A stretch of DNA of 64,000 nucleotides, from positions 1-64,000 of the forward strand of contig JAIETP010000006.1 in NCBI GenBank assembly GCA_019744975.1. Reading direction: 5' to 3'. The notes under the pieces are model-generated. The model ran no database searches, was not told the DNA's origin, and worked only from the letters and a program-made list of their open reading frames with translations. This DNA comes from Burkholderiales bacterium (lineage in GTDB: Bacteria > Pseudomonadota > Gammaproteobacteria > Burkholderiales > SG8-41). The stretch's first letter is position 1. Every line of letters starts with the position of its first letter. Shown here piece by piece: positions 1 through 64,000 of the stretch. The translations under genes and the position numbers were made by a program.

Positions 1-74
1 GTCTGTCACCGGTAAACTACGAGAAGCAGTATTTTGAGAGGCTCGCCAGTGTCTAGGAAACCGGGGGCGATTCA
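1..74 (+). mobile_element. Right end of an IS3-family insertion sequence
   Basis: The first 74 bases hold the 3' end of a transposase reading frame followed directly by a terminal inverted repeat. Read inward on the minus strand the end is TGAATCGCCCCCGGTTTCCT, which has the 5'-TG start and GC-rich CCGG core usual for IS3-family ends. The CA at 73-74 is the last base pair of the element; beyond it the sequence is methyltransferase coding sequence. The rest of the element lies outside the window. The family is inferred from the end sequence and the transposase tail together; the exact IS name cannot be given. Confidence 0.72.
3..56 (+). CDS. IS3-family transposase (OrfB), C-terminal tail only
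   Basis: The frame from base 3 translates as LSPVNYEKQYFERLASV and stops at 54-56. The LSPVNYE segment matches the conserved end of IS3-family OrfB integrases, where a G-Y-x-SPV-x-[FY]-E motif closes the DDE domain. Only 17 residues are in the window, so catalytic residues cannot be examined. The stop lies 18 bp before the proposed IS end, a normal distance for the family. Confidence 0.6.
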   Translation: MSPVNYEKQYFERLASV

Positions 75-493
75 AAAATCACCCCATCATCTCGCAAAAA
101 ACGATAAAGCAAAGACAAGCGCGGGTACATCATGCACAACCACTTGTCGTGCCTAGAAAGGTCCTCAGCTTCCGCACCTACAACTCTGCCAAGCCATTCC
201 CGGATTTCAGGACTGTTTACATTGTCGTTGTAAATCCACCCCCTTCGCTTACCCTCCTCATCGCGCTCGTCTTGCCCCGTGTTGTACGGCGGGTCAATGT
301 AGATGCATTTCACCTGACCGGCGTAATAGGGCAGCAGCGCCTTCAGCGCTTCGAGGTTGTCGCCCTGCACAATGAGATTGCCCGAGCCCGGATCGCCACA
401 GCCGAGTTCGGGGACGTCCTTCAGCAGACGGAAGGGCACTTTGAGGTGGTGGTTGACCACCGCGTCCTTGCCGAGCCAGTTCAGTGTCGGCAT
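75..493 (-). pseudogene. Type III-like (beta class) DNA methyltransferase, 5' fragment cut by IS
   Basis: About 139 codons of the N-terminus of a site-specific adenine DNA methyltransferase (Mod of type III systems and relatives). Visible motifs are a QGDNLEALK segment and the catalytic DPPY motif in IYIDPPYNTG. The normal family sequence continues from DDGVIF into a V-S-I-D-D-x-E segment, but here homology stops at DDGVIF and six foreign codons (ESPPVS) encoded by the IS end lead to a stop at 53-55. A full gene would be about 600 codons, so the S-adenosylmethionine-binding motif and target recognition domain are missing from this side. The remainder may lie beyond the IS. No restriction subunit is visible in the window. 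The fragment is presumed non-functional. Confidence 0.82.
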
Positions 494-639
494 GCAGCAG
501 CTTCAGTGATTGGATTGCAGAGCACGGACGACTTCCCCTGTAGATGTTATTGATTTTTGATGCGTGCGCTGTGCATCCGAAAACTATACCCGATACCGGG
601 CCGCCGCGGTACCGTCAGCTCTGTGGAATAACCCGCACG
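494..639. other. Intergenic region upstream of methyltransferase fragment
   Basis: A 146-bp stretch between the methyltransferase start and the dioxygenase stop. It must hold the promoter of the methyltransferase fragment, but no strong -35/-10 pair, hairpin with T-run, or RNA gene was recognised. Confidence 0.4.
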
Positions 640-1209
640 CTACGCGGGCACCAGTGTCAGATCAAACCTCGCCTGCCACACGCCCTGCGCATCACGGCGC
701 AACACCGCCTGTAATGCATCGGGAATGCCGCGCCCGGAACCGAAATAGAGCTGGGTGACCAGCAAGGCATGGCCGGGATGGCTGATGCGGTAATGAATGT
801 GGCGCGGGCGACCCGGATATTCGCCGGGCAGGATGGTCGCGTAGCGGTACTGTCCCGCAGCGTCCGCAATCACGCTGGCGCGCAGCAGGCAGCGCGGATC
901 ATCGCGCGCACCACCGACCTGCGTGTAATCGCCGTGCGCGTCCGCCTGCCAGACTTCCACACGCACGCCGGCCAGCGGCACGCAATTGGGCAGACCCGTG
1001 ACGCGACCGGTAACCACCAGTTTTTCCGTGCCGCCGCTGCCGCTTACGCACAATTCACCGGTTGCCGGCGCGTCGCTTTTATAGAACGGCCCCAGCGCAT
1101 CGCGCGGCGTCCCCTTGCATTGCTGCGCCAGCGCGGCCCACGGCGCGGCGCACAGGCCAAAACCGAAGCCCGCCAGCACCAGCCGCCGCCTCTGCGCTGA
1201 CGGTCTCAT
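640..1209 (-). CDS. Intradiol ring-cleavage dioxygenase, exported
   Basis: A 189-residue protein of the protocatechuate 3,4-dioxygenase/catechol 1,2-dioxygenase family, which opens catechol rings between the two hydroxyls using non-haem Fe(III). The four expected iron ligands are visible: Y95 in WQADAHGDY, Y131 in PGEYPGRP, and H137 and H139 in RPRHIHY. The N-terminus (R7-R9, then a hydrophobic run to ALAQQ near residue 30) looks like a signal peptide, possibly Tat-dependent. It is smaller than the cytoplasmic PcaG/PcaH subunits and has no aromatic-catabolism neighbours, so the substrate is unknown. It starts 3 bp after the stop of the upstream GST gene and is probably cotranscribed with it. 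Confidence 0.85.
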   Translation of the reverse strand: MRPSAQRRRLVLAGFGFGLCAAPWAALAQQCKGTPRDALGPFYKSDAPATGELCVSGSGGTEKLVVTGRVTGLPNCVPLAGVRVEVWQADAHGDYTQVGGARDDPRCLLRASVIADAAGQYRYATILPGEYPGRPRHIHYRISHPGHALLVTQLYFGSGRGIPDALQAVLRRDAQGVWQARFDLTLVPA

Positions 1210-1211
1210 GC

Positions 1212-1838
1212 TCAGACCTTCGGCACCGCCATGCCGCGTTGCACCGCGGGGCGCGCGGAGATACGGTCATACCAGCGTTTGACGCCGGGGAAATCCTTGA
1301 GATCGACCTTGTGCCATTCGTGGCGTGCAACCCAGGGATAGGTCGCCATGTCGGCAATGGTGTATTCGCCGGCGGCCAGCCACTCGTGTCCTGCGAGCTG
1401 TTTGTCGAGCACGCCGTAGAGGCGCCGCGTTTCCTTGACATAACGCTCGATGCCGTACGGCACCGGTTCCTTCGCCGCGCGCAGGAAATGGTGGGCCTGG
1501 CCGAACATCGGGCCGACACCGCCCATCTGGAACATCAGCCACTGCAGTGCGTCGTAACGCCCACGCACGGCTTGCGGCAAAAATTTTCCGGTTTTGCCGG
1601 CGAGATAAATCAAAATGGCGCCGGACTCCATCATGGCGATGGGTTTGCCGTCGGGACCGTCGCTGTCGACGATCGCCGGAATTTTGCTGTTGGGATTGAT
1701 CGCGACGAACTCGGGCTTGAACTGATCATTCTGACCGATGTTGATGGCATGGGTCTGGTACGGCAGACCGCACTCTTCGAGCATGATGGAAATCTTGCGG
1801 CCGTTGGGTGTGCTCCAGGTATAAAAATCGATCATCAC
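1212..1838 (-). CDS. Glutathione S-transferase, YfcG/YghU-like
   Basis: 208 residues with an N-terminal thioredoxin fold and a C-terminal helical domain. The active-site stretch YTWSTPNGRK carries the Thr/Asn arrangement of the Nu-class GSTs such as E. coli YfcG, which act as disulfide-bond oxidoreductases with two glutathiones rather than classical transferases. The glutathione-binding cis-Pro (NSKIPAIVD) and the Glu-Ser pair (MMESGAI) are present. It lies 27 bp downstream of cca, and the intervening bases belong to an AT-rich repeat found six times in this window. The substrate cannot be inferred. Confidence 0.88.
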   Translation of the reverse strand: MMIDFYTWSTPNGRKISIMLEECGLPYQTHAINIGQNDQFKPEFVAINPNSKIPAIVDSDGPDGKPIAMMESGAILIYLAGKTGKFLPQAVRGRYDALQWLMFQMGGVGPMFGQAHHFLRAAKEPVPYGIERYVKETRRLYGVLDKQLAGHEWLAAGEYTIADMATYPWVARHEWHKVDLKDFPGVKRWYDRISARPAVQRGMAVPKV

Positions 1839-1847
1839 AATGCCCTT

Positions 1848-1880
1848 TATAAGTATTTGATTTTATTAAATATTTTTTAA
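1848..1880 (-). repeat. AT-rich interspersed motif, copy a
   Basis: On the minus strand this reads approximately AAAAATATTTAATAAAATCA then AATACTTATAA. It carries the last codons and stop of cca and the leader of the GST gene. Five other copies lie near 5916, 11771, 25943, 41259 and 47604, all in the same direction as the upstream gene. Confidence 0.55.
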
Positions 1881-2960
1881 TGCTGCCAGCCGCGCCCGGG
1901 ACACCGCCGCCTTGATGTCGGCCGGTGCTGCGTGATTGCGCGCCACGGCGCCGGCATCCACCGCCAGCGTCGCTTCATGTGCGCGGCGCAAACGCTGACG
2001 CGCCGGCTCCGCATCGGCTTCACCGGCCAGCGCCGCCTGCACCAGCGCAGTAAACCGTTCCGGCCGCCGCCAGGCATCCGCTGCTTCGAGCAAACCCAGC
2101 AACTCTTCCGTATCGATACCCGCTGCATCAACCAGCGCGTTGCCATGCCGCGCCGCCAGCACCGCGAGATCGCGGCAGCCGGCGGGCGCTTTTATTTTTG
2201 TGCAAAACGCCTCCACCGCTTCGGGTTCCAGCCCGTGTGCCAGCGCGGCAAAACGCACATCGAGTGAACCGCCTTCTTCCGCCGCCGCATCAAGTGCCTG
2301 CAAGGACTCTTCGGCGCGGCCTTCGTCATACAAGGCATCGAGTTGCGGCAACACGCGCGCCAGCGCGCCGCAATCGCGCAATACCGCAAACATCGTCGAC
2401 GGCGTTTGTTCCAGCAGCCCCTTCGCCAGTTCCTGCCATACACGCTCGGGCACCAGCGCATCAGCCTCTCCCGCCGCAACCATCTGCACCATCAGCGCCT
2501 GCGTTTCCGGAGCGACGCTGAAACCGAAACGCGCGGCAAACCGCGCAACGCGCAGAATGCGCACCGGGTCTTCGGCAAACGCCGGGCTGACATGGCGCAG
2601 CAAACCGTGGCTGAGATCTTCGGCGCCGTGGTGGGGATCAATCAGCCGCCCCGCTTCATCGCGGGCCATCGCATTGATGGTCAGGTCGCGGCGCTGCAGA
2701 TCCTCCTCCAGCGTGACTTCGGGCGCGGCATGGAAGGTGAAACCGTGATAACCGGGTGCGGTCTTGCGTTCGGTGCGCGCCAGCGCGTATTCCTCGTGGG
2801 TCTCGGGATGCAGGAACACCGGGAAGTCGCGGCCAACGGGGCGGTAGCCGTTCTTGACCATGTCATCCGGCGTCGCACCAACCACGACGTAATCGCGGTC
2901 CTGCACCGGCAGGCCGAGCATTTCGTCGCGGACCGCACCGCCCACGGTGTAGATTTTCAT
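1866..2960 (-). CDS. cca: CCA tRNA nucleotidyltransferase, lacking the HD domain
   Basis: Adds or repairs the 3'-CCA of tRNAs with CTP and ATP. The class II nucleotidyltransferase signature is clear: GGAVRD at residues 7-12 and the catalytic carboxylates D21 and D23 in QDRDYVV, followed by RRDLTINAM and the EDPVRILRVARFAARFGF motif. At 364 residues it is shorter than the 412-residue E. coli enzyme, and the C-terminal HD phosphohydrolase domain of the multifunctional form is absent or degenerate. The last four codons (LKNI) are written by an AT-rich repeat, so the natural C-terminus may have been altered. A reductase gene lies 30 bp upstream. Confidence 0.9.
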   Translation of the reverse strand: MKIYTVGGAVRDEMLGLPVQDRDYVVVGATPDDMVKNGYRPVGRDFPVFLHPETHEEYALARTERKTAPGYHGFTFHAAPEVTLEEDLQRRDLTINAMARDEAGRLIDPHHGAEDLSHGLLRHVSPAFAEDPVRILRVARFAARFGFSVAPETQALMVQMVAAGEADALVPERVWQELAKGLLEQTPSTMFAVLRDCGALARVLPQLDALYDEGRAEESLQALDAAAEEGGSLDVRFAALAHGLEPEAVEAFCTKIKAPAGCRDLAVLAARHGNALVDAAGIDTEELLGLLEAADAWRRPERFTALVQAALAGEADAEPARQRLRRAHEATLAVDAGAVARNHAAPADIKAAVSRARLAALKNI

Positions 2961-2990
2961 GATTCGTACAATAGGGGCAGCGGCCTGTGA

Positions 2991-3929
2991 TCAACGTCCG
3001 GCAAGGTTGCGGAAACGCTGGTAACGCGCACGCGGCGTGCGCACGGCCAGCCACGCCGGCGCCACCGCTTCCAGCGCCTGCGGCTTGATGCCAAAGGGAA
3101 ACGCACTGTCGCTGACGCTGTCGATTTCCATGGAACGCAGGTTGTCGCGGGTCATCAGCTTCACCGGCAGCCATTCCATCGCGCAGGCCTGACCATAGGA
3201 CAAGGCGCGGTTGAGTCCGATGATCGGCCGTGGATGGCCGGTGATGCGGCCGACGTACGCGACCAGTTCGCGCAGCGTGTAGCGTTGCGGACCGCACAAC
3301 GCATAACTCTGGCCAAAGGTCTTCATGTCGGTCAGCGCACGCACGAATGCAGCGGCGACATCATCGACATAGACCGGCTGAAAACGCGCGCCCGGGCTCG
3401 CCAGCGCGATGACCGGCAGCACCCGCGCCAGACAGGCAAACATGTTGAGAAAACTGTCATCGGGTCCGAAAATCACCGACGGCCGGAAGATCGTGAAATC
3501 AAGGCCGGATTCGCGCACGATCATTTCAGCTGCGCCCTTGCTGCGCAGATAGGCGCTGGGCGCGTCCGGTGCCGCAGCCAGTGCGCTCATCTGCAGCAGG
3601 CGACGGACGTTATTGGCGCGGCAGGCGGCGACAACCTTGCGCGCCAGTTCGACATGCGCCGCCTCAAAACCGCGTTTTCCACGTGCGTCGTGCAATACAC
3701 CGACCAGATTGATTACCGCATCACATCCCTTGACCACCGCCGCCAGCGCCACGGGATCCTGCACATCCGCCACCACCACATCGACCGTGGGCAGCAGGAT
3801 CAGCGTTTTGGCGCGTTCGCGGTCGCGCGTCGGCACGCGCAGGCGATAACCCTGCGCAGCGAGCTGCTGACAGAGATGGCGGCCGACAAAACCCGTACCG
3901 CCGATGACACAGATATTGGTGATTTGCAT
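2991..3929 (-). CDS. NDUFA9-like NAD(P)-binding reductase (atypical SDR)
   Basis: 312 residues beginning with a Rossmann dinucleotide-binding motif, GGTGFVG at residues 10-16. The protein resembles the complex I NDUFA9/39-kDa subfamily of atypical short-chain dehydrogenases, often annotated as NAD-dependent epimerase or complex I NDUFA9 family protein in betaproteobacteria. The usual order slt - this gene - cca is seen here on one strand. The classical SDR YxxxK pair is replaced by a Y-L-R-S-K arrangement (SAYLRSKGAAE), which keeps Tyr and Lys. No substrate can be proposed. A complex I role is unlikely to be its only function, since no nuo genes are near. Confidence 0.78.
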   Translation of the reverse strand: MQITNICVIGGTGFVGRHLCQQLAAQGYRLRVPTRDRERAKTLILLPTVDVVVADVQDPVALAAVVKGCDAVINLVGVLHDARGKRGFEAAHVELARKVVAACRANNVRRLLQMSALAAAPDAPSAYLRSKGAAEMIVRESGLDFTIFRPSVIFGPDDSFLNMFACLARVLPVIALASPGARFQPVYVDDVAAAFVRALTDMKTFGQSYALCGPQRYTLRELVAYVGRITGHPRPIIGLNRALSYGQACAMEWLPVKLMTRDNLRSMEIDSVSDSAFPFGIKPQALEAVAPAWLAVRTPRARYQRFRNLAGR

Positions 3930-3945
3930 CAGCCCATTCTACCCT

Positions 3946-3966
3946 TCACCCATCGCCCATTACCCA
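3946..3966 (+). repeat. Short tandem heptamer-like repeat, TCACCCA/TCGCCCA/TTACCCA
   Basis: Three degenerate 7-bp units lie between the slt stop and the reductase start. The unit resembles the TCACTCA heptamer inside rmlB at 51957-51991 and the octamers of the palindromic repeat family. Function unknown. Confidence 0.4.
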
Positions 3967-3974
3967 TCTCCGAG

Positions 3975-5924
3975 CTAGGGCGTATCACCCAGCGATTTCT
4001 CGCGATCACGGACACGCGGCTCGATGACGCCGATGCGCGACTTCAGCGATTGCGATTGCTGGCTGAAATTGCTGGCGTAATAACTGGCATTGGCCATCAC
4101 CCGTTTTACGTAATCACGGGTTTCGTTGAAAGGGATGCTCTCGGCGTAGATCGCCGCCTCCATGCCCTGACTGTCGCGCCAGGCGCGGGCGCGGCCCGGC
4201 CCGGCGTTGTAGGCGGCGGAAGCCAGCACCGGGCTGCCGTCCAGCGTGTCGAGTACATGACGCAGATAATAGGTGCCGAGACTCAGATTGGTTTCGACAT
4301 CGGTGACCTGCGACCATTGCCAGTCCTTCAACCCGATTTTGCCGGCCACCCATTTTGCGGTCGCCGGCATCAGTTGCATCAGCCCGCTGGCGCCAACCCG
4401 TGACTTGGCCTGCGCGATAAAGCGGCTTTCCTGACGGATCAGGCCGTTGACCCAGGCTTCGTCAAGGTCGAGCTGACGTGCCGCGGCCTTCAACTGGTCG
4501 CGGTATGGTGCCAGATAACGCAAACCAAAATCATGCTCGAACAGCGTGCGGTCGGCGGTATTGATCGCACGGTCATAGACCGCGTTGCGGCGGGCGACTT
4601 CGGCGGCTGCGAGCAATTGCCGGTCGCTGAGCCCGCGGATCGCCCACAGCCATTCGCGCACCGCTTCCAGCCGCAGATCCAGACGGAACAGTTCCAGCGC
4701 ACGTTTGATGCCCGGACGCGCCGCAACACTGCGGATTTCTTCATCCGTCGGTTTGTATGCGGTCGCGGGCGCCTGCACTGATCCGCCGAGATCCTCCAGT
4801 GCGAGCTGGCCGTAAAAATGGTATTCAGCCGAAAGTGGTTTTAACAGCGCGGTGGCTTCCGTGGTGCGGCCCTGTGTTTTCAGCGCACGCGCCTTCCAGT
4901 AGCGCCAGGCCGGATCTTCGGCCTCTTTCGGTGTCATCGCCTCGATCGCCGCCAGCACCTCGGGCCAGCGTTTGGCGCGCAGCGCAGCACGCACTTTCCA
5001 GCCGAGCTGCAGATCACTCATGCCCGAACTCTGGGCAAACCAGTCGAGCGCCGCCGGGTCATGGCGCATCGCGCCGAAATAGCCGAGCATGCCCCACACG
5101 TAAGAACGTTCTTCCTCGGTAAATCGCTGAGCGAGTTTGACCCAGTGCGCGGCAGCCTGCTGCGGCGAAGTCCGCGCCAGCCGATAGACGGCGAACATCG
5201 TTGTTTCGCGATTTGCGCGCGATTTGAAATCGAGACGCGTCTCGGCCAGTTGCGACGCCGGATTGCTTGAAATGGCCGACAGCGCACGCGGATCCGGCGC
5301 CTGGCCCTTGGGCAGGTAGGCCGCCACCCGGTTGGCGAGGCTGACCTGCCCGGCTTCCAGCGCCAGTCGGATGCGGATCCAGATGTCTTCCACCGACAGC
5401 TGCCGGGCTTCCACCAGTGCCTGAAACAGTGGGTCGCAACTGCCGGGCAGATCGCGCGCGACAAACCACAGTGGACGTGCTTCGCGCAGGGCCAGTGTGT
5501 CGGTGAGCACACGCGCCTGCAGCCCGTAGCAGGTCATTTCCGGGTCATCGTTGACCAGCGCCGGCAGCTCGGCATTGAACAACTCCCACTGCCCGTTTTT
5601 GCCGAGCAGCTTCAACCAGTCGCGGCGCAGGTAGTCCGACAGCGGCGTGTCGCGGTTGGCGGCAAGCCAGGAGCGCATTTCCTCGGCTTCGCGCGCTTCC
5701 AGCCGCGCCCTCAAGCGCCAGTACTGGACATAGGGTTCCAGCACATGCCCCTGGAATTTTGTGGCCAGCTGTTCCAGTTGTTTGCTGTCACCAGTACGCG
5801 CCGCGTCGCGCGCCTTCAGGAAAGCATCATCCAGATTGGCGGCGCCGGCAGCTCCAGCGCCCATCAGCAAAACGCAGATCAGGATTCGATGCAGCGGTGA
5901 GAACCAAGGGTCAATCATAAGCAT
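3975..5924 (-). CDS. slt: Soluble lytic murein transglycosylase
   Basis: A 649-residue periplasmic enzyme that cleaves the MurNAc-GlcNAc bond of peptidoglycan, leaving a 1,6-anhydro end. A signal peptide (hydrophobic residues 13-29) is followed by a long alpha-superhelical U/L domain and a C-terminal goose-lysozyme-like catalytic domain. The catalytic glutamate is E499 in LIRQESRF, followed by GASGLMQLMP and AYNAGPGR, the standard family motifs. Length matches E. coli Slt70. Two ATGs are possible (MLMIDPW); both lie within an AT-rich repeat that occupies the leader, so the chosen start is uncertain by two codons. Confidence 0.92.
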   Translation of the reverse strand: MLMIDPWFSPLHRILICVLLMGAGAAGAANLDDAFLKARDAARTGDSKQLEQLATKFQGHVLEPYVQYWRLRARLEAREAEEMRSWLAANRDTPLSDYLRRDWLKLLGKNGQWELFNAELPALVNDDPEMTCYGLQARVLTDTLALREARPLWFVARDLPGSCDPLFQALVEARQLSVEDIWIRIRLALEAGQVSLANRVAAYLPKGQAPDPRALSAISSNPASQLAETRLDFKSRANRETTMFAVYRLARTSPQQAAAHWVKLAQRFTEEERSYVWGMLGYFGAMRHDPAALDWFAQSSGMSDLQLGWKVRAALRAKRWPEVLAAIEAMTPKEAEDPAWRYWKARALKTQGRTTEATALLKPLSAEYHFYGQLALEDLGGSVQAPATAYKPTDEEIRSVAARPGIKRALELFRLDLRLEAVREWLWAIRGLSDRQLLAAAEVARRNAVYDRAINTADRTLFEHDFGLRYLAPYRDQLKAAARQLDLDEAWVNGLIRQESRFIAQAKSRVGASGLMQLMPATAKWVAGKIGLKDWQWSQVTDVETNLSLGTYYLRHVLDTLDGSPVLASAAYNAGPGRARAWRDSQGMEAAIYAESIPFNETRDYVKRVMANASYYASNFSQQSQSLKSRIGVIEPRVRDREKSLGDTP

Positions 5925-5950
5925 TTGATTTTAAACATGTTTATTTAAAG
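5916..5950 (-). repeat. AT-rich interspersed motif, copy b
   Basis: Minus-strand core AAAATCAAATGCTTATGA, preceded by TTTAAATAAACATG. It fills the 31-bp gap between the ilvA stop and slt and contains both candidate slt start codons. It matches copy a in 13 of 14 core positions. Confidence 0.5.
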
Positions 5951-5955
5951 CCTTC

Positions 5956-7470
5956 TTACGCCAGAAACAGTCGATACGCCGGATTCCGCGTTTCATCACA
6001 GTACGGGTAACCGACCTGCGCGAGGAAAGTCTGGAAACGCGCCTTGTCCGCCGGCGGCACTTCCATGCCCACCAGCACGCGGCCGTAATCCGCGCCATGG
6101 TTGCGGTAATGGAACAGGCTGATATTCCAGCCGCGGCTCATGCTGGTGAGAAAACGCATCAACGCACCCGGCCGCTCGGGAAACTCGAAGCGGTAGAGGA
6201 TTTCATTTTTTGCCCCCGGCGCGTGGCCGCCGACCATATGCCGCACATGCAGTTTGGCCAACTCGTTGCCACTGAGGTCCAGCGTCTGCAGACCGCGCCT
6301 GCGCAAGGCACGCACCAGCTGCGCCGTCTCCTTGCGGTCGCGCACCTGCACACCGACAAACACCCGCGCCTCTTTGGCATCGTCATAACGATAATTGAAC
6401 TCCGTCACGTTGCGCGGCCCGAGCTGCTCGCAGAAAGCCTTGAAACTGCCGGGCTGTTCCGGAATCGTCACCGCGAGAATCGCTTCGCGGTTTTCACCGA
6501 GTTCCGCTTCTTCTGCGACAAAGCGCAGCCGGTCAAAGTTCATATTGGCGCCACAGGCGACGGCGACAAAGGTCGCGCCGCGCGATTTTTTGCGTGCCGC
6601 CCAGGCCTTGGCGCCGGCGATCGCCAGCGCACCCGCGGGTTCGAGGATGGCGCGGGTGTCCTCAAACACATCCTTGATTGCCGCGCACATGGCGTCGGTG
6701 TCGACGCGGATCACTTCGTCGACCAGCGTGCGGCACAGGCGGAAAGTCTCGCGGCCAACCTGCTTGACCGCAACGCCATCGGCAAACAGGCCGACCTGGG
6801 CGAGTTTGACGCGGCGCCCCGCCTTCAACGACTGGTACATGGCATCCGAGTCCGTGGGTTCGACGCCGATGATCTTGATCTCGGGACGCAGGCGTTTCAC
6901 GTAGGCGGCAATGCCGGCAATCAATCCGCCGCCGCCGATGGCGACAAAAATCGCATCGATCGGCTCGGGATGCTGGCGCAGGATTTCCATCGCGATCGTG
7001 CCCTGACCGGCGATCACATCAGGATCGTCGTAGGGATGTACATAGGTCAGGCCGCCGCGTTTTTCCAGTTTGCGCGCATGCGCCGCGGCCTCGTCATAGG
7101 AGTCGCCATGCAAGACGACCCTGGCACCACGCCCCCGCACCGCATTGACCTTGATGTCGGGCGTGGTCACCGGCATCACGATGGTCGCCGTGCAGCCGAG
7201 GCGCTGCGCCGCGAGCGCCACACCCTGGGCATGGTTGCCGGCGGACGCCGCGATCACCCCGCGACGCAGGGCTTCCGGCGTCAGCTGCGCCATCTTGTTG
7301 TAGGCGCCGCGCAGCTTGAAGGAAAACACCGGCTGCATGTCTTCGCGTTTGAGCAGGATGCGGTTGTGCAGGCGCCGCGACAGAATGGGGGCGAGTTCCA
7401 GCGGCGTCTCGATCGCCACATCGTAAACCCGCGCGTTGAGGATGCGTTCCAGGTAATCGGTTTTTTTCAT
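5956..7470 (-). CDS. ilvA: Threonine ammonia-lyase, biosynthetic
   Basis: A PLP enzyme that deaminates threonine to 2-oxobutyrate, the first step of isoleucine synthesis. From the ATG at 7470 it has 504 residues. The PLP lysine is K52 in [12 protein letters not shown], and the phosphate-binding glycine loop is IGGGGLIAG. The C-terminal third carries two ACT-like regulatory domains, as in the isoleucine-inhibited form. The open frame continues 56 codons upstream, but that stretch lacks family similarity and runs into the divergent rpiA promoter region, so MKKTDYLER is the preferred start. Confidence 0.93.
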
Positions 7471-7636
7471 GGTTTTGTTTGGTGCTGACCCGCAAATTGC
7501 TGATTCCCAAAGGTTATCAGGAATAGGCCTGTCCGGCACGGACTGCGGTCGCAGCACGGCGGGTATCGTGTATATTGAATCGCAGGCGCAACATGGAGAA
7601 AAAACGGATGGCACAAAATATGATGACGCAAAATTC
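7471..7636. promoter_or_regulatory. Divergent ilvA/rpiA promoter region
   Basis: 166 bp between divergent starts. A TATATT hexamer near 7570 is a plausible -10 for rpiA. No operator or leader-peptide structure was recognised for ilvA. Confidence 0.3.
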
Positions 7637-8320
7637 ATGAATCAGGATGCACTGAAGCAGGCCGCGGCCAAGGCGGCTGTCGCGATGGTCCCGGCCGGCA
7701 GCATTGTCGGTGTCGGCACCGGCTCCACGGTGAATTTTTTCATCGACGAACTGGCGCTGATCAAAAGCCGCATCGAGGGCGCAGTTTCCAGTTCCGAAGC
7801 CAGCGCAAAACGGCTGAAGGCTGCCGGCATCGAGGTCATGGACCTGAACAACGTGCGCGACCTGCCGGTGTACGTCGACGGCGCCGATGAAGTCACGCGG
7901 CACCTGATGATGATCAAGGGCGGCGGCGGGGCGCTGACCCGCGAGAAAATCGTCGCCGCAGTGGCGCAAAAGCTGATCTGCATCGCCGACACCTCGAAAC
8001 TGGTCGATGTGCTGGGCCGTTTCCCGCTGCCGGTCGAGGTCATCCCGATGGCGCGCTCCTTTGTCGCGCGCGAGATCGTCAAACTCGGCGGCCAGCCCGA
8101 GTGGCGCGCCAATTTCGTCACCGACAACGGCAACCTGATTCTTGATGTGCACAATATGACCATTCTCGACCCGCCGGAGCTGGAGTCGCGCCTGAACCAG
8201 ATCACCGGCGTCGTCACCAACGGCCTGTTCGCGCGGCGGCCGGCCGACATACTGCTGCTCGCCGGCAAAATGGGCGTGGAAACCCTGCGCCGCCCGGCTG
8301 CCGCCACGAAATTGTCATAA
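7637..8320 (+). CDS. rpiA: Ribose-5-phosphate isomerase A
   Basis: Interconverts ribose 5-phosphate and ribulose 5-phosphate in the pentose phosphate pathway. The ATG at 7637 gives 227 residues starting MNQDALKQ, which aligns with the E. coli start MTQDELKK. Family motifs are [29 protein letters not shown] and [11 protein letters not shown], covering the phosphate loop and catalytic Asp/Glu/Lys region. No other in-frame ATG lies close upstream. The ribosome binding site is weak. Confidence 0.94.
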
Positions 8321-8403
8321 TTCCCCTTTATAAATCGTCTTCTTGTATCGTCCCGTTTTTATCGTCCGCTTTTATTGTCAATATCTCGCCGAGAAAGACC
8401 GCC

Positions 8404-9105
8404 ATGCCGGAACATACGCTGAAACAATTTGACACCGAACTGGAAGAAATCCGTTCGCGGGTGCTGCAAATGGGCGGCCTCGTCGAGGAACAGATCGTCA
8501 GCGCGCTGGAAGCGCTGATCAGCGGCAATATCACGCTGGCCCGCCAGGTCATGGAAAACGACCACCGCGTCAATGCGCTGGAAGTGGCGATTGACGAAGA
8601 TTGCAGCACGGTGATCGCCCGCCGCCAGCCCGCGGCCAAGGATCTGCGCATGGTGATGACCGTGGTCAAAACCATCACCGACCTTGAACGCATCGGTGAC
8701 GAAGCCGCCAAAATTGCCCGCATGACCCGGGCGATCTACGAAAGCGACCGGCCGACCGTGCCGCGCACCTCCGAAATCCAGCATGTCGCCGATATCGCGC
8801 TGGGCATGCTGCGAACCTCCCTCGATGCCTTCGCGCGCCTCGACCTGACGGTGGCGGCGACTGTGGTGCGCCAGGACGAACAGGTCGACAAGGCCTTTGT
8901 CAGCATCCTGCGCCAGTTGATCACCTTCATGATGGAAGACCCGCGGACGATTTCCCATGCCATCGAGATCCTGTTCATCGCCAAGGCCATCGAGCGCATC
9001 GGCGACCACGCCAAGAACATGTCCGAGTACGTGGTTTACCTGGTCAAGGGCAAGGATGTGCGTCACACCAGCGTCGAGACCTTCGAACGCGAAGCCCTGG
9101 GCTAA
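8404..9105 (+). CDS. phoU: Phosphate signalling protein PhoU
   Basis: 233 residues forming two three-helix PhoU repeats, each with the metal-binding E/D-x-x-x-D type motif (for example TDLERIGDEAAKIAR and KAIERIGDHAKNMSEYVVY). PhoU represses the Pho regulon by linking the PstSCAB transporter to the PhoR kinase. Here it is separated from any pst or phoBR genes and is followed by ppx, so the neighbourhood ties it to polyphosphate turnover. Its start follows a purine-rich GAGAAAGACC site. Confidence 0.95.
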   Translation: MPEHTLKQFDTELEEIRSRVLQMGGLVEEQIVSALEALISGNITLARQVMENDHRVNALEVAIDEDCSTVIARRQPAAKDLRMVMTVVKTITDLERIGDEAAKIARMTRAIYESDRPTVPRTSEIQHVADIALGMLRTSLDAFARLDLTVAATVVRQDEQVDKAFVSILRQLITFMMEDPRTISHAIEILFIAKAIERIGDHAKNMSEYVVYLVKGKDVRHTSVETFEREALG

Positions 9106-9180
9106 CCTGCCTGCAGCAGTTGCTGCTTCCGCGTCACCGGTGCGTGGTACACTCGTCCGGGATTCGCGGAGCAGGCAGGC

Positions 9181-9291
9181 AATGACGCAAACTATCGGAA
9201 ATTCCATAGATAATGACAAAAACATGCCTCTGCTCGGTTGGCAGATTCGGCTGTCATGTTTTTGGAACAACTCAACGGGCGGGCGGCGATG
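9181..9291 (+). CDS. Possible small ORF upstream of ppx (36 codons)
   Basis: ATG at 9181 opens a 36-residue frame (MTQTIGNSIDNDKNMPLL...) in the 205-bp gap between phoU and ppx. A GGCAGG stretch precedes it, and a TGGTACACT extended -10-like element sits near 9147. A 10-bp inverted repeat, CAAAAACATG and CATGTTTTTG, lies inside. It has no recognised homologue and may simply be part of the ppx leader. Confidence 0.2.
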
Positions 9292-9310
9292 AAACCAGGA
9301 GCACCCTGAG

Positions 9311-10828
9311 GTGGCCGACCAGTCCACCATCGTCGCCGTTGACCTCGGCTCCAACTCCTTCCATTGCCAGATCGCCCGCGTCACCGGCGACCAGTTTTTC
9401 CCCCTCGATTCACTGCGCGAGCCGGTGCGCCTCGGCGCCGGGCTGGGCAAAGACAAAAAACTCGATGAAGAATCACAGGAACGTGCGCTGGCCTGCCTCG
9501 CGCGTTTCGGCGAACGCCTGCGCGGCCTCGACCGGCACGCCGTGCGCGCCATCGGCACCAACACGCTGCGGGTGGCCAAAAACGCCAAACAATTCCTGCG
9601 CAAGGCGCGCTCCGCGCTGGGTTTCCCCATTGAGGTCGTGGCCGGGCGCGAAGAAGCGCGGCTGATCTATCTCGGCGTCTCGCACAGCCTGCCGGCCTCG
9701 CGCGAAAAACGGCTGGTGGTCGACATCGGCGGCGGTTCCACCGAATGCATCATCGGCAGCGGTTACAAGCCGCTGCGCCTGGAAAGCCTGTACATGGGCT
9801 GCGTGTCGTACAGCCTGCGTTATTTCCGCGACGGCCGCATCACCAAATCGGCGTTCAAGGCCGCGGAACTCGCCGCACGCGCGGAGCTGCAGCCCATGGC
9901 CAGCGGTTATGTCCGCGGCAACTGGAAACACGCCGTCGGCTCTTCGGGCACCGTCCGCGCCCTGGCTGAAATCCTCCAGTTGTGCGGATACACCGACGGG
10001 CCGGTCACGCTGGACGGGCTCGATCAGTTGCGCAGCCAGTTGATCAAGGCCGGCGACATGGAATACATCGAACTTCCCGGCCTGCGCCCGGACCGCCGGC
10101 CGGTGCTCGCCGGCGGTCTGGCCATCCTGCATGCGGTGTTTGACGAATTACGCATCGAGACACTGACACCCGCCACCGGCGCGATGCGCCAGGGCATTCT
10201 CTACGACATGCTCGGCCGCTTCCATAACCACGACATGCGCGACGTCACTGTCGCGCAGTTCATGCGCCGCTATCATGTCGATCCGCGGCAGGCGCGACGC
10301 GTGGGAGCACATGCCGCCGCGCTGTACGAAAAACTCGCCGGCAACAGCATCGATGACGACAGACTGCGCCTGCTCGGCTGGGCCGCCAGACTGCATGAAA
10401 TCGGCATTCCCGTGGCCTACAGCGGGTACCACAAACATGCGGCCTACATCATCAGCAATGCCGACATGCCGGGATTTTCGCGCGAGGAGCAGGAACAACT
10501 GGCGGCCCTGGTGCTGCGCCATCGCCGCTCGCTGAAAAAATCCCTGGAAGAAGCGCCGGAGGAAATCGACATGGCGACCGTACTCGCGCTGCGCCTTGCG
10601 GTGGTGTTATGCCGGGCGCGCCGCGACACCCGCTTTCCGCCGCTGGACATCAAGCTGCAGGGCGATCGTGTACGCCTGACTTTTGACGAATCCTGGCTGG
10701 AAACCAATCCGCTGACAGCGACCGCGCTGCGCGAGGAAATCGACGAGTGGGCGCGGATCGGCCGGGAAATAAAAATCCCCGGGCTCGATGACATAGTACT
10801 GGCGCAGGAACCGGTACTCGCCGAGTAA
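9311..10828 (+). CDS. ppx: Exopolyphosphatase Ppx/GppA family
   Basis: 505 residues, GTG start, beginning AVDLGSNSFHCQIAR. The sugar kinase/HSP70/actin-like nucleotide fold is shown by DLGSNS near the N-terminus, VDIGGGSTECIIG about 130 residues later and the SSGTVRALAE segment. The C-terminal half has the HD-like helical domain of the long Ppx form (HAAALYEKL, LHEIGIPVAYSGYHKHAAYII). It releases phosphate from polyphosphate ends; a ppGpp-related GppA role cannot be excluded from sequence. It converges on sixA, and ppk1, which makes polyphosphate, is 2 kb away. Confidence 0.9.
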   Translation: MADQSTIVAVDLGSNSFHCQIARVTGDQFFPLDSLREPVRLGAGLGKDKKLDEESQERALACLARFGERLRGLDRHAVRAIGTNTLRVAKNAKQFLRKARSALGFPIEVVAGREEARLIYLGVSHSLPASREKRLVVDIGGGSTECIIGSGYKPLRLESLYMGCVSYSLRYFRDGRITKSAFKAAELAARAELQPMASGYVRGNWKHAVGSSGTVRALAEILQLCGYTDGPVTLDGLDQLRSQLIKAGDMEYIELPGLRPDRRPVLAGGLAILHAVFDELRIETLTPATGAMRQGILYDMLGRFHNHDMRDVTVAQFMRRYHVDPRQARRVGAHAAALYEKLAGNSIDDDRLRLLGWAARLHEIGIPVAYSGYHKHAAYIISNADMPGFSREEQEQLAALVLRHRRSLKKSLEEAPEEIDMATVLALRLAVVLCRARRDTRFPPLDIKLQGDRVRLTFDESWLETNPLTATALREEIDEWARIGREIKIPGLDDIVLAQEPVLAE

Positions 10829-10844
10829 ACGTTTTTTGCCGGGA

Positions 10845-11285
10845 CTACAAAATCCCGGGCGTCATCACCGCCTTCACCCGCACGCCGTCGGCGTCACGGG
10901 CCAGCCACCAGATCGCGCCTTTTTTCAGACTCCATGCTGCGGCCTCGCCGGTCAGTGCCAGCGCCGCGACCGCGCCCAGTGTCGGCTGGTGACCGACAAC
11001 GAGGACCGTGCCGGCCCCGTCGGGCCAGCCGGCGACCTTGAGTATCCCCTGGGGTGTCGCGGCAGTGGACAGCGCTTTTTCGATGATGAACTGTTCCGTG
11101 AATGCCGCCGCAGTTTCGCGCGTCCGCGCCGCCGGGCTGACGATGACCCGGCAACCAGCCGGCAGGCGCGCCGCCAGCCATGCCGCCATTTTTTGCGCCT
11201 GCTTGCGGCCTTTGGCGGTTAATCGCCGCGCTTCGTCCGGTACGCCGTCTTCCGCATCGGCATGCCGCCATAAAATCAGCTCCAT
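10845..11285 (-). CDS. sixA: Phosphohistidine phosphatase SixA
   Basis: 146 residues of the histidine phosphatase superfamily. The catalytic RHA motif is at R7-H8 in LILWRHADAED, and the second histidine lies in VVGHQPTLGAVA. SixA-type enzymes remove phosphate from phosphohistidine, for example on phosphorelay or PTS proteins. The ATG at 11285 is chosen because the family starts directly with the first beta strand; the frame extends upstream without similarity. It lies 17 bp after the CYTH-CHAD gene in the same direction, so a ppk1-CHAD-sixA operon is likely. Confidence 0.88.
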   Translation of the reverse strand: MELILWRHADAEDGVPDEARRLTAKGRKQAQKMAAWLAARLPAGCRVIVSPAARTRETAAAFTEQFIIEKALSTAATPQGILKVAGWPDGAGTVLVVGHQPTLGAVAALALTGEAAAWSLKKGAIWWLARDADGVRVKAVMTPGIL

Positions 11286-11302
11286 CCGGGTCCTCGTTCC
11301 AG

Positions 11303-12856
11303 TCACTTCTGCCAGGGACGCGGCGCGGCGCGGAACCGGCGCCAGGCGTTTTGCAGGGCCCTGCGTTCGGCCGCAGCCCGCGCCTCGCACCAGCCGGTCA
11401 CAATGCCGGTCGCCGCGATGAATTCGCGATCGTCCGTGGCTGCGGCGTTGAGCAGCGATTGCACGGCTGCCGCATCATTGATGCGACCGAGTATATCCTG
11501 CAGCAACACCAGCCGGTCGCGCAGCGTGGCCATGCCGCGCTCCGCAAACAGCGTGGCAAAAAATTCCGTCGCATATCGCAGTTGTTTGACGGCAATGCGC
11601 AGGCGGTGCAGTTCGGCGGCCGGGCGCTGTTCAAGGCGGCGCCCGCGCTTCAATACCCGCGCATGGCGCGCGGCGAGGATCTGCACGGCGCAGTCACGCA
11701 CCGGCTGTTGCCAGGCCGCATTGCCGTCGCCGCCGAGGGCTGCCAGCCAGCCACTCAGCGCGATCATCGATTCATTGTAAGTATTTGATTTAATTGATTT
11801 TTTTGACTTGGCGCGGGCGGCCTGCCAACGCCGGCGGCACAGCGCTTCAAAGCGGTCGGCGGCGACATGTGCGGCCAGCGCCGGACGCACCATGGGCAGG
11901 GTTTCGGTGACAAACACATCCCAGTCGCGCGCCGGCCCCAGCGCGCCGGCCATCGCGCGCAAGGCCGCGGCCTGCGGCGCAGCCGCATCCCCCAGCATTT
12001 CACGGAACAGACTGAAGGCCGAGCGCAGGCGACGGATGCCGACACGCATCTGGTGCAGATATTCGGGATTGTCCGAGCCCAGCACACCGCGTTCATTGGC
12101 ATGCACCTGCGCCAGCGTGGCCGCTGCGATCGCGAGAAAACCCTGTCCGGCCGTCATGTCGCGGACCAGCGCCAGCGGCACCGCTTTTGCCGGCGCCGTG
12201 CCGGCGCCGCAAAACAAGGCATAACCGCGCTCCGCCTTGGATTGATGTTCGAGCGCCAGCGGCACGACCTCTGCGAGTTGTTGCGCCAGATCGAACAGCG
12301 CGGTGACCGGCCCCCTTTTCAGTTCCAGCTCGATCTCGCAGACCTGCTGACGACGGCGTCCGCTGCGAATGAAGCCGCGGTCGATCGCCACCTCGACCAG
12401 CACACCGGGCACGGGTTCAAGCAGGCGCAGGGAACGCGTGATTTCGGTGTGCAGCACCGGCAGCAGCGACTCCACGATTTTTTTCGACTTCAGTATTCTG
12501 GTGACCGGATGCCGCGGCAGCAGCGACAGATCCGGATGCCGGTCGTTGAGCGTGGTCTCGATCTCCAGCCGCTGATGTACGCCGGAAGCCGTCGATCCGC
12601 CGCCCTTCACCGCCTGCACCCAGCGCCGGCCCTCGCGGCGCACACGCAGCGCAATGTGCCGCCGTGACAAGTCCAGCGTCGGCGTGTCGAAATACGTGGC
12701 GGCCAGTTTGCGGGTGGCCATCCTGCTCGCCGGCGCCAACAGCGGCAGCGCCAGCACCTCGCGCAAGTGTTTCGGCGGGAAACGCAGCTTGAGTTCGATT
12801 TCGGTCGCGACCGCGGTATCGCCGGTTTTGCGCCGGCCGCCGGCGCTGCCGCTCAT
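11303..12856 (-). CDS. CYTH and CHAD domain protein (polyphosphate-associated)
   Basis: 517 residues from an ATG whose bases overlap the ppk1 stop (ATGA, 12853-12856). The N-terminal CYTH domain shows the ExExK signature at E19, E21 and K23 and acts on triphosphate or inorganic polyphosphate in known members. The C-terminal CHAD domain, with conserved histidines such as LHQMRVGIRRLRSA and LHRLRIAVKQLRYA, binds polyphosphate. A 12-residue Ser/Lys/Asn-rich stretch (KKSIKSNTYNES) in the middle of CHAD is encoded by an AT-rich repeat that elsewhere lies between genes. Position next to ppk1, ppx and phoU supports a polyphosphate role. Confidence 0.88.
   Translation of the reverse strand: MSGSAGGRRKTGDTAVATEIELKLRFPPKHLREVLALPLLAPASRMATRKLAATYFDTPTLDLSRRHIALRVRREGRRWVQAVKGGGSTASGVHQRLEIETTLNDRHPDLSLLPRHPVTRILKSKKIVESLLPVLHTEITRSLRLLEPVPGVLVEVAIDRGFIRSGRRRQQVCEIELELKRGPVTALFDLAQQLAEVVPLALEHQSKAERGYALFCGAGTAPAKAVPLALVRDMTAGQGFLAIAAATLAQVHANERGVLGSDNPEYLHQMRVGIRRLRSAFSLFREMLGDAAAPQAAALRAMAGALGPARDWDVFVTETLPMVRPALAAHVAADRFEALCRRRWQAARAKSKKSIKSNTYNESMIALSGWLAALGGDGNAAWQQPVRDCAVQILAARHARVLKRGRRLEQRPAAELHRLRIAVKQLRYATEFFATLFAERGMATLRDRLVLLQDILGRINDAAAVQSLLNAAATDDREFIAATGIVTGWCEARAAAERRALQNAWRRFRAAPRPWQK
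11771..11805 (-). repeat. AT-rich interspersed motif, copy c, inside a coding frame
   Basis: Minus strand AAATCAATTAAATCAAATAC then TTACAATG. It matches the intergenic copies but lies in frame within the CHAD domain, where it encodes KKSIKSNTYNE. The AT content contrasts sharply with the flanking GC-rich codons. Confidence 0.6.
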
Positions 12857-14964
12857 GCGCCCGGCTTGCGGGCGAGCAGATCCAGCAACTGCTCCTGGGC
12901 GATGGCCGGTTTTGCACGTCCCGGGACCCGGCAGACGTACTGGCCGTCCTCGCCCATCATCCACGCCTGTGTGTTGTCTTCGAGATACGACAGCAGCCCT
13001 TCGGCAATCACCCGCTGCTTGAGTTCCGGATCCAGTATCGGGAAGCACACTTCGACACGACCGAAGAAATTGCGGTCCATCCAGTCCGCGCTGGACAGGA
13101 AAACGTCCTCGGCGCCGTCATTGTGGAAATGAAACACGCGGGTGTGTTCCAGAAAACGGCCGATGATCGAGCGCACGCGGATATTCTCCGAAAGGCCGGG
13201 AACCCCGGGGCGCAGCGCACATACCCCGCGCACGATCAGGTCAATCTGCACGCCCGCCTGCGACGCCAGGTACAAGGCGCCGACGACGTCCGACTCGAGC
13301 AGCGCATTCATCTTGGCGATGATCTGCCCTTTGCGCCCGGCCTTGGCGATCGCCGTTTCGTTCTCGATGGCGCGGATCATTTCCTTGTGCAGCGTGAACG
13401 GCGACTGGCGCAGATGGCGCAGCTTGGTGGCGCGGCCCAACCCGGTCAGCTGCATGAAGATGTCGGCAACGTCATTGCCGATGTCCTCGTTGCTGGTGAA
13501 CAGGCCGAAATCGGTGTAGAGGCGCGCGGTGCGCGGATGATAGTTGCCGGTCGACAGGTGTACATAACGGTGCAGCCCTTCACCCTCGCGGCGTACCACC
13601 ATCAGCATCTTGGCGTGGGTCTTGTGGCCGACCACGCCATAAACAACGTGCGCGCCGACCTCCTCCAGCCGCTGCGCCCAGTTGATGTTCGCTTCCTCAT
13701 CGAAACGCGCCATCAGCTCAAGCACCACGGTCACTTCCTTGCCGCTGCGCGCGGCGCTGATCAACACTTCCATCAGTTCCGATTCGGCGCCGGTACGGTA
13801 CACCGTCATCTTGATCGCCGCCACCGCCGGATCACGGGCCGCCTGCTGCAGGAACACGATCACCGGCTGAAAGGACTGGAAGGGGTGGTGCAGCAAGACA
13901 TCGCGGGCGCGGATCGCGGCGAACATGTCGCCCGGCTGCTCAAGAAGTTTCGGCAAACCGGGGCGGAACTGCGGAAATTTCAGTTCGGGGCGGTCAACCC
14001 AGTCGGGCACGCTGATCACGCGCGCAAGATTCACCGGGCCGTCAACACGATAGAGATCCTCCTCGTCGAGCATGAACTGGCGCAGCAGGAAGTTCGAAAT
14101 GTGCTGCGAACAGTTGTCGGTCACCTCCAGCCGCACCTCGTCGCCGAAATGGCGATGCGGCAATTCGCCGCGCAGGGCGGTGCGCAGGTCCTTGACCTCC
14201 TCCTCGTCGACAAAGAGATCGCTGTTGCGCGTCAGGCGGAACTGGTAACAGCCGAGCACCTTCATGCCGGTAAAGAGTTCGCCGACATGTTCGTGCAGGA
14301 CCGATGATAGGAATACAAAATCGTACTCCGCCCCGGCGACTTCCTGCGGCAGCCGGATCACCCGCGGCAACACCCGCGGCGCCTGCACAATCGCGATGCC
14401 TGAATTGCGGCCGAAAGCGTCCTTGCCTTCGAGCTCGACGGCAAAATTCAGGCTCTTGTTGAGCACGCGCGGGAAGGGATGCGCCGGATCGAGGCCGATC
14501 GGCGTCAGCACCGGCATCACCTCGCGCAGGAAGTAACTCCTGACCCAGTCCGCCTGCTGCGGCGTGAACCCGCTGCGGCGCAGGAAGCGGATGCCCGCCT
14601 GCTCCAACCCGGGCAGGACCTCCTCGTTCAGCAACTGGTACTGGCGGGCGACCAGTTCATGGGCTTCACGCGCCACCTGCCGGTAGACCTGGTCGGCGCG
14701 CATCTGGTCGGGGTAGATCGGGGCCGAGCCGGCTTCAATCTCGGCCTGCAGGCCGGCGACGCGAACTTCGAAAAACTCGTCGAGATTGCTGCTGACGATG
14801 CACAGGAAACGCAGGCGTTCGAGCAGCGGATGCGCGCGGTTTTCGGCCTGCGCCAGCACACGCCGGTTGAAGGACAGCAGTCCCAGTTCGCGGTTGAGAT
14901 AGAACTCCGGCGCAAAACCCGCTTTGCCGGGAGCGCGGCGCGGCCGGCGTGCGGCGGCATTCAT
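12853..14964 (-). CDS. ppk1: Polyphosphate kinase 1
   Basis: 703 residues; reversibly transfers the gamma phosphate of ATP onto a growing polyphosphate chain. The N, H and two phospholipase D-like C domains are all present. H450 in the HAKM motif corresponds to the autophosphorylated histidine of E. coli PPK, and the segment STGNYHPRTARLYTDFG and the FHFHNDG and SSADWMDRN motifs of the C domains are intact. It heads an apparent operon with the CYTH-CHAD protein (4-bp overlap) and sixA. Confidence 0.96.
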   Translation of the reverse strand: MNAAARRPRRAPGKAGFAPEFYLNRELGLLSFNRRVLAQAENRAHPLLERLRFLCIVSSNLDEFFEVRVAGLQAEIEAGSAPIYPDQMRADQVYRQVAREAHELVARQYQLLNEEVLPGLEQAGIRFLRRSGFTPQQADWVRSYFLREVMPVLTPIGLDPAHPFPRVLNKSLNFAVELEGKDAFGRNSGIAIVQAPRVLPRVIRLPQEVAGAEYDFVFLSSVLHEHVGELFTGMKVLGCYQFRLTRNSDLFVDEEEVKDLRTALRGELPHRHFGDEVRLEVTDNCSQHISNFLLRQFMLDEEDLYRVDGPVNLARVISVPDWVDRPELKFPQFRPGLPKLLEQPGDMFAAIRARDVLLHHPFQSFQPVIVFLQQAARDPAVAAIKMTVYRTGAESELMEVLISAARSGKEVTVVLELMARFDEEANINWAQRLEEVGAHVVYGVVGHKTHAKMLMVVRREGEGLHRYVHLSTGNYHPRTARLYTDFGLFTSNEDIGNDVADIFMQLTGLGRATKLRHLRQSPFTLHKEMIRAIENETAIAKAGRKGQIIAKMNALLESDVVGALYLASQAGVQIDLIVRGVCALRPGVPGLSENIRVRSIIGRFLEHTRVFHFHNDGAEDVFLSSADWMDRNFFGRVEVCFPILDPELKQRVIAEGLLSYLEDNTQAWMMGEDGQYVCRVPGRAKPAIAQEQLLDLLARKPGA

Positions 14965-15000
14965 GACAATGAGGCGCCGGGCGTGTCGCCGGAGTGGGTA

Positions 15001-15273
15001 TTACTTCGGTGGCGGCACATAACCGGCAGCGGCATCCGCGCCGCCGCCGAAAAAGTGCCGGTCCATCTGCTGCGCAAGGTAATCACGGGCTTTTTTGTCT
15101 GCCAGGTTGAGCCGGTTCTCGTTCACCAGCATTTTTTGCTGCTCCAGCCACTGCTTCCAGGCTTCCTTGGACACGTTTTCGAATATTCGTTTGCCCAGTT
15201 CACCGGGGTACGGCGGGAAATCCAGGCCTTCGGCCTCACGTTTGAGTTTTACACACTGCACCTGGCGCGCCAT
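15001..15273 (-). CDS. yggX: Fe(2+)-trafficking/oxidative damage protection protein YggX
   Basis: 90 residues starting [10 protein letters not shown], with the conserved [21 protein letters not shown] block and the cysteine at position 7. YggX proteins protect Fe-S clusters and are linked to iron handling under oxidative stress. The frame extends 23 codons upstream but only the internal ATG at 15273 matches the family start. It lies between argA and ppk1 on the same strand. Confidence 0.92.
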
Positions 15274-15338
15274 GTCATTTCTCCACAATAAGACATTCAT
15301 GTTAACGAATTGTGACAGCGGCCCCGCCTGGCCGCCTC

Positions 15339-16703
15339 TCACAGTTTTTTGATCAGAACCACCGAACGGCGATGGTAGTTGTACAGTTCCTTCTTTTTCT
15401 GCGGCAGCGCGCTGACATCGGTCTCGATGAAACCACGCTCGACGAACCAGTGTTCGGCGCGCGTGGTCAGCACGAACAACTGCTTCAGCCTCAATCCGCG
15501 CGCGCGTTTTTCGATCGCTTCCAGCAGCCGCTCGCCGGCGCCCCGGCCGCGGAAATCCGGATGCACCGCAAGGCCTGCGAGCTCCCCGGAGCGCTCATCC
15601 GAAAAAGGGTACAGGGCCGCGCAGCCGATGATCAGCCGGTCGTGCTCGAGCACCCAGAAACGGTCGATTTCCATTTCGAGCAAATCGCGGTTGCGTTTGA
15701 CCAGGATGCCTTCGGCCTCCAGCGGCTCGATCAGGCCGAGGATGCCGCCGATGTCATCGATTTTCGCATGGCGCAAGGTTTCCAGTGGGTCCGGCGTCAC
15801 CAGCGTACCGACGCCCTTGTGCGTAAACAGCTCCAGCAACAGGCTGTCGTCAAGATGCCCGGAAATCAGGTGGGACCGTCCCACACCCTGTTCGCAGGCG
15901 CGCACCGCCGCCGGCAGATAGGTCTGCATCTCTTCCGGCGCCACCCGGCCCCGCGTCAGCAAGGCCCGCGCTTCGCGCACCGTCAGCTCGCGCAGCAGTT
16001 CGCCGCGGCGTCCGGTCACCCCGGCTGACTCCATCAGGAAAATCAGCTTGTCCGCCTTCAGCGCCACCGCGGTCGCCGCGGCGACGTCGCCCAGCGCCAG
16101 ATTGAACACTTCACCGGTCGGCGAATAGCCCAGCGGCGAAATGACCACCAGTTCGTCGTCTTTCAGCCGCCGCTCAATGGCCAGCGCGTCAACCTTGCGC
16201 ACTTCGCCGGTATGCATCAGATCCACACCATCAACGACACCAATCGGCCGCGCCGTGACGAAATTACCGCTGGCCACGCGGATATCGGCGCCGGCCATCG
16301 GCGAATTGGGCAGCCCCATCGACAGCAGCGCCTCGATCTGCACCCGCAAGGTGCCGGCAACCTCCATCGCCGCTTCCAGCGCGGCGGCATCGGTGATGCG
16401 CAGTTTCTCGGCAAAACGGCTGCGGACTTTCTGCGTTTTCAGTTTGGCTTCGATCTGTCGCCGCGAACCATGCACCAGCACCAGCTTGACGCCCAGCGCG
16501 GCGAGCAGGTTCAGGTCGTGGGTCAGGTGGAAAAACCGCCCGTCGGCGACCACCTCGCCGCCAAAGGCGATGACGAACACCTTGCCGCGGAAGGCGTGGA
16601 TATAAGGCGCGACGGACTGGAACCAGTCGATAAAGCGGTCCTGCGCTGACAGGCGTGGCCGCGTGCCGGCAGGCAGTTTCTGCGTTTCCTGGGCGGCGGG
16701 CAC
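15339..16703 (-). CDS. argA: Amino-acid N-acetyltransferase (N-acetylglutamate synthase)
   Basis: Acetylates glutamate with acetyl-CoA to begin arginine synthesis. The N-terminal amino acid kinase-like regulatory domain ([31 protein letters not shown]) is followed by a C-terminal GNAT domain with the acetyl-CoA loop [14 protein letters not shown]. From the GTG at 16703 it has 454 residues, against 443 for E. coli ArgA. No ATG precedes the conserved region. An ATT at 16724 sits 7 bp after a good AGGAAA site and could be the real start, which would be an unusual initiation codon. Feedback control by arginine is expected from the family. Confidence 0.9.
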
Positions 16704-16800
16704 TTTTTTATTTACGGTGGAAATGGCGATTTCCTTTCTGCTGCAGAATGAGCCGTTGAAATTGATGGTATGCGAGAACCCACTGTGGCGAAAGTCGCCG

Positions 16801-17529
16801 CTAGAAATCCCCCCACAGGGTCTGCATCGCCGCCAGCAAGGCCACCGCCGCGGTTTCGGTACGCAACACCCGGGGCCCCAGCCGCAAGGGCAGGAATCCG
16901 GCGCGCCCGGCGTCATCGGCCTCCACCGCGGTCAGTCCTCCCTCGGGGCCGGCCAGCACCGTCACCACGCCGGAAGGCCGCGGCAATTCGCGCAGCCCCG
17001 TCGCGGCGCCCGGCGCCAGCAGCAGACGCAGGCCATCCGTCTCGGCCGGCTGCTCCAGCCAGTCGCGCAGCGACAACAATGGTCGCACCTCGGGCACATG
17101 ATTACGTCCGCATTGCTCGCAGGCAGCCACCACCACGCCCTGCCAGTGCAACAGGCGTTTGGCGGCACGTTCGCCGGACAGGCGCACGACACAACGCTCG
17201 CTCAGCAGCGGCTGCACCGTATTCACACCGAGTTCCACCGCTTTTTGTATCGTGTAATCCATGCGCTCACCGCTGGACACCGCCTGCGCCAGCGTCACCT
17301 GCAGCGGCGACTCGCGGTCTTCACTGCGGCTGCCACTGACACGTACGCTCACCGCGCCGCGCGCAATAGTTGTGATCACCGCGTCATGCACGGTGCCGCG
17401 CCCGTCGAACAGCAGCACCGGATCTCCGGGCGCGAGACGCAGCACATGCAACACGTGATGCGCCTTCAAGTCCGGCAGCCGGCATTCGCCATGATCCGGG
17501 ATGGCTTCCGGAAAATATATTCTGGTCAA
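16801..17529 (-). CDS. rsmE: 16S rRNA (uracil(1498)-N(3))-methyltransferase
   Basis: 242 residues of the SPOUT superfamily, methylating U1498 in the 30S decoding region. The C-terminal knot motifs are clear: LLLAPGAATGLREL, VTVLAGPEGGLTAVE and LGPRVLRTETAAVALLA. The N-terminal PUA-like domain precedes them. The gene is followed 71 bp later by the argA reading region; the argA frame is open back into rsmE, but that part has no similarity. Confidence 0.93.
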   Translation of the reverse strand: MTRIYFPEAIPDHGECRLPDLKAHHVLHVLRLAPGDPVLLFDGRGTVHDAVITTIARGAVSVRVSGSRSEDRESPLQVTLAQAVSSGERMDYTIQKAVELGVNTVQPLLSERCVVRLSGERAAKRLLHWQGVVVAACEQCGRNHVPEVRPLLSLRDWLEQPAETDGLRLLLAPGAATGLRELPRPSGVVTVLAGPEGGLTAVEADDAGRAGFLPLRLGPRVLRTETAAVALLAAMQTLWGDF

Positions 17530-17674
17530 TGGCTTAGCCTTGATTTTCGAGCGTCAAATTATGCCATATCGTATGCCCGCGGGTCGGGAGGCGTGACCGC
17601 GTCGCCATGCAGCCCGGGTATACAATTGCGCTTTTTCCGGAACGCCATCCGGCATTCCGGCAGGGAGATTCCGT
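17530..17674. promoter_or_regulatory. Divergent rsmE/trkA intergenic region
   Basis: 145 bp between divergent starts. It should hold both promoters. A TATACAATTG stretch near 17619 could supply a -10 for trkA. A CAGGGAGATT ribosome binding site precedes the TTG start of trkA. Nothing else was recognised. Confidence 0.3.
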
Positions 17675-19084
17675 TTGCGTATTGTCATACTCGGTGCCGG
17701 GCAGGTCGGCAGCTCCATCGCTGAAAACCTGGTTTCTGAAGCAAACGACATCACCGTCGTCGATACCGACGCCGGACGCCTGCGCAAACTGCAGGACCGC
17801 CTCGACCTGCGCACCATTGTCGGCAATGCCGGCCATCCGGAAACCCTGGAACGCGCCGGCGCCCGCGACGCCGACATGATCCTTGCCGTCACGCAAAGCG
17901 ACGAAATCAACCTGGTCGCCTGCAAGCTGGCCGCGACCATGTTCAACATCCCGACCAAGATCGCGCGCATCCGTGCCGCGGATTACCTGTCGCACCCGGA
18001 AATGTTCTCGGCGGAAAATTTTTCGGTCGATACCGTGATCTGCCCCGAACAGGTGCTCACCGACTACATTGCCAAGCTGATCGAATTTCCAGAGTCACTG
18101 CAGGTGCTGGAATTCGCGGAAGGCCGCGTCAGCCTGGTCGCCGTGCGCGCCTTCCATGGCGGACCCCTGGTCGGCCAGGAACTGCAGACCATCCGCCAGC
18201 ACCTGCCCAACCTCGACACCCGGGTGGCGGCCATTTTCCGCCAGGACAGTCCGATCATGCCCGACGGCAGCACGGTGATCGAAGCCGGCGACGAGGTGTT
18301 TTTCATCGCCGCAACCGAAAACATCCGCGGCGTCATGCGCGAGTTGCGGCGCATGGACAAGCCGGTGAAGCGGGTTATGATCGGCGGCGGCGGCAATATC
18401 GGGCGGCGTCTGGCCAAGGCCATCGAAGACCGCTACGACGTCAAGATCATCGAATACAACCGCAGCGGCGCGGAAAAACTCGCCGCCGAACTGAAAACCA
18501 CGCTGGTGCTGGTCGGTGACGTCACCGACGAGGACCTGCTGCAGGCCGAGAACATCGGCGACATGGATGTCTTTTGCGCGCTGACCAACGACGACGAGAA
18601 CAACATCATGTCCTCGCTGCTCGCCAAACGCATGGGGGTGCGCAGGGTGGTGGCGCTGATCAACCGCGGTTCGTACGTCAACCTGGTGCAGGCCGGACAG
18701 ATCGACATCGCGATCTCCCCGGCGCAGGCCACGATCGGCACATTGCTGGCCCATGTACGCCAGGGTGACTGTGTCGCGGTGCACAGCCTGCGCCGCGGTG
18801 CAGCCGAAGCGCTGGAACTGGTAGCCCACGGTGACGCCCAATCGTCGAAAGTCGTCGGCCGGCGGATTGAAGAACTGGATCTGCCCAAAGGCGTCACCAT
18901 CGGCGCCATCGTCCGCCCGCCCCGGGAAACCGAAAACGGCAAATCCGCAGACAAGCACCAGGTGCTGATCGCGCATCACGATACCGTCATCGAATCCGAA
19001 GACCACGTCATCGTGTTCGCAATCAACAAACGCATCGTGCCCAAGGTCGAAAAGCTGTTCCAGGTCAGCATCGGATTTCTTTGA
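17675..19084 (+). CDS. trkA: Trk system potassium uptake protein TrkA
   Basis: 469 residues with a TTG start preceded by CAGGGAGATT. It is the cytoplasmic NAD-binding gate of the Trk channel and contains two RCK units. Each has a Rossmann loop: GAGQVGSSIAENL near the N-terminus and GGGGNIGRRLAKAIE near residue 235, with the acidic residue that binds the adenine ribose following (VVDTDAGR; IIEYNRSG). C-terminal RCK_C lobes follow each. trkH starts 47 bp downstream, giving a complete TrkAH system. Confidence 0.95.
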   Translation: MRIVILGAGQVGSSIAENLVSEANDITVVDTDAGRLRKLQDRLDLRTIVGNAGHPETLERAGARDADMILAVTQSDEINLVACKLAATMFNIPTKIARIRAADYLSHPEMFSAENFSVDTVICPEQVLTDYIAKLIEFPESLQVLEFAEGRVSLVAVRAFHGGPLVGQELQTIRQHLPNLDTRVAAIFRQDSPIMPDGSTVIEAGDEVFFIAATENIRGVMRELRRMDKPVKRVMIGGGGNIGRRLAKAIEDRYDVKIIEYNRSGAEKLAAELKTTLVLVGDVTDEDLLQAENIGDMDVFCALTNDDENNIMSSLLAKRMGVRRVVALINRGSYVNLVQAGQIDIAISPAQATIGTLLAHVRQGDCVAVHSLRRGAAEALELVAHGDAQSSKVVGRRIEELDLPKGVTIGAIVRPPRETENGKSADKHQVLIAHHDTVIESEDHVIVFAINKRIVPKVEKLFQVSIGFL

Positions 19085-19131
19085 GTCTCCGGTACACGTA
19101 CAACATGCATCCTGCCCAGCGCTGAACCGGC

Positions 19132-20589
19132 ATGTCCTGGTTATTGACCATTGCCCCGGTGTCCGCGCTCATCGCCATGGCGATGAGCCTGACCCATCTG
19201 CTGCCCATCGGCGTATCGCTGGCGCTCGACGACGGCGCCGCCGGGGCGCTGACGCTGTCGATGGTATTCAATTTTTCCGTGGGCGCGGTCATCTGGCTGC
19301 TGACCCGGCAGTACAAACGCGAACTCAGCCTGCGCGAAGGCATCCTGCTGGTGGTCACCGTGTGGTCGGGCGGCGCCTTGTTCGCGACGCTGCCGCTGAT
19401 GCTGACGATTCCGCAGCTCTCCTTTATCGACGCCTACTTCGAAGCCATCTCCGGCCTGACGGCAACCGGCGCCACCGTGCTGGCCGGACTCGAACATCTG
19501 CCGCCCTCGATCAACGTCTGGCGCGCCGTGCTGCAATGGCTGGGCGGCATGGGCGTGATCGTGCTGGTGGTGGCCATTCTGCCGATGCTTGGCGTGGGCG
19601 GACGCCAGATCTCCAAGTCCGAGATTCCCGGACCGATGAAGGACGAACAACTGACGCCGCGCATCACCCAGACCGCCAAGGGTTTGTGGCTGATCTATGC
19701 CGTGCTGACACTGTTCTGCGGCTTGGCCTACTACATGGCCGGAATGACCCGGCTCGACGCAATGATCCACAGTTTTACGACCATGTCGCTGGGCGGGTTT
19801 TCTTCCTACGACGCCAGTCTCGGTCATTTCAACTCGGCCACCGTGGAACTGGTGGCGATCACCTTCATGATCATCGCCGGCATCAATTTCTCGACCCATT
19901 TCCTGGTCTGGCGCAGCAAAAGCCTGCGCGCTTACGCCCGCGATACCGAGGCGCGTTATTTCATGCTGGTCATTGTCGCCAGCGTCGCCGGCATTGCCAT
20001 CCTGCTCTACGGTTCCGGCACCTACCCGGACTTCCCGACGGCGCTCCGTTATGCCGCCTTCAACATCATTTCCGTCGGCACCACCACCGGTTATGCCACG
20101 GCCGACTACAACCTGTGGCCGGTGTTCGCGCCGCTGTGGGTATTGTTCCTCGGCACTTTCCTCAGTTGCTCGGGTTCCGCCGGCGGCGGGATCAAGATGA
20201 TGCGTGCGATGATTCTTTACCGGCAGGTGTACCGTGAGATCAAGAGCCTTGCCCATCCGCAGGCGGTCAGCCCGGTAAAAATCGCCGGGCAGGTGGTCGC
20301 TGATCCGGTGGTGTTCGCGGTGCTCGGGTTTTTCTTCGTCTGGGTCGCGCTGCTGGTGACCATGACGCTGATCCTCGGCTGGACGGGGCTGGATGCGATG
20401 ACCGCGTTTTCAGCCGTGGTGGCCTCGCTGAACAACATCGGACCCGGCCTGCACCAGGTCGGGCCGGCAACCAATTTTTCGGTACTGACCGATTTCCAGA
20501 CCGCCGTCTGCGCCTTCGCGATGCTGCTCGGCCGCCTGGAATTGTTCGCGCTGCTGGTGATTTTTACGCCGGCGTTCTGGCGTAAATGA
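19132..20589 (+). CDS. trkH: Trk system potassium uptake protein TrkH
   Basis: 485-residue inner-membrane K+ channel-like subunit. The four M1-P-M2 repeats each show a pore-loop glycine: LTATGATVL, MSLGGFSSY, SVGTTTGYAT and NNIGPGLHQ. Many hydrophobic segments cover the whole length. It pairs with trkA just upstream. The ATG at 19132 follows a CGGC-rich spacer without a strong ribosome binding site, so translation may depend on trkA. Confidence 0.95.
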   Translation: MSWLLTIAPVSALIAMAMSLTHLLPIGVSLALDDGAAGALTLSMVFNFSVGAVIWLLTRQYKRELSLREGILLVVTVWSGGALFATLPLMLTIPQLSFIDAYFEAISGLTATGATVLAGLEHLPPSINVWRAVLQWLGGMGVIVLVVAILPMLGVGGRQISKSEIPGPMKDEQLTPRITQTAKGLWLIYAVLTLFCGLAYYMAGMTRLDAMIHSFTTMSLGGFSSYDASLGHFNSATVELVAITFMIIAGINFSTHFLVWRSKSLRAYARDTEARYFMLVIVASVAGIAILLYGSGTYPDFPTALRYAAFNIISVGTTTGYATADYNLWPVFAPLWVLFLGTFLSCSGSAGGGIKMMRAMILYRQVYREIKSLAHPQAVSPVKIAGQVVADPVVFAVLGFFFVWVALLVTMTLILGWTGLDAMTAFSAVVASLNNIGPGLHQVGPATNFSVLTDFQTAVCAFAMLLGRLELFALLVIFTPAFWRK

Positions 20590-20619
20590 GTTGGCGGAAA
20601 TGAGCGGCGCAAATAAAGT

Positions 20620-22053
20620 TCAGGGCTTCACCGCCTTGAACAGTTCCAGCGCCCGCAAACGCGCCACGGCATGGTCAACCACCGGCGCCGGATAATCGCG
20701 GCCGATGATCACCCCCGCTGCGCGCTGCTGATCCAGGGACATGGTCCACGGCGCATGGATGGCCCGCGCATCACAGCGCGCCAGTTCCGGCACGTAACGG
20801 CGGATGAACGCGCCGTCCGCATCGAATTTCTCCGACTGCGTCACCGGGTTGAAAATGCGGAAGTAGGGTTGCGCATCGCAACCGGTTGAAGCCGCCCACT
20901 GCCAGCCGCCGTTGTTGGCGGACAGATCAAAATCGTTGAGTTGATCGGCGAAATATTTTTCGCCCCGGCGCCAGTCCACCAGCAGATCCTTGACCAGGAA
21001 GGAGGCCGCGATCATGCGCAGCCGGTTGTGCATGTAGCCGGTCTGGTTGATCTGGCGCATCGCGGCATCGACGATTGGGTACCCGGTACGGCCCGTGCAC
21101 CAGGCATCGAACAATGTTTTGTCATTGGGCCAGCGGATGGCATCGTATGCGGGTTTGAAAGCGTGAGTCACTACGCGCGGATGGTGGTGCAAGATCATGA
21201 AATAAAAATCCCGCCACACCAGTTCCGACAGCCAGGTCGCCGCACCCTCTCCGCCGCCTTCCTCTACCGACTGCCAGGCTTTGTGCGCCAGTTCGCGGAT
21301 GGAAATCGTGCCAAAGCGCAGATGCACCGATAAATACGATGGTCCTTTTTTTGCAGGGAAATTGCGCGCATCACGATAACGCGCCATACGCGGCGCAAAA
21401 TCGGCAAACAGTTTCTGCGCGGCAGCGGCGCCGCCGGCGATGCCCAGTGCCTGCAGATTGGTCGCATTGAATCCGAGGTCCGCCAGTGAAAACGTTCTGA
21501 ACTTCCCCGGCGCCGACGCCAGCTTGCCTGCATACTGGTCGACGGGATACGGTTTCACAAAAAACGGTTCGAGTTTTTTCAGCCAGGCATTTTTGTACGG
21601 CGTGAACACCGAAAACGGCGTGCCGCCCAGGGTCAGGATTTCATCCTTTTCAAAAATGACCTGGTCTTTGCGGGTCAGGAACTGACATGGCAAAAGCTCG
21701 TGCGCAACCGCGGCATCACGCGCCAGCGCGCCGGGCTCGTAATCATGATTGGCGTATACCGCCTGCACGCCGAGCCGCGCGGCCAGCCGGGGTATTTCCG
21801 CGCGGGCACTGCCGTGCAGAACGATCAGTTGTCCGCCGCGCGCCGCCAGTTCGCGCCCGAGTTCCTCCACCGATTGCAGGATGAATTCGACACGGCGATC
21901 CGCTCGCGACGGCAAAACATCAAGGATTTCAGTGTCGTAGACAAAAACACAATAAACACGGCGCGCCGCCTTCAGTGCGGCATACAGCGCGGCATTGTCG
22001 ATTACGCGCAAATCACGGCGAAACCACATCAGTGCAGAGTCAATACCAGACAT
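20620..22053 (-). CDS. phrB: Deoxyribodipyrimidine photo-lyase
   Basis: 477 residues; repairs cyclobutane pyrimidine dimers with blue light. The N-terminal antenna domain starts [18 protein letters not shown], and the FAD-binding C-terminal domain shows [35 protein letters not shown] and [24 protein letters not shown] (split here for length: NNGGWQW then STGCDAQP). The tryptophans of the electron-transfer chain are in these blocks. Convergent with trkH. Confidence 0.94.
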
Positions 22054-22130
22054 CGCGGTTTGTCAGGATTATTTTGGGGGAGATTCAATTGTGGCGGTCG
22101 CCCCCCGGCTTTACAATAGCAGCGCAGCCC

Positions 22131-22691
22131 ATGAACAGCGTCGACCTCACCCGGCATTTCCTGATCGCCATGCCCGCCATGGCTGATCCGCACTTTGCCA
22201 AAACGCTGACGCTGGTCTGCGAGCACAATGAAAACGGTGCGCTGGGCATCATCATCAACCGCCCGACCGATCTCAGCCTGCGCGGCCTGCTGGAGCAGGT
22301 CAAAATCGTGCCGGGCGTTGATACTTTGCACGCGGTGCCGGTGCATTTCGGCGGCCCGGTGCAGGTGGACCGCGGTTTTGTACTGCACCAGCCGGTGGGC
22401 GCCTGGCAATCGACGCTGGCCGTGGGATCCGAAATCGGCCTGACGACGTCCAAGGACATACTCGAAGCGGTTGCCCGCGGCGAAGGCCCGCCGCAGATTC
22501 TGGTCACACTCGGCTACGCCGGCTGGGCGCCGGGACAGCTCGAGCATGAACTGGCACAGAACGCCTGGCTGACGGTGCCGGCGAGCACCGACATCCTGTT
22601 CGACATGCCGGCCGAAGAACGCTTCGCCGCAGCCATGCACGTGCTCGGCGTCGATTACGCCAATCTCTCGGACGTGGCCGGCCACGCGTGA
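22131..22691 (+). CDS. YqgE/AlgH family protein
   Basis: 186 residues of the UPF0301 family, starting [17 protein letters not shown], with the conserved [18 protein letters not shown] and [16 protein letters not shown] blocks. The structure is known for several members but the biochemical role is not established; in Pseudomonas AlgH was linked to alginate control. It is translationally coupled to ruvX (GTGA overlap) and sits upstream of pyrR-pyrB, a common order in betaproteobacteria and gammaproteobacteria. The ATG at 22131 is preferred over earlier in-frame codons because it matches the family start. Confidence 0.9.
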
Positions 22692-23131
22692 GTCCGAGGC
22701 CGGCACGCGGCGCGGTGCTCGCCTTCGATTTCGGCGAAAAACGCATCGGCGTGGCCGTCGGTGAAATCGAACTGGCGATTCCCCACGCGCTGACGGTCAT
22801 CGCGGCCGAAGACAACAACGGCCGTTTTGCGGCCATCGCCACACTGATCACGGAGTGGCGGCCGGTGCGACTGGTGGTCGGCATCGCCAGCCATGCTGAC
22901 GGCGGGGTGCACGAAACCGGACGGCTGGCGCGGCGTTTCGGCCAGCGCCTGCACGGTCGTTTCGGCCTCGAGGTGGATTATGTTGACGAACGGCTGACTT
23001 CGCTCGCGGCGGAGACCGCGCTGCGGGAAGCCGGGGTAAGGACCGACAAACGCACCGCGCTGCTCGACGCGGCGGCGGCCGCGGAAATCCTCCGCGGGTG
23101 GTTCGCTGCGCCGCCGGAAAATGCCACCTGA
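22688..23131 (+). CDS. ruvX: Holliday junction resolvase-like protein RuvX/YqgF
   Basis: 147 residues, GTG start overlapping the stop of the algH-like gene. RNase H fold with the catalytic Asp in [15 protein letters not shown], the second acidic patch in DYVDERLTS and the last Asp in [11 protein letters not shown]. In E. coli YqgF is required for processing the 5' end of pre-16S rRNA, and resolvase activity has been reported in other species. Confidence 0.92.
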
Positions 23132-23196
23132 TTACGCATAAATCTGCGCCGCCGCCATTTTAGCGACGCGTCGATTGTGTTAGTCTACGGCCCGCC

Positions 23197-23700
23197 ATGC
23201 CGGCTAACCCGCTTCCTGATGCCGAGCAACTGCTCGCATCGCTGATCGACCGGATGCGGCCCGCCATCGGGCCGAACACCGGACTGGTGGGTATTCATAC
23301 CGGCGGCGTGTGGCTCGCCGAACGCCTGCATCAGGCGCTGAACATCCAGCTGCCCCTCGGCACCCTCGACGTTTCCTTCTACCGCGACGACTTCAACAAG
23401 AAGGGGCTGCGGCGCAACGTCAAGAGTTCCGACATTCCCTTCGACGTCGACGGCTGCGCCGTGGTGATTGTCGACGACGTGCTCTATACCGGACGCACCA
23501 TCCGCGCCGCCATCAACGAACTGTTTGATTACGGCCGCCCGGCAAGCATCCGCCTCGCGGCCCTGGTCGACCGCGGCGGACGTGAACTGCCGATCGCTGC
23601 GGAATTCACCGGTGCCGCGGTCCATGTGCCTCCGGGGCAACAGATTGAACTCACGCGCAACGCTCAGGGCCGGCTGGCCCTGCAGCTGACCCGGGACTGA
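23197..23700 (+). CDS. pyrR: PyrR-type uracil phosphoribosyltransferase/regulator
   Basis: 167 residues with the PRPP-binding motif [17 protein letters not shown] and the flexible-loop sequence DVSFYRDDF characteristic of PyrR. In Firmicutes PyrR attenuates pyr mRNA, whereas in proteobacteria its RNA-binding role is uncertain. The 65-bp leader before the ATG shows no obvious anti-antiterminator hairpin. pyrB starts 6 bp after the stop, so the two are cotranscribed. Confidence 0.92.
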
Positions 23701-23705
23701 CGGCG

Positions 23706-24665
23706 ATGTGGCTTGACTCTGCCAACCCGCAACTCAACAAAAACGGCGAACTGCACCATCTGCTGTCGCTGGAAGGCCTGCCCGCGGATGTGTTGCGGCA
23801 GATCCTCGACACCGCGGAGTCCTTTGTCGGCGTCACCCAGCGCGAGGTCAAGAAAGTACCGCTGCTGCGCGGCAAGGCGGTGTTCAACCTGTTTTTCGAA
23901 CCCTCGACTCGCACCCGCACCACCTTTGAAATCGCCGCCAAACGCCTGTCAGCGGACGTGATCAATCTCGCGATCAACGTCTCCTCGCAAAGCAAGGGCG
24001 AATCGGTGCTCGACACCGTGGCCAACCTCGCGGCGATGCAGGCGGACATGTTCATTGTGCGCCACGCCGCCAGTGGCGCCCCGCACCTGATCGCCAAACA
24101 TGTCGCCCCCGACATCCATATCATCAACGCCGGCGACGGCCGCCATGCGCATCCGACGCAGGGCCTGCTCGACATGTACACCATCCGCCACTACAAGGGC
24201 GACTTCACCAGGCTGCGGGTGGCGATCGTCGGCGACATCCTGCATTCGCGCGTCGCGCGTTCGCAGATCCACGCGCTGACCACGCTGGGCTGCCCGGAAA
24301 TCCGCGTCATCGGCCCGAAAACGCTGCTGCCGGCGCAGGTCAACCGGCTGGGCGTGCAGGTCTACCCCGACATGAAAAGCGGGCTGAAGGATGTCGATGT
24401 GGTGATGATGCTGCGCCTGCAGAACGAACGCATGAACGGTGCCTTGCTGCCCTCGGCGCAGGAGTTCTACAAATATTACGGACTGACCGAGGACAAACTC
24501 GCGCTGGCCAGACCCGATGCCATCGTGCTGCATCCGGGCCCGATGAACCGCGGCGTGGAAATCGACTCCAGTGTCGCCGACGGCAAACAATCAGTGATCC
24601 TGCCGCAGGTGACCTTCGGCATCGCCATTCGCATGGCGGTGATGAGCATACTGGCGGGCAACTGA
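23706..24665 (+). CDS. pyrB: Aspartate carbamoyltransferase catalytic chain
   Basis: 319 residues; condenses carbamoyl phosphate with aspartate in pyrimidine synthesis. Carbamoyl-phosphate site [24 protein letters not shown], and aspartate-loop residues near MLRLQNERM are all present. No pyrI regulatory gene is adjacent. Instead the next gene is a dihydroorotase-like protein, the arrangement of the class A aspartate carbamoyltransferases of Pseudomonas, where the two form a dodecamer. Confidence 0.95.
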
Positions 24666-24673
24666 CGCTCACA

Positions 24674-25951
24674 ATGAAAATCCACATCAAAAACGGCCGC
24701 CTGATCGACCCGAAAAACGGGATCGATGCCGTACGCGATATTTATCTCGCCGCCGGCAAGGTGGTTGCGGTGGGCGAGGCTCCGGCCAATTTCGGCGCCA
24801 ACCGCATCATCGACGCCACCGGTCGCGTGGTCTGTCCCGGACTGGTTGATCTCGCCGTAAGACTGCGCGAACCCGGTTATGAATACATGGCGACGCTGGA
24901 ATCCGAAATGGATGCGGCGATTGCCGGCGGCGTGACCAGCCTCGCCTGCCCGCCCGACACCGACCCGCCGCTGGACGAACCCGGGCTGGTGGAAATGCTC
25001 AAGTTCCGCGCGAAAAACCTGAATCAGGCGCATGTGTATCCGGTGGGCGCACTCACTGTCGGGCTCAAAGGCGCTCAGCTCACCGAAATGGCCGAACTGC
25101 GCGATGCCGGCTGTGTCGCGTTTTCTCAGGCGGAAGCCCCCATCACCGACAACCAGGTACTGCTGCATGCGCTGGAATACGCGGCGACCTTCGGCTTCGC
25201 GGTATGGCTGCGCGCACAAGATCCGGCACTGGCGCGCCACGGCGTTGCGCACGAAGGTGAGGTTGCCACCCGCCTCGGCCTGCCGGCCATTCCAGTGACC
25301 GCCGAAACCGTCGCGCTGTCGACCATCCTGATCATTGCCCGTGAAACCGGCGCCCGCATCCATATCGCCCGGCTGTCCTCCGCGGAAGGTGTCGCCATGG
25401 TGCGGGATGCGAAATCCCGCGGTCTGCCGCTGACCTGCGACATTGGCATCCATCACGCCCACCTGTCGGAAATGGACATCGGTTACTTTGACCCGAACTG
25501 CCACCTGACGCCGCCGTTGCGCAGCCAGCGCGATCGCGATGCACTGCGCGCGGGACTCGCCGACGGCACCATCGACGCCTTGTGTTCGGATCACACGCCG
25601 GTCGATGAAGACGTCAAACAGGTGCCTTTTTCCGAAGCCGAGCCCGGCGCCACCGGCGTTGAGCTGCTGCTGCCGCTGGCGCTGAAATGGGCGGAAGAAT
25701 CCGGACTCGGTCTCGGTGCCGCCATCGAACGCATCACGGCAAAACCTGCTGCCATCCTCGGCATTGACGCCGGGCACTTGGGCGTTGGCGCCACCGCCGA
25801 CGTCTGCATCTTCGATCCCGACAATCACTGGCGCATCGAAGCCGCGGCACTCCAAAGCCAGGGCAAAAACACACCCTTTTCCGGGATCGAAGTGCGCGGC
25901 CGCGTGACCCACACGCTGGTCAGCGGCACGCTGGTCTATGAGAAAAAATAA
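24674..25951 (+). CDS. Dihydroorotase-like protein, probably non-catalytic (PyrC'/PyrX)
   Basis: 425 residues of the amidohydrolase family aligned with type I dihydroorotase. The zinc-binding HxH that normally occurs in PGxIDxHVHLREPG is replaced: here the sequence is PGLVDLAVRLREPG. The later H in the HICHVST-type segment is also changed (IHIARLSSAEG). The aspartate in CSDHTPV is kept. This is the pattern of PyrC' subunits, which have no dihydroorotase activity but are needed to assemble aspartate carbamoyltransferase with PyrB. The gene starts 8 bp after pyrB. A separate active dihydroorotase is expected elsewhere. Confidence 0.85.
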   Translation: MKIHIKNGRLIDPKNGIDAVRDIYLAAGKVVAVGEAPANFGANRIIDATGRVVCPGLVDLAVRLREPGYEYMATLESEMDAAIAGGVTSLACPPDTDPPLDEPGLVEMLKFRAKNLNQAHVYPVGALTVGLKGAQLTEMAELRDAGCVAFSQAEAPITDNQVLLHALEYAATFGFAVWLRAQDPALARHGVAHEGEVATRLGLPAIPVTAETVALSTILIIARETGARIHIARLSSAEGVAMVRDAKSRGLPLTCDIGIHHAHLSEMDIGYFDPNCHLTPPLRSQRDRDALRAGLADGTIDALCSDHTPVDEDVKQVPFSEAEPGATGVELLLPLALKWAEESGLGLGAAIERITAKPAAILGIDAGHLGVGATADVCIFDPDNHWRIEAAALQSQGKNTPFSGIEVRGRVTHTLVSGTLVYEKK

Positions 25952-25974
25952 TCAATAAAAACAAATAGTTATAG
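25943..25974 (+). repeat. AT-rich interspersed motif, copy d
   Basis: Core AATAAAAACAAATAGTTATA directly follows the pyrC' stop, in the direction of transcription. Differs from copies a and e at one or two core positions. Confidence 0.5.
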
Positions 25975-26065
25975 TGATTCTGCGGCCCCTGTCCGCGGAA
26001 TGTCTGTTAAACTAAGCGCCGTTCCGCTGGTCACACCACCAGCACCTCCATCACCATAGCGAATC

Positions 26066-28099
26066 ATGAATCCCTTACTCGATTTTTCGGGCCTGCCCCG
26101 TTTTGCCGATTTCAAACCCGCGCATGTTGCGCCGGCGATTGACCAGTTGCTGGAAGAAAACCGCGCATTGATCGCAGGGCTCGCGGCAGATCCCGCAGCG
26201 CCGGCCTGGAATAATTTTGTCGGGCCGCTGGAGGACGCCAATGAACGGCTGCATCGCGCCTGGGGCCAGGTCGGCCACTTGAATGCAGTGATGAACAGCC
26301 CGGAACTGCGCGAGGCTTACAACGCCGTCCTGCCCAAAATCACCCAGTACTACACCGAGCTCGGCCAGCATGAAGGGCTGTACCGCAAATTCAAGGCACT
26401 GCGCGCCACGGCCGGATTTTCTGCACTGAGCCCGGCGCAGCAAAAAATCATCGACAACGAAGTGCGCGATTTCCGCCTCGGCGGCGCCGAACTGCCGGCC
26501 GCCGGCAAGCAACGCTATACCGAGATCAGTGACCGGCTGTCGATGCTGACTTCGCGTTTCAGCGACAACCTGCTCGATGCCACCAATGCCTGGTCGCATG
26601 TCGTTACCGATGCCGCGGAACTCGCCGGCTTGCCCGACGATGCGCGCGAAGCGGCGCGCGCCGCAGCCGAAGCAGACAAACAGGCCGGCTGGAAATTCAC
26701 TCTGCACGCGCCTTCGTACATGCCGGTGCTGCAATACGCCGACAACCGCGTATTGCGCGAACGCATGTACCGCGCCTATGTCACCCGCGCCTCCGAATTC
26801 GGTGATGCCAAACTCGACAACACCGCGCTGATCACTGAAATCGTCAGCCTGCGCCGTGAAATGGCGCAACTGCTCGGCTTCGGCAATTTCGCTGAATATT
26901 CGCTGGAAGCCAAAATGGCGGATACGCCGGCGCAGGTACTGCAATTCCTGCGCGAATTGGCGGTGCGCGCAAAACCCTATGCCCGGCGCGACCTGAAGGA
27001 ACTGCAGGAATTCGCCCGCGCGGAACTGGGCATGACCGAACTCTCCGCCTGGGACTACGCTTACGTATCGGAAAAACTGCGGGTTGCGCAATACGCCTTC
27101 TCCGAAAACGAAGTGAAGCAGTATTTCCCGGAGACCACGGTGCTGCCCGGCATGTTCAAGGTGGTCGAAACCTTGTACGGCTTGAGCATCGCGCCGGCCG
27201 AAGCCCCGCAATGGCATGACGACGTGCGTTTTTTCTCCATCCGCGACCGCAGCGGCGCGCTGGTCGGCCAGTTTTATCTCGACCTCTACGCGCGCCCGAG
27301 CAAACGCGGCGGCGCGTGGATGGACGACGCCATCACCCGGCGCAGCACGGCGCAGGGCACGCAGGCGCCGGTGGCTTATCTCAACTGCAATTTCACGCCG
27401 CCGGCGGCTAAAAAACCCGCCCTTTTTACGCACGACGAAGTGATCACGCTGTTCCATGAATTCGGCCACGGCCTGCACCACCTGCTGACCCGTGTCGATT
27501 ACCTCGGCGTGTCCGGCATCAACGGCGTGGAATGGGATGCGGTCGAGCTGCCGAGCCAGTTCATGGAAAACTTCTGCTGGGAATGGGGCGTCGTCGAACC
27601 GATGACCCGCCATGCCGACAGCGGCGCGACACTGCCGAAAGTACTGTTCGACAAAATGCTTGCCGCGAAAAACTTCCAGAGCGGCATGCATACCGTGCGC
27701 CAGATCGAATTTTCACTGTTCGACCTGCGCCTGCATTACGACTTCGATCCGGCCGGCAAACAGACCACATTGCAACTGCTCGACGAAGTGCGCCGCGAAG
27801 TGGCTGTAGTCATTCCGCCCGCCTACAACCGTTTCCCCAACAATTTTTCGCATATTTTTGCCGGCGGTTACGCCGCGGGTTATTACAGCTACAAATGGGC
27901 GGAAGTGCTGTCGGCCGACGCCTACAGCCTGTTCGAGGAAAACGGCGTACTCGACCCGCGGACGGGGATGCGCTTCTGGGACGAAGTGCTGGCCGTCGGC
28001 GGCAGCCGCCCGGCGCTGGAATCCTTCGTCGCGTTTCGTGGCCGGGAACCGAACATCGATGCCCTGCTGCGCCACAACGGCATGGCTGCAGCCGCCTGA
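26066..28099 (+). CDS. prlC: Oligopeptidase A (M3 family metallopeptidase)
   Basis: 677-residue cytoplasmic zinc peptidase that degrades oligopeptides, including cleaved signal peptides. The zinc-binding HEFGH motif is at H464-H468, and the downstream Glu ligand lies in NGVEWDAVELPSQFMENFCW (read as GVEWDAVELPSQ then MENF). The HAPSYMPVLQYADNR and AGGYAAGYYSYKWAEVL blocks are family hallmarks. Length matches E. coli OpdA (680). Confidence 0.95.
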   Translation: MNPLLDFSGLPRFADFKPAHVAPAIDQLLEENRALIAGLAADPAAPAWNNFVGPLEDANERLHRAWGQVGHLNAVMNSPELREAYNAVLPKITQYYTELGQHEGLYRKFKALRATAGFSALSPAQQKIIDNEVRDFRLGGAELPAAGKQRYTEISDRLSMLTSRFSDNLLDATNAWSHVVTDAAELAGLPDDAREAARAAAEADKQAGWKFTLHAPSYMPVLQYADNRVLRERMYRAYVTRASEFGDAKLDNTALITEIVSLRREMAQLLGFGNFAEYSLEAKMADTPAQVLQFLRELAVRAKPYARRDLKELQEFARAELGMTELSAWDYAYVSEKLRVAQYAFSENEVKQYFPETTVLPGMFKVVETLYGLSIAPAEAPQWHDDVRFFSIRDRSGALVGQFYLDLYARPSKRGGAWMDDAITRRSTAQGTQAPVAYLNCNFTPPAAKKPALFTHDEVITLFHEFGHGLHHLLTRVDYLGVSGINGVEWDAVELPSQFMENFCWEWGVVEPMTRHADSGATLPKVLFDKMLAAKNFQSGMHTVRQIEFSLFDLRLHYDFDPAGKQTTLQLLDEVRREVAVVIPPAYNRFPNNFSHIFAGGYAAGYYSYKWAEVLSADAYSLFEENGVLDPRTGMRFWDEVLAVGGSRPALESFVAFRGREPNIDALLRHNGMAAAA

Positions 28100-28222
28100 T
28101 ACGCGGCAAGCTGGCGTACGACAATAGTATCGGCCGCGGTATCATGCAGGTTCGCGGCTGCTGCAAGGGCTTGAACCGGATTTCCTGCACCACTGGTTTT
28201 GAAAATTCGCGAGGTGATCACC

Positions 28223-28807
28223 ATGACGAGAATCGCTGCACTGCTGACATTACTGCTGGCAGTACTGATGACTTCAATCCCGGCGCAGGCGGCGCAACTC
28301 TATCGCTGGGTTGATGACAAGGGCCGGGTCGAATGGCGCGATACACCACCACCCGCCAACGCCAAAAAGGTTGAGAAGCGCACCATCGGCGGCAGCGTCA
28401 TCGAAACATCCACGCTGCCCTACAGCGTGCAGCAGGCCGTGCGTAATTTTCCGGTGACGCTCTACACCAGCAATTGCGGCGAAGGCTGCGACAAGGCCAG
28501 GGCGCATCTTGTAAAGCGTGGCATACCGTTCACCCAGAAAAACCCGCAGGATGATGTGGATGCCTACAAAAAACTGACCAATGGCGGCATGGAAGTGCCG
28601 CTGCTGTTTGTCGGCAACGACCGTCTGCGAGGGTATGAAGCCGGCGCCTGGGACTCAACCCTGGATACCGCCGGTTATCCCCGCCAGCCGGTTCCGGGTT
28701 ATGCCGCGCCGAAGCCCGCGGCAGCACCCGCAGCGAAGCCCCCGGTCGCGCCGGCCCCCGCGCCGGTGCCGGAAGGCCTGGAACAAGCGCCGCCACCGGC
28801 GCAATGA
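28223..28807 (+). CDS. Exported DUF4124-glutaredoxin fusion protein
   Basis: 194 residues from the ATG at 28223, which follows GAGGTGATCACC. A signal peptide ([23 protein letters not shown]) is followed by a DUF4124 segment ([18 protein letters not shown]), then a glutaredoxin-like domain with a CGEGC motif and a cis-Pro loop (MEVPLLFVG), and a Pro/Ala-rich tail. The C-x-x-x-C spacing differs from the usual CxxC, so redox activity is uncertain. It would act in the periplasm. The stop overlaps xthA by an ATGA. Confidence 0.82.
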
Positions 28808-29568
28808 AACTCGCCACCTGGAACGTCAATTCACTGAAAGTCCGCTTGCCGCAGGTGCTGGCCTGGCTGGAAACCCACACACCGGACGCGCTGTGCCTGC
28901 AGGAAACCAAGACCGAAGACGCCAAATTCCCGCTGGCCGAGATTGAGGCTGCCGGCTACCACGCGTCATTCAGCGGCCAGAAAACCTACAACGGCGTGGC
29001 GATACTGACGCGGCAGCCGGTCACAGCGGCCGCGCACGACATCCCCGGATTCATTGACCCGCAAAAACGCGTCACCACCGCGACCATCAATGGTGTGCGC
29101 GTCGTCTGCGCCTATATCCCGAATGGCGAATCCGTCGAATCGGACAAATACCGCTACAAACTCGAATGGCTGGCCGCGCTCACATCCTGGCTGGGCAAGG
29201 AGGTGGCGCAACATCCGGCGCTGGCGCTGCTCGGTGATTTCAACATCGCGCCGGAAGACCGCGACGTGCATGATCCGCAGGCCTGGGCCGGCAAGGTGTT
29301 GTGCAGCGACGCCGAACGCGCCGCATTCGGCCGGCTGACTGCGCTGGGCCTGCAGGACACCTTCCGGCTGTTCGAGCGGCCGGAAAAATCATTCACCTGG
29401 TGGGATTACCGGATGCAGGCCTTCCGCCGCAAAATGGGCCTGCGCATCGACCACATCCTTGTGTCGAACACACTGGCCGGCTCCTGTAAATCCTGCAACG
29501 TCGACCTGGAGCCGCGACGCCACGAACGTCCGTCGGACCACGCGCCGGTCATCGCCGAGTTCGCTTAA
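28804..29568 (+). CDS. xthA: Exodeoxyribonuclease III
   Basis: 254 residues of the endonuclease/exonuclease/phosphatase fold; AP endonuclease and 3'-5' exonuclease in base excision repair. Active-site blocks [32 protein letters not shown] and RIDHILVS with the final SDHAPVIAE are intact. Start codon overlaps the stop of the preceding gene. Confidence 0.95.
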
Positions 29569-29574
29569 CACGCC

Positions 29575-30924
29575 TTAATCTTTATTGCGCAAGGTGACAA
29601 ACTCCTCGGCCGTGGTCGGGTGTATGCCCAGCGTCGCATCGAATTGCGCCTTGGTCGCCCCGCAATTCAAAGCCACGGCGAGTCCCTGGATGATCTCGCC
29701 CGCTTCGGCACCAACCATGTGTGCACCCAGCACGCGACCGGAATCCCGCGCCACCACCAGTTTCATGAACACCCGTTCCGCGGATCCGGACAGGGTCGTC
29801 TTCAAAGGGCGAAAGCGCGTCCGGTAAATATCCACTGCACCATGCTTTTCACGCGCTTTGGCTTCACTCAAGCCGACGCTGCCGATATGCGGATGACTGA
29901 ACACTGCCGTGGGAATGTTGGCGTAATCCAGCTTTGCCGGATCATTCTTGAACAGGGTGCGCGCGAGAGCCATACCCTCGGCCAGCGCCACCGGCGTCAA
30001 CTGTACGCGGTCGATCACGTCACCGATGGCGTGTATCGAAGGCACCGAGCTGCAATAAAAGTCGTCGACCTGCACCGCACCGTTTTTCGCCAGTTTGACG
30101 CCGGCCTCCACCAGCCCCAGCCCGGCAACATTCGGCAGGCGGCCGGTGGCAAACAGTACCAGGTCGGTGCTGATGCTGCGTCCGGAGCCAAGCAACACCC
30201 GCAAGCCGTCACCATCCCGCGCCAGTCCGGCCGGGGTTTCATTCAGCGCCAGCGTAATGCCATGCTGCGCCAGTTCCTCGGCCAGCACCTTGCCCAGATC
30301 TTCATCAAAACCGCGCAACAGCTGCGTTCTGCGGTGCAACAGTGTCGTGGCCACACCCAGTCCGTTGAATATCGAAGCAAACTCGACGGCAATGTAACCA
30401 CCGCCGATCACCACCACGCGGCGCGGCAGCGCATCGAGATGAAAAGCCTGGTCGGAAGTAATGCCCAATTCTGCGCCTGGAATATCGGGCTTGACGGCAT
30501 GGCCACCAGTGGCGATCAGCAGATGCGCGGCACTCAACATTTGCTCGCCGATGGCCACGGTATGCGCATCAACAACTCTTGCGCGGCCGGTAATGACCTT
30601 AACCCCCGCGTCCTGCAGCACCTTCGCATAGATGCCGTTCAAACGGGTGATTTCACGATCCTTGTTCGCAAGCAGCGTCTTCCAGTCAAACTGTGCGCCA
30701 GTCACCGACCAGCCGAAACCACGGGCATCAGCAAAATCGGACGCGGCATGCGCCGCATAGGAAAACAGTTTTTTGGGAATACAGCCGACATTGACGCAGG
30801 TGCCGCCGAGGTCACCGGACTCGATCAAAGCCACCCGCGCGCCGTACGAAGCGGAGATGCGGCTGGCACGCACACCACCCGACCCGCCGCCGATGGTGAT
30901 CAGATCGTAATCGTATTGCGCCAT
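29575..30924 (-). CDS. gor: Glutathione-disulfide reductase
   Basis: 449-residue FAD flavoenzyme that reduces GSSG with NADPH. FAD motif IGGGSGGVRASRISA, redox-active disulfide in GGTCVNVGCIPKKLF, NADPH motif VIGGGYIAVEFASI followed by HRRTQLLRGF with the arginines expected for NADPH, and the C-terminal catalytic His in IHPTTAEEFVTL. The last motif comes from the partner subunit in the dimer. Convergent with xthA with only 6 bp between them. Confidence 0.94.
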   Translation of the reverse strand: MAQYDYDLITIGGGSGGVRASRISASYGARVALIESGDLGGTCVNVGCIPKKLFSYAAHAASDFADARGFGWSVTGAQFDWKTLLANKDREITRLNGIYAKVLQDAGVKVITGRARVVDAHTVAIGEQMLSAAHLLIATGGHAVKPDIPGAELGITSDQAFHLDALPRRVVVIGGGYIAVEFASIFNGLGVATTLLHRRTQLLRGFDEDLGKVLAEELAQHGITLALNETPAGLARDGDGLRVLLGSGRSISTDLVLFATGRLPNVAGLGLVEAGVKLAKNGAVQVDDFYCSSVPSIHAIGDVIDRVQLTPVALAEGMALARTLFKNDPAKLDYANIPTAVFSHPHIGSVGLSEAKAREKHGAVDIYRTRFRPLKTTLSGSAERVFMKLVVARDSGRVLGAHMVGAEAGEIIQGLAVALNCGATKAQFDATLGIHPTTAEEFVTLRNKD

Positions 30925-30993
30925 CGCCGCGGTCTCCCCGGAAAAGTTCTCCGAGGAATACTACTCGATTAATTTGGCCAAGCGGCAAAGAGG

Positions 30994-31063
30994 CTATGCC
31001 GCAGCTCACCCCCTTAGCGGAGGCTCACACCCTAAGCAGCAGAGGGTTTAAGCCGCGGCATAG
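30994..31063. repeat. Inverted repeat between gor and ntrC
   Basis: CTATGCCGC at 30994-31002 and GCGGCATAG at 31055-31063 are perfect 9-bp arms. Between them an 18-bp imperfect direct repeat (GCTCACCCCCTTA-like and GCTCACACCCTAA-like) occurs. It lies downstream of ntrC and upstream of gor, so it may be a terminator-like or regulatory structure, but no T-run follows on the minus strand. Confidence 0.35.
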
Positions 31064-31083
31064 TTTCACCGCCGCCGCCCTCA

Positions 31084-32484
31084 TTATTCTTCGCCGCGCC
31101 CCGCCTCGATTTTCAATTCCTGGATCTTGCGCGTCAGCGTGTTGCGACCGAGGCCCAGCAGTTGCGCGGCCTCAATACGCCGTCCACCCGTCTGCGCCAG
31201 CGCCTTGAGGATCAGTACTTTTTCGAACTGGTGGGTCAGCCCTTCCAGGATGCCGGACTCGCCGCGATGCAGCCGCAACTCGGCCTCCCGCCCCAGCGCG
31301 GACACCCAGTCCTCCGCGCCGGCCACCGTGGATTGTGCACGCATCTCCGGCGGCAGATCCTTGACTTCAATGGTCGCCGCGGGCGCCATCACTGTCAGCC
31401 AGTGGCAGAGGTTTTCCAGCTGCCGCACATTGCCCGGCAAATCCTGCATGGCGATGTACTTGAGTGTGGCCTCGGCCAACCGCTTCGACTCGACACCCAG
31501 ATCGCGCGCGCTTTTCTGCAGAAAATACTTCGTCAGCAGCGGAATATCTTCACGCCGCTCGCGCAAGGCCGGCAGCCGCAGGCGGATGACATTCAGGCGG
31601 TGAAACAGGTCTTCGCGAAACAAGCCCTGCTTGACCCGCACCTCGAGGTCCTGGTGGGTCGCGGCAATGACGCGCACATTGGCCTTGATCGGCTGATGTC
31701 CGCCGACGCGATAAAAATTGCCGTCGGAGAGCACACGCAACAAGCGCGTCTGCAGTTCCTGCGGCATGTCGCCGATTTCATCGAGAAACAGCGTGCCGCC
31801 TTCGGCCTGCTCGAAACGCCCGCGGCGCATGTTCTGCGCGCCGGTAAACGCGCCGCGCTCGTGGCCGAACAATTCGGACTCCAGCAGCTCCTTCGGGATC
31901 GCCGCGGTATTGATCGCGATGAACGGCCTTCCGGCGCGGGGGCTATGGCGGTGCAGCGCGCTGGCCACCAGTTCCTTGCCGGTGCCCGACTCGCCGGTGA
32001 TCATCACCGTGGCATGCGACTGCGACAACCGGCCGATGGCGCGGAACACTTCCTGCATCGCCGGCGCCTGCCCGAGGATTTCCGGCACCGCCTCACTGAC
32101 CTCGCCGGATGTGTCCTGGCGAACGCTTTCGTCCATCGCACGGCGTATCAGTTCAACGGCATGATCAACATCGAAAGGTTTGGGCAGATATTCGTAGGCC
32201 CCGCCCTGGAACGCCGTCACCGCGCTTTCCAGGTCGGAGTAGGCGGTCATGATGATCACCGGCAGCGAGGGATGGCGCAATTTGGCCTGCTGCAGCAGTT
32301 CGAGTCCGGATTCCCCCGGCATGCGGATGTCGCTGACCACGACCTGCGGCACTTCGTCCTCCAGAGCCGCCAGCGCTTCGCGCGCCGAAGCAAACGCCTT
32401 GAATGCGATGTTCTCGCGGGTCAGGGCTTTTTCGAACACCCAGCGTATCGAACGATCGTCGTCAATGATCCAGACTGGTTTCAT
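31084..32484 (-). CDS. glnG: Nitrogen regulation response regulator NtrC
   Basis: 466-residue sigma-54 activator. Receiver domain with phosphoacceptor Asp in VVVSDIRMPGESG, AAA+ domain with Walker A GESGTGKE and the sigma-54-contacting GAFTGA loop (GHERGAFTGAQ), and a C-terminal Fis-type helix-turn-helix (GGRRIEAAQLLGLGRNTLTR). The ATG at 32484 is preferred over one four codons upstream because the family begins M-K/Q-x-V-W-I-x-D-D-D. It follows ntrB, whose start lies 1.1 kb upstream, and would act on the glnA promoter seen at 35935. Confidence 0.95.
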   Translation of the reverse strand: MKPVWIIDDDRSIRWVFEKALTRENIAFKAFASAREALAALEDEVPQVVVSDIRMPGESGLELLQQAKLRHPSLPVIIMTAYSDLESAVTAFQGGAYEYLPKPFDVDHAVELIRRAMDESVRQDTSGEVSEAVPEILGQAPAMQEVFRAIGRLSQSHATVMITGESGTGKELVASALHRHSPRAGRPFIAINTAAIPKELLESELFGHERGAFTGAQNMRRGRFEQAEGGTLFLDEIGDMPQELQTRLLRVLSDGNFYRVGGHQPIKANVRVIAATHQDLEVRVKQGLFREDLFHRLNVIRLRLPALRERREDIPLLTKYFLQKSARDLGVESKRLAEATLKYIAMQDLPGNVRQLENLCHWLTVMAPAATIEVKDLPPEMRAQSTVAGAEDWVSALGREAELRLHRGESGILEGLTHQFEKVLILKALAQTGGRRIEAAQLLGLGRNTLTRKIQELKIEAGRGEE

Positions 32485-32525
32485 GTGGTTTCGCAATCAT
32501 TAATGTGTGGGCTGGATGCGGGCAC

Positions 32526-33632
32526 TCAACGCTCCGTGTTTCGTGTTGCGCGCGGATCGTCCTGCACCGGAAGCAGCAATGTGAAACAGGTCTTGCCGGG
32601 GGCGCTTTCGAAAGTGATCGCGCCATGGTGCTGCGTGACAAAATTGTGTGCGATCGTCAATCCAAGTCCGCTGCCGCCTTCACGGCCTGAAATCAGCGGC
32701 TGGAACACGCGTGAACGCATGATTTCGGGAATGCCGGGACCGTTGTCGCTGATCTCCACCTGCACCGCATGGCGGAAACGGCGGCGTGCCAGCGTGACCT
32801 GGCGCGCAATGCGTGTCTTCAGCCGGATCTCGCCGCTGGCGCTGTTGTCACCGCCTTCTTTGCCGACACTCTTGATCGCCTGCGCGGCATTGCGCGTGAT
32901 GTTGAGCACGACCTGTATCAGCTGCTCGCGATCGCCGGTGAGGACGGGCATGCTGGTGTCGTAGTCGCGGCGCACGATAATGCCGGGAAATTCGGCCAGG
33001 ATCACGCTGCGCACGCGCTCCAGCACTTCGTGGATGTTCACCGGCCCCGGCAAGGGCAGCCGGTGCGGCGTCAGCAGCCGGTCCATCAACGATTGCAGAC
33101 GGTCGGACTCCTTGATGATGACCTGGGTGTATTCGTGCAGCGCCGGCCGCTCCAGTTCGCGATCCAGCAGTTGCGCCGCACCGCGGATACCTCCCAGCGG
33201 ATTTTTGATTTCATGCGCCAGATTACGGATCAGTTCGCGGTGCGCCTGGCTTTGCTCCAGCAGCCGCGCTTCGCGTTCGACGCGCAGTTGCTGGTCGATC
33301 TGGCGGAATTCAAGCAGGGTGCCACCGGCGGCAGAACCGCGTTCAGTCGGGCTCACCGTGCAGGCCAGATTCAGCCGCAAGCGGCCATTGACCGCAAATT
33401 CCAGCTCATGCTCGGTATAGCTGCAATTATTGGCATGCGCGTAGCTGATCGCGGAGGCAAGGACGGCGTTGTCACCGAACAGCCGCTCGAGCGTCAGCCC
33501 GGATACATGGGTATTCGAAGCCTCGAAAAGATTTTCCGCAGCAGGGTTCATGTAGAGCACGGCTTGTTTGTCATCGACCACCACCACCGCGGTCGCGAGC
33601 AGGTCAAGCCCGTTCAGCGCCGCGGTGTTCAT
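32526..33632 (-). CDS. glnL: Nitrogen regulation sensor histidine kinase NtrB
   Basis: 368 residues. An N-terminal PAS domain (VVVDDKQAVLYMNPAAENLF) is followed by the H box RNLAHEIKNPLGGIRGAAQ with the phosphorylated histidine, an N box (NITRNAAQAI) and G boxes (ISDNGPGIP, GREGGSGLGLTIAHNFV). No transmembrane segments, as expected for the PII-controlled cytosolic kinase. It lies between glnA and ntrC in the same orientation, with a DUF4124 gene between glnA and ntrB. Confidence 0.94.
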   Translation of the reverse strand: MNTAALNGLDLLATAVVVVDDKQAVLYMNPAAENLFEASNTHVSGLTLERLFGDNAVLASAISYAHANNCSYTEHELEFAVNGRLRLNLACTVSPTERGSAAGGTLLEFRQIDQQLRVEREARLLEQSQAHRELIRNLAHEIKNPLGGIRGAAQLLDRELERPALHEYTQVIIKESDRLQSLMDRLLTPHRLPLPGPVNIHEVLERVRSVILAEFPGIIVRRDYDTSMPVLTGDREQLIQVVLNITRNAAQAIKSVGKEGGDNSASGEIRLKTRIARQVTLARRRFRHAVQVEISDNGPGIPEIMRSRVFQPLISGREGGSGLGLTIAHNFVTQHHGAITFESAPGKTCFTLLLPVQDDPRATRNTER

Positions 33633-33771
33633 GGCATCGGTTCATGCCGTACTGGAGCAAAAAACAAGCCAGCACGCCCATGCAGCCATGGGGTCGTGAC
33701 TACGGGAGGTAAATCGGGGGGGAAACGCCGCGCGAAGGCGGTATTTGCGCGGCTGCGCGTCGCCGGACCGG

Positions 33772-34254
33772 CTAACGCAGCGTGGATAATTCCTTGCGCA
33801 GGTTGGTGACGTTGTTCTCGTGCAAGGTCACCTTTTTCTTGAAGGGTTCCAGACGCTCGAGCACCCGCTGGTAATTGCGCTCGCTGCCGAGGCGGGTGGC
33901 TTCCTGCTCGGCAAGGTCTTTTTTCGCCTGATCGAGCAGCTTCTGCTCGTTGGCAAGCTCCTGTTCGAGAATTTTGCGCCGCTCGCCGTCGCGCTGCTGC
34001 TGTGTCGGTGCATCGACCTTGGGGAAATTGCCCGCTGCAGCCTGCGGTTTGGCGTCGCCCTTGGCCGCAGGTTTGGGCGCGGGCACGCTCGATACCGGCG
34101 GCAGGTTCATCGGTTTGCAGCCGGCCGCTTCCGCCTTGACGTTGGTAAACCGCTTGTTGCCGCTGCTGTCGATACACTCCCAGATATCGGCCCGAACCGG
34201 ACCCGCAATTCCGAGCAACAGCAACGACGCAAACAAAAGCGTGAACAAATGCAT
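33772..34254 (-). CDS. Exported DUF4124 domain protein
   Basis: 160 residues with a signal peptide (hydrophobic residues 4-20, cleavage after VRA-D), a DUF4124 segment (IWECIDSSGNKRFTNVKAEA), a Pro/Ala/Lys-rich linker and a long C-terminal coiled coil rich in Glu, Lys and Arg (about residues 85-158). Proteins of this kind are often found between glnA and ntrB in betaproteobacteria; the function is unknown. It could be cotranscribed with glnA only by read-through of the terminator at 34391. Confidence 0.75.
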   Translation of the reverse strand: MHLFTLLFASLLLLGIAGPVRADIWECIDSSGNKRFTNVKAEAAGCKPMNLPPVSSVPAPKPAAKGDAKPQAAAGNFPKVDAPTQQQRDGERRKILEQELANEQKLLDQAKKDLAEQEATRLGSERNYQRVLERLEPFKKKVTLHENNVTNLRKELSTLR

Positions 34255-34390
34255 GGTTAGCCCTGGTTAATCCCGCACAAAGGCTGGCATTTCTTCCAAC
34301 GGGAACAGCATCCGTGTGGTTGACTTGCAGCATGAGTATTAGAGGGCTAAGTCTATGTCAGTAAAGTAAATTTCGCAATTAAGCCGGGAA

Positions 34391-34421
34391 AACAAAAAGG
34401 CGGGCACCCGCCCGCCCTTTT
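34391..34421 (-). terminator. Rho-independent terminator of glnA
   Basis: On the minus strand GGCGGGC and GCCCGCC form a 7-bp GC stem with a 4-nt loop, followed by TTTTTGTTTT. It lies 17 bp after the glnA stop. This is the clearest intrinsic terminator in the window. Confidence 0.85.
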
Positions 34422-34437
34422 GCCGAGGCGCATGCGA

Positions 34438-35850
34438 TCAGAGGCTGTAATAAAGCTGGTACTCGAGCGGATGCGTGGTCATGCGGAATGCCGTGACCTC
34501 TTCCATTTTCAACGCGATGTAGGCGTCGATCATTTCATTGGAGAACACACCGCCGCGGGTCAGGAACTCGCGATCCTTGTCCAGGTATTCCAGCGCCTGG
34601 TCGAGCGAGGAGCAGACGTTGGGCACTTTTTTCGCTTCTTCCGGCGGCAGGTCGTACAGGTTCTTGTCGACGGCATCACCAGGATGAATCTTGTTCTGGA
34701 TGCCGTCGAGGCCCGCCATCAACATTGCAGTAAACGCCAGATACGGATTTGCCGTCGGATCCGGGAAACGCACTTCGATGCGGCGCGCCTTCGGGCTGGC
34801 GACGTACGGAATGCGGATCGATGCCGAACGGTTTTTCGCGGAATAAGCGAGGTTGATCGGCGCCTCAAAGCCCGGCACCAGGCGTTTGTAGGAATTGGTG
34901 CCCGGATTGGTGATCGCGTTCAGCGCGCGGGCATGTTTGATGATGCCGCCGATGTAGAACAGCGCGAGTTCGGACAGCCCGGCATAACCGTTGCCGCTGA
35001 ACAGGTTCTGGCCGCCCTTCCATACTGACTGGTGCACATGCATGCCGGAACCGTTGTCGCCAACGATCGGCTTCGGCATGAAGGTCGCCGTCTTGCCGTA
35101 GGAGTGCGCAACATTGTGCACGGTGTACTTGAGGATCTGGTTCCAGTCGGCACGTTTGACCAGGCTGGTGAACAGAGTGCCGATCTCGCACTGACCGGGC
35201 CCCGCCACTTCATGGTGATGAACTTCAACCGGCACACCCTGCTCTTCGAGTGCCAGGCACATCGCGGAGCGGATGTCCTGCAGCGAATCCACCGGCGGCA
35301 CCGGGAAATAGCCGCCCTTGATCGCGGGGCGATGACCCATGTTGCCGCCTTCCATGTCTTCACCGGAAGACCACGACGCTTCGGAACTTTTCACCTTGAC
35401 CATGGAACCCGACATGTCGATGTTCCAGGTCACCGAATCAAAAATGAAGAATTCGGGTTCGGGACCGAAGTAGGCGGTGTCGCCGATACCGGAAGATTTA
35501 AGATAAGCCTCGCCGCGTTTGGCGATAGAGCGCGGATCGCGGTCATAACCCTTGCCGTCCGACGGTTCAACCACGTCGCAGGTCAGGATCATCGTCGCTT
35601 CGTCGGTAAACGGGTCCATGCGCACGCTGCCTGGATCCGGCATCAGCAGCATGTCCGAGGCTTCAATGCCCTTCCAGCCGGCGATCGACGAGCCGTCAAA
35701 GGCATGGCCGTCGGTGAACTTGTCTTCGCCGAACATTTTGGTCGGCACGGACACATGCTGTTCCTTGCCGCGGGTGTCGGTAAACCGCAGGTCAACGAAT
35801 TTGACTTCGTTGTCCTTGAGCATCTTCATGACATCGGTTGCGCTTCCCAT
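34438..35850 (-). CDS. glnA: Glutamine synthetase type I
   Basis: 470 residues; ATP-dependent synthesis of glutamine from glutamate and ammonia, active as a dodecamer. Motifs [17 protein letters not shown], the metal and ATP blocks [16 protein letters not shown] and [16 protein letters not shown], and [13 protein letters not shown] are present. The adenylylation tyrosine is Y399 in NLYDLPPEE, so activity should be adjusted by GlnE. A sigma-54 promoter and an NtrC-like site lie upstream, and a terminator lies just downstream. Confidence 0.97.
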
Positions 35851-35934
35851 CTAACTCTCCTAACGATTGCTAATGATTAAGGGGGGGTTCGGGTTTTAAA
35901 TTCAGGATTTAATTTTGTTTCGGCGACCCTATTC

Positions 35935-35951
35935 AGCAGGATGTGTACCAA
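35935..35951 (-). promoter_or_regulatory. Sigma-54 promoter of glnA
   Basis: Minus strand TTGGTACACATCCTGCT has the required GG and GC spaced by 10 nt and fits YTGGCACGNNNNTTGCW with two mismatches. It is 85 bp upstream of the glnA start, in line with NtrC control of glnA in related bacteria. Confidence 0.7.
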
Positions 35952-36011
35952 GGCGGTGCATCGCTATCCATATGAATTAGAATGAAATTTTATCCAGAAG
36001 CACACATGGGA

Positions 36012-36027
36012 TGCACCAATAGTGTGC
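36012..36027 (-). promoter_or_regulatory. Candidate NtrC binding site upstream of glnA
   Basis: Minus strand GCACACTATTGGTGCA closely matches the enteric glnA sites of the form GCACTATATTGGTGCA. It lies about 75 bp upstream of the -12 element, a usual enhancer distance. Confidence 0.65.
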
Positions 36028-36141
36028 GCGCATCCCAGTTGCGCCCCATTATAGGGCATGCCTCGACTTAATGCACCCACTTAGGTACTCACTTAGGCAC
36101 CGGTTAGAATGCCCTGCCCAGCATCCTGATCGGCCAAAACC

Positions 36142-36603
36142 ATGAGTGAAACCAACACTACCGACCCGATTCTCGCCGCAGCACGCGATCGCGCCCGACA
36201 AATGGGCCTGCCTTACAGCGGCGCGTTATTGCCGCAGGAAGCTTACCGACTGTGGAAATCCACCCCCGGCGCGCAGCTGGTGGATGTGCGCACCCGCGCC
36301 GAGTGGGACTGGGTCGGGCGCATCCCGGGTGCGGTCGAAATCGAAATGCTGTCCTACCCCGGCAACCGCCCCAACCCGGCGTTCGTGCAGGAACTGCAGC
36401 AAAAAGTCGATGCGCAAGCGCCTGTGCTGTTCATCTGCCGCAGCGGCGGCCGCTCGCACAACGCAGCGATGCTGGCGACACAGGCCGGTTACAGCGAGGC
36501 CTACAACGTACTCGAGGGATTCGAGGGCGACCGGGACCCGCAGGGACACCGCAATACCGTCGGCGGCTGGCGCGCCGCCGGGCTGCCCTGGGTGCAGGGC
36601 TGA
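36142..36603 (+). CDS. Rhodanese-like domain protein
   Basis: 153 residues of a single-domain rhodanese. The active-site loop is ICRSGGRSHNAA, with the sulfur-carrying cysteine followed by a six-residue cradle. The N-terminal segment (residues 1-30) precedes the domain. It may carry persulfide sulfur or act in thiosulfate/cyanide handling; the acceptor is unknown. It is divergent from glnA and convergent with the GNAT-nitrilase gene, 14 bp away. Confidence 0.87.
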   Translation: MSETNTTDPILAAARDRARQMGLPYSGALLPQEAYRLWKSTPGAQLVDVRTRAEWDWVGRIPGAVEIEMLSYPGNRPNPAFVQELQQKVDAQAPVLFICRSGGRSHNAAMLATQAGYSEAYNVLEGFEGDRDPQGHRNTVGGWRAAGLPWVQG

Positions 36604-36617
36604 AACAATCTGCCGGA

Positions 36618-38195
36618 CTACTTGCCGCGCCAGACCACGCCATAGAGATCGTGGCGACGGTCACGCAGGTTGCGCACCGTACCATTGTTGCGAGCGGTAA
36701 CCAGGGTATCAGGGCGCAGGTCCGCAATGGCCACCGTTTCAACGTTCGGCGTGGTGTCGGCAGCGATACCGTCACGTGCAAACGGAAAATCGCAGGGCGT
36801 CAGCACACAGCTCTGCGCGTACTGGATATCCATGTTGGTCACGTTCGGCAGGTTGCCGACATTGCCTGACATCACGACGTAAATCTGGTTTTCCACCGCG
36901 CGGGCATGGCAGCAATAACGCACCCGCAGGTAACTCTGGCGTTCGTCGGTGCAAAAAGGCACGAACAGGATATGGACGCCCTGGTCCGTCAGGTGCCTGA
37001 CCAGTTCCGGGAACTCCGCGTCATAACACACAAGGACGCCGATCGGGCCGCAATCCGTCTCGATCGCCTTCACCACATTGCCGCCTTCGATGTTCCACCA
37101 GGCAACTTCGTTCGGTGTCGGGTGGATTTTCGGCTGCTCATGAATGCTGCCATCGCGCAGAAAAACATAGGAAATATTTTCGACCTGTCCGCCAGGCACC
37201 CGCGTCGGATGTGATCCGCCGATGATGTTGATGTTGTGGCGGAGTGCCATGTCACGCATCGCCTTGCGAAATCGCGGCGTGTACTCGGTCAGCGCGGCAA
37301 TGGCCTCCGCCGGCGGCATTTCGCGGTTTTCAATCGACAGCAGCTGCAGTGTGAACAGCTCCGGAAACACCACAAAATCACCGTTGTAGGTCGCCACCAC
37401 ATCGACAAAATATTCGACGAACTTGATGAACTCCTCGAAGGAATGCACGCGGCGCAGCATGTATTGAACGGTGCCGACCCTCACAGTGTCGGCGAGCCGG
37501 CCGCCGGAATAAACTCGCACCTTGTCCCTGCCCGTGCGCCGGAGCACCTTGGGGTTGTGCCACACCAGGTGCACACCATACCCCAGCGACTGCTGGTCAC
37601 CAGTGATGTAGTCCGGGATCACGCCGATAATCTCGAAACGGTTTCTCAGCTGGAACGAGAGCACCGGATCGCGCTGCCGTTTCTGCCTCACTTCTTCGAC
37701 GTATTTTTCCGCCGAACCAAAACGCTTGATCCGGCGCGACAGCGTCGGCAGACGGCCGATGAACACGATGCCTTCGAGCTTGAGTTCTTCGCAAAGCTTC
37801 TTGCGCTGGTTGTACAAACGCTGGCCCAGGTGATAACCGCGATGGCCGGGATCAACAAAAACCTCCATGCCGTACAGCCAGTCCCCCTCCGGATCATGGC
37901 GTGACGCGTAGCCGTTGCCGGTGATCTCGACCCAGGAATGCGGTTTCAGCGCGATTTCCCCCCTCGTGATGAACGTCGCGCAATAACCGACGATCTTCTC
38001 GTCGACAGTGATGACAAACTGGCCTTCGGGAAAAATGTTGATCTGACCGGTAATCGCACCGGTGGAATATCCCTTCATTCCGGCTTCAGCATAGACACGC
38101 GCACTCAGCGCGCAGATTGCAGGCACGTCGGCAACTGAGGCGTTGCGGATGTGAAGACGCGCCTTCGGATCGGACAGTGTTGTCGTTTCGGCCAT
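36618..38195 (-). CDS. GNAT acetyltransferase fused to carbon-nitrogen hydrolase
   Basis: 525 residues. The first ~200 form a GNAT domain (LHIRNASVADVPAICALSARVYAEAG at the start; acetyl-CoA loop FVDPGHRGYHLGQRLY). The remainder is a nitrilase-superfamily hydrolase with the Glu-Lys-Cys triad: Glu in FVVFPELF, Lys in HEQPKIHPT, and Cys at C390 in VCYDAEFPE. The hydrolase half resembles amidases of aliphatic amides or carbamoyl compounds, but the substrate is not known. The fusion is seen in other proteobacteria. Confidence 0.85.
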   Translation of the reverse strand: MAETTTLSDPKARLHIRNASVADVPAICALSARVYAEAGMKGYSTGAITGQINIFPEGQFVITVDEKIVGYCATFITRGEIALKPHSWVEITGNGYASRHDPEGDWLYGMEVFVDPGHRGYHLGQRLYNQRKKLCEELKLEGIVFIGRLPTLSRRIKRFGSAEKYVEEVRQKRQRDPVLSFQLRNRFEIIGVIPDYITGDQQSLGYGVHLVWHNPKVLRRTGRDKVRVYSGGRLADTVRVGTVQYMLRRVHSFEEFIKFVEYFVDVVATYNGDFVVFPELFTLQLLSIENREMPPAEAIAALTEYTPRFRKAMRDMALRHNINIIGGSHPTRVPGGQVENISYVFLRDGSIHEQPKIHPTPNEVAWWNIEGGNVVKAIETDCGPIGVLVCYDAEFPELVRHLTDQGVHILFVPFCTDERQSYLRVRYCCHARAVENQIYVVMSGNVGNLPNVTNMDIQYAQSCVLTPCDFPFARDGIAADTTPNVETVAIADLRPDTLVTARNNGTVRNLRDRRHDLYGVVWRGK

Positions 38196-38288
38196 GTTTC
38201 CTCCCTGTTCAGTCCGACTGCGGACCGCAAAGGAAGTTCCACGCCCTTTCTTTCAGCACCATTTCCCCCTGCAGCGGGGAGCCGGGTA

Positions 38289-39107
38289 TTACCAGTTGAT
38301 AACACCGGTATAAGCGCTGGCGAGGATGAACAATCCGAAAACGATGCGGTACCAGGCAAACACGCGGAAGTCGTGAGTGGCCACGTAGCGCATCAGCCAG
38401 CGGATGCAGATGAACGCGGAAAAAAATGCGGTCACGGTTCCGATGCCGAACAGTCCGAGGTCATCGGCCGACAACAGCGCGCGGTTTTTGAAGAGGTCGT
38501 AAGCCCCGGCGGCGATCAGCGTCGGCACCGCGAGGAAAAACGAAAACTCCGTCGCCGCCCGGCGCGACAGGCCGAACAGCATGCCGCCAATGATGGTGGC
38601 GCCGGAGCGGGACACCCCGGGAATCAGCGCGGTAGCCTGGGCAAGCCCGACCTTCAGCGCATCGCGCCAGGTCATGCGGTCGACGTCATCGATACGCACC
38701 GGGCGTTCGCGCCGCTCCACCCACAGGATCACGAAGCCGCCGACGATCAGCGCGATCGCCACCGGCACTGCGTGAAACAACTGGGCCTTGATGACGGATC
38801 CCAGCGCCAGGCCGAGTATCGCCGCCGGCATGAACGCTGCGATCAGGTTCAACACAAAACCCTGCGCAGTTGTATCCACCGTCAGGCCGCGCAACACGCC
38901 GAGGAAACGCGCGCGGAATTCCCAGCACACAGCCAGCATCGCGCCGGTCTGGATCACCAGTTCGAATACCTTGCCTTTTTCATCGTTGAAGCCGAGCAGG
39001 CTGCCGGCGATGATCAGATGTCCGGTGCTCGATATCGGCAGGAATTCGGTGAGACCTTCGACGATGCCCATGATCAGGGCTTTGAGGGCGAGTGCGGGAT
39101 CCATCAC
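38289..39107 (-). CDS. uppP: Undecaprenyl-diphosphatase
   Basis: 272-residue integral membrane enzyme (BacA family) recycling undecaprenyl pyrophosphate for cell-wall and O-antigen synthesis. The catalytic N-terminal block [19 protein letters not shown] and the second motif [20 protein letters not shown] are intact, with the conserved Glu and Arg. About eight hydrophobic segments. It also confers bacitracin tolerance in E. coli. Confidence 0.95.
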
Positions 39108-39144
39108 TGGATTCTACTGTAGTGATTGTGATATTTAGTAATTG

Positions 39145-39211
39145 GGTGATTAAGTAATTAAGTAATTGCGGTGAAGATGCCCGGGTTTAATCACCTAATT
39201 ACTTAATCACC
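39145..39211. repeat. Octamer-based palindromic repeat, copy 1
   Basis: Arms at 39145-39167 and 39189-39211 pair at about 20 of 23 positions. Each arm is built of units like GTGATTAA or TAATTAAG. It occupies most of the uppP-MacB gap. Related copies lie at 48891-48986, 54211-54247, 55290-55373 and 55740-55772. Confidence 0.65.
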
Positions 39212-39221
39212 AGCATTCAAG

Positions 39222-40454
39222 TCACTCATATCTAAGCGCTTCAATCGGCAACAGCCGTGACGCCTTGCGCGCCGGATAAAAACCGAAAAAAATCCCGATC
39301 GCCGCGGCGAACCCCACGGCCAATACCACCGGCTCGATGCCCAATTGAACCGGCCAGCCGACAAACCGGCCGATCGCCAATGATCCGCCGACACCCAGCG
39401 CGATGCCGAGCAGCCCGCCGATCAGCGCAAGGGTGATCGCCTCCACCAGGAACTGGGTCAGGATGTCGCGCCCGCGAGCACCCACCGCCATGCGCAGGCC
39501 GATCTCGCGTGTGCGTTCGGTCACCGACACCAGCATGATGTTCATGATGCCGATGCCGCCGACCAGCAGCGACACCGAGGCGACGGCCGCCAGCAGCAAT
39601 CCCATGATGCGGCTGGATTCCTCGCGGGTGGCCAGCACTTCCGACAGGTTGCGCAGCGTGAAGTCGTCTTCGCGATCCTGCTGGATGCGATGGCGCTGGC
39701 GCATCAGTTCGCGGATCTGCGCCTCGGCCTCTTTCATGTCCTCGTCGTCGCGGATCTTGATCGACACCGAACCCACGGTACGCTGCCGGCCGGCGCCCTG
39801 GCCCAGCACACGGTTGCGCGCAGTCGAGATCGGCATCAGGATCACATCGTCCTGGTCCTGACCCATCAGGCTTTGGCCTTTTTTATCCAGCGTGCCGATC
39901 ACGGTGAACGGCACCTTGCGGATGCGGATGACCTGCCCGACAGGATCAGTGTCACCGAACAGATTGCGCGCGACGGTATCGCCCAGCAGCGCAACCTTGG
40001 TGGATCCTGCGATATCGGCTGCATCAAAACCCTTGCCCTGCGCGATCACCCAGTTGCGCGCCTCGAAATACTCCGGGGTCACGCCGTAGAACACGGTCGA
40101 CCAGTTGCCGGACCCACCGACCACCTGGCCGGTGCCGCGCAGCGTCGGCGCGGACGCCTGCACGGCCGGCACGTCGCGCTGGATCGCATAACCGTCCTCC
40201 TCGGTCAGCGTATTGCGCGAGCCGGCGCCCATGCGCACACCACCGCTGGTACTGGAGCCGGGCATCAGGATGATCAGGTTGGTGCCGAGGCCCTTGATCT
40301 GTTCCTCGATGCGCGACTGCGCGCCGGAACCGACGGCGATCATGGTAATCACCGCGGCGACGCCGATGATGATGCCGAGCATGGTCAGCGCGCTGCGCAG
40401 CTTGTTGATACGCAGCGCCCGCAGCGCAATGCGGATACTCGCCAGCACGTTCAT
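39222..40454 (-). CDS. MacB-type ABC transporter permease
   Basis: 410 residues with an N-terminal membrane segment, a large periplasmic domain and three C-terminal transmembrane helices, the MacB/FtsX fold. Family motifs include KLRSALTMLGIIIGVAAVI near the N-terminus and NIMLVSVTERTREIGLRMAVGA in the C-terminal part. The ATPase is a separate gene that overlaps by 4 bp at 40451-40454, so the full MacB is split. With the adaptor at 41286 it would form a tripartite efflux pump needing a TolC-like channel, such as the one at 46263. Confidence 0.9.
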   Translation of the reverse strand: MNVLASIRIALRALRINKLRSALTMLGIIIGVAAVITMIAVGSGAQSRIEEQIKGLGTNLIILMPGSSTSGGVRMGAGSRNTLTEEDGYAIQRDVPAVQASAPTLRGTGQVVGGSGNWSTVFYGVTPEYFEARNWVIAQGKGFDAADIAGSTKVALLGDTVARNLFGDTDPVGQVIRIRKVPFTVIGTLDKKGQSLMGQDQDDVILMPISTARNRVLGQGAGRQRTVGSVSIKIRDDEDMKEAEAQIRELMRQRHRIQQDREDDFTLRNLSEVLATREESSRIMGLLLAAVASVSLLVGGIGIMNIMLVSVTERTREIGLRMAVGARGRDILTQFLVEAITLALIGGLLGIALGVGGSLAIGRFVGWPVQLGIEPVVLAVGFAAAIGIFFGFYPARKASRLLPIEALRYE

Positions 40455-41224
40455 GCCCGCACCCCGTCCGATCGCACCTCGTCGCCGATCTGCTCTGCGC
40501 GCAACTGCAAGGCCAGCGCCGCGGCGTCTTTCGGCTGTTCAACCACGTGATCCTCGACGACGCGGCCGTCGCGGAAGGTGATCACGCGTTTCGCGAACCC
40601 GGCAATGTCATGCTCGTGCGTCACCAGCACCACGGTCATGCCCTGCGCGTTCAATTGTTGCAGTAGCGCCATCACCTCGCAACTGGTCTGCGTATCCAGC
40701 GCGCCGGTCGGCTCATCGGCCAGGATCAGCACCGGATCGTTGACCAGCGCGCGCGCAATCGCCACGCGCTGCTGCTGGCCGCCCGACAACTGCGCCGGAT
40801 GGTGATGGCCGCGGTCGGCAAGTCCCACCTCGGCCAGCCGCGCCGTCGCGCGACGGTTGCGCTCTTCGCCGGCAACGCCGCAATAGAGCAAGGGCAATGC
40901 GATGTTCTCCAGCGCCGACGTGCGCGGCAGCAGGTTGAAGCTCTGGAACACAAAACCGATGCGCCGGTTGCGGATCGACGCCAGCGCGTCACTGTCGAGA
41001 CCTGAAACACGATCACCGGCAAGCAGGTACTCACCGCTCGAAGGCGTATCCAGGCAGCCCAGCAGGTTCATGAATGTCGATTTGCCCGACCCCGACGGGC
41101 CCATCACTGCGACGAATTCGCCGGCATTGATCTCCACCGACACGCCGCGCAGCGCCTGCACGGTAAAACCGCCGAGCGCATACGACTTGGCCAGATCGTG
41201 CGTGGTAATCAGCGGTGTGGACAT
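40451..41224 (-). CDS. MacB-type ABC transporter ATP-binding protein
   Basis: 257 residues. Walker [11 protein letters not shown]-loop [11 protein letters not shown], signature [15 protein letters not shown], Walker [12 protein letters not shown] and H-loop VTHEHD are all present. The LolD/MacB subfamily fit comes from the partner permease. The C-terminal tail (residues 235-257) is longer than in separate LolD proteins. Confidence 0.93.
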
Positions 41225-41258
41225 GATGCTGTCAGCCTGCCGGCGCCGGGGTATTGTT

Positions 41259-41291
41259 GTAAATCATTGTTTTATTGATATTTATTTAAAA
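41259..41291 (-). repeat. AT-rich interspersed motif, copy f
   Basis: Minus strand TAAATAAATATCAATAAAAC then AATGATTTACAA. Starts at the macA stop and ends before the ATPase start. It is the most divergent of the six copies. Confidence 0.4.
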
Positions 41292-42857
41292 GCCGAAGCG
41301 CGGCGCGGCGCCCTTGGTTTCAGCGCGTACCGCACCCCCGCCGCCGACGATCACCGCGTCACCTTCCTTCAATTCCCCACCGAGCAGTTCGGTGAACGTG
41401 CCGTCGCTGATGCCCAGCCGCACATTGACCGCCTTTGGCGCACGTGTGCCATCAGCCACCCATACCGTGCCACGCGTGGTCGCCACACCACGCTGCTCGG
41501 AAGCCAGTTCCTCATAACGCTTGCGCTGTTCATCGTTAAGAATCGCGGCAATCTCGGTACGCGATTGCGCGCGCAGCCGGCCGGCCTCTTTTTTGCGCTG
41601 CGCCGGATCATCGGCACCGAGCGCCGCAATTTTTTCCGCGGTCGATTTCTGGATGGCCTCGAGTTTGGCCTGCTGTTCGACGCTGAGCCCCAGCTCCCTG
41701 GTCAATCGTTCGCGCGTGGCCTGCGCCTGCCCGCCGGCACCTGGTGCTGCTGCACCCTCGCCAGCGGCACCCGGTTGTGCTGCGGGTTTCTGTCCCTTCG
41801 CCGGCGCCGCCACGCCCGGCGGACGGTAACGCAAAGCCGCATTGGGCACCCGCAGCACCTGGTCGCGGTTAGCGACGGTGATGCGCACATTGGTCGTCAT
41901 CCCCGGCAGCAGCGTCAGGTCGGGATTGGCCGCGGAAATGATCGCCACATACGTCACCACGTTCTGCACCACCAGCGCGGCTTTGCGCACCTGGGTGATT
42001 TTGCCGCGGAAGGTACGGCCCGGAAAGGAATCAACGGTAAACGTCGCGTCCTGACCGATGGCGACGCGGCCGATTTCCGACTCGTCGATGGACGCCTCAA
42101 CCTGCATGTCGGTCAGGTTGCGCGCGATCTGGAACAGCACCGGCGCCTGCAGGCTGGCGGCAACGGTCTGTCCGGCATCAACACTGCGCGAGATGACGAT
42201 GCCATCCACCGGCGCGCGGATGGTGGTGCGTTCGAGATCGACCCGGGCCTGCGCCAGTTGCGATTCGCGCTGTTTGACCAGCGCCTCGCCATTGCGGATT
42301 TGCGCTTCACCGACCGCGCGCTGTGCCTGCGCGGTTTTCACCTGTTCGGCGGCGATGGCGACCGCCGACTGGGTTTTTTCCAGTGCCGCCTGCGAGACGA
42401 AACCCTTTTCGACCAGCATCTGGTTGCGTTTCAGGTCGCGCTCGGTTTCGGCAAGCGCCACCTGGGCGCGCGAGACTTCAGCCTGCAACGCGGCAACGTT
42501 CGCACGCTGCGTCAGCGCCGTGGCGCGGCTGGCCTCCAGATCCGACATCGCCTGGTTGACGCGCAGCGCGAATGATTCGGGATCAATGCGGGCGATGACA
42601 TCACCCTGCTTCACCACCGAATTGTAATCAACGAAAATTTCCTTGATCTGTCCGGAGACCTGCGAACCCACCTGCACCGACACCACTGGATTCAAGGTGC
42701 CGGTCGCCGAGACCGCAGCCACCAGATTGCCGCGCTCGATAATGGCCGTGCGGAATGCCGCCTGCGCCGGTGTGCCGCCAAAGTACCAATACGCGGTACC
42801 GGCGATGACCAGCGCCACCGCCACTCCTGCCATCAGCGTGATTTTTTTCTTGTTCAA
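41286..42857 (-). CDS. macA: MacA-like periplasmic adaptor with an extra helical insert
   Basis: 523 residues, against about 370 in E. coli MacA. An N-terminal membrane anchor (residues 5-25) is followed by a barrel-sandwich domain (VQVGSQVSGQIKEIFVDYNS), a long coiled-coil hairpin (about 95-215), the second lipoyl half (TTIRAPVDGIVISRSVDAG) and beta-barrel and membrane-proximal segments. At residues 347-462 a Pro/Ala/Gly linker and a charged helical region (LGLSVEQQAKLEAIQ ... ILNDEQRKRYEEL) interrupt the membrane-proximal domain. These repeated L-x-x-EQ patterns recall Spy/CpxP-type LTxxQ helices. It heads the operon. Confidence 0.85.
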   Translation of the reverse strand: MNKKKITLMAGVAVALVIAGTAYWYFGGTPAQAAFRTAIIERGNLVAAVSATGTLNPVVSVQVGSQVSGQIKEIFVDYNSVVKQGDVIARIDPESFALRVNQAMSDLEASRATALTQRANVAALQAEVSRAQVALAETERDLKRNQMLVEKGFVSQAALEKTQSAVAIAAEQVKTAQAQRAVGEAQIRNGEALVKQRESQLAQARVDLERTTIRAPVDGIVISRSVDAGQTVAASLQAPVLFQIARNLTDMQVEASIDESEIGRVAIGQDATFTVDSFPGRTFRGKITQVRKAALVVQNVVTYVAIISAANPDLTLLPGMTTNVRITVANRDQVLRVPNAALRYRPPGVAAPAKGQKPAAQPGAAGEGAAAPGAGGQAQATRERLTRELGLSVEQQAKLEAIQKSTAEKIAALGADDPAQRKKEAGRLRAQSRTEIAAILNDEQRKRYEELASEQRGVATTRGTVWVADGTRAPKAVNVRLGISDGTFTELLGGELKEGDAVIVGGGGAVRAETKGAAPRFGF

Positions 42858-42949
42858 GGTTTACCCGGGAAAAAACAGAAATACCAAGAGAGAAGCGAGT
42901 TCAGCAGGAAGGTGCCGATCCGCGGTAGAACCCGCAGCAAACCGGGAAA

Positions 42950-43336
42950 TCAGTAACCGTCGCGCCCCGCCTGGGGTGGCGCCAGCTCACGCACGGCATC
43001 GCGCACCGCGCGTTCGACAAACTGTGTCAATACCATGCCGGCGAGCAAGCCGCGCAGCTGCAATTCACTGCCTGCCGCTTCCAGCCGTTTGCCCAGCGCT
43101 TCCGGGAACGGCGGCGGCTGCCGGCCCTCCGCGGCGGCAGCCATCGTCGCCCGCAGATGGGCGAACAACAGGCTGACATCGTGTTCGCTCACCAGTCCAC
43201 CCAGCAACAGGCGCAGCTCGGGCGGCATCGCCGTACGCGCCGGCGGCACGGGCTCGGTGGCCTGCGCCGCTGCCGACAAGATCGTGCTCAACATCACCAT
43301 CAACAATGTTCTTTGCAGCAGCATGTTCACCTCCAT
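42950..43336 (-). CDS. Exported protein of unknown function
   Basis: 128 residues (124 from the second ATG at 43324). A signal peptide (residues 5-26, ending QATEP) is followed by a mature part predicted to be mostly helical, with the segments LRLLLGGLVSEHDVSLLFAHL and LLAGMVLTQFVERAVRDAV. No family was recognised. It stands alone between macA and thiC; the base composition is like its neighbours and the coding bias supports a real gene. Confidence 0.55.
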   Translation of the reverse strand: MEVNMLLQRTLLMVMLSTILSAAAQATEPVPPARTAMPPELRLLLGGLVSEHDVSLLFAHLRATMAAAAEGRQPPPFPEALGKRLEAAGSELQLRGLLAGMVLTQFVERAVRDAVRELAPPQAGRDGY

Positions 43337-43400
43337 TTTGGCCGCCCCCGGTCAACTGGTTAACGCCGGCGGGGTTCAGCGGTGTACCGCCGCAAGAGCC

Positions 43401-45456
<2,056 letters not shown>

Positions 45457-45564
45457 GTGATGTTTACGCTAATGGAAATATGGGATAATTGCAAGCAAGC
45501 AGCGGCGTTTTTCAAACAACGCTCAAGACTCGAAATCCCCTTTTTCAACAAGCAGTTATCGGCC

Positions 45565-46248
45565 ATGAACTCTTCCGCCAATTCAGCGCCCCGTATGGAT
45601 ATCGAACACGCCCGCTTCAACATGGTCGAACAGCAGATCCGGCCCTGGGATGTACTGGATCCGGCGGTGCTCGACCTGCTGATGCGCCTGCATCGCGAAG
45701 ACTTCGTGCCCGAACAACACCGCGCGCTGGCTTTTGTCGACATGGAAATCCCGCTGGGACATGGTGAAACCATGCTCTCGCCCAAGCTTGAAGCGCGCAT
45801 GCTGCAGGAACTCGGCATCCAGCGCGGCGACTCGATACTCGAGGTCGGCACCGGCAGTGGTTACATGACGGCCCTGCTGGCCAGCCTCGGCCGCCATGTC
45901 TACAGCGTGGATATCGTGCCCGAGTTCACCCGCGCCGCAGCCGTACGACTTGCTGCGCACGGCATCAACAACGTCACGCTGGAAACCGGCGACGCCGCGC
46001 GCGGCTGGGACAAACACGGGCCGTACGATGTCATCGTGCTGACTGGTTCGGTGCCGGTGCTGCCCGAAAGTTTCCAGCAAAACCTGAATCCCGGCGGCCG
46101 CCTGCTGGCCGTGGTCGGCACCGCACCGGCGATGCAGGCAAGGCTGATCACCCGCGCCGAGGGCGGCGCCTGTAACGCCGTCACGCTGTTCGAAACCTGC
46201 ACGGCCCCATTAAAAAACGCGCTGCAACTGCAACGTTTCGTCTTTTAA
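45565..46248 (+). CDS. pcm: Protein-L-isoaspartate O-methyltransferase family
   Basis: 227 residues from the ATG at 45565; an ATG at 45595 (MDIEHARFNM) fits the betaproteobacterial family start equally well. The SAM-binding motif is LEVGTGSGYMTALLA, preceded by QRGDSILEV, and the motif SPKLEARMLQEL corresponds to the SPxM substrate-binding region. Pcm repairs isoaspartyl residues in aged proteins; this branch, with N-terminal IEQQIRPWDVLD, may have another role. It is divergent from thiC and is followed 14 bp later by the TolC-like gene. Confidence 0.85.
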   Translation: MNSSANSAPRMDIEHARFNMVEQQIRPWDVLDPAVLDLLMRLHREDFVPEQHRALAFVDMEIPLGHGETMLSPKLEARMLQELGIQRGDSILEVGTGSGYMTALLASLGRHVYSVDIVPEFTRAAAVRLAAHGINNVTLETGDAARGWDKHGPYDVIVLTGSVPVLPESFQQNLNPGGRLLAVVGTAPAMQARLITRAEGGACNAVTLFETCTAPLKNALQLQRFVF

Positions 46249-46262
46249 GGCGTCGAATCGCC

Positions 46263-47594
46263 ATGCGCCGCGTCCTTTTTGGTGGTTTTATTGCCTGCCT
46301 GTTGCTGGCCAGCCAGTCCGCAAGCGCAGCGGACCTGCTGAACATTTATCGCGCTGCGCGCGATTCAGACCCGGTGTATGCCTCCGCCCGGTCCAGCTGG
46401 ACCGCCGCCCAGGAAAAATTGCCGCAGGGACGCGCCGGGCTGCTGCCCCAGGCGGATATCACGGCATCGACCCAATACAACGACCGTGACTTGCGTTTCC
46501 GCAATCCGGCGCTGGCCGGCAGTCAGTCGCAATACAACTCCAACTCGGCTTCGGTTTCGATCACCCAGCCGATATACCGCAGACAGAATCTGGTGGCCTA
46601 CGACCAGGGCAAAACCCAGGTCGCGCTGGCCGACGTTCAACTCGCCACCGCGGAGCAAAACCTGATCCTGCGTGTGGCACAGGCCTATTTCGATGTGCTG
46701 CTCGCCCGCAACAATGTGACGCTGGCGCAGGCGCAGAAAACCGCCATCGGCCAGCAACTGGAACAGGCCAGGCGCAATTTCGAAGTCGGCAATGCCACCA
46801 TCACCGACACCCATGACGCGCAGGCCCGCTTCGACCTGGTCACCGCGCAGGAAATCGCCGCACGCAACGACCTCGAAGTCAAAAACCGCACACTCGAACA
46901 ACTGATCGGCCGCGCCGCGCCGGACATCGCAAACCTCGGTAAAAGTTTCGAGCCGCGGCCGCCGGAACCGCAATCGATGGAAAAATGGGTGGAACTGGCA
47001 CGCACCGTCGGACTGCAGGTGCTCATCGCGCAGCAAAACCTCAACTTTGCATCACAGGACGTGCAACGCAACCGTGGCGCGCATTACCCGACGCTGGATG
47101 CGTTCGCCACGCTCGGCGAATCGGCCACCGGCTCCGGCATCCAGGGCGGATCCGGCACCGAAACCTCGTCAAAAGTCATCGGCCTGCAACTGGCGATTCC
47201 CCTGTATCAAGGCGGTGCGGTCAATTCACGGGTGCGCGAAGCCGTCGCCAATGAAATGAAAGCACAGCAGGATCTGGAAAACGCGCGGCGCAGCGCTGAA
47301 CTCGCCGCGCGTCAGGGTTATCTCGGCGTCACCAACGGCATCGCGCAGGTACGCGCACTGGAAGCCGCGCTGGTTTCCAACCAGAGTTCACTGGACTCCA
47401 CACGACTGGGCCAGGAAGTGGGCGTGCGCACACAGGTGGATGTGTTGAACGCGCAGCAACTCCTGTTCAGCGCACGCCGCGATCTGGCGCAGTCGCGCTA
47501 CAACTATATCCAGTCACTGCTGCAACTGAAGGCGGCCACGGGTCAACTCACGGAAGTTGATCTGCAGACCATCAACGGCTGGCTCGAAAGATAG
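46263..47594 (+). CDS. TolC family outer membrane efflux protein
   Basis: 443 residues with a signal peptide (to SASA-A). Two outer membrane efflux (OEP) repeats with long helical hairpins are seen; motifs include ADLLNIYRAARDSDPVYASARS at the mature N-terminus, VSITQPIYRRQNLVAYDQGK and GLQLAIPLYQGGAVNSRVREA. This is the TolC type used for type I secretion and MacAB-like pumps. The adjacent pcm-TolC-waaA order is common in betaproteobacteria. Confidence 0.93.
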   Translation: MRRVLFGGFIACLLLASQSASAADLLNIYRAARDSDPVYASARSSWTAAQEKLPQGRAGLLPQADITASTQYNDRDLRFRNPALAGSQSQYNSNSASVSITQPIYRRQNLVAYDQGKTQVALADVQLATAEQNLILRVAQAYFDVLLARNNVTLAQAQKTAIGQQLEQARRNFEVGNATITDTHDAQARFDLVTAQEIAARNDLEVKNRTLEQLIGRAAPDIANLGKSFEPRPPEPQSMEKWVELARTVGLQVLIAQQNLNFASQDVQRNRGAHYPTLDAFATLGESATGSGIQGGSGTETSSKVIGLQLAIPLYQGGAVNSRVREAVANEMKAQQDLENARRSAELAARQGYLGVTNGIAQVRALEAALVSNQSSLDSTRLGQEVGVRTQVDVLNAQQLLFSARRDLAQSRYNYIQSLLQLKAATGQLTEVDLQTINGWLER

Positions 47595-47603
47595 CCCGCC
47601 CGT

Positions 47604-47641
47604 TACAAAATATTCAATAAAAACAAATACTTACAAGTATT
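47604..47641 (+). repeat. AT-rich interspersed motif, copy e
   Basis: Core AATAAAAACAAATACTTACA, followed by AGTATTT, so AAATACTT and AAGTATTT form an 8-bp inverted repeat. It lies between the convergent tolC-like and waaA genes and overlaps the waaA stop codon. Confidence 0.55.
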
Positions 47642-48882
47642 TAGCTGCCCAGCAAAGCCAGCACCCGTTGCGTCGCCCCGCGATGCGCAGCAGTAAATTC
47701 CAAACCCGCCGCACCCATGCGCTGCAGCCGCGCCGGATCCGCCGCCAGTTGCAGCCCCACCGCGACCGCTTCCGCCAGATCATTCACGCGCACTGCGGCG
47801 CCCGCGGCGACCGCCGCATCCGCGGCTTCCGCGAAGTTGTACGTTGACGGCCCGATGATCACCGGCCGGCCCAGCGCACAGGGTTCGATCAGGCTGTGCG
47901 CGCCATAAGGCAGGAAGCTGCCGCCCATCAGCACCACATCGCAGGCCGCGTAATACATGAACATCTCGCCCATGCTGTCGCCCAGCAGCACAGCGGTATC
48001 GGCGGCAACCGGAACACCGCTGCTGCGCCGCTGCAGGCGCAGGCCGCGCGCGGTGATCAGCGCCGCCACCTCGTCAAAACGCTGCGGATGCCGCGGCACG
48101 ATCATCAGCAGCGCATCGCGCAAGCCGGCGCGCTGCACGGCATCCAGCAACAAGGTCTCTTCACCCTCGCGCGTACTCGCCGCCAGCAATACCGGCCGTG
48201 TGACTATGGGCTGGCGCAGGGTTTTGCCCTGTTCAACTTGTAGTGCCGGCACATCGAAATCAAATTTCAGATTACCGGTGACACTGATCCGCTCCGCCCC
48301 CAGTGCCTGCAGGCGCGCGGCATCACCTTCGGTCTGCGCGGCAATCGCGCGGAACCCGCGCATCGCATCACGCGCCAGTGCACCGGTGCGCCGGTAACCA
48401 CGCAGCGACCGTTCCGACAGGCGGGCGTTGACCAGGTACAGTGGAATGTCACGACTCACCGCAGCGTGAATCAGATTGGGCCAGACTTCGGTTTCCATCA
48501 GCACGCCGATTGCCGGCCGGAAGCGGTCGAGAAACCGCGCCACCGCACCCGGATAATCGTAGGGCAGATAACAGCGGGTGACGCGGTCGCCGAACAGGGC
48601 ATTGCCGGTTTCACGCCCGGTCGGCGTCATGTGGGTCAGCAGGATGCGATGCTGCGGATAACGCCGCTGCAAGGCACTGATCAGCGGCTCGGCGGCACGC
48701 GTTTCGCCGACCGACACCGCATGCACCCACAACCACGGCCCGGCCGCGGCGGGCTCATCATAAAAACCAAAACGCTCGCCGACATGCCGCAAATATTCGC
48801 GCTGGCGGCGCGCACGCCACATGAGGCGCAGCATGATCAGCGGCAGTGCGGCGTAGGTCAGGAGGGTGTAGAGGAAGCGCAT
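47641..48882 (-). CDS. waaA: 3-deoxy-D-manno-octulosonic acid (Kdo) transferase
   Basis: 413 residues; adds Kdo to lipid A precursor from CMP-Kdo at the inner membrane. N-terminal membrane anchor (LLTYAALPLIMLRLMW) followed by a GT-B fold. Motifs GVLMETEVWPNLI, NARLSERSLRGYR and GGSFLPYGAHSLIEPCALGRPVIIG (the GGS-x6-H segment and following E) fit the family. The number of Kdo units added cannot be told from sequence. Confidence 0.94.
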   Translation of the reverse strand: MRFLYTLLTYAALPLIMLRLMWRARRQREYLRHVGERFGFYDEPAAAGPWLWVHAVSVGETRAAEPLISALQRRYPQHRILLTHMTPTGRETGNALFGDRVTRCYLPYDYPGAVARFLDRFRPAIGVLMETEVWPNLIHAAVSRDIPLYLVNARLSERSLRGYRRTGALARDAMRGFRAIAAQTEGDAARLQALGAERISVTGNLKFDFDVPALQVEQGKTLRQPIVTRPVLLAASTREGEETLLLDAVQRAGLRDALLMIVPRHPQRFDEVAALITARGLRLQRRSSGVPVAADTAVLLGDSMGEMFMYYAACDVVLMGGSFLPYGAHSLIEPCALGRPVIIGPSTYNFAEAADAAVAAGAAVRVNDLAEAVAVGLQLAADPARLQRMGAAGLEFTAAHRGATQRVLALLGS

Positions 48883-48890
48883 TGGTTCTG

Positions 48891-48986
48891 GTGATTAGGT
48901 GATTAGGTGATTAGGTGATTAGGTGTTGGGCCATGAAAGAATGTCGGAGAAAGTTCAATCACTTAATCACCTAGTCACTTAATCAC
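48891..48986. repeat. Octamer-based palindromic repeat, copy 2
   Basis: Four tandem GTGATTAG units at 48891-48922 and a complementary arm AATCACTTAATCACCTAGTC... at 48957-48986. The right arm overlaps the waaC end and encodes its last residues SVIK and stop. Sits between waaC and waaA, both minus strand. Confidence 0.65.
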
Positions 48987-49931
48987 GCTCTTAACAGCCG
49001 TCACCACCTCACCCACCGCCGGCGGCGCACCGACGCCGCCGAGGTTCACCCCCCGCGCGCAGGCATACAAACCAGTCGCAGCAGGATCCGTCGCGCAATA
49101 AATGCCGACGGTCGGCACTCCCAGCGCGCCGGCGAGGTGGGTCAATCCGGTATCGGTGCCGACGACCACGCGCGCCTGCGCCAGCAAGGCGGCCAGAGCG
49201 GACAATGCAAGATGTTCGGGCACCACGGCTTGCGGAATGTGCTGCGCCAGTCGCACACTGCGTTCGCGTTCTGCTGCTGTGCCCCAGGGCAGCACGCTGC
49301 TGATGCCCTGCGCGGCAAGCGCCTTGCCCAATTCGACCCAGCGCGCCTCCGGCCATAATTTGCGCTCGGCGCTGGTGGCGTGCAGCAACACGGCATGCGA
49401 CCGACCGGCATCCAGCCAATCGAAGCTTTGCGCTGCCGCCGCGATGCCGTACTGCGCCGGCACAGTCAGTGTGTAACCCAAAGCCTCGGCAGCCAACCGG
49501 CGGTTACGCTCGACGGCATGTTGCCCCCAGGGCACGTGGTGGCTGTGGTCATAAAACCAGGCCAGCGGTTCACGCGAACTCTGCCGATCCAGACCGTGCC
49601 GCACACCGCGCGCCGCACGCGCAATCCATGCGCTTTTGAACAGGCCCTGGGTGTCGATCACCGCGTCGTAGTGCTGCGCGCGCAGTGTGCCGACAAATAT
49701 GCGCAGCTCAGCCCATACCGCAGGATTCCATAACGCGCGCCGCCAGCGCCGCACGGCCGCCGGCAGCACGCGCGAGACTTGCGGATGCAGTTGTGGAATC
49801 GCCGCAAAAGCCTCTTCCACCACCCAGTCGATGGTCGCACCGGGCAGTGCCGCAGCAATATCCGCGACCACCGGCAGGTTGTGCACGACATCGCCCAGCG
49901 AAGAGGTTTTGATCAGCAGGATGCGCGGCAT
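48975..49931 (-). CDS. waaC: LPS heptosyltransferase I
   Basis: 318 residues of glycosyltransferase family 9, transferring L-glycero-D-manno-heptose from ADP-heptose to Kdo. N-terminal ILLIKTSSLGDVVHNLPVV and C-terminal VVGTDTGLTHLAGALGVPTVGIY are diagnostic. The final residues SVIK are encoded by a palindromic repeat, so the natural C-terminus may have been trimmed or extended. The waaA gene lies 92 bp downstream. Confidence 0.93.
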   Translation of the reverse strand: MPRILLIKTSSLGDVVHNLPVVADIAAALPGATIDWVVEEAFAAIPQLHPQVSRVLPAAVRRWRRALWNPAVWAELRIFVGTLRAQHYDAVIDTQGLFKSAWIARAARGVRHGLDRQSSREPLAWFYDHSHHVPWGQHAVERNRRLAAEALGYTLTVPAQYGIAAAAQSFDWLDAGRSHAVLLHATSAERKLWPEARWVELGKALAAQGISSVLPWGTAAERERSVRLAQHIPQAVVPEHLALSALAALLAQARVVVGTDTGLTHLAGALGVPTVGIYCATDPAATGLYACARGVNLGGVGAPPAVGEVVTAVKSVIK

Positions 49932-50030
49932 TTCTCGGTTTTATAGGTTTGTTACTGCAGAAAATGAAATCCGGGCAGCGAAGCAGCGTCCCGTCGCAGA
50001 AAAACAGGATACTACCTGCGAAGCAGACTA
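49932..50030. other. Leader region of waaC
   Basis: 99 bp before the waaC start and up to the MITE. No promoter element of confident quality and no RNA gene was seen. Confidence 0.3.
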
Positions 50031-50309
50031 GGGCCTGTTAACCATTATTTCGTGAGATGCGTTGCGGCCAAAATCGTCAGTGGCAAGGCGCTTGCCGCGG
50101 CTCATATCGCGAATATGAGCAACTCATTGGCCAAATGCGGCAACGCAGCCAGTGGCGATTTTGGCCGCAACCCGGAGGGACGGGACGATTTGGCCCCAGT
50201 GCGTTGTCGCGCCTTCGCTTGTTTGCCAACGGGCAAACGGCGCTCGACGCTCCTAGCCCTGAGGCCAAATCGTCGCCGTCGCACTCATGAAATAATGGTT
50301 AACAGGCCC
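50031..50309. mobile_element. MITE-like element with 26-bp terminal inverted repeats
   Basis: Ends GGGCCTGTTAACCATTATTT at 50031-50050 and its reverse complement at 50290-50309; the repeats extend to 26 bp with one mismatch. TA dinucleotides flank both sides (50029-50030 and 50310-50311), as expected for a TA target duplication (IS630/Tc1-type). The interior holds two nested hairpins: GTTGCGGCCAAAATCG (50061-50076) with CGATTTTGGCCGCAAC (50156-50171), and GACGATTTGGCC (50184-50195) with GGCCAAATCGTC (50263-50274). No transposase frame is present, so it is non-autonomous. Confidence 0.75.
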
Positions 50310-50399
50310 TAAAGACCTCTGTCTGCCGCGCACTTTCAGGATGCAGGAAATTCTCCGTGGTTTATGAGCGTTCGGAGAAATCGTACAAGCCAGTCCGCA
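50310..50399. other. Region between the MITE and higBA promoter
   Basis: About 90 bp, containing no recognised gene, repeat or hairpin. Confidence 0.3.
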
Positions 50400-50428
50400 T
50401 TGTAAAGTGTCGCTTTACGGGCTACAAT
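50400..50428 (+). promoter_or_regulatory. higBA promoter and operator
   Basis: TTGTAA (50400-50405) and TACAAT (50423-50428) form a -35/-10 pair with a 17-bp spacer. An inverted repeat GTAAAG/CTTTAC overlaps the spacer, the shape of an autoregulatory HigA operator. The -10 overlaps the ATG at 50427, so translation more likely begins at the ATG at 50434. Confidence 0.7.
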
Positions 50429-50433
50429 GGACC

Positions 50434-50711
50434 ATGATCAGGACTTTTCGTCACAAAGGCGTCAAGGCTTTTTCCTGAGCGGCGCCAAAGTCGGCATTCA
50501 GGCACATCATGCGGCAAAGCTGCGGATCATACTGACGGCGCTGGATAATGCGAAAAAGCCGGACGACATGAACGCGCCCGGCTGGCGGTTTCATGGATTA
50601 AGCGGCGACTTGAAGGGATTTTTTTCGGTCACCACCAACGGCAACTGGCGACTGATCTTCCGCTTTGATGGCAAAGACGCTGAACTGGTTGATTACGTCG
50701 ATTATCACTGA
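50434..50711 (+). pseudogene. higB: HigB-type toxin, apparent frameshift near the start
   Basis: RelE/ParE-superfamily mRNA interferase. The conserved body (KVGIQAHHAAKLRIILTALDNA, GWRFHGLSGDLKGFF, GNWRLIFRFDG, DYVDYH) reads in the frame of an ATG at 50427 (94 residues, MDHDQDFSSQRRQGFF). But the family N-terminus, MIRTFRHKGVKAF, is encoded in another frame from the ATG at 50434 and stops at TGA 50476-50478. One T missing from the TTTTT run at 50469-50473 would explain both. The ATG at 50427 lies inside the -10 hexamer. It is either a frameshifted gene, a sequencing error, a -1 slippage site, or a gene using an altered start. Confidence 0.65.
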
Positions 50712-50725
50712 CAAGGACTTGCAAA

Positions 50726-51004
50726 ATGTCTCGTATGCACAATCCCGCACACCCCGGCGAAGTACTCCGGGAGTATTTACCGGAAACGCTGGGCGTCACG
50801 GAAGCCGCCAAACGTCTCGGCGTAACGCGGCAAGCGTTATCGGCCCTGCTCAACGGACGCGCCGGCATCAGCGCAGGAATGGCGCTACGACTCGAAACTG
50901 CGCTGGGAACAAGCGCAGAAATGTGGGTAGAGATGCAGGCAGGCTATGACCTGTGGCGTGCGCGGCAATCCCCCCGTCCCAAAGTCATCAAAATTGCAGC
51001 CTGA
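50726..51004 (+). CDS. higA: HigA family antitoxin
   Basis: 92 residues with a helix-turn-helix ([22 protein letters not shown]) and the family pattern [20 protein letters not shown]. It binds the HigB toxin and represses the operon. It starts 15 bp after the higB stop. An intact antitoxin with a damaged toxin is a normal intermediate in module decay. Confidence 0.9.
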
Positions 51005-51023
51005 TGCTGCTCGAAAAACCGTG

Positions 51024-51122
51024 ATGGGCGCCATGCCCGCGGCAGACTGCGCCAGCGCCGTAATCGATCTGCTGCACGCGCGCGGGGTCGTACACCCGAC
51101 GCTGCAGCGCAAACCACAGTAA
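51024..51122 (+). pseudogene. Possible C-terminal remnant of an unidentified gene
   Basis: A 32-codon frame (MGAMPAADCASAVIDLLHAR then GVVHPTLQRKPQ) with coding-like GC3 lies between higA and rmlB. It has no start-site signal and reads like the end of a larger protein that has lost its front part. No family is recognised, and it could be chance. Confidence 0.2.
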
Positions 51123-51134
51123 AGAGAGGCTGAT

Positions 51135-52196
51135 GTGATTCTGGTAACCGGCGGTGCAGGTTTCATCGGCGCCAACTTCGTCCTCGACTGGCTGGCCAGT
51201 GAAAGCTCGCCCGTCGTCAATCTCGACAAACTGACCTACGCCGGCAATCCGGCGAACCTCGCATCGCTCAAGGGAGACAGCCGTTATGTTTTTGCGCAGG
51301 GGGACATCTGCGATCGCAAACTGGTCGCCGGTCTGCTGCAAAAACACCAGCCGCAGGCGATTGTGCATTTCGCCGCGGAAAGCCATGTTGACCGCTCGAT
51401 CCTCGGTCCGGGCGAATTCGTGCAGACCAATGTCGTCGGCACCTTCAGTCTGCTGGAAGAGGCGCGCGCCTACTGGGGAACACTGGCCGAACCGGCAAAA
51501 ACACGTTTTCGCTTTCTGCATGTGTCGACCGACGAAGTTTATGGTTCATTGAGCAGCACTGATCCTGCGTTCAGCGAAACCACGCCCTACGCGCCGAACA
51601 GCCCCTATGCCGCATCCAAAGCGGCGTCCGACCACCTGGTGCGCGCCTACCACCACACCTACGGCCTGCCGGTGATCACCACCAACTGCTCGAACAACTA
51701 CGGCCCGCTGCAGTTCCCGGAAAAACTGATCCCGCTGATGATCCTCAACGCGCTGAACGGCAAACCGCTGCCGGTGTACGGCGACGGCAAAAACGTCCGC
51801 GACTGGCTCTACGTCGGCGACCACTGCGCCGGCATCCGCGCAGCACTCGCCAAAGGCCGGCCCGGCGAGACCTACAACATCGGCGGCAACAGCGAAAAAA
51901 CCAACCTCGAAGTGGTGCATGCGGTGTGCACGATCCTCGACGAGTTATGCCCGAATTCACTCATCACTCATCACTCATCACTCATCACTTACGTGAAGGA
52001 CCGACCGGGCCACGACCGGCGCTATGCCATTAACGCAACGAAAATCCATCAGGAACTCGGATGGGAGCCGCAGGAGCGTTTCGAGGCCGGGCTGCGCAAG
52101 ACCGTGGAGTGGTACCTGGCCAACCAGACGTGGATTGCAGCGATACAGAACGGCGATTACCGAAAGTGGATGGACTCAAACTACATCAATCGGTGA
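51135..52196 (+). CDS. rfbB: dTDP-glucose 4,6-dehydratase
   Basis: 353 residues, GTG start after an AAAGAGAGG site. Extended SDR with [10 protein letters not shown], catalytic pattern [11 protein letters not shown] and YxxxK in [13 protein letters not shown]. It converts dTDP-glucose to dTDP-4-keto-6-deoxyglucose, the second step of dTDP-rhamnose synthesis. Between LCPN and [10 protein letters not shown] the usual short loop is replaced by [10 protein letters not shown], encoded by five tandem 7-bp units (51957-51991). The frame is open at present. rmlD, rmlA and rmlC lie 2-5 kb downstream, separated by accessory genes. Confidence 0.92.
51957..51991 (+). repeat. Five heptamer tandem repeats (TCACTCA) inside rmlB
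   Basis: Units at 51957, 51964, 51971, 51978 and 51985; the last is TCACTTA. Seven is not a multiple of three, so gain or loss of one unit shifts the rmlB frame. Confidence 0.85.
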
Positions 52197-52392
52197 TTGT
52201 TGAATACAGTGGCGCCCCAAACAAGCACGTAGGGTGGGCAAAGCGCAGCGTGCCCACGCGGACATGCCAAGTGTTACATGGTGGGCACGCTGCGCTTTGC
52301 CCACCCTACTTAAACCACTAAAAAGTGCCGCAATGGTCGCCCTATTTATCGACTACTGAGTAATCGGTGATTGTTGAATACAATGGTGCCCC
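52188..52392. repeat. 31-bp direct repeats flanking a REP-like hairpin
   Basis: AATCGGTGATTGTTGAATAC... occurs at 52188-52218 and 52362-52392 with two mismatches. The left copy contains the rmlB stop. The 143 bp between them hold a long hairpin. The layout suggests an insertion or a recombination that duplicated the end of rmlB. Confidence 0.6.
52229..52309. repeat. REP-like hairpin with 29-bp perfect arms
   Basis: Arms at 52229-52257 and 52281-52309 begin GTAGGGTGGGCAAAGCGCAG and are exact complements over 29 bp, with a 23-bp loop. The GTAGGGTGGGC... unit is a widespread intergenic palindrome in proteobacteria as far as I recall. Function unknown; a transcription-terminating or mobile origin is possible. 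Confidence 0.7.
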
Positions 52393-52402
52393 GAGCCAGA
52401 TA

Positions 52403-52426
52403 GATATACATTATATTTTGTATATC
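52403..52426 (+). promoter_or_regulatory. Operator palindrome of the VapBC-type module
   Basis: GATATACA (52403-52410) and TGTATATC (52419-52426) flank an AT-rich 8-bp centre and lie 20 bp before the antitoxin start, which is preceded by a run of G (GGGGGG). This fits autorepression by the antitoxin. GC content is far below that of the neighbours. Confidence 0.6.
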
Positions 52427-52445
52427 AATTGTTTCGGGGGGGATC

Positions 52446-52679
52446 ATGCAAGTTTCCAAATGGGGTAACAGTCTGGCGGTGCGCCTGCCCGCTTCGGTCA
52501 TCGAGGCCCTTGGTCTCAAGGAGGGCGATGACATCGAAATCCAGATCGCCGGACGCGGTGCGTTCGAGATCGCCAAGAAACCGGGCGCGCGCGCGGTGCT
52601 GGCGCGTTTGAGGAAATACCGGGGGCGTCTGCCCGCGGACTTCCGCTTCGACCGGCTGGAAGCTCAAACGCGTGGCTGA
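52446..52679 (+). CDS. AbrB/MazE-type antitoxin
   Basis: 77 residues with the swapped-hairpin AbrB fold at the N-terminus (MQVSKWGNSLAVRLPASVIE, then LGLKEGDDIEI) and a basic tail. It pairs with the PIN-domain gene that overlaps its end by 8 bp. This is the VapB-type antitoxin of a type II toxin-antitoxin module. Confidence 0.88.
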   Translation: MQVSKWGNSLAVRLPASVIEALGLKEGDDIEIQIAGRGAFEIAKKPGARAVLARLRKYRGRLPADFRFDRLEAQTRG

Positions 52680-53073
52680 GCGGTTTTTTGACACCACGGT
52701 ATTGCTGTACCTGCTTTCCGCCGATGCAACCAAGGCCGATCGGGTGGAAGAAACCCTTGCCGCAGGCGCTACCATCAGCGTTCAGGTCCTCAACGAATTT
52801 GCTGCGGTTGCGCTGCGCAAACTCGGCATGACCGTGGCCGAGGTGCGCGAAGTGCTTGCCCCGATCATGACCATCTGCAAGGTTCTACCGATCACTGTCG
52901 AAACCCATAAACGGGGTTTGCAGATCGCCGAGCGTTACCGGTTCGCGGTCTATGATGCGCTCATCATTGCCGCCGCGCTCGACGCGGGTTGCTCAACGCT
53001 CTACACCGAAGACCTGCAGGACGGCCAGGTCATTGACGATGTGCTGACTATCAGAAACCCGTTCCAAATCTAG
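52672..53073 (+). CDS. PIN-domain ribonuclease toxin (VapC-like)
   Basis: 133 residues, GTG start. PIN acidic residues are visible in RFFDTTVLLYLL (D7), VQVLNEFAAVA and VYDALIIAAALDAGCSTLYTED (read as DALIIAA then YTEDLQDG). It should cleave RNA and be blocked by the overlapping AbrB-type antitoxin. It lies in a low-GC accessory stretch within the rhamnose locus. Confidence 0.9.
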   Translation: MAERFFDTTVLLYLLSADATKADRVEETLAAGATISVQVLNEFAAVALRKLGMTVAEVREVLAPIMTICKVLPITVETHKRGLQIAERYRFAVYDALIIAAALDAGCSTLYTEDLQDGQVIDDVLTIRNPFQI

Positions 53074-53188
53074 CCTGCCAGCCACCAGCTTATAACTCAT
53101 TGTTTTTCATTGATTTATCGTAGTTAGCGACATAACCTCTCCTTCTGCGGTAAATATATTTTGTTAATAACTATTTGATAATAAACGA

Positions 53189-53229
53189 TTTACCGTAAAT
53201 AATGTCTTTTAATACTATTTTACGGTAAA
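53189..53229. promoter_or_regulatory. Inverted repeats upstream of the nucleotidyltransferase gene
   Basis: TTTACCGTAAA (53189-53199) and TTTACGGTAAA (53219-53229) are reverse complements of each other, and a third related TGCGGTAAATA lies at 53147. TATAAT at 53232-53237 sits just before the ATG at 53242, so the message may be leaderless. The 168-bp region is strongly AT-rich. Confidence 0.5.
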
Positions 53230-53241
53230 GTTATAATTATC

Positions 53242-54222
53242 ATGAGACTATCTGACGAACAATTACGCGCCTTAAATAACGCCGGGCAACTTCACGACGC
53301 CTGGAAAGAGGTCGTGTCCAGATTGGCCCAAATGCCCGGCGGCATGTATTGGCGCGTCATCAACAGCCGCGAGTATCTCTACGAATACGTTTCGACCACC
53401 GGCAAGCAACAGACAAAATACGTGGGCGCCAAAACCCCGGAGATCGAAAACATTTTCAGGGAATTCAAAGAAACCCGAGCAGACCTTGATGCCCGAAGGG
53501 CGGGCATAGAAGCTCGCCTCGTGGAAATGGCGCCGATGTGGCGCGCCCTTCGACTTCCGGCAGTCGATACTACCGCTGGCCGCATCCTGCGCGCTTTCGA
53601 TATCGGCGATTTCCTCGGCTTGAACCTTCTCGTCGTCGGAACTTATGCCCTGAAGGCTTACGAGGTCGAAGCGGCCGCCGCGTTCTCAACCGGCATGGAC
53701 GCCACGGACGATCTGGACTTCACATTGCTCATCGATCAGGCAAAACCTGATGCGGATCTTCCAAGGAGACTATTGCTGACGCTGAAGCAGGAAGACTCCA
53801 GCTTCATTGTTTCCACTGCGTCCGCCAAGACCTTGGTGAATAAAAATGGCTACAAGATTGATTTGCTCACCAGCACGGAATATGCAAAAGCACTGGCTTC
53901 GGCGATACCATGGAAGCCACAGGGGCTGGAAGGGCAGGAGTGGCTGGTGCTGGGCAAACCGGTACAAACCGTGCTGATCGACTTTCAAGGACGCCCCGTC
54001 GCCATTGCTGCACCTGACCCGCGGTACTTCGCCTTGCATAAATTATGGCTGAGTAAACGACCGGGCCGCCCCCGGGCCAAGGCCGTCAAGGACGAAAATC
54101 AGGGGCGGGCATTATTGCAAGCCGTCAGAAAATATATGCCCCACTATCCGCTGGACGAAAAATATGTTGCAAAACTCCCACAGGAATTAAAAGCGCAGAT
54201 TCGCGATTCAGTGATTGGGTGA
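53242..54222 (+). CDS. GSU2403-type nucleotidyltransferase-fold protein
   Basis: 326 residues. A polymerase-beta-like nucleotidyltransferase core is suggested by VVGTYALKAYE (G133 region) followed by the metal-binding D-x-D in ATDDLDFTLLI (D157, D159), matching the NTP_transf_8 domain family. Its N-terminal segment (YWRVINSREYLYEYV ... KYVGAK) is also family-like. The biological role is not known. It has an AT-rich promoter and its last residues SVIG plus the stop come from an octamer repeat. It stands alone among accessory genes and may be horizontally acquired. Confidence 0.65.
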   Translation: MRLSDEQLRALNNAGQLHDAWKEVVSRLAQMPGGMYWRVINSREYLYEYVSTTGKQQTKYVGAKTPEIENIFREFKETRADLDARRAGIEARLVEMAPMWRALRLPAVDTTAGRILRAFDIGDFLGLNLLVVGTYALKAYEVEAAAAFSTGMDATDDLDFTLLIDQAKPDADLPRRLLLTLKQEDSSFIVSTASAKTLVNKNGYKIDLLTSTEYAKALASAIPWKPQGLEGQEWLVLGKPVQTVLIDFQGRPVAIAAPDPRYFALHKLWLSKRPGRPRAKAVKDENQGRALLQAVRKYMPHYPLDEKYVAKLPQELKAQIRDSVIG

Positions 54223-54247
54223 TTAAAACCAGCGGCATGTCTTCCCC
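54211..54247. repeat. Octamer-based palindromic repeat, copy 3 (short)
   Basis: AGTGATTGGGTGATT and the later CCAATCACC can pair. The GTGATTGGGTGA part encodes the last residues and the stop of the nucleotidyltransferase gene. Confidence 0.45.
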
Positions 54248-54355
54248 AATCACCGAATTTTCAGTAGATGCCCTGAAATGGCATCGCTGTTGTGCCTGGA
54301 AATCAGAGCCCGAAAATCAGAGTCTTGACCACCAATTACCAGTTACCCCCCACCA

Positions 54356-55240
54356 TTGACCACCATTCTCCTACTAGGCAAAACCGGGCAAGTCGGTTTT
54401 GAACTGGAACAAGCGCTCGGCCCGGTCTGCCGCCTGATCGCGCCCGGCCACGCCGAGGCTGACCTGACTGATGCAGATGCAATCCGCGCGCTGATTAAAA
54501 ACGCGAAGCCGGATGTCATCGTCAATGCCGCCGGTTTCACCATCGTCGATGCCGCCGAATCCCAGACTGAACTCGCCATGCAGCTCAATGCCACGGCGCC
54601 CGGGATCATTGCGGAATGTGCTGAACAATGCGCTGCAGTGCTGATTCATTATTCGACTACTTTTGTGTTTGACGGTACCAAGCGTGAGCCTTACACCGAA
54701 GCCGACACGCCCAATCCGGTCAACGCCTACGGTCGCAGCAAACTGGCGGGCGAACGCGCGGTCGTGGCCGCATGCCGGCGCCACCTGATCCTGCGCGCCA
54801 ACTGGGTTTACAGCGCGCGGCGCACAAACTTTGCGCTGGCGATGCTGAAACTGGCACGTGAAAAAGCCGAACTTGAAATCGTCAATGACCAGATCGGATC
54901 ACCGACCTGGGCGCGGGACTATGCCGCCGCCACGGTACAGCTGATCGCGGACCACGGCAGGTTGCGGGATAGTTCAGGCATATACCACCTGTCGGCGCAG
55001 TCACATTGCTCGCGCATGCAATGGGCGCAAAAACTGATTGACTGTGCCCGAGCAATGCCCGGCGCCGGAAAAAGCTGGGCCGCGCTGCGCCCGACCACCA
55101 CCGCGCAATATCCCCATCCCGCGCCGCGGCCCTTGTACACCGTCACCAGCAACCAGAAAATTGAAGCGACCTTTGGCATTCGCATGCCCGTGTGGGAAGA
55201 TCGCATCGAAGCTTTTGTGCGCTCGCTACCGTGGCAATAA
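54356..55240 (+). CDS. rfbD: dTDP-4-dehydrorhamnose reductase, divergent copy 1
   Basis: 294 residues starting at a TTG with no clear ribosome binding site. Rossmann motif LLGKTGQVGFELEQ and catalytic YGRSKLAGE are present. Compared with the second copy at 57203, STDYVFDG has become STTFVFDG and AAAYTAVDLAEQEP has become AAGFTIVDAAESQT, while the NWVY, VNDQIGSPTWA and C-terminal segments are conserved. It may be a functional reductase with altered substrate or a drifting duplicate. Confidence 0.8.
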   Translation: MTTILLLGKTGQVGFELEQALGPVCRLIAPGHAEADLTDADAIRALIKNAKPDVIVNAAGFTIVDAAESQTELAMQLNATAPGIIAECAEQCAAVLIHYSTTFVFDGTKREPYTEADTPNPVNAYGRSKLAGERAVVAACRRHLILRANWVYSARRTNFALAMLKLAREKAELEIVNDQIGSPTWARDYAAATVQLIADHGRLRDSSGIYHLSAQSHCSRMQWAQKLIDCARAMPGAGKSWAALRPTTTAQYPHPAPRPLYTVTSNQKIEATFGIRMPVWEDRIEAFVRSLPWQ

Positions 55241-55289
55241 ACCTCGGAACCAATCGTTTTAATTATCTATCTAGGGCGTGATCAAGAGC

Positions 55290-55373
55290 GTGATTAAGTG
55301 ATTAGGTAACTAAGTGATTGAAGGGATGGATGCCAATCGGTTTAATCACCTAATCACTTAATCACCGAATCAC
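55290..55373. repeat. Octamer-based palindromic repeat, copy 4
   Basis: Left arm GTGATTAAGTGATTAGGTAA... (55290-55318) and right arm AATCACCTAATCACTTAATC... (55343-55373) with a 24-bp centre. Lies just upstream of the four-helix-bundle gene. Confidence 0.65.
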
Positions 55374-55388
55374 CAGGGGAGGTGGTTT

Positions 55389-55739
55389 ATGACCCGGCCG
55401 CATTACAATCTCGAAGCTTGGAAATCAGCAATGGTGCTGGTCAGCGGCATTTACCAAATCACTCGGAGCTTCCCCAAGGAAGAGTTGTATGGTCTGACCT
55501 CCCAGATGCGGCGTGCAGCCGTATCCATCCCCAGCAATCTCGCGGAAGGTGCTGCACGCACAGGGCAAAAAGAATTTGCGCAATTCCTCAGTATCGCGAA
55601 AGGATCACTGAGTGAACTGGAAACACAGCTTCTCATTTCAGCCGACCTGGGATATTTGGACCGAAAACATGAGATATTTCAGCAGGCAGACAAGGTATCC
55701 AGCCTGCTGTCCGGACTTCACCGCAGCCTAAGCAAGTGA
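55389..55739 (+). CDS. Four-helix-bundle protein (23S rRNA IVP family)
   Basis: 116 residues of the S23/intervening-sequence protein family. The sequence starts PHYNLEAWKSAMVLVSGIYQ (split as PHYNLEAWK then AMVLVSGIY) and carries the SIPSNLAEGAARTGQKEFAQFL and IAKGSLSELETQLL blocks. Such proteins were first found in 23S rRNA intervening sequences and occur as orphans near polysaccharide genes. The gene is flanked by copies of the octamer repeat (55290-55373 and 55740-55772). Confidence 0.85.
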   Translation: MTRPHYNLEAWKSAMVLVSGIYQITRSFPKEELYGLTSQMRRAAVSIPSNLAEGAARTGQKEFAQFLSIAKGSLSELETQLLISADLGYLDRKHEIFQQADKVSSLLSGLHRSLSK

Positions 55740-55772
55740 CCCAATCACCTAATAACCTAATCACTTAGTCAC
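55740..55772 (+). repeat. Octamer repeat arm, copy 5
   Basis: CCCAATCACCTAATAACCTA then ATCACTTAGTCAC, the same orientation as the right arms of the other copies. With copy 4 it brackets the four-helix-bundle gene. Confidence 0.5.
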
Positions 55773-55779
55773 AAAAATC

Positions 55780-56658
55780 ATGAGAAAAGGCATCATCCTC
55801 GCCGGCGGCTCCGGCACCCGGCTTTATCCGGTGACCCATGTCGTGTCGAAGCAGCTACTGCCCATCTACGACAAACCGATGGTGTATTACCCCTTATCGA
55901 CGCTGATGCTGGCCGGCATCCGCGACATTCTGCTGATCTCCACGCCGCAGGACACGCCGCGGTTCAAGGAACTGCTCGGCAACGGCAAGCAATGGGGCAT
56001 CAACATTTCCTACAAAGTGCAGCCTTCACCGGACGGCCTGGCGCAGGCCTTCACGCTGGGCGCGAAATTCATCGGCAAGGATCCGGTGACTCTCGTCCTC
56101 GGCGACAACATCTTTTTCGGCCATGACTTCGCGACGCAGTTGATGACCGCGGCAGCGCAAACCACGGGCGCCACGGTATTCGCCTATGCGGTGCAGGATC
56201 CGGAGCGCTATGGCGTCGTCGAATTTGATGCCAGGGGCCGGGCGCTGAATCTGGTGGAAAAACCCAAAAAACCGAAGTCACGTTATGCCGTGACCGGACT
56301 CTATTTTTACGACAACTCGGTGGTGAAACTCGCGAGGTCGCTGAAACCGTCGGCGCGCGGCGAACTCGAAATCACCGACCTCAACATGCTCTACCTGCAG
56401 CAGAAAAAACTCGAAGTCTGCGTACTCGGCCGCGGCATGGCCTGGCTGGACACCGGCACCCACGACTCGCTGCTCGAAGCCTCGCAGTTCATCGAAACCG
56501 TGGAAAAGCGCCAGGGCCTGAAAGTGGCTTGCCCGGAGGAAATCGCCTATCGCAAAGGTTTCATCACCGCCGGTGATCTGAAAAAACTCGCGGCCCCCCT
56601 GCAGAAAACCGCTTATGGCCAGTATCTGCTGCGGCTGCTGACCGACCAGGTGTTCTGA
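55780..56658 (+). CDS. rfbA: Glucose-1-phosphate thymidylyltransferase
   Basis: 292 residues; makes dTDP-glucose from dTTP and glucose 1-phosphate, the first step of dTDP-rhamnose synthesis. N-terminal [16 protein letters not shown], the [16 protein letters not shown] block, and the metal-binding [10 protein letters not shown] motif are intact. Feedback inhibition by dTDP-rhamnose is expected. The stop overlaps rmlC by one base. Confidence 0.96.
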
Positions 56659-57203
56659 TGAATATCGTCAAAACAGAACTGCCGGATGTGCTGATCATCG
56701 AACCGAAAGTGTTCGGCGATGCGCGCGGATTTTTTTTCGAGAGCTTCAACGCGAAAACGTTTGCTGCATTAACGGGGCTCAACCCGACATTCGTGCAGGA
56801 CAACCATTCACGTTCAGCAAAGAATGTACTTCGCGGGCTGCATTACCAGATCAAACAGCCGCAAGGAAAACTGGTGCGTGTTTCTGCGGGTGAGGTATTC
56901 GATGTGGCAGTCGATGTTCGCAAAAGCTCCCCCACCTTCGGCCGATGGACCGGCACCACCTTGTCCGCTGAAAACAAGCGAATGATGTGGGTTCCCGAAG
57001 GCTTTGCCCATGGCTTTCTGGTACTCAGCGAATCGGCAGATTTTTTATATAAAACGACGGACTACTACGTCCCGGAGCATGAACGCTGCGTCATCTGGAA
57101 TGACCCCATAGTCGGTATCGCATGGCCGCTTGCGGAACAACCCATCCTCGCCGCCAAAGACAAAACCGGCAAGTTACTGGTTGAAGCAGAAACATTCGAC
57201 TGA
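56658..57203 (+). CDS. rfbC: dTDP-4-dehydrorhamnose 3,5-epimerase
   Basis: 181-residue cupin. FFFESFNAKTF, the catalytic His in LRGLHYQIKQPQGKLVRV, and the Tyr-containing segment DFLYKTTDYYVPEHERCVIW are present. Third enzyme of dTDP-rhamnose synthesis. Overlaps rmlA and rmlD2 by one base at each end, so the three are translated as a unit. Confidence 0.95.
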   Translation: MNIVKTELPDVLIIEPKVFGDARGFFFESFNAKTFAALTGLNPTFVQDNHSRSAKNVLRGLHYQIKQPQGKLVRVSAGEVFDVAVDVRKSSPTFGRWTGTTLSAENKRMMWVPEGFAHGFLVLSESADFLYKTTDYYVPEHERCVIWNDPIVGIAWPLAEQPILAAKDKTGKLLVEAETFD

Positions 57204-58084
57204 TGCGCATTCTGCTGACCGGGAAAAACGGGCAAGTCGGACATGAATTGCAGCATCTGCTGCCTTCCCTCGGCACCGTTGTCGCATTAGGTCGAGAAGA
57301 GCTTGATCTCACCTCGGCGGACGCCATCCGCAAAACCATGCGCGATGTCCGGCCGGGTATCGTGGTCAATGCCGCTGCTTATACCGCGGTCGACCTCGCC
57401 GAGCAGGAACCGGACAAGGCCTTTGCAATCAACGGCACCGCCCCGGGGCTTATTGCGGAAGAGGCCCGGCGGACAGACGCTTTTGTCGTGCACTACTCCA
57501 CTGACTATGTTTTCGACGGCTCCCAAAAAACGCCTTATCTGGAAACCGACATGCCGAATCCCCTCAGTGCCTACGGCCACAGCAAAGTCGCCGGTGAAAA
57601 CGCCATCCGCGCATCGGGTGCGGCCCACTTTATATTTCGCACCAGTTGGATCTATGCTGCGCATGGTCGCAATTTTGTTCACACCATTCTGCGTCTTGCG
57701 CGGGAACGGGATGAACTGAAAATCGTTGACGACCAAATTGGCGCGCCCACTTGGGCACGAACTGTCGCTGAAACCACATGCGCGGCATTGAAGGCCCAGT
57801 ACCGCGACCGCAGTGGCCTGTATCACCTGACTGCAGCAGGGTCTGTAACATGGTTTGGCTTCGCCAAAGCAATACTTGACGAAGCCAAAACGCTTCAGCC
57901 GGATCTGCGTATGCCAGCACTCATTCCCATTTCGACCAGCGAATATCCACTGCCGACGCCGAGACCGGCCAATTCCTGTCTCGACAATACCCGGCTGCAC
58001 ACCACACTCGGCCTTTTCACTCCCGACTGGCCTGTCTCGCTGACACAATGCATGCGGGAAATTCTGTCGCCTTGCGGCAACTAA
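57203..58084 (+). CDS. rfbD: dTDP-4-dehydrorhamnose reductase, copy 2
   Basis: 293 residues with all canonical motifs: LLTGKNGQVGHELQ, NAAAYTAVDLAEQEP, HYSTDYVFDGS, YGHSKVAGENAI and DDQIGAPTWA. Completes the rmlA-rmlC-rmlD unit and is the better candidate for the main reductase. Paralogous with the copy at 54356. Confidence 0.95.
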   Translation: MRILLTGKNGQVGHELQHLLPSLGTVVALGREELDLTSADAIRKTMRDVRPGIVVNAAAYTAVDLAEQEPDKAFAINGTAPGLIAEEARRTDAFVVHYSTDYVFDGSQKTPYLETDMPNPLSAYGHSKVAGENAIRASGAAHFIFRTSWIYAAHGRNFVHTILRLARERDELKIVDDQIGAPTWARTVAETTCAALKAQYRDRSGLYHLTAAGSVTWFGFAKAILDEAKTLQPDLRMPALIPISTSEYPLPTPRPANSCLDNTRLHTTLGLFTPDWPVSLTQCMREILSPCGN

Positions 58085-58147
58085 TCAAGCCGCTGCAGGC
58101 ACTGCAGAACAGGGTCAGTCAAACCCCTGATCGCATTGCATAAAACA

Positions 58148-58177
58148 GTGAAAAATCAATGCCCTCTGTGCTAGAAT
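58148..58177 (+). promoter_or_regulatory. Candidate promoter of the wecB-wecC-oxidoreductase operon
   Basis: -35-like GTGAAA, an 18-bp spacer and an extended -10, TGCTAGAAT, at 58169-58177. About 170 bp before the wecB ATG. Confidence 0.5.
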
Positions 58178-58203
58178 TCACGCGTCTTTCAGAAGCAAAA
58201 AAC

Positions 58204-58257
58204 TATCCGTAAATACCGGATAAAACTGAAAGTTTGGGAATTGGCATGATTGCCAAT
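58204..58257. repeat. Two small inverted repeats in the wecB leader
   Basis: TATCCG at 58204 with CGGATA, and ATTGGCA (58240-58246) with TGCCAAT (58251-58257). The second is a perfect 7-bp hairpin with a 4-nt loop and could be an operator or leader structure. Confidence 0.4.
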
Positions 58258-58344
58258 CATTCACGCCACAATCAAAGTTATTCAGCAAAAAAATGACGGG
58301 GCTGCTTTCTCATTTGTTCTGTTTCATTTTTGCCGTGCCCCGAC

Positions 58345-59490
58345 ATGAATGAAAATCCACACAAACACCGGAAATTTTTAGTGGTATTCGGCACCAGGCC
58401 CGAAGCCATAAAAATGGCCCCCGTCGTCAAAGCCCTGCGAACGGTTGACCGCGTCAAGCTGACCGTCAATGTTTGTGTCACCGCACAGCACCGGTCGATG
58501 CTTGACCAGGTTCTTGATCTTTTCTCGATCAAACCCGACTTTGACCTGGATCTGATGAAAAACCGCCAGGATCTCACCCAGATCACGGTTGGCGTGCTGA
58601 ATGGTTTGCAGGGTGTACTCGCCGAATGCAAACCTGACCTGGTGCTGGTGCACGGCGACACAACCACTACATTCGCAGCAAGCCTTGCCGCGTATTACCA
58701 GCAAATAGACGTTGCGCACGTCGAAGCCGGTTTACGCACACACAATATCTACTCGCCATGGCCCGAAGAAATAAACCGGCGCCTGACCGGTGGTATTGCC
58801 CGATATCACTTTGCCCCGACCGAACAGGCCAAACAAAACCTGCTCGGCGAAGCGGTCCCGGCGGATAACATTTACGTCACCGGCAACACCGTGGTCGATG
58901 CGTTGCTGGAAACCACTCAGAAAATCCAGGCAGATCCGGGTCTGGCCGAAAGCCTGTCTCGCCGCTTCGATTTTCTGGACCCCGCAAAAAAATTGATTCT
59001 GGTCACCGGCCACCGCCGCGAAAGTTTCGGCCGCGGCTTCGAAAATATCTGCATCGCACTCCGCCGCATCGCGGAACGTAATGACGTCCAGATTGTTTAT
59101 CCGGTCCATCTCAACCCCAACGTCAGCACCCCAGTCAATCGGACATTGGGCGGACTGAGCAACGTGTTTCTGCTCGACCCTCTCGAATATCTGCCGTTTG
59201 TGTACCTGATGAGCCGTTCTTACCTGATCATCACCGACTCAGGCGGCATCCAGGAAGAAGCCCCGTCGCTGGGCAAGCCAGTACTCGTCATGCGTGACAC
59301 CACAGAACGGCCGGAGGCCGTGGAAGCGGGTACGGTCCGGCTGGTCGGCACTGATAGCGACCGTATCGTGGCCGAATCACTGGGCCTGCTCGATAATAAC
59401 GCTCAATATCAACACATGGCACGCGCGCATAACCCATACGGTGACGGCCTTGCTGCAAGGAGAATTGTTGGTGAACTCATCCGCCCCTGA
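58345..59490 (+). CDS. wecB: UDP-N-acetylglucosamine 2-epimerase (non-hydrolysing)
   Basis: 381 residues; makes UDP-ManNAc from UDP-GlcNAc. Motifs [53 protein letters not shown] and [18 protein letters not shown] are intact. The ATG at 58345 is preferred over the TTG five codons upstream. wecC follows with a 20-bp overlap. Confidence 0.95.
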
Positions 59491-60733
59491 GTCCCTGAAA
59501 AAAGTTTGCATCGTGGGGCTTGGCTATATAGGCCTGCCGACGGCTGCGGTATTTGCCAGTCGCGGCCTGCAGGTCATCGGCGTCGATGTAAACCCACGGA
59601 TCGTTGAAACGGTCAACGCAGGCAATGTACATATTGAAGAACCCGACCTCGACATCGTGGTACGCAGCGCCGTGCTCTCCGGCAATCTGCGTGCGGCCCT
59701 GGCTCCGGAGCCGGCTGATGCCTTTATCGTCGCCGTTCCGACGCCGTTCAAGGACGGACACAAACCGGACCTCTCTTACATCCAATCTGCTGCAGATTCG
59801 CTGGCACCGGTGCTTCGGAAAGGCAATCTGGTCATTCTTGAATCCACATCGCCCGTAGGCGCGACTGAGCAACTCGGTGTATGGCTTGCCGAACTCCGCC
59901 CGGATCTGCGTTTCCCGCAACCCGGACAAAATGATGCCGACATCCACCTCGCGCATTGCCCGGAGCGCGTACTCCCCGGACAGGTATTGACCGAACTGGT
60001 TGAAAACGACCGCGTCATCGGCGGAACCACTCCAAAATCCATCGCGCTCGCAACCGCCTTGTACAAAACATTCGTCAAGGGTAAATGCGTCCCGACCGAT
60101 GTGCGCACTGCAGAGCTCGCGAAATTGACTGAAAACGCTTTCCGCGACGTCAACATTGCGTTTGCCAACGAGCTTTCATTGATCTGCGACCGGCTGGGCA
60201 TTGACGTCTGGGAGCTGATCTCCCTCGCCAATCGTCATCCCCGCGTCAACATCCTGCAACCGGGGCCCGGCGTCGGCGGGCACTGCATTGCGGTGGATCC
60301 CTGGTTCATCGTCGACTCCGCGCCCGAACAGGCTCGGCTCATTCACGCAGCACGCATGGTGAACGACAGCAAACCGGCATTTGTGGTGGAAAAAGTCAGG
60401 GCCGCAGCAAATGGCGCAAAAAAATCCGTTGTCGCCTGCCTCGGCCTCGCATTCAAACCCAACATCGACGATCTGCGGGAGAGTCCGGCAGTCGAAGTCG
60501 TGAGGCGCATAGCCGGTTTGGCCGACATGCAGGTGGTGGCGGTTGAGCCGCATGTGCATGAACTGCCCGAAGAACTGCAGGGGCTGCCGAACGTGCGCCT
60601 GGTTTCAGTGGAAGACGCCATTGAACAGGCTTCGGTGATCGTATTACTCGTGGACCACGAAGCGTTCCGCCTCATTGACCGCAGCATTCTCACCGGCAAG
60701 TCCATCGTGGACACCCGCGGGTTCTGGCGATGA
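59471..60733 (+). CDS. wecC: UDP-N-acetyl-D-mannosamine dehydrogenase
   Basis: 420 residues from a GTG preceded by AAGGAG at 59457-59462. Oxidises UDP-ManNAc to UDP-ManNAcA with two NAD+. Rossmann loop [15 protein letters not shown], catalytic Cys in [14 protein letters not shown] and the [18 protein letters not shown] block are present. Together with wecB it supplies ManNAcA for a surface polysaccharide. The stop overlaps the next start (ATGA). Confidence 0.94.
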
Positions 60734-62865
60734 AGCAGGTACTCACCAGCGCTGAGGGCATCAAGGTCGTGGACGTGCCTGCGCCGGGCTTCAGCGCCAA
60801 CACCATACTCGTACGCGTTGAACACTCCTGCATCAGTGTCGGCACCGAGATCGCCGGCGTCAAAGCCGCCAGCGAGCCTCTATATCGCCGCGCCCTCCGG
60901 CAGCCGGAAAAAGTACTGCGTGCCATCGCGCTGTTTCGCGAAAAAGGATTGGCTGCCACGGTTGACCGCATCCGCAGCGCCGGTTCGGGCGTACCGCTCG
61001 GCTATTCGGCCGCCGGCACCGTTGTCGCATGCGGTGCGGATGTTCATCTGTTTGGTGTAGGTGATCGCGTCGCCTGTGCCGGTTCGGGCATCGCGAACCA
61101 CGCAGAGTTCATCGAAGTGCCGGTCAACCTCGCCGTGAAAATGCCGGCTGCCGTCGATTCGGCCGCCGCTGCCACTGTCGCACTCGGCGCAATTGCATTG
61201 CAGGGCGTGCGGAGAGCGACGCCCGCGCTGGGCGAAACCGTGCTTGTCGTCGGCCTGGGCATTCTCGGCCAATTGACGGTGCAACTGCTCAAAAGCAACG
61301 GCTGCAAGGTCATCGGCGCCGATCTGGTTGAACAGCGTGCGCAAATCGGTCTTGCGGCCGGCATGGATCACGCCGCGAATCCCGGCAGCGACAATTATCT
61401 CGCCGAAATCCTCCGCCTCAGCAACGGTTACGGCGTCGATGCCGTGATCGTTACCGCCGCCACGCCGGACAGCCGCGTCATCAATGACGCCATCCGCGCC
61501 TGCCGCCGCAAGGGGCGCGTCATCATCGTGGGTGATATTGGCCTTAATATCGACCGCAGCGAACTCTACGCGCGTGAAATTGATCTGTTGATATCAACTT
61601 CGTACGGCCCCGGTCGCTACGACGCGACCTACGAAATCGAAGGCCGCGATTACCCGCTGCCCTACGTTCGCTGGACCGAGAACCGCAATATGGAGGCCTA
61701 TCTCGATCTGCTGGCCATCGGAAAAGTACGGCTGGATCTGATCCCCACACAAATCAGCGACATCGATTCCGCAGTCGACGCCTATCGGGACATACAAACT
61801 GGCGGTGACGGTAAGTTATTGTTTTTATTGAGTTATCCTGAAAGTTCATCGGCCAGCCTGCGACGCATTCCGGTTCCCGCCACCCGGGCACACAGCGGAC
61901 GCATCCGCACCGCTCTGATCGGCGCCGGCTCTTTTGCCCAGGGCATGCACCTGCCCAACCTGATGCAGGCAGGTTCTGCATACGCACTGCACACGATTGC
62001 CAGCCGTAACGGGGCCACTGCACGCGCGCTGGCCGAACGTTATGGCGCCGCATTTGCCAGCACCGACACCGACGAAGCGCTGGCCAATCCTGACATCGAC
62101 CTCGTATTCATTTCGACACGACATCATCTGCACGCAGCACTCGCGCTCAAAGCCCTCGTCGCCGGCAAACATGTGTTTGTCGAAAAACCCCTGGCACTGA
62201 ACGCGGATGAACTTGAGGCCATCGAAGAATTTTTCCGCACCCATCCCGAAGCACCCCTGCTGATGACCGGTTTCAACCGGCGTTTTTCACCCGCATTGGT
62301 GCGGGCCCGCGAAGTACTGGCTGCACGGCAAGGGCCGGCCATGCTGAATTACCGCGTCAATGCCGGATTTCTGCCGCCAGAACACTGGGTGCACGGCGAA
62401 CAGGGTGGCGGCCGCAACATCGGCGAAGCCTGCCACATCTACGACGTCTGCAATTTCCTGATTGGTGGACACCCGCAGCAAATCCAGGCCCAAGCCGTCG
62501 CGCCCGCTACCGCGCAATGGCGGCGTAACGACAACTTTGTCGCCACGCTCGGTTACCCCGATGGGTCCGTCTGCACGGTCACCTATTCCTCACTCGGTCA
62601 CAATGATTACGCCAAAGAACGCATGGAAGTATTCGTCGATGGCATGGTGCTTGCACTCGACGATTACAAATCGCTGACTGTGACCGGCGCTCAAAACCGG
62701 AACTGGACCAGCGCAGGGGCTGATAAAGGGCATACACAGGAACTGGCGGCGCTCGCGGACGGCATCCTGACCGGCCAGTGGCCGATTTCACTCGCCGACC
62801 AGATCGCCGCCACCCGCACCAGTTTCACAGTAGAAACACTGTTGCAAGGAAACGATGCCCGCTAA
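60730..62865 (+). CDS. Bi-domain oxidoreductase (MDR plus Gfo/Idh/MocA)
   Basis: 711 residues. The first ~375 are a medium-chain dehydrogenase lacking the zinc-ligand cysteine at the usual GHE position (here HSCISVGTEIAGV), with a Rossmann loop GLGILGQLTVQLL. The second half begins TALIGAGSFAQGMHLPNL, with the EKPLAL motif of the Gfo/Idh/MocA family. Such fusions are found in polysaccharide clusters and probably modify a sugar or lipid-linked intermediate; the substrate is not known. It overlaps wecC by 4 bp. A second fusion of the same type follows. Confidence 0.85.
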   Translation: MKQVLTSAEGIKVVDVPAPGFSANTILVRVEHSCISVGTEIAGVKAASEPLYRRALRQPEKVLRAIALFREKGLAATVDRIRSAGSGVPLGYSAAGTVVACGADVHLFGVGDRVACAGSGIANHAEFIEVPVNLAVKMPAAVDSAAAATVALGAIALQGVRRATPALGETVLVVGLGILGQLTVQLLKSNGCKVIGADLVEQRAQIGLAAGMDHAANPGSDNYLAEILRLSNGYGVDAVIVTAATPDSRVINDAIRACRRKGRVIIVGDIGLNIDRSELYAREIDLLISTSYGPGRYDATYEIEGRDYPLPYVRWTENRNMEAYLDLLAIGKVRLDLIPTQISDIDSAVDAYRDIQTGGDGKLLFLLSYPESSSASLRRIPVPATRAHSGRIRTALIGAGSFAQGMHLPNLMQAGSAYALHTIASRNGATARALAERYGAAFASTDTDEALANPDIDLVFISTRHHLHAALALKALVAGKHVFVEKPLALNADELEAIEEFFRTHPEAPLLMTGFNRRFSPALVRAREVLAARQGPAMLNYRVNAGFLPPEHWVHGEQGGGRNIGEACHIYDVCNFLIGGHPQQIQAQAVAPATAQWRRNDNFVATLGYPDGSVCTVTYSSLGHNDYAKERMEVFVDGMVLALDDYKSLTVTGAQNRNWTSAGADKGHTQELAALADGILTGQWPISLADQIAATRTSFTVETLLQGNDAR

Positions 62866-62882
62866 CCCGCCCAAAGCCAGTC

Positions 62883-64000
62883 ATGCGCCAGATCCTGCTC
62901 AATAGTCAGGGCGCCATTGTTGCGCGCATGCCGCGGCCTGCTGTCGCTGCCGGCGAAGTACTTGTCCGCACCCATTATTCCCTGATCAGCAACGGGACTG
63001 AACTGGCCTCGCTGCGGCCCGGCCCGGCGACCGATGAAGCGCCGGCCCCTTCACTGCCACAGGTCGCCGCCACTTATCTTGGCAAGGCCATCCGCAATCC
63101 GCGCAAGGCCGCGCAGCGCCTAGCCGGCATTGCGCGGCGCACACTCGCCCAGGCAATTCCGCAGCAACCAACCTCGACACCCGCCGAATCCGGACTCCCG
63201 CTCCAATCCGAACTCGACGACCAGGGCTGGAACGTCGGGTACTCCCTCGCCGGCGAAGTTATTGCCTTAGGGGCGGGCATCACCGATCTCGCTGCAGGAG
63301 ACCTGGTAGCCTGCGCCGGTGCCGGCAAAGCCAATCACGCCGATTACGTCAGCGTACCGCGCAATCTCGTATGTCGTGTTCCCCAGGGCTGCGACCTGAA
63401 ACTGGCCGCCACCACAACCGTTGGTACCATCGCATTGCAGGGCGTGCGCCGTGCCGCGCCTCTGCTCGGTGAAACCGTGTGTGTTATCGGCCTCGGTCTG
63501 ATCGGACAAATCACCGCACAACTGCTGCACGCTAACGGCGTAAAAGTACTGGGGCTTGATCTCGACCCGCAACGCGTCGCCAAGGCACTGGCCCTGGGAA
63601 TGCATGCCGGCGCATCCACAACCGGCGAATACCAGCTCCTGGTGCGTGACCTCAGCGGCGGCCGGGGCGCAGACCGGGTGCTGATCACCGCTGCCGCAAA
63701 ATCCGATGCTGTCATCAACCTCGCGATGGAAGTGGTGCGCGCAAAAGGCCGGGTGGTGATCGTCGGCGATGTCGGACTCAACGTGAAACGCGACATTTTC
63801 TACCGCAAGGAAATCGACCTGCTGATGAGCACGTCATACGGCCCCGGCCGTTATGACCGCGGATATGAAGAAGAAGGCCGGGATTATCCTTTTGCGCACG
63901 TGCGCTGGACGCTGAACCGCAACATGCAGGCCTATCTGGACCTGATCGCGGCAGGTCGCATCGACATCGCCGCCCTGATTGAACGCATCATCCCCGTCGC
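62883..64000 (+). CDS. Second bi-domain oxidoreductase, N-terminal part (cut by window)
   Basis: ATG at 62883 opens a frame that reaches the window end (372 codons visible). The MDR half starts MRQILLNSQGAIVARMPRPA and contains HYSLISNGTELASLRPG, CAGAGKANHADYVSVPRN and GLGLIGQITAQLL. It ends in the segment YLDLIAAGRIDIAALIERII, just before the expected Gfo/Idh/MocA half. It is a paralogue of the gene just upstream and is 17 bp downstream of it. It contains an extra Arg/Ala-rich insert (LGKAIRNPRKAAQRLAG) relative to that paralogue. Confidence 0.82.
   Translation, partial: MRQILLNSQGAIVARMPRPAVAAGEVLVRTHYSLISNGTELASLRPGPATDEAPAPSLPQVAATYLGKAIRNPRKAAQRLAGIARRTLAQAIPQQPTSTPAESGLPLQSELDDQGWNVGYSLAGEVIALGAGITDLAAGDLVACAGAGKANHADYVSVPRNLVCRVPQGCDLKLAATTTVGTIALQGVRRAAPLLGETVCVIGLGLIGQITAQLLHANGVKVLGLDLDPQRVAKALALGMHAGASTTGEYQLLVRDLSGGRGADRVLITAAAKSDAVINLAMEVVRAKGRVVIVGDVGLNVKRDIFYRKEIDLLMSTSYGPGRYDRGYEEEGRDYPFAHVRWTLNRNMQAYLDLIAAGRIDIAALIERIIPV

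What the first reader, a model, noticed from the sequence alone, without database searches (positions are those of the whole stretch)
51957..51991. Heptamer microsatellite in rmlB: candidate phase-variable locus
Five tandem 7-bp units lie in the coding region of the dTDP-glucose dehydratase. A one-unit change shifts the frame and would switch off dTDP-rhamnose synthesis. The repeated stretch replaces a loop in the family alignment, so the protein can carry it. Slipped-strand switching of surface sugars is an established strategy in other genera.
Basis: partly seen in the sequence, partly recalled or inferred. Interest (0 to 1): 0.62.

Follow-up and report, generated by a model that had tools for sequence, protein, structure and literature searches.

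The report
Seven-base repeat array inside rmlB
A sugar-synthesis gene carries a near-perfect run of seven-base repeats inside one protein loop; the same loop carries such runs in other bacteria, in frame in every case read, so it looks less like an on/off switch than a coding offshoot of a widespread, poorly understood class of short repeat arrays.

Summary
The repeat is real: four perfect TCACTCA units plus a fifth with one mismatch, in the rmlB codons for residues 275-285. It is a DNA-level repeat, not a codon accident (0 of 2000 synonymous resamplings reach it). Phase variation is not supported: five species with the same loop peptide have the same unit number, 17 of 17 array-bearing genes read are in frame across the array, and 38 of 102 array-free genes have a loop of the same length. 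No within-species data were available, so switching is not excluded.

Heptamer arrays occur in this one loop in 17 of 119 rmlB genes and nowhere else in those genes, with several different units. A TCAC heptamer read through three frames meets the residue pattern that most array-free loops keep.

The background is the more novel part. Inverted 7/8-bp arrays flank genes for the S23-like "23S rRNA-intervening" four-helix-bundle protein: 16 of 21 loci in the family, controls 0 of 22 and 0 of 21, and 16 of 26 in a phylum sample. One array pair is present or absent between two genes, with its spacer inverted in one species. A published heptamer repeat before the Coxiella S23 ORF fits this. That rmlB's array comes from that system is inferred.

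The parts
51135..52196 (+). rmlB, dTDP-glucose 4,6-dehydratase (353 aa, GTG start)
   Evidence: TIGR01181 500.8 bits, cut-off 365.1; solved relative 1g1a E 1.3e-141
51957..51989 (+). heptamer array (TCACTCA)4.7, coding residues S275-T285; a fifth unit with one mismatch runs to 51991
   Evidence: TRF, sequence, codon resampling
51948..51992 (+). loop codons C272-Y286; recurrent heptamer site in rmlB
   Evidence: alignment and periodicity survey; AlphaFold model: coil 272-279, helix 280-283, strand 284-287, block pLDDT 81-82
54356..55240 (+). rmlD
   Evidence: TIGR01214 above cut-off
55780..56658 (+). rmlA
   Evidence: TIGR01207 above cut-off
56658..57203 (+). rmlC
   Evidence: TIGR01221 above cut-off
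55389..55739 (+). four-helix-bundle gene, 23S rRNA-intervening (S23-like) family, between rmlD and rmlA
   Evidence: PF05635 127.6 bits, cut-off 33.8; TIGR02436 122.8 bits, cut-off 24
55276..55374 (.). paired inverted octamer arrays just before the four-helix-bundle gene
   Evidence: TRF, fold z -5.3
55740..55772 (.). octamer array just after the four-helix-bundle gene
   Evidence: TRF 55739-55761, sequence
48890..48986 (.). paired inverted octamer arrays with spacer, between the genes called here waaC and waaA (names recalled)
   Evidence: TRF, fold z -6.8, presence/absence and spacer inversion in relatives
39120..39210 (.). paired inverted octamer arrays with spacer
   Evidence: TRF, fold z -4.3

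Best explanation
The repeat is a coding member of the genomes' large population of 7/8-bp tandem arrays with a TCAC core, held in a loop of RmlB where such an array can be translated with little harm. A heptamer NTCACNN read through three frames gives [FLIV]-T-x-H-x-S-[LPHQR] over and over, which contains H-x-S-L-[FLIV]-T; nearly all array-free RmlB loops here keep the looser pattern [HY]-x-x-[LQM]-[ILVM] just before the strand, so an array can fit at this place in this register. Arrays have been gained, lost or exchanged at this loop several times and with different units. Repeat turnover (slippage or conversion) keeps the DNA repetitive, while selection on frame and loop length fixes the unit number. 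It is therefore a tolerated, frame-locked repeat rather than a switch. Shown: the array, its non-random DNA, the single recurrent site, frame and length constancy, loop codon identity beyond the rest of the gene, and the higher array load of these genomes. Inferred: why this loop, turnover as the homogenising force, and origin from or with the genome's other arrays.
For: Site: 7-period score of 20 or more of 28 in the loop in 17 of 119 rmlB genes, elsewhere in the same genes 0 of 119 (17 of 136 rows dropped before the count). Units differ: TCACTCA, TCATCCC, ATTCACG with GTCACTC, ACCCATA, TCACCCA, TCACTCC, and ACACTAA plus TCACTCA in Rheinheimera. DNA level: 0-1 of 2000 resamplings reach the observed score in 16 of the 17 (14 of 2000 in L205); of 101 array-free genes tested (of 102; 300 draws each) 2 have p<0.05. 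Register: [HY]xx[LQM][ILVM] in 92 of 102 array-free loops and 15 of 17 arrayed ones. Repeated change: 12 label changes on a loop-free tree of 125 rows, at least 8 forced by well-supported branches. Homogenisation: the five genes with peptide [10 protein letters not shown] share 10 of 10 loop codons in all ten pairs, against 50-58% synonymous identity elsewhere (82% in one close pair). Background: rmlB-array genomes of the family have a median of 105.5 TCAC/CACT pattern hits against 28 in the others (14 vs 37 genomes, Mann-Whitney p 0.0015).
Against: The full motif TxHxSL[ILVM]T that a TCAC array encodes is in 11 of 17 arrayed loops but only 3 of 102 array-free ones, so the array brings most of its peptide with it rather than matching a natural sequence. 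In the window's own genome 2.7 copies of the unit recur at only one other place, and most arrays there are octamers, so a local donor is not shown. No filled/empty pair differs by a simple 7n insertion: arrayed and array-free loops within the genus differ by two residues and look swapped. The tree cannot separate gain, loss and transfer of short gene segments. The five-gene comparison was chosen by shared peptide, which favours shared codons. Array counts across related genomes are not independent.
Confidence: 0.65

Rival explanations
1. Phase-variable contingency locus: slippage by one unit truncates RmlB and switches dTDP-rhamnose off.
For: The unit is not a multiple of three, and +1 or -1 unit gives 301 or 284 aa; one strong rmlB match in the genome; repeat DNA is more conserved than synonymous sites, so it may turn over.
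Against: Unit number constant in five species with the same peptide; 17 of 17 array-bearing genes in frame across the array; same-length loops without repeats in 38 of 102 array-free genes. The array is in the last quarter of the gene.
Confidence: 0.12
2. The arrayed loop spreads as an allele: short stretches of rmlB are exchanged between species, and the array came with them.
For: Within genus g1 the loop PNSLITH..SLIT sits in genes otherwise closest to PAGAPHAKLIT genes, and both loop types occur in more than one genus.
Against: Other families and Rheinheimera have different units at the same loop, which needs separate events. Not tested by recombination breakpoints.
Confidence: 0.2
3. The array entered rmlB as an arm of the inverted-array elements that flank four-helix-bundle genes or stand alone between genes.
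For: Same period and TCAC core; such elements come and go between genes; an array is translated in the linker between two ABC domains in another genome, reading LLTPHSSLLT; the four-helix-bundle gene lies in the rml cluster here, and its profile match begins within 150 bp 3' of rmlB in 9 of 52 rmlB-bearing family genomes.
Against: rmlB shows one direct array with no inverted partner and no stable fold (z -0.34). Of those nine genomes only G022 has the rmlB array.
Confidence: 0.25
4. Codon or protein-level coincidence: the peptide [11 protein letters not shown] alone makes the DNA look repetitive.
For: The peptide itself has a seven-residue period, and synonymous resampling gives a mean score of about 14 of 28.
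Against: 0 of 2000 resamplings reach 27 of 28.
Confidence: 0.02

Closest known systems
TAACTGA intergenic heptamer repeats of Beggiatoaceae, Cyanobacteria, Bacteroidetes (PMC4679880; abstract and passages seen)
   Same: Many 7-bp direct arrays per genome, mostly between genes, a few inside ORFs; spread by an unknown route
   Different: One unit sequence there; here many units per genome, 7 or 8 bp, often inverted pairs. 'four helix' and 'S23' do not occur in that text.
GGGAATC / GGGGA(C/T)T heptamers of Xanthomonas and Nostoc (PMC4692102; passages seen)
   Same: Genome-wide heptamer arrays, mostly intergenic; it cites GTGATTA in Helicobacter and says no detailed literature on heptameric repeats was available
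   Different: G-quadruplex units; no four-helix-bundle link in the passages seen
Intervening sequence of Coxiella 23S rRNA with S23 ORF (PMC4990558; passages seen)
   Same: S23-family ORF, terminal inverted repeats forming a stem, and two or three GACAGAT heptamers before the ORF whose number differs between strains
   Different: Sits in 23S rRNA; the elements here lie between protein genes
Simple-sequence contingency loci, e.g. the heptanucleotide tract of Haemophilus hmw1A (PMC8262952, search listing only; details recalled)
   Same: 7-bp tandem repeat tied to a surface structure
   Different: hmw repeats are in the promoter and vary between isolates (recalled); here coding and constant between the species compared
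Avd, accessory protein of diversity-generating retroelements
   Same: Weak profile match of the window's four-helix-bundle protein (NF033474, E 7.1e-05, below its cut-off)
   Different: No retroelement was looked for beside it

Membership tests
Phase-variable SSR contingency locus | tandem repeat whose unit change alters frame or promoter | tested here: met
Phase-variable SSR contingency locus | unit number varies between close relatives or cells | tested here: inconclusive
   constant across five species; no within-species data
Phase-variable SSR contingency locus | off-phase alleles exist | tested here: not met
   0 of 17 array-bearing rmlB genes shifted at the array, one genome per species
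Genome-wide heptamer SSR arrays | 7-bp units in many copies per genome | tested here: met
   47 of 74 family genomes match CACTNNN x4; up to 592 overlapping CACT+TCAC hits in one genome. In the window's own genome only 7 such hits; most of its arrays are octamers.
Genome-wide heptamer SSR arrays | intergenic location | tested here: not met
   the rmlB array is coding; the octamer arrays of the window that I read are intergenic
dTDP-glucose 4,6-dehydratase RmlB | TIGR01181 above cut-off | tested here: met
   500.8 against 365.1 bits
23S rRNA intervening sequence (for the neighbouring gene 55389-55739) | S23/IVP protein family | tested here: met
   PF05635 127.6 bits, cut-off 33.8
23S rRNA intervening sequence (for the neighbouring gene 55389-55739) | located inside 23S rRNA | tested here: not met
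   lies between rmlD and rmlA
23S rRNA intervening sequence (for the neighbouring gene 55389-55739) | excised from RNA by RNase III | not testable with these tools
   needs RNA work

The most novel reading that the evidence does not exclude
The 7/8-bp arrays are the arms of a family of mobile, invertible elements tied to S23-like four-helix-bundle proteins: units differ from copy to copy, arms are inverted, copies insert at gene junctions, expand, contract and flip their spacer. The rmlB array is a translated, domesticated offshoot of that system, kept because a TCAC heptamer read through three frames yields a peptide that the RmlB loop tolerates.
Probability: 0.3. Interest if true: 0.82.

Novelty: new variant of a known kind. 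Interest (0 to 1): 0.55.

Why it matters
Heptamer arrays have been reported repeatedly in bacterial genomes without an agreed explanation. Two testable handles come out of this: a protein-coding site where such arrays recur in frame, which gives a readable record of their turnover, and a protein family (S23/four-helix bundle) that sits between inverted arrays of varying sequence in many genomes of a phylum, a candidate for the factor that binds or moves them. It also warns against calling a coding heptamer in a surface-sugar gene a phase switch without population data.

Tried and rejected
Phase variation was weighed first and lowered by constant unit number, intact frames and same-length array-free loops. 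Codon coincidence was rejected by resampling. A structured RNA in rmlB was rejected (fold z -0.34), and Rfam at its gathering scores finds only a TPP riboswitch in the window. Of 30 array places in other genomes (one per genome) 10 lay well inside a long ORF; one was rmlB itself, one a fused ABC transporter confirmed by Pfam, and the other eight looked by eye like wrong-frame readings but were not searched. A first regular-expression extraction of rmlB lost 15 genes and was replaced by BLAST-anchored extraction. My first wording, that the natural RmlB loop already has the motif TxHxSLIT, was dropped after a count: 3 of 102 array-free loops. Literature searches for four-helix-bundle proteins with arrays turned up only the Coxiella case; a search for rmlB phase variation held 64 papers, and none of the ten listed contains either gene name.

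Full report
OBSERVATION. The array is at the stated place: four perfect TCACTCA units and a fifth with one mismatch, 51957-51991, perfect to 51989. It is in frame in rmlB (TIGR01181) and encodes S275-T285 of 353 residues, between a helix and the strand leading to the conserved VKDRPGHD. The AlphaFold model, built on 16 sequences (mean pLDDT 80.1), has a coil at 272-279, a short helix 280-283 and a strand 284-287, with block pLDDT 81-82. The Salmonella enzyme 1g1a has a loop two residues shorter there.

NOT A CODON ACCIDENT. I scored identity at distance 7 over 28 positions. The loop scores 27. With synonymous codons redrawn from the gene's own usage the mean is 13.8 and 0 of 2000 reach 27. I read 136 rmlB rows from three searches and one pattern scan (with stretches) and dropped 15 that a pattern had picked, one duplicate and one cut by a contig end. 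In the other 119 the loop scores 20 or more in 17, and no other place in those genes scores above 17. The sample is ranked by similarity to the window protein: of the places listed I read 60 new ones (L171-L230) besides those already held, and left the lower-scoring ones unread.

SAME LOOP, DIFFERENT UNITS. TCACTCA occurs in several genera of the family (L001, L011, L066, L071, L096, L018), point-mutated in L002, L006 and L013; TCATCCC in L073; ATTCACG with GTCACTC in L023; ACCCATA in L020; TCACCCA in L205 and TCACTCC mixed with other units in L172, both other families of the order; ACACTAA with TCACTCA in Rheinheimera. L192, of a third family outside the window's, also passes. On a tree without the loop columns (quick method), built from the 119 plus six pattern-picked rows, the label changes at least 12 times, 8 forced by well-supported branches. 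Gains, losses and exchange of gene segments cannot be told apart.

WHY THIS LOOP. A heptamer N-TCAC-NN repeated three times fills 21 bases and is read as [FLIV]-T-x-H-x-S-[LPHQR]; this follows from the genetic code. It contains the pattern [HY]-x-x-[LQM]-[ILVM], which 92 of 102 array-free and 15 of 17 arrayed loops have just before the strand. So an array can be translated here in this register. The complete array motif TxHxSL[ILVM]T is rarer: 11 of 17 arrayed and 3 of 102 array-free loops. The consensus TxHxSLIT comes from 16 sequences, six of them arrayed, and must not be read as the natural motif. The fit is thus compatibility, not identity.

PHASE VARIATION. One unit more or fewer truncates the protein; three units more or fewer keep it. 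Yet 14 of 17 array-bearing genes have the same 19-residue stretch (from LDEL to the residue before VKD), the other three 28, 31 and 33 residues; 38 of 102 array-free genes have 19 residues too. All 17 are in frame across the array; the single internal stop (G071, TAG) is in frame and well downstream. In the five genes with peptide [10 protein letters not shown] all ten loop codons are identical in every pair, while synonymous identity elsewhere is 50-58%, or 82% for one close pair. So the DNA repeat is renewed faster than the gene diverges, or was acquired recently; either leaves room for slippage, but none was seen. Each genome stands for one species, and no isolates or reads of one species were available.

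GENOME BACKGROUND. In the own genome a GTGAT-cored 7/8-bp pattern has 11 forward and 22 reverse overlapping hits against 0 and 0 for the reversed control; most are octamers, and the hits include the rmlB array and a few other heptamers. The octamer pairs that I read in the window are intergenic with a spacer, at 39120-39210, 48890-48986 and 55276-55374, and fold far better than shuffles (z -4.3, -6.8, -5.3). Relatives have heptamer arrays with many units; CACTNNN x4 matches 47 of 74 family genomes. The reversed 'control' of that pattern gave more hits in total because TCAC-cored arrays fit it, so it is not a null there. rmlB-array genomes of the family have more such hits (median 105.5 against 28; 14 against 37 genomes, p 0.0015; one of 52 genomes, with a partial rmlB, left out).

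FOUR-HELIX-BUNDLE LINK. The gene 55389-55739 between rmlD and rmlA is an S23-like '23S rRNA-intervening' protein (PF05635), with arrays on both sides. I scanned periods 5 to 12 within 300 bp of such genes in loci of the best-scoring matches, about one per genome. Family: 16 of 21 loci (30 fetched of 42 genomes with the gene; 9 too short). Phylum sample: 16 of 26 (29 new loci fetched of 58 genomes with the gene; 3 too short). Controls from the same family: PIN genes 0 of 22 (30 fetched, 8 too short) and rmlC genes 0 of 21 (30 fetched, 9 too short). The near arrays around four-helix-bundle genes had period 7 in 38 and period 8 in 5, no other period. Inverted arms across the gene score above the PIN maximum in 16 of 21 and 18 of 26, against 0 of 22 and 0 of 21. 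Against mismatched pairs of the same group the excess is weaker: 5 of 21 and 6 of 26 above the 95th percentile, PIN 1 of 22; loci that share units blunt this test. Gene counts and array hits correlate over 74 genomes (Spearman 0.60); kinship is not corrected, and 2 of 13 genomes without such hits still have the gene while 10 of 40 with 20 or more hits lack it. In 9 of 52 rmlB-bearing genomes the profile match of such a gene begins within 150 bp 3' of rmlB on the same strand, and of these nine only G022 has the rmlB array.

PRESENCE, ABSENCE, INVERSION. Between the genes that I call waaC and waaA (names recalled, no family search run), 4 of 15 readable genus members have an array pair (G000, G020, G005 octamers; G018 heptamers) and 11 have none, seven of them with only 12-33 bp between the aligned ends; two more loci were unreadable, and the other four of the 21 genomes gave no locus there. 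The spacer is homologous in G000, G020 and G005 but inverted in G005 (G000-G005: local score 19 inverted, 0 of 2000 shuffles reach it; 8 in the same sense). So such a pair comes and goes and can flip; which state is older, and what moves it, is not shown.

PRINT. Heptamer arrays are known (PMC4679880 abstract and passages; PMC4692102 and PMC4853749 passages). The Coxiella S23 ORF is preceded by two or three heptamers that differ between strains (PMC4990558, passages seen). My searches found no general link between S23-like genes and heptamer arrays; most subscription papers are not in that library.

VERDICT. A real, DNA-level coding repeat at a recurrent site; most likely tolerated and frame-locked; its kinship to the genome's array system is plausible but inferred. 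My confidence went from 0.68 to 0.65 when the motif count weakened the 'why this loop' step.

Noticed in passing
window 48883-48986; L300-L316: Paired inverted arrays between waaC and waaA (names recalled), present in 4 of 15 readable genus members; the spacer is inverted in G005; in G000 the array supplies the last codons and the stop of the upstream gene.
   Followed up: yes
window 55276-55772; L141-L170, L271-L299: S23-like four-helix-bundle genes flanked by inverted 7/8-bp arrays in the family and in a phylum sample.
   Followed up: yes
rmlB loci of G012, G014, G005, G019, G032, G026, G022, G021, G082: Four-helix-bundle gene directly 3' of rmlB in 9 of 52 rmlB-bearing family genomes.
   Followed up: partly
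L134: Fused ABC transporter ATPase whose inter-domain linker is a translated heptamer array (LLTPHSSLLT), perhaps a former gene junction.
   Followed up: partly
window 52226-52311: Long palindrome (GTAGGGTGGGCAAAGCGCAGCGTGCCCAC...) just 3' of rmlB, with a near-identical direct repeat of about 30 bp on both sides (about 52189 and 52364).
   Followed up: no
window 52446-53073: MazE-like antitoxin and PIN-domain gene, followed by a predicted nucleotidyltransferase (53242-54222), between rmlB and rmlD.
   Followed up: partly
window 45336-45462: TPP riboswitch on the minus strand.
   Followed up: no
window 3927-3968: Degenerate CATCACC array, 5.6 copies, 70% matches.
   Followed up: no
L083: A MAG record titled Bordetella parapertussis has the same rmlB loop DNA as G025 of this family; the title may be wrong.
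   Followed up: no
L097: In-frame TAG near the 3' end of rmlB in G071; nonsense change or assembly error.
   Followed up: no
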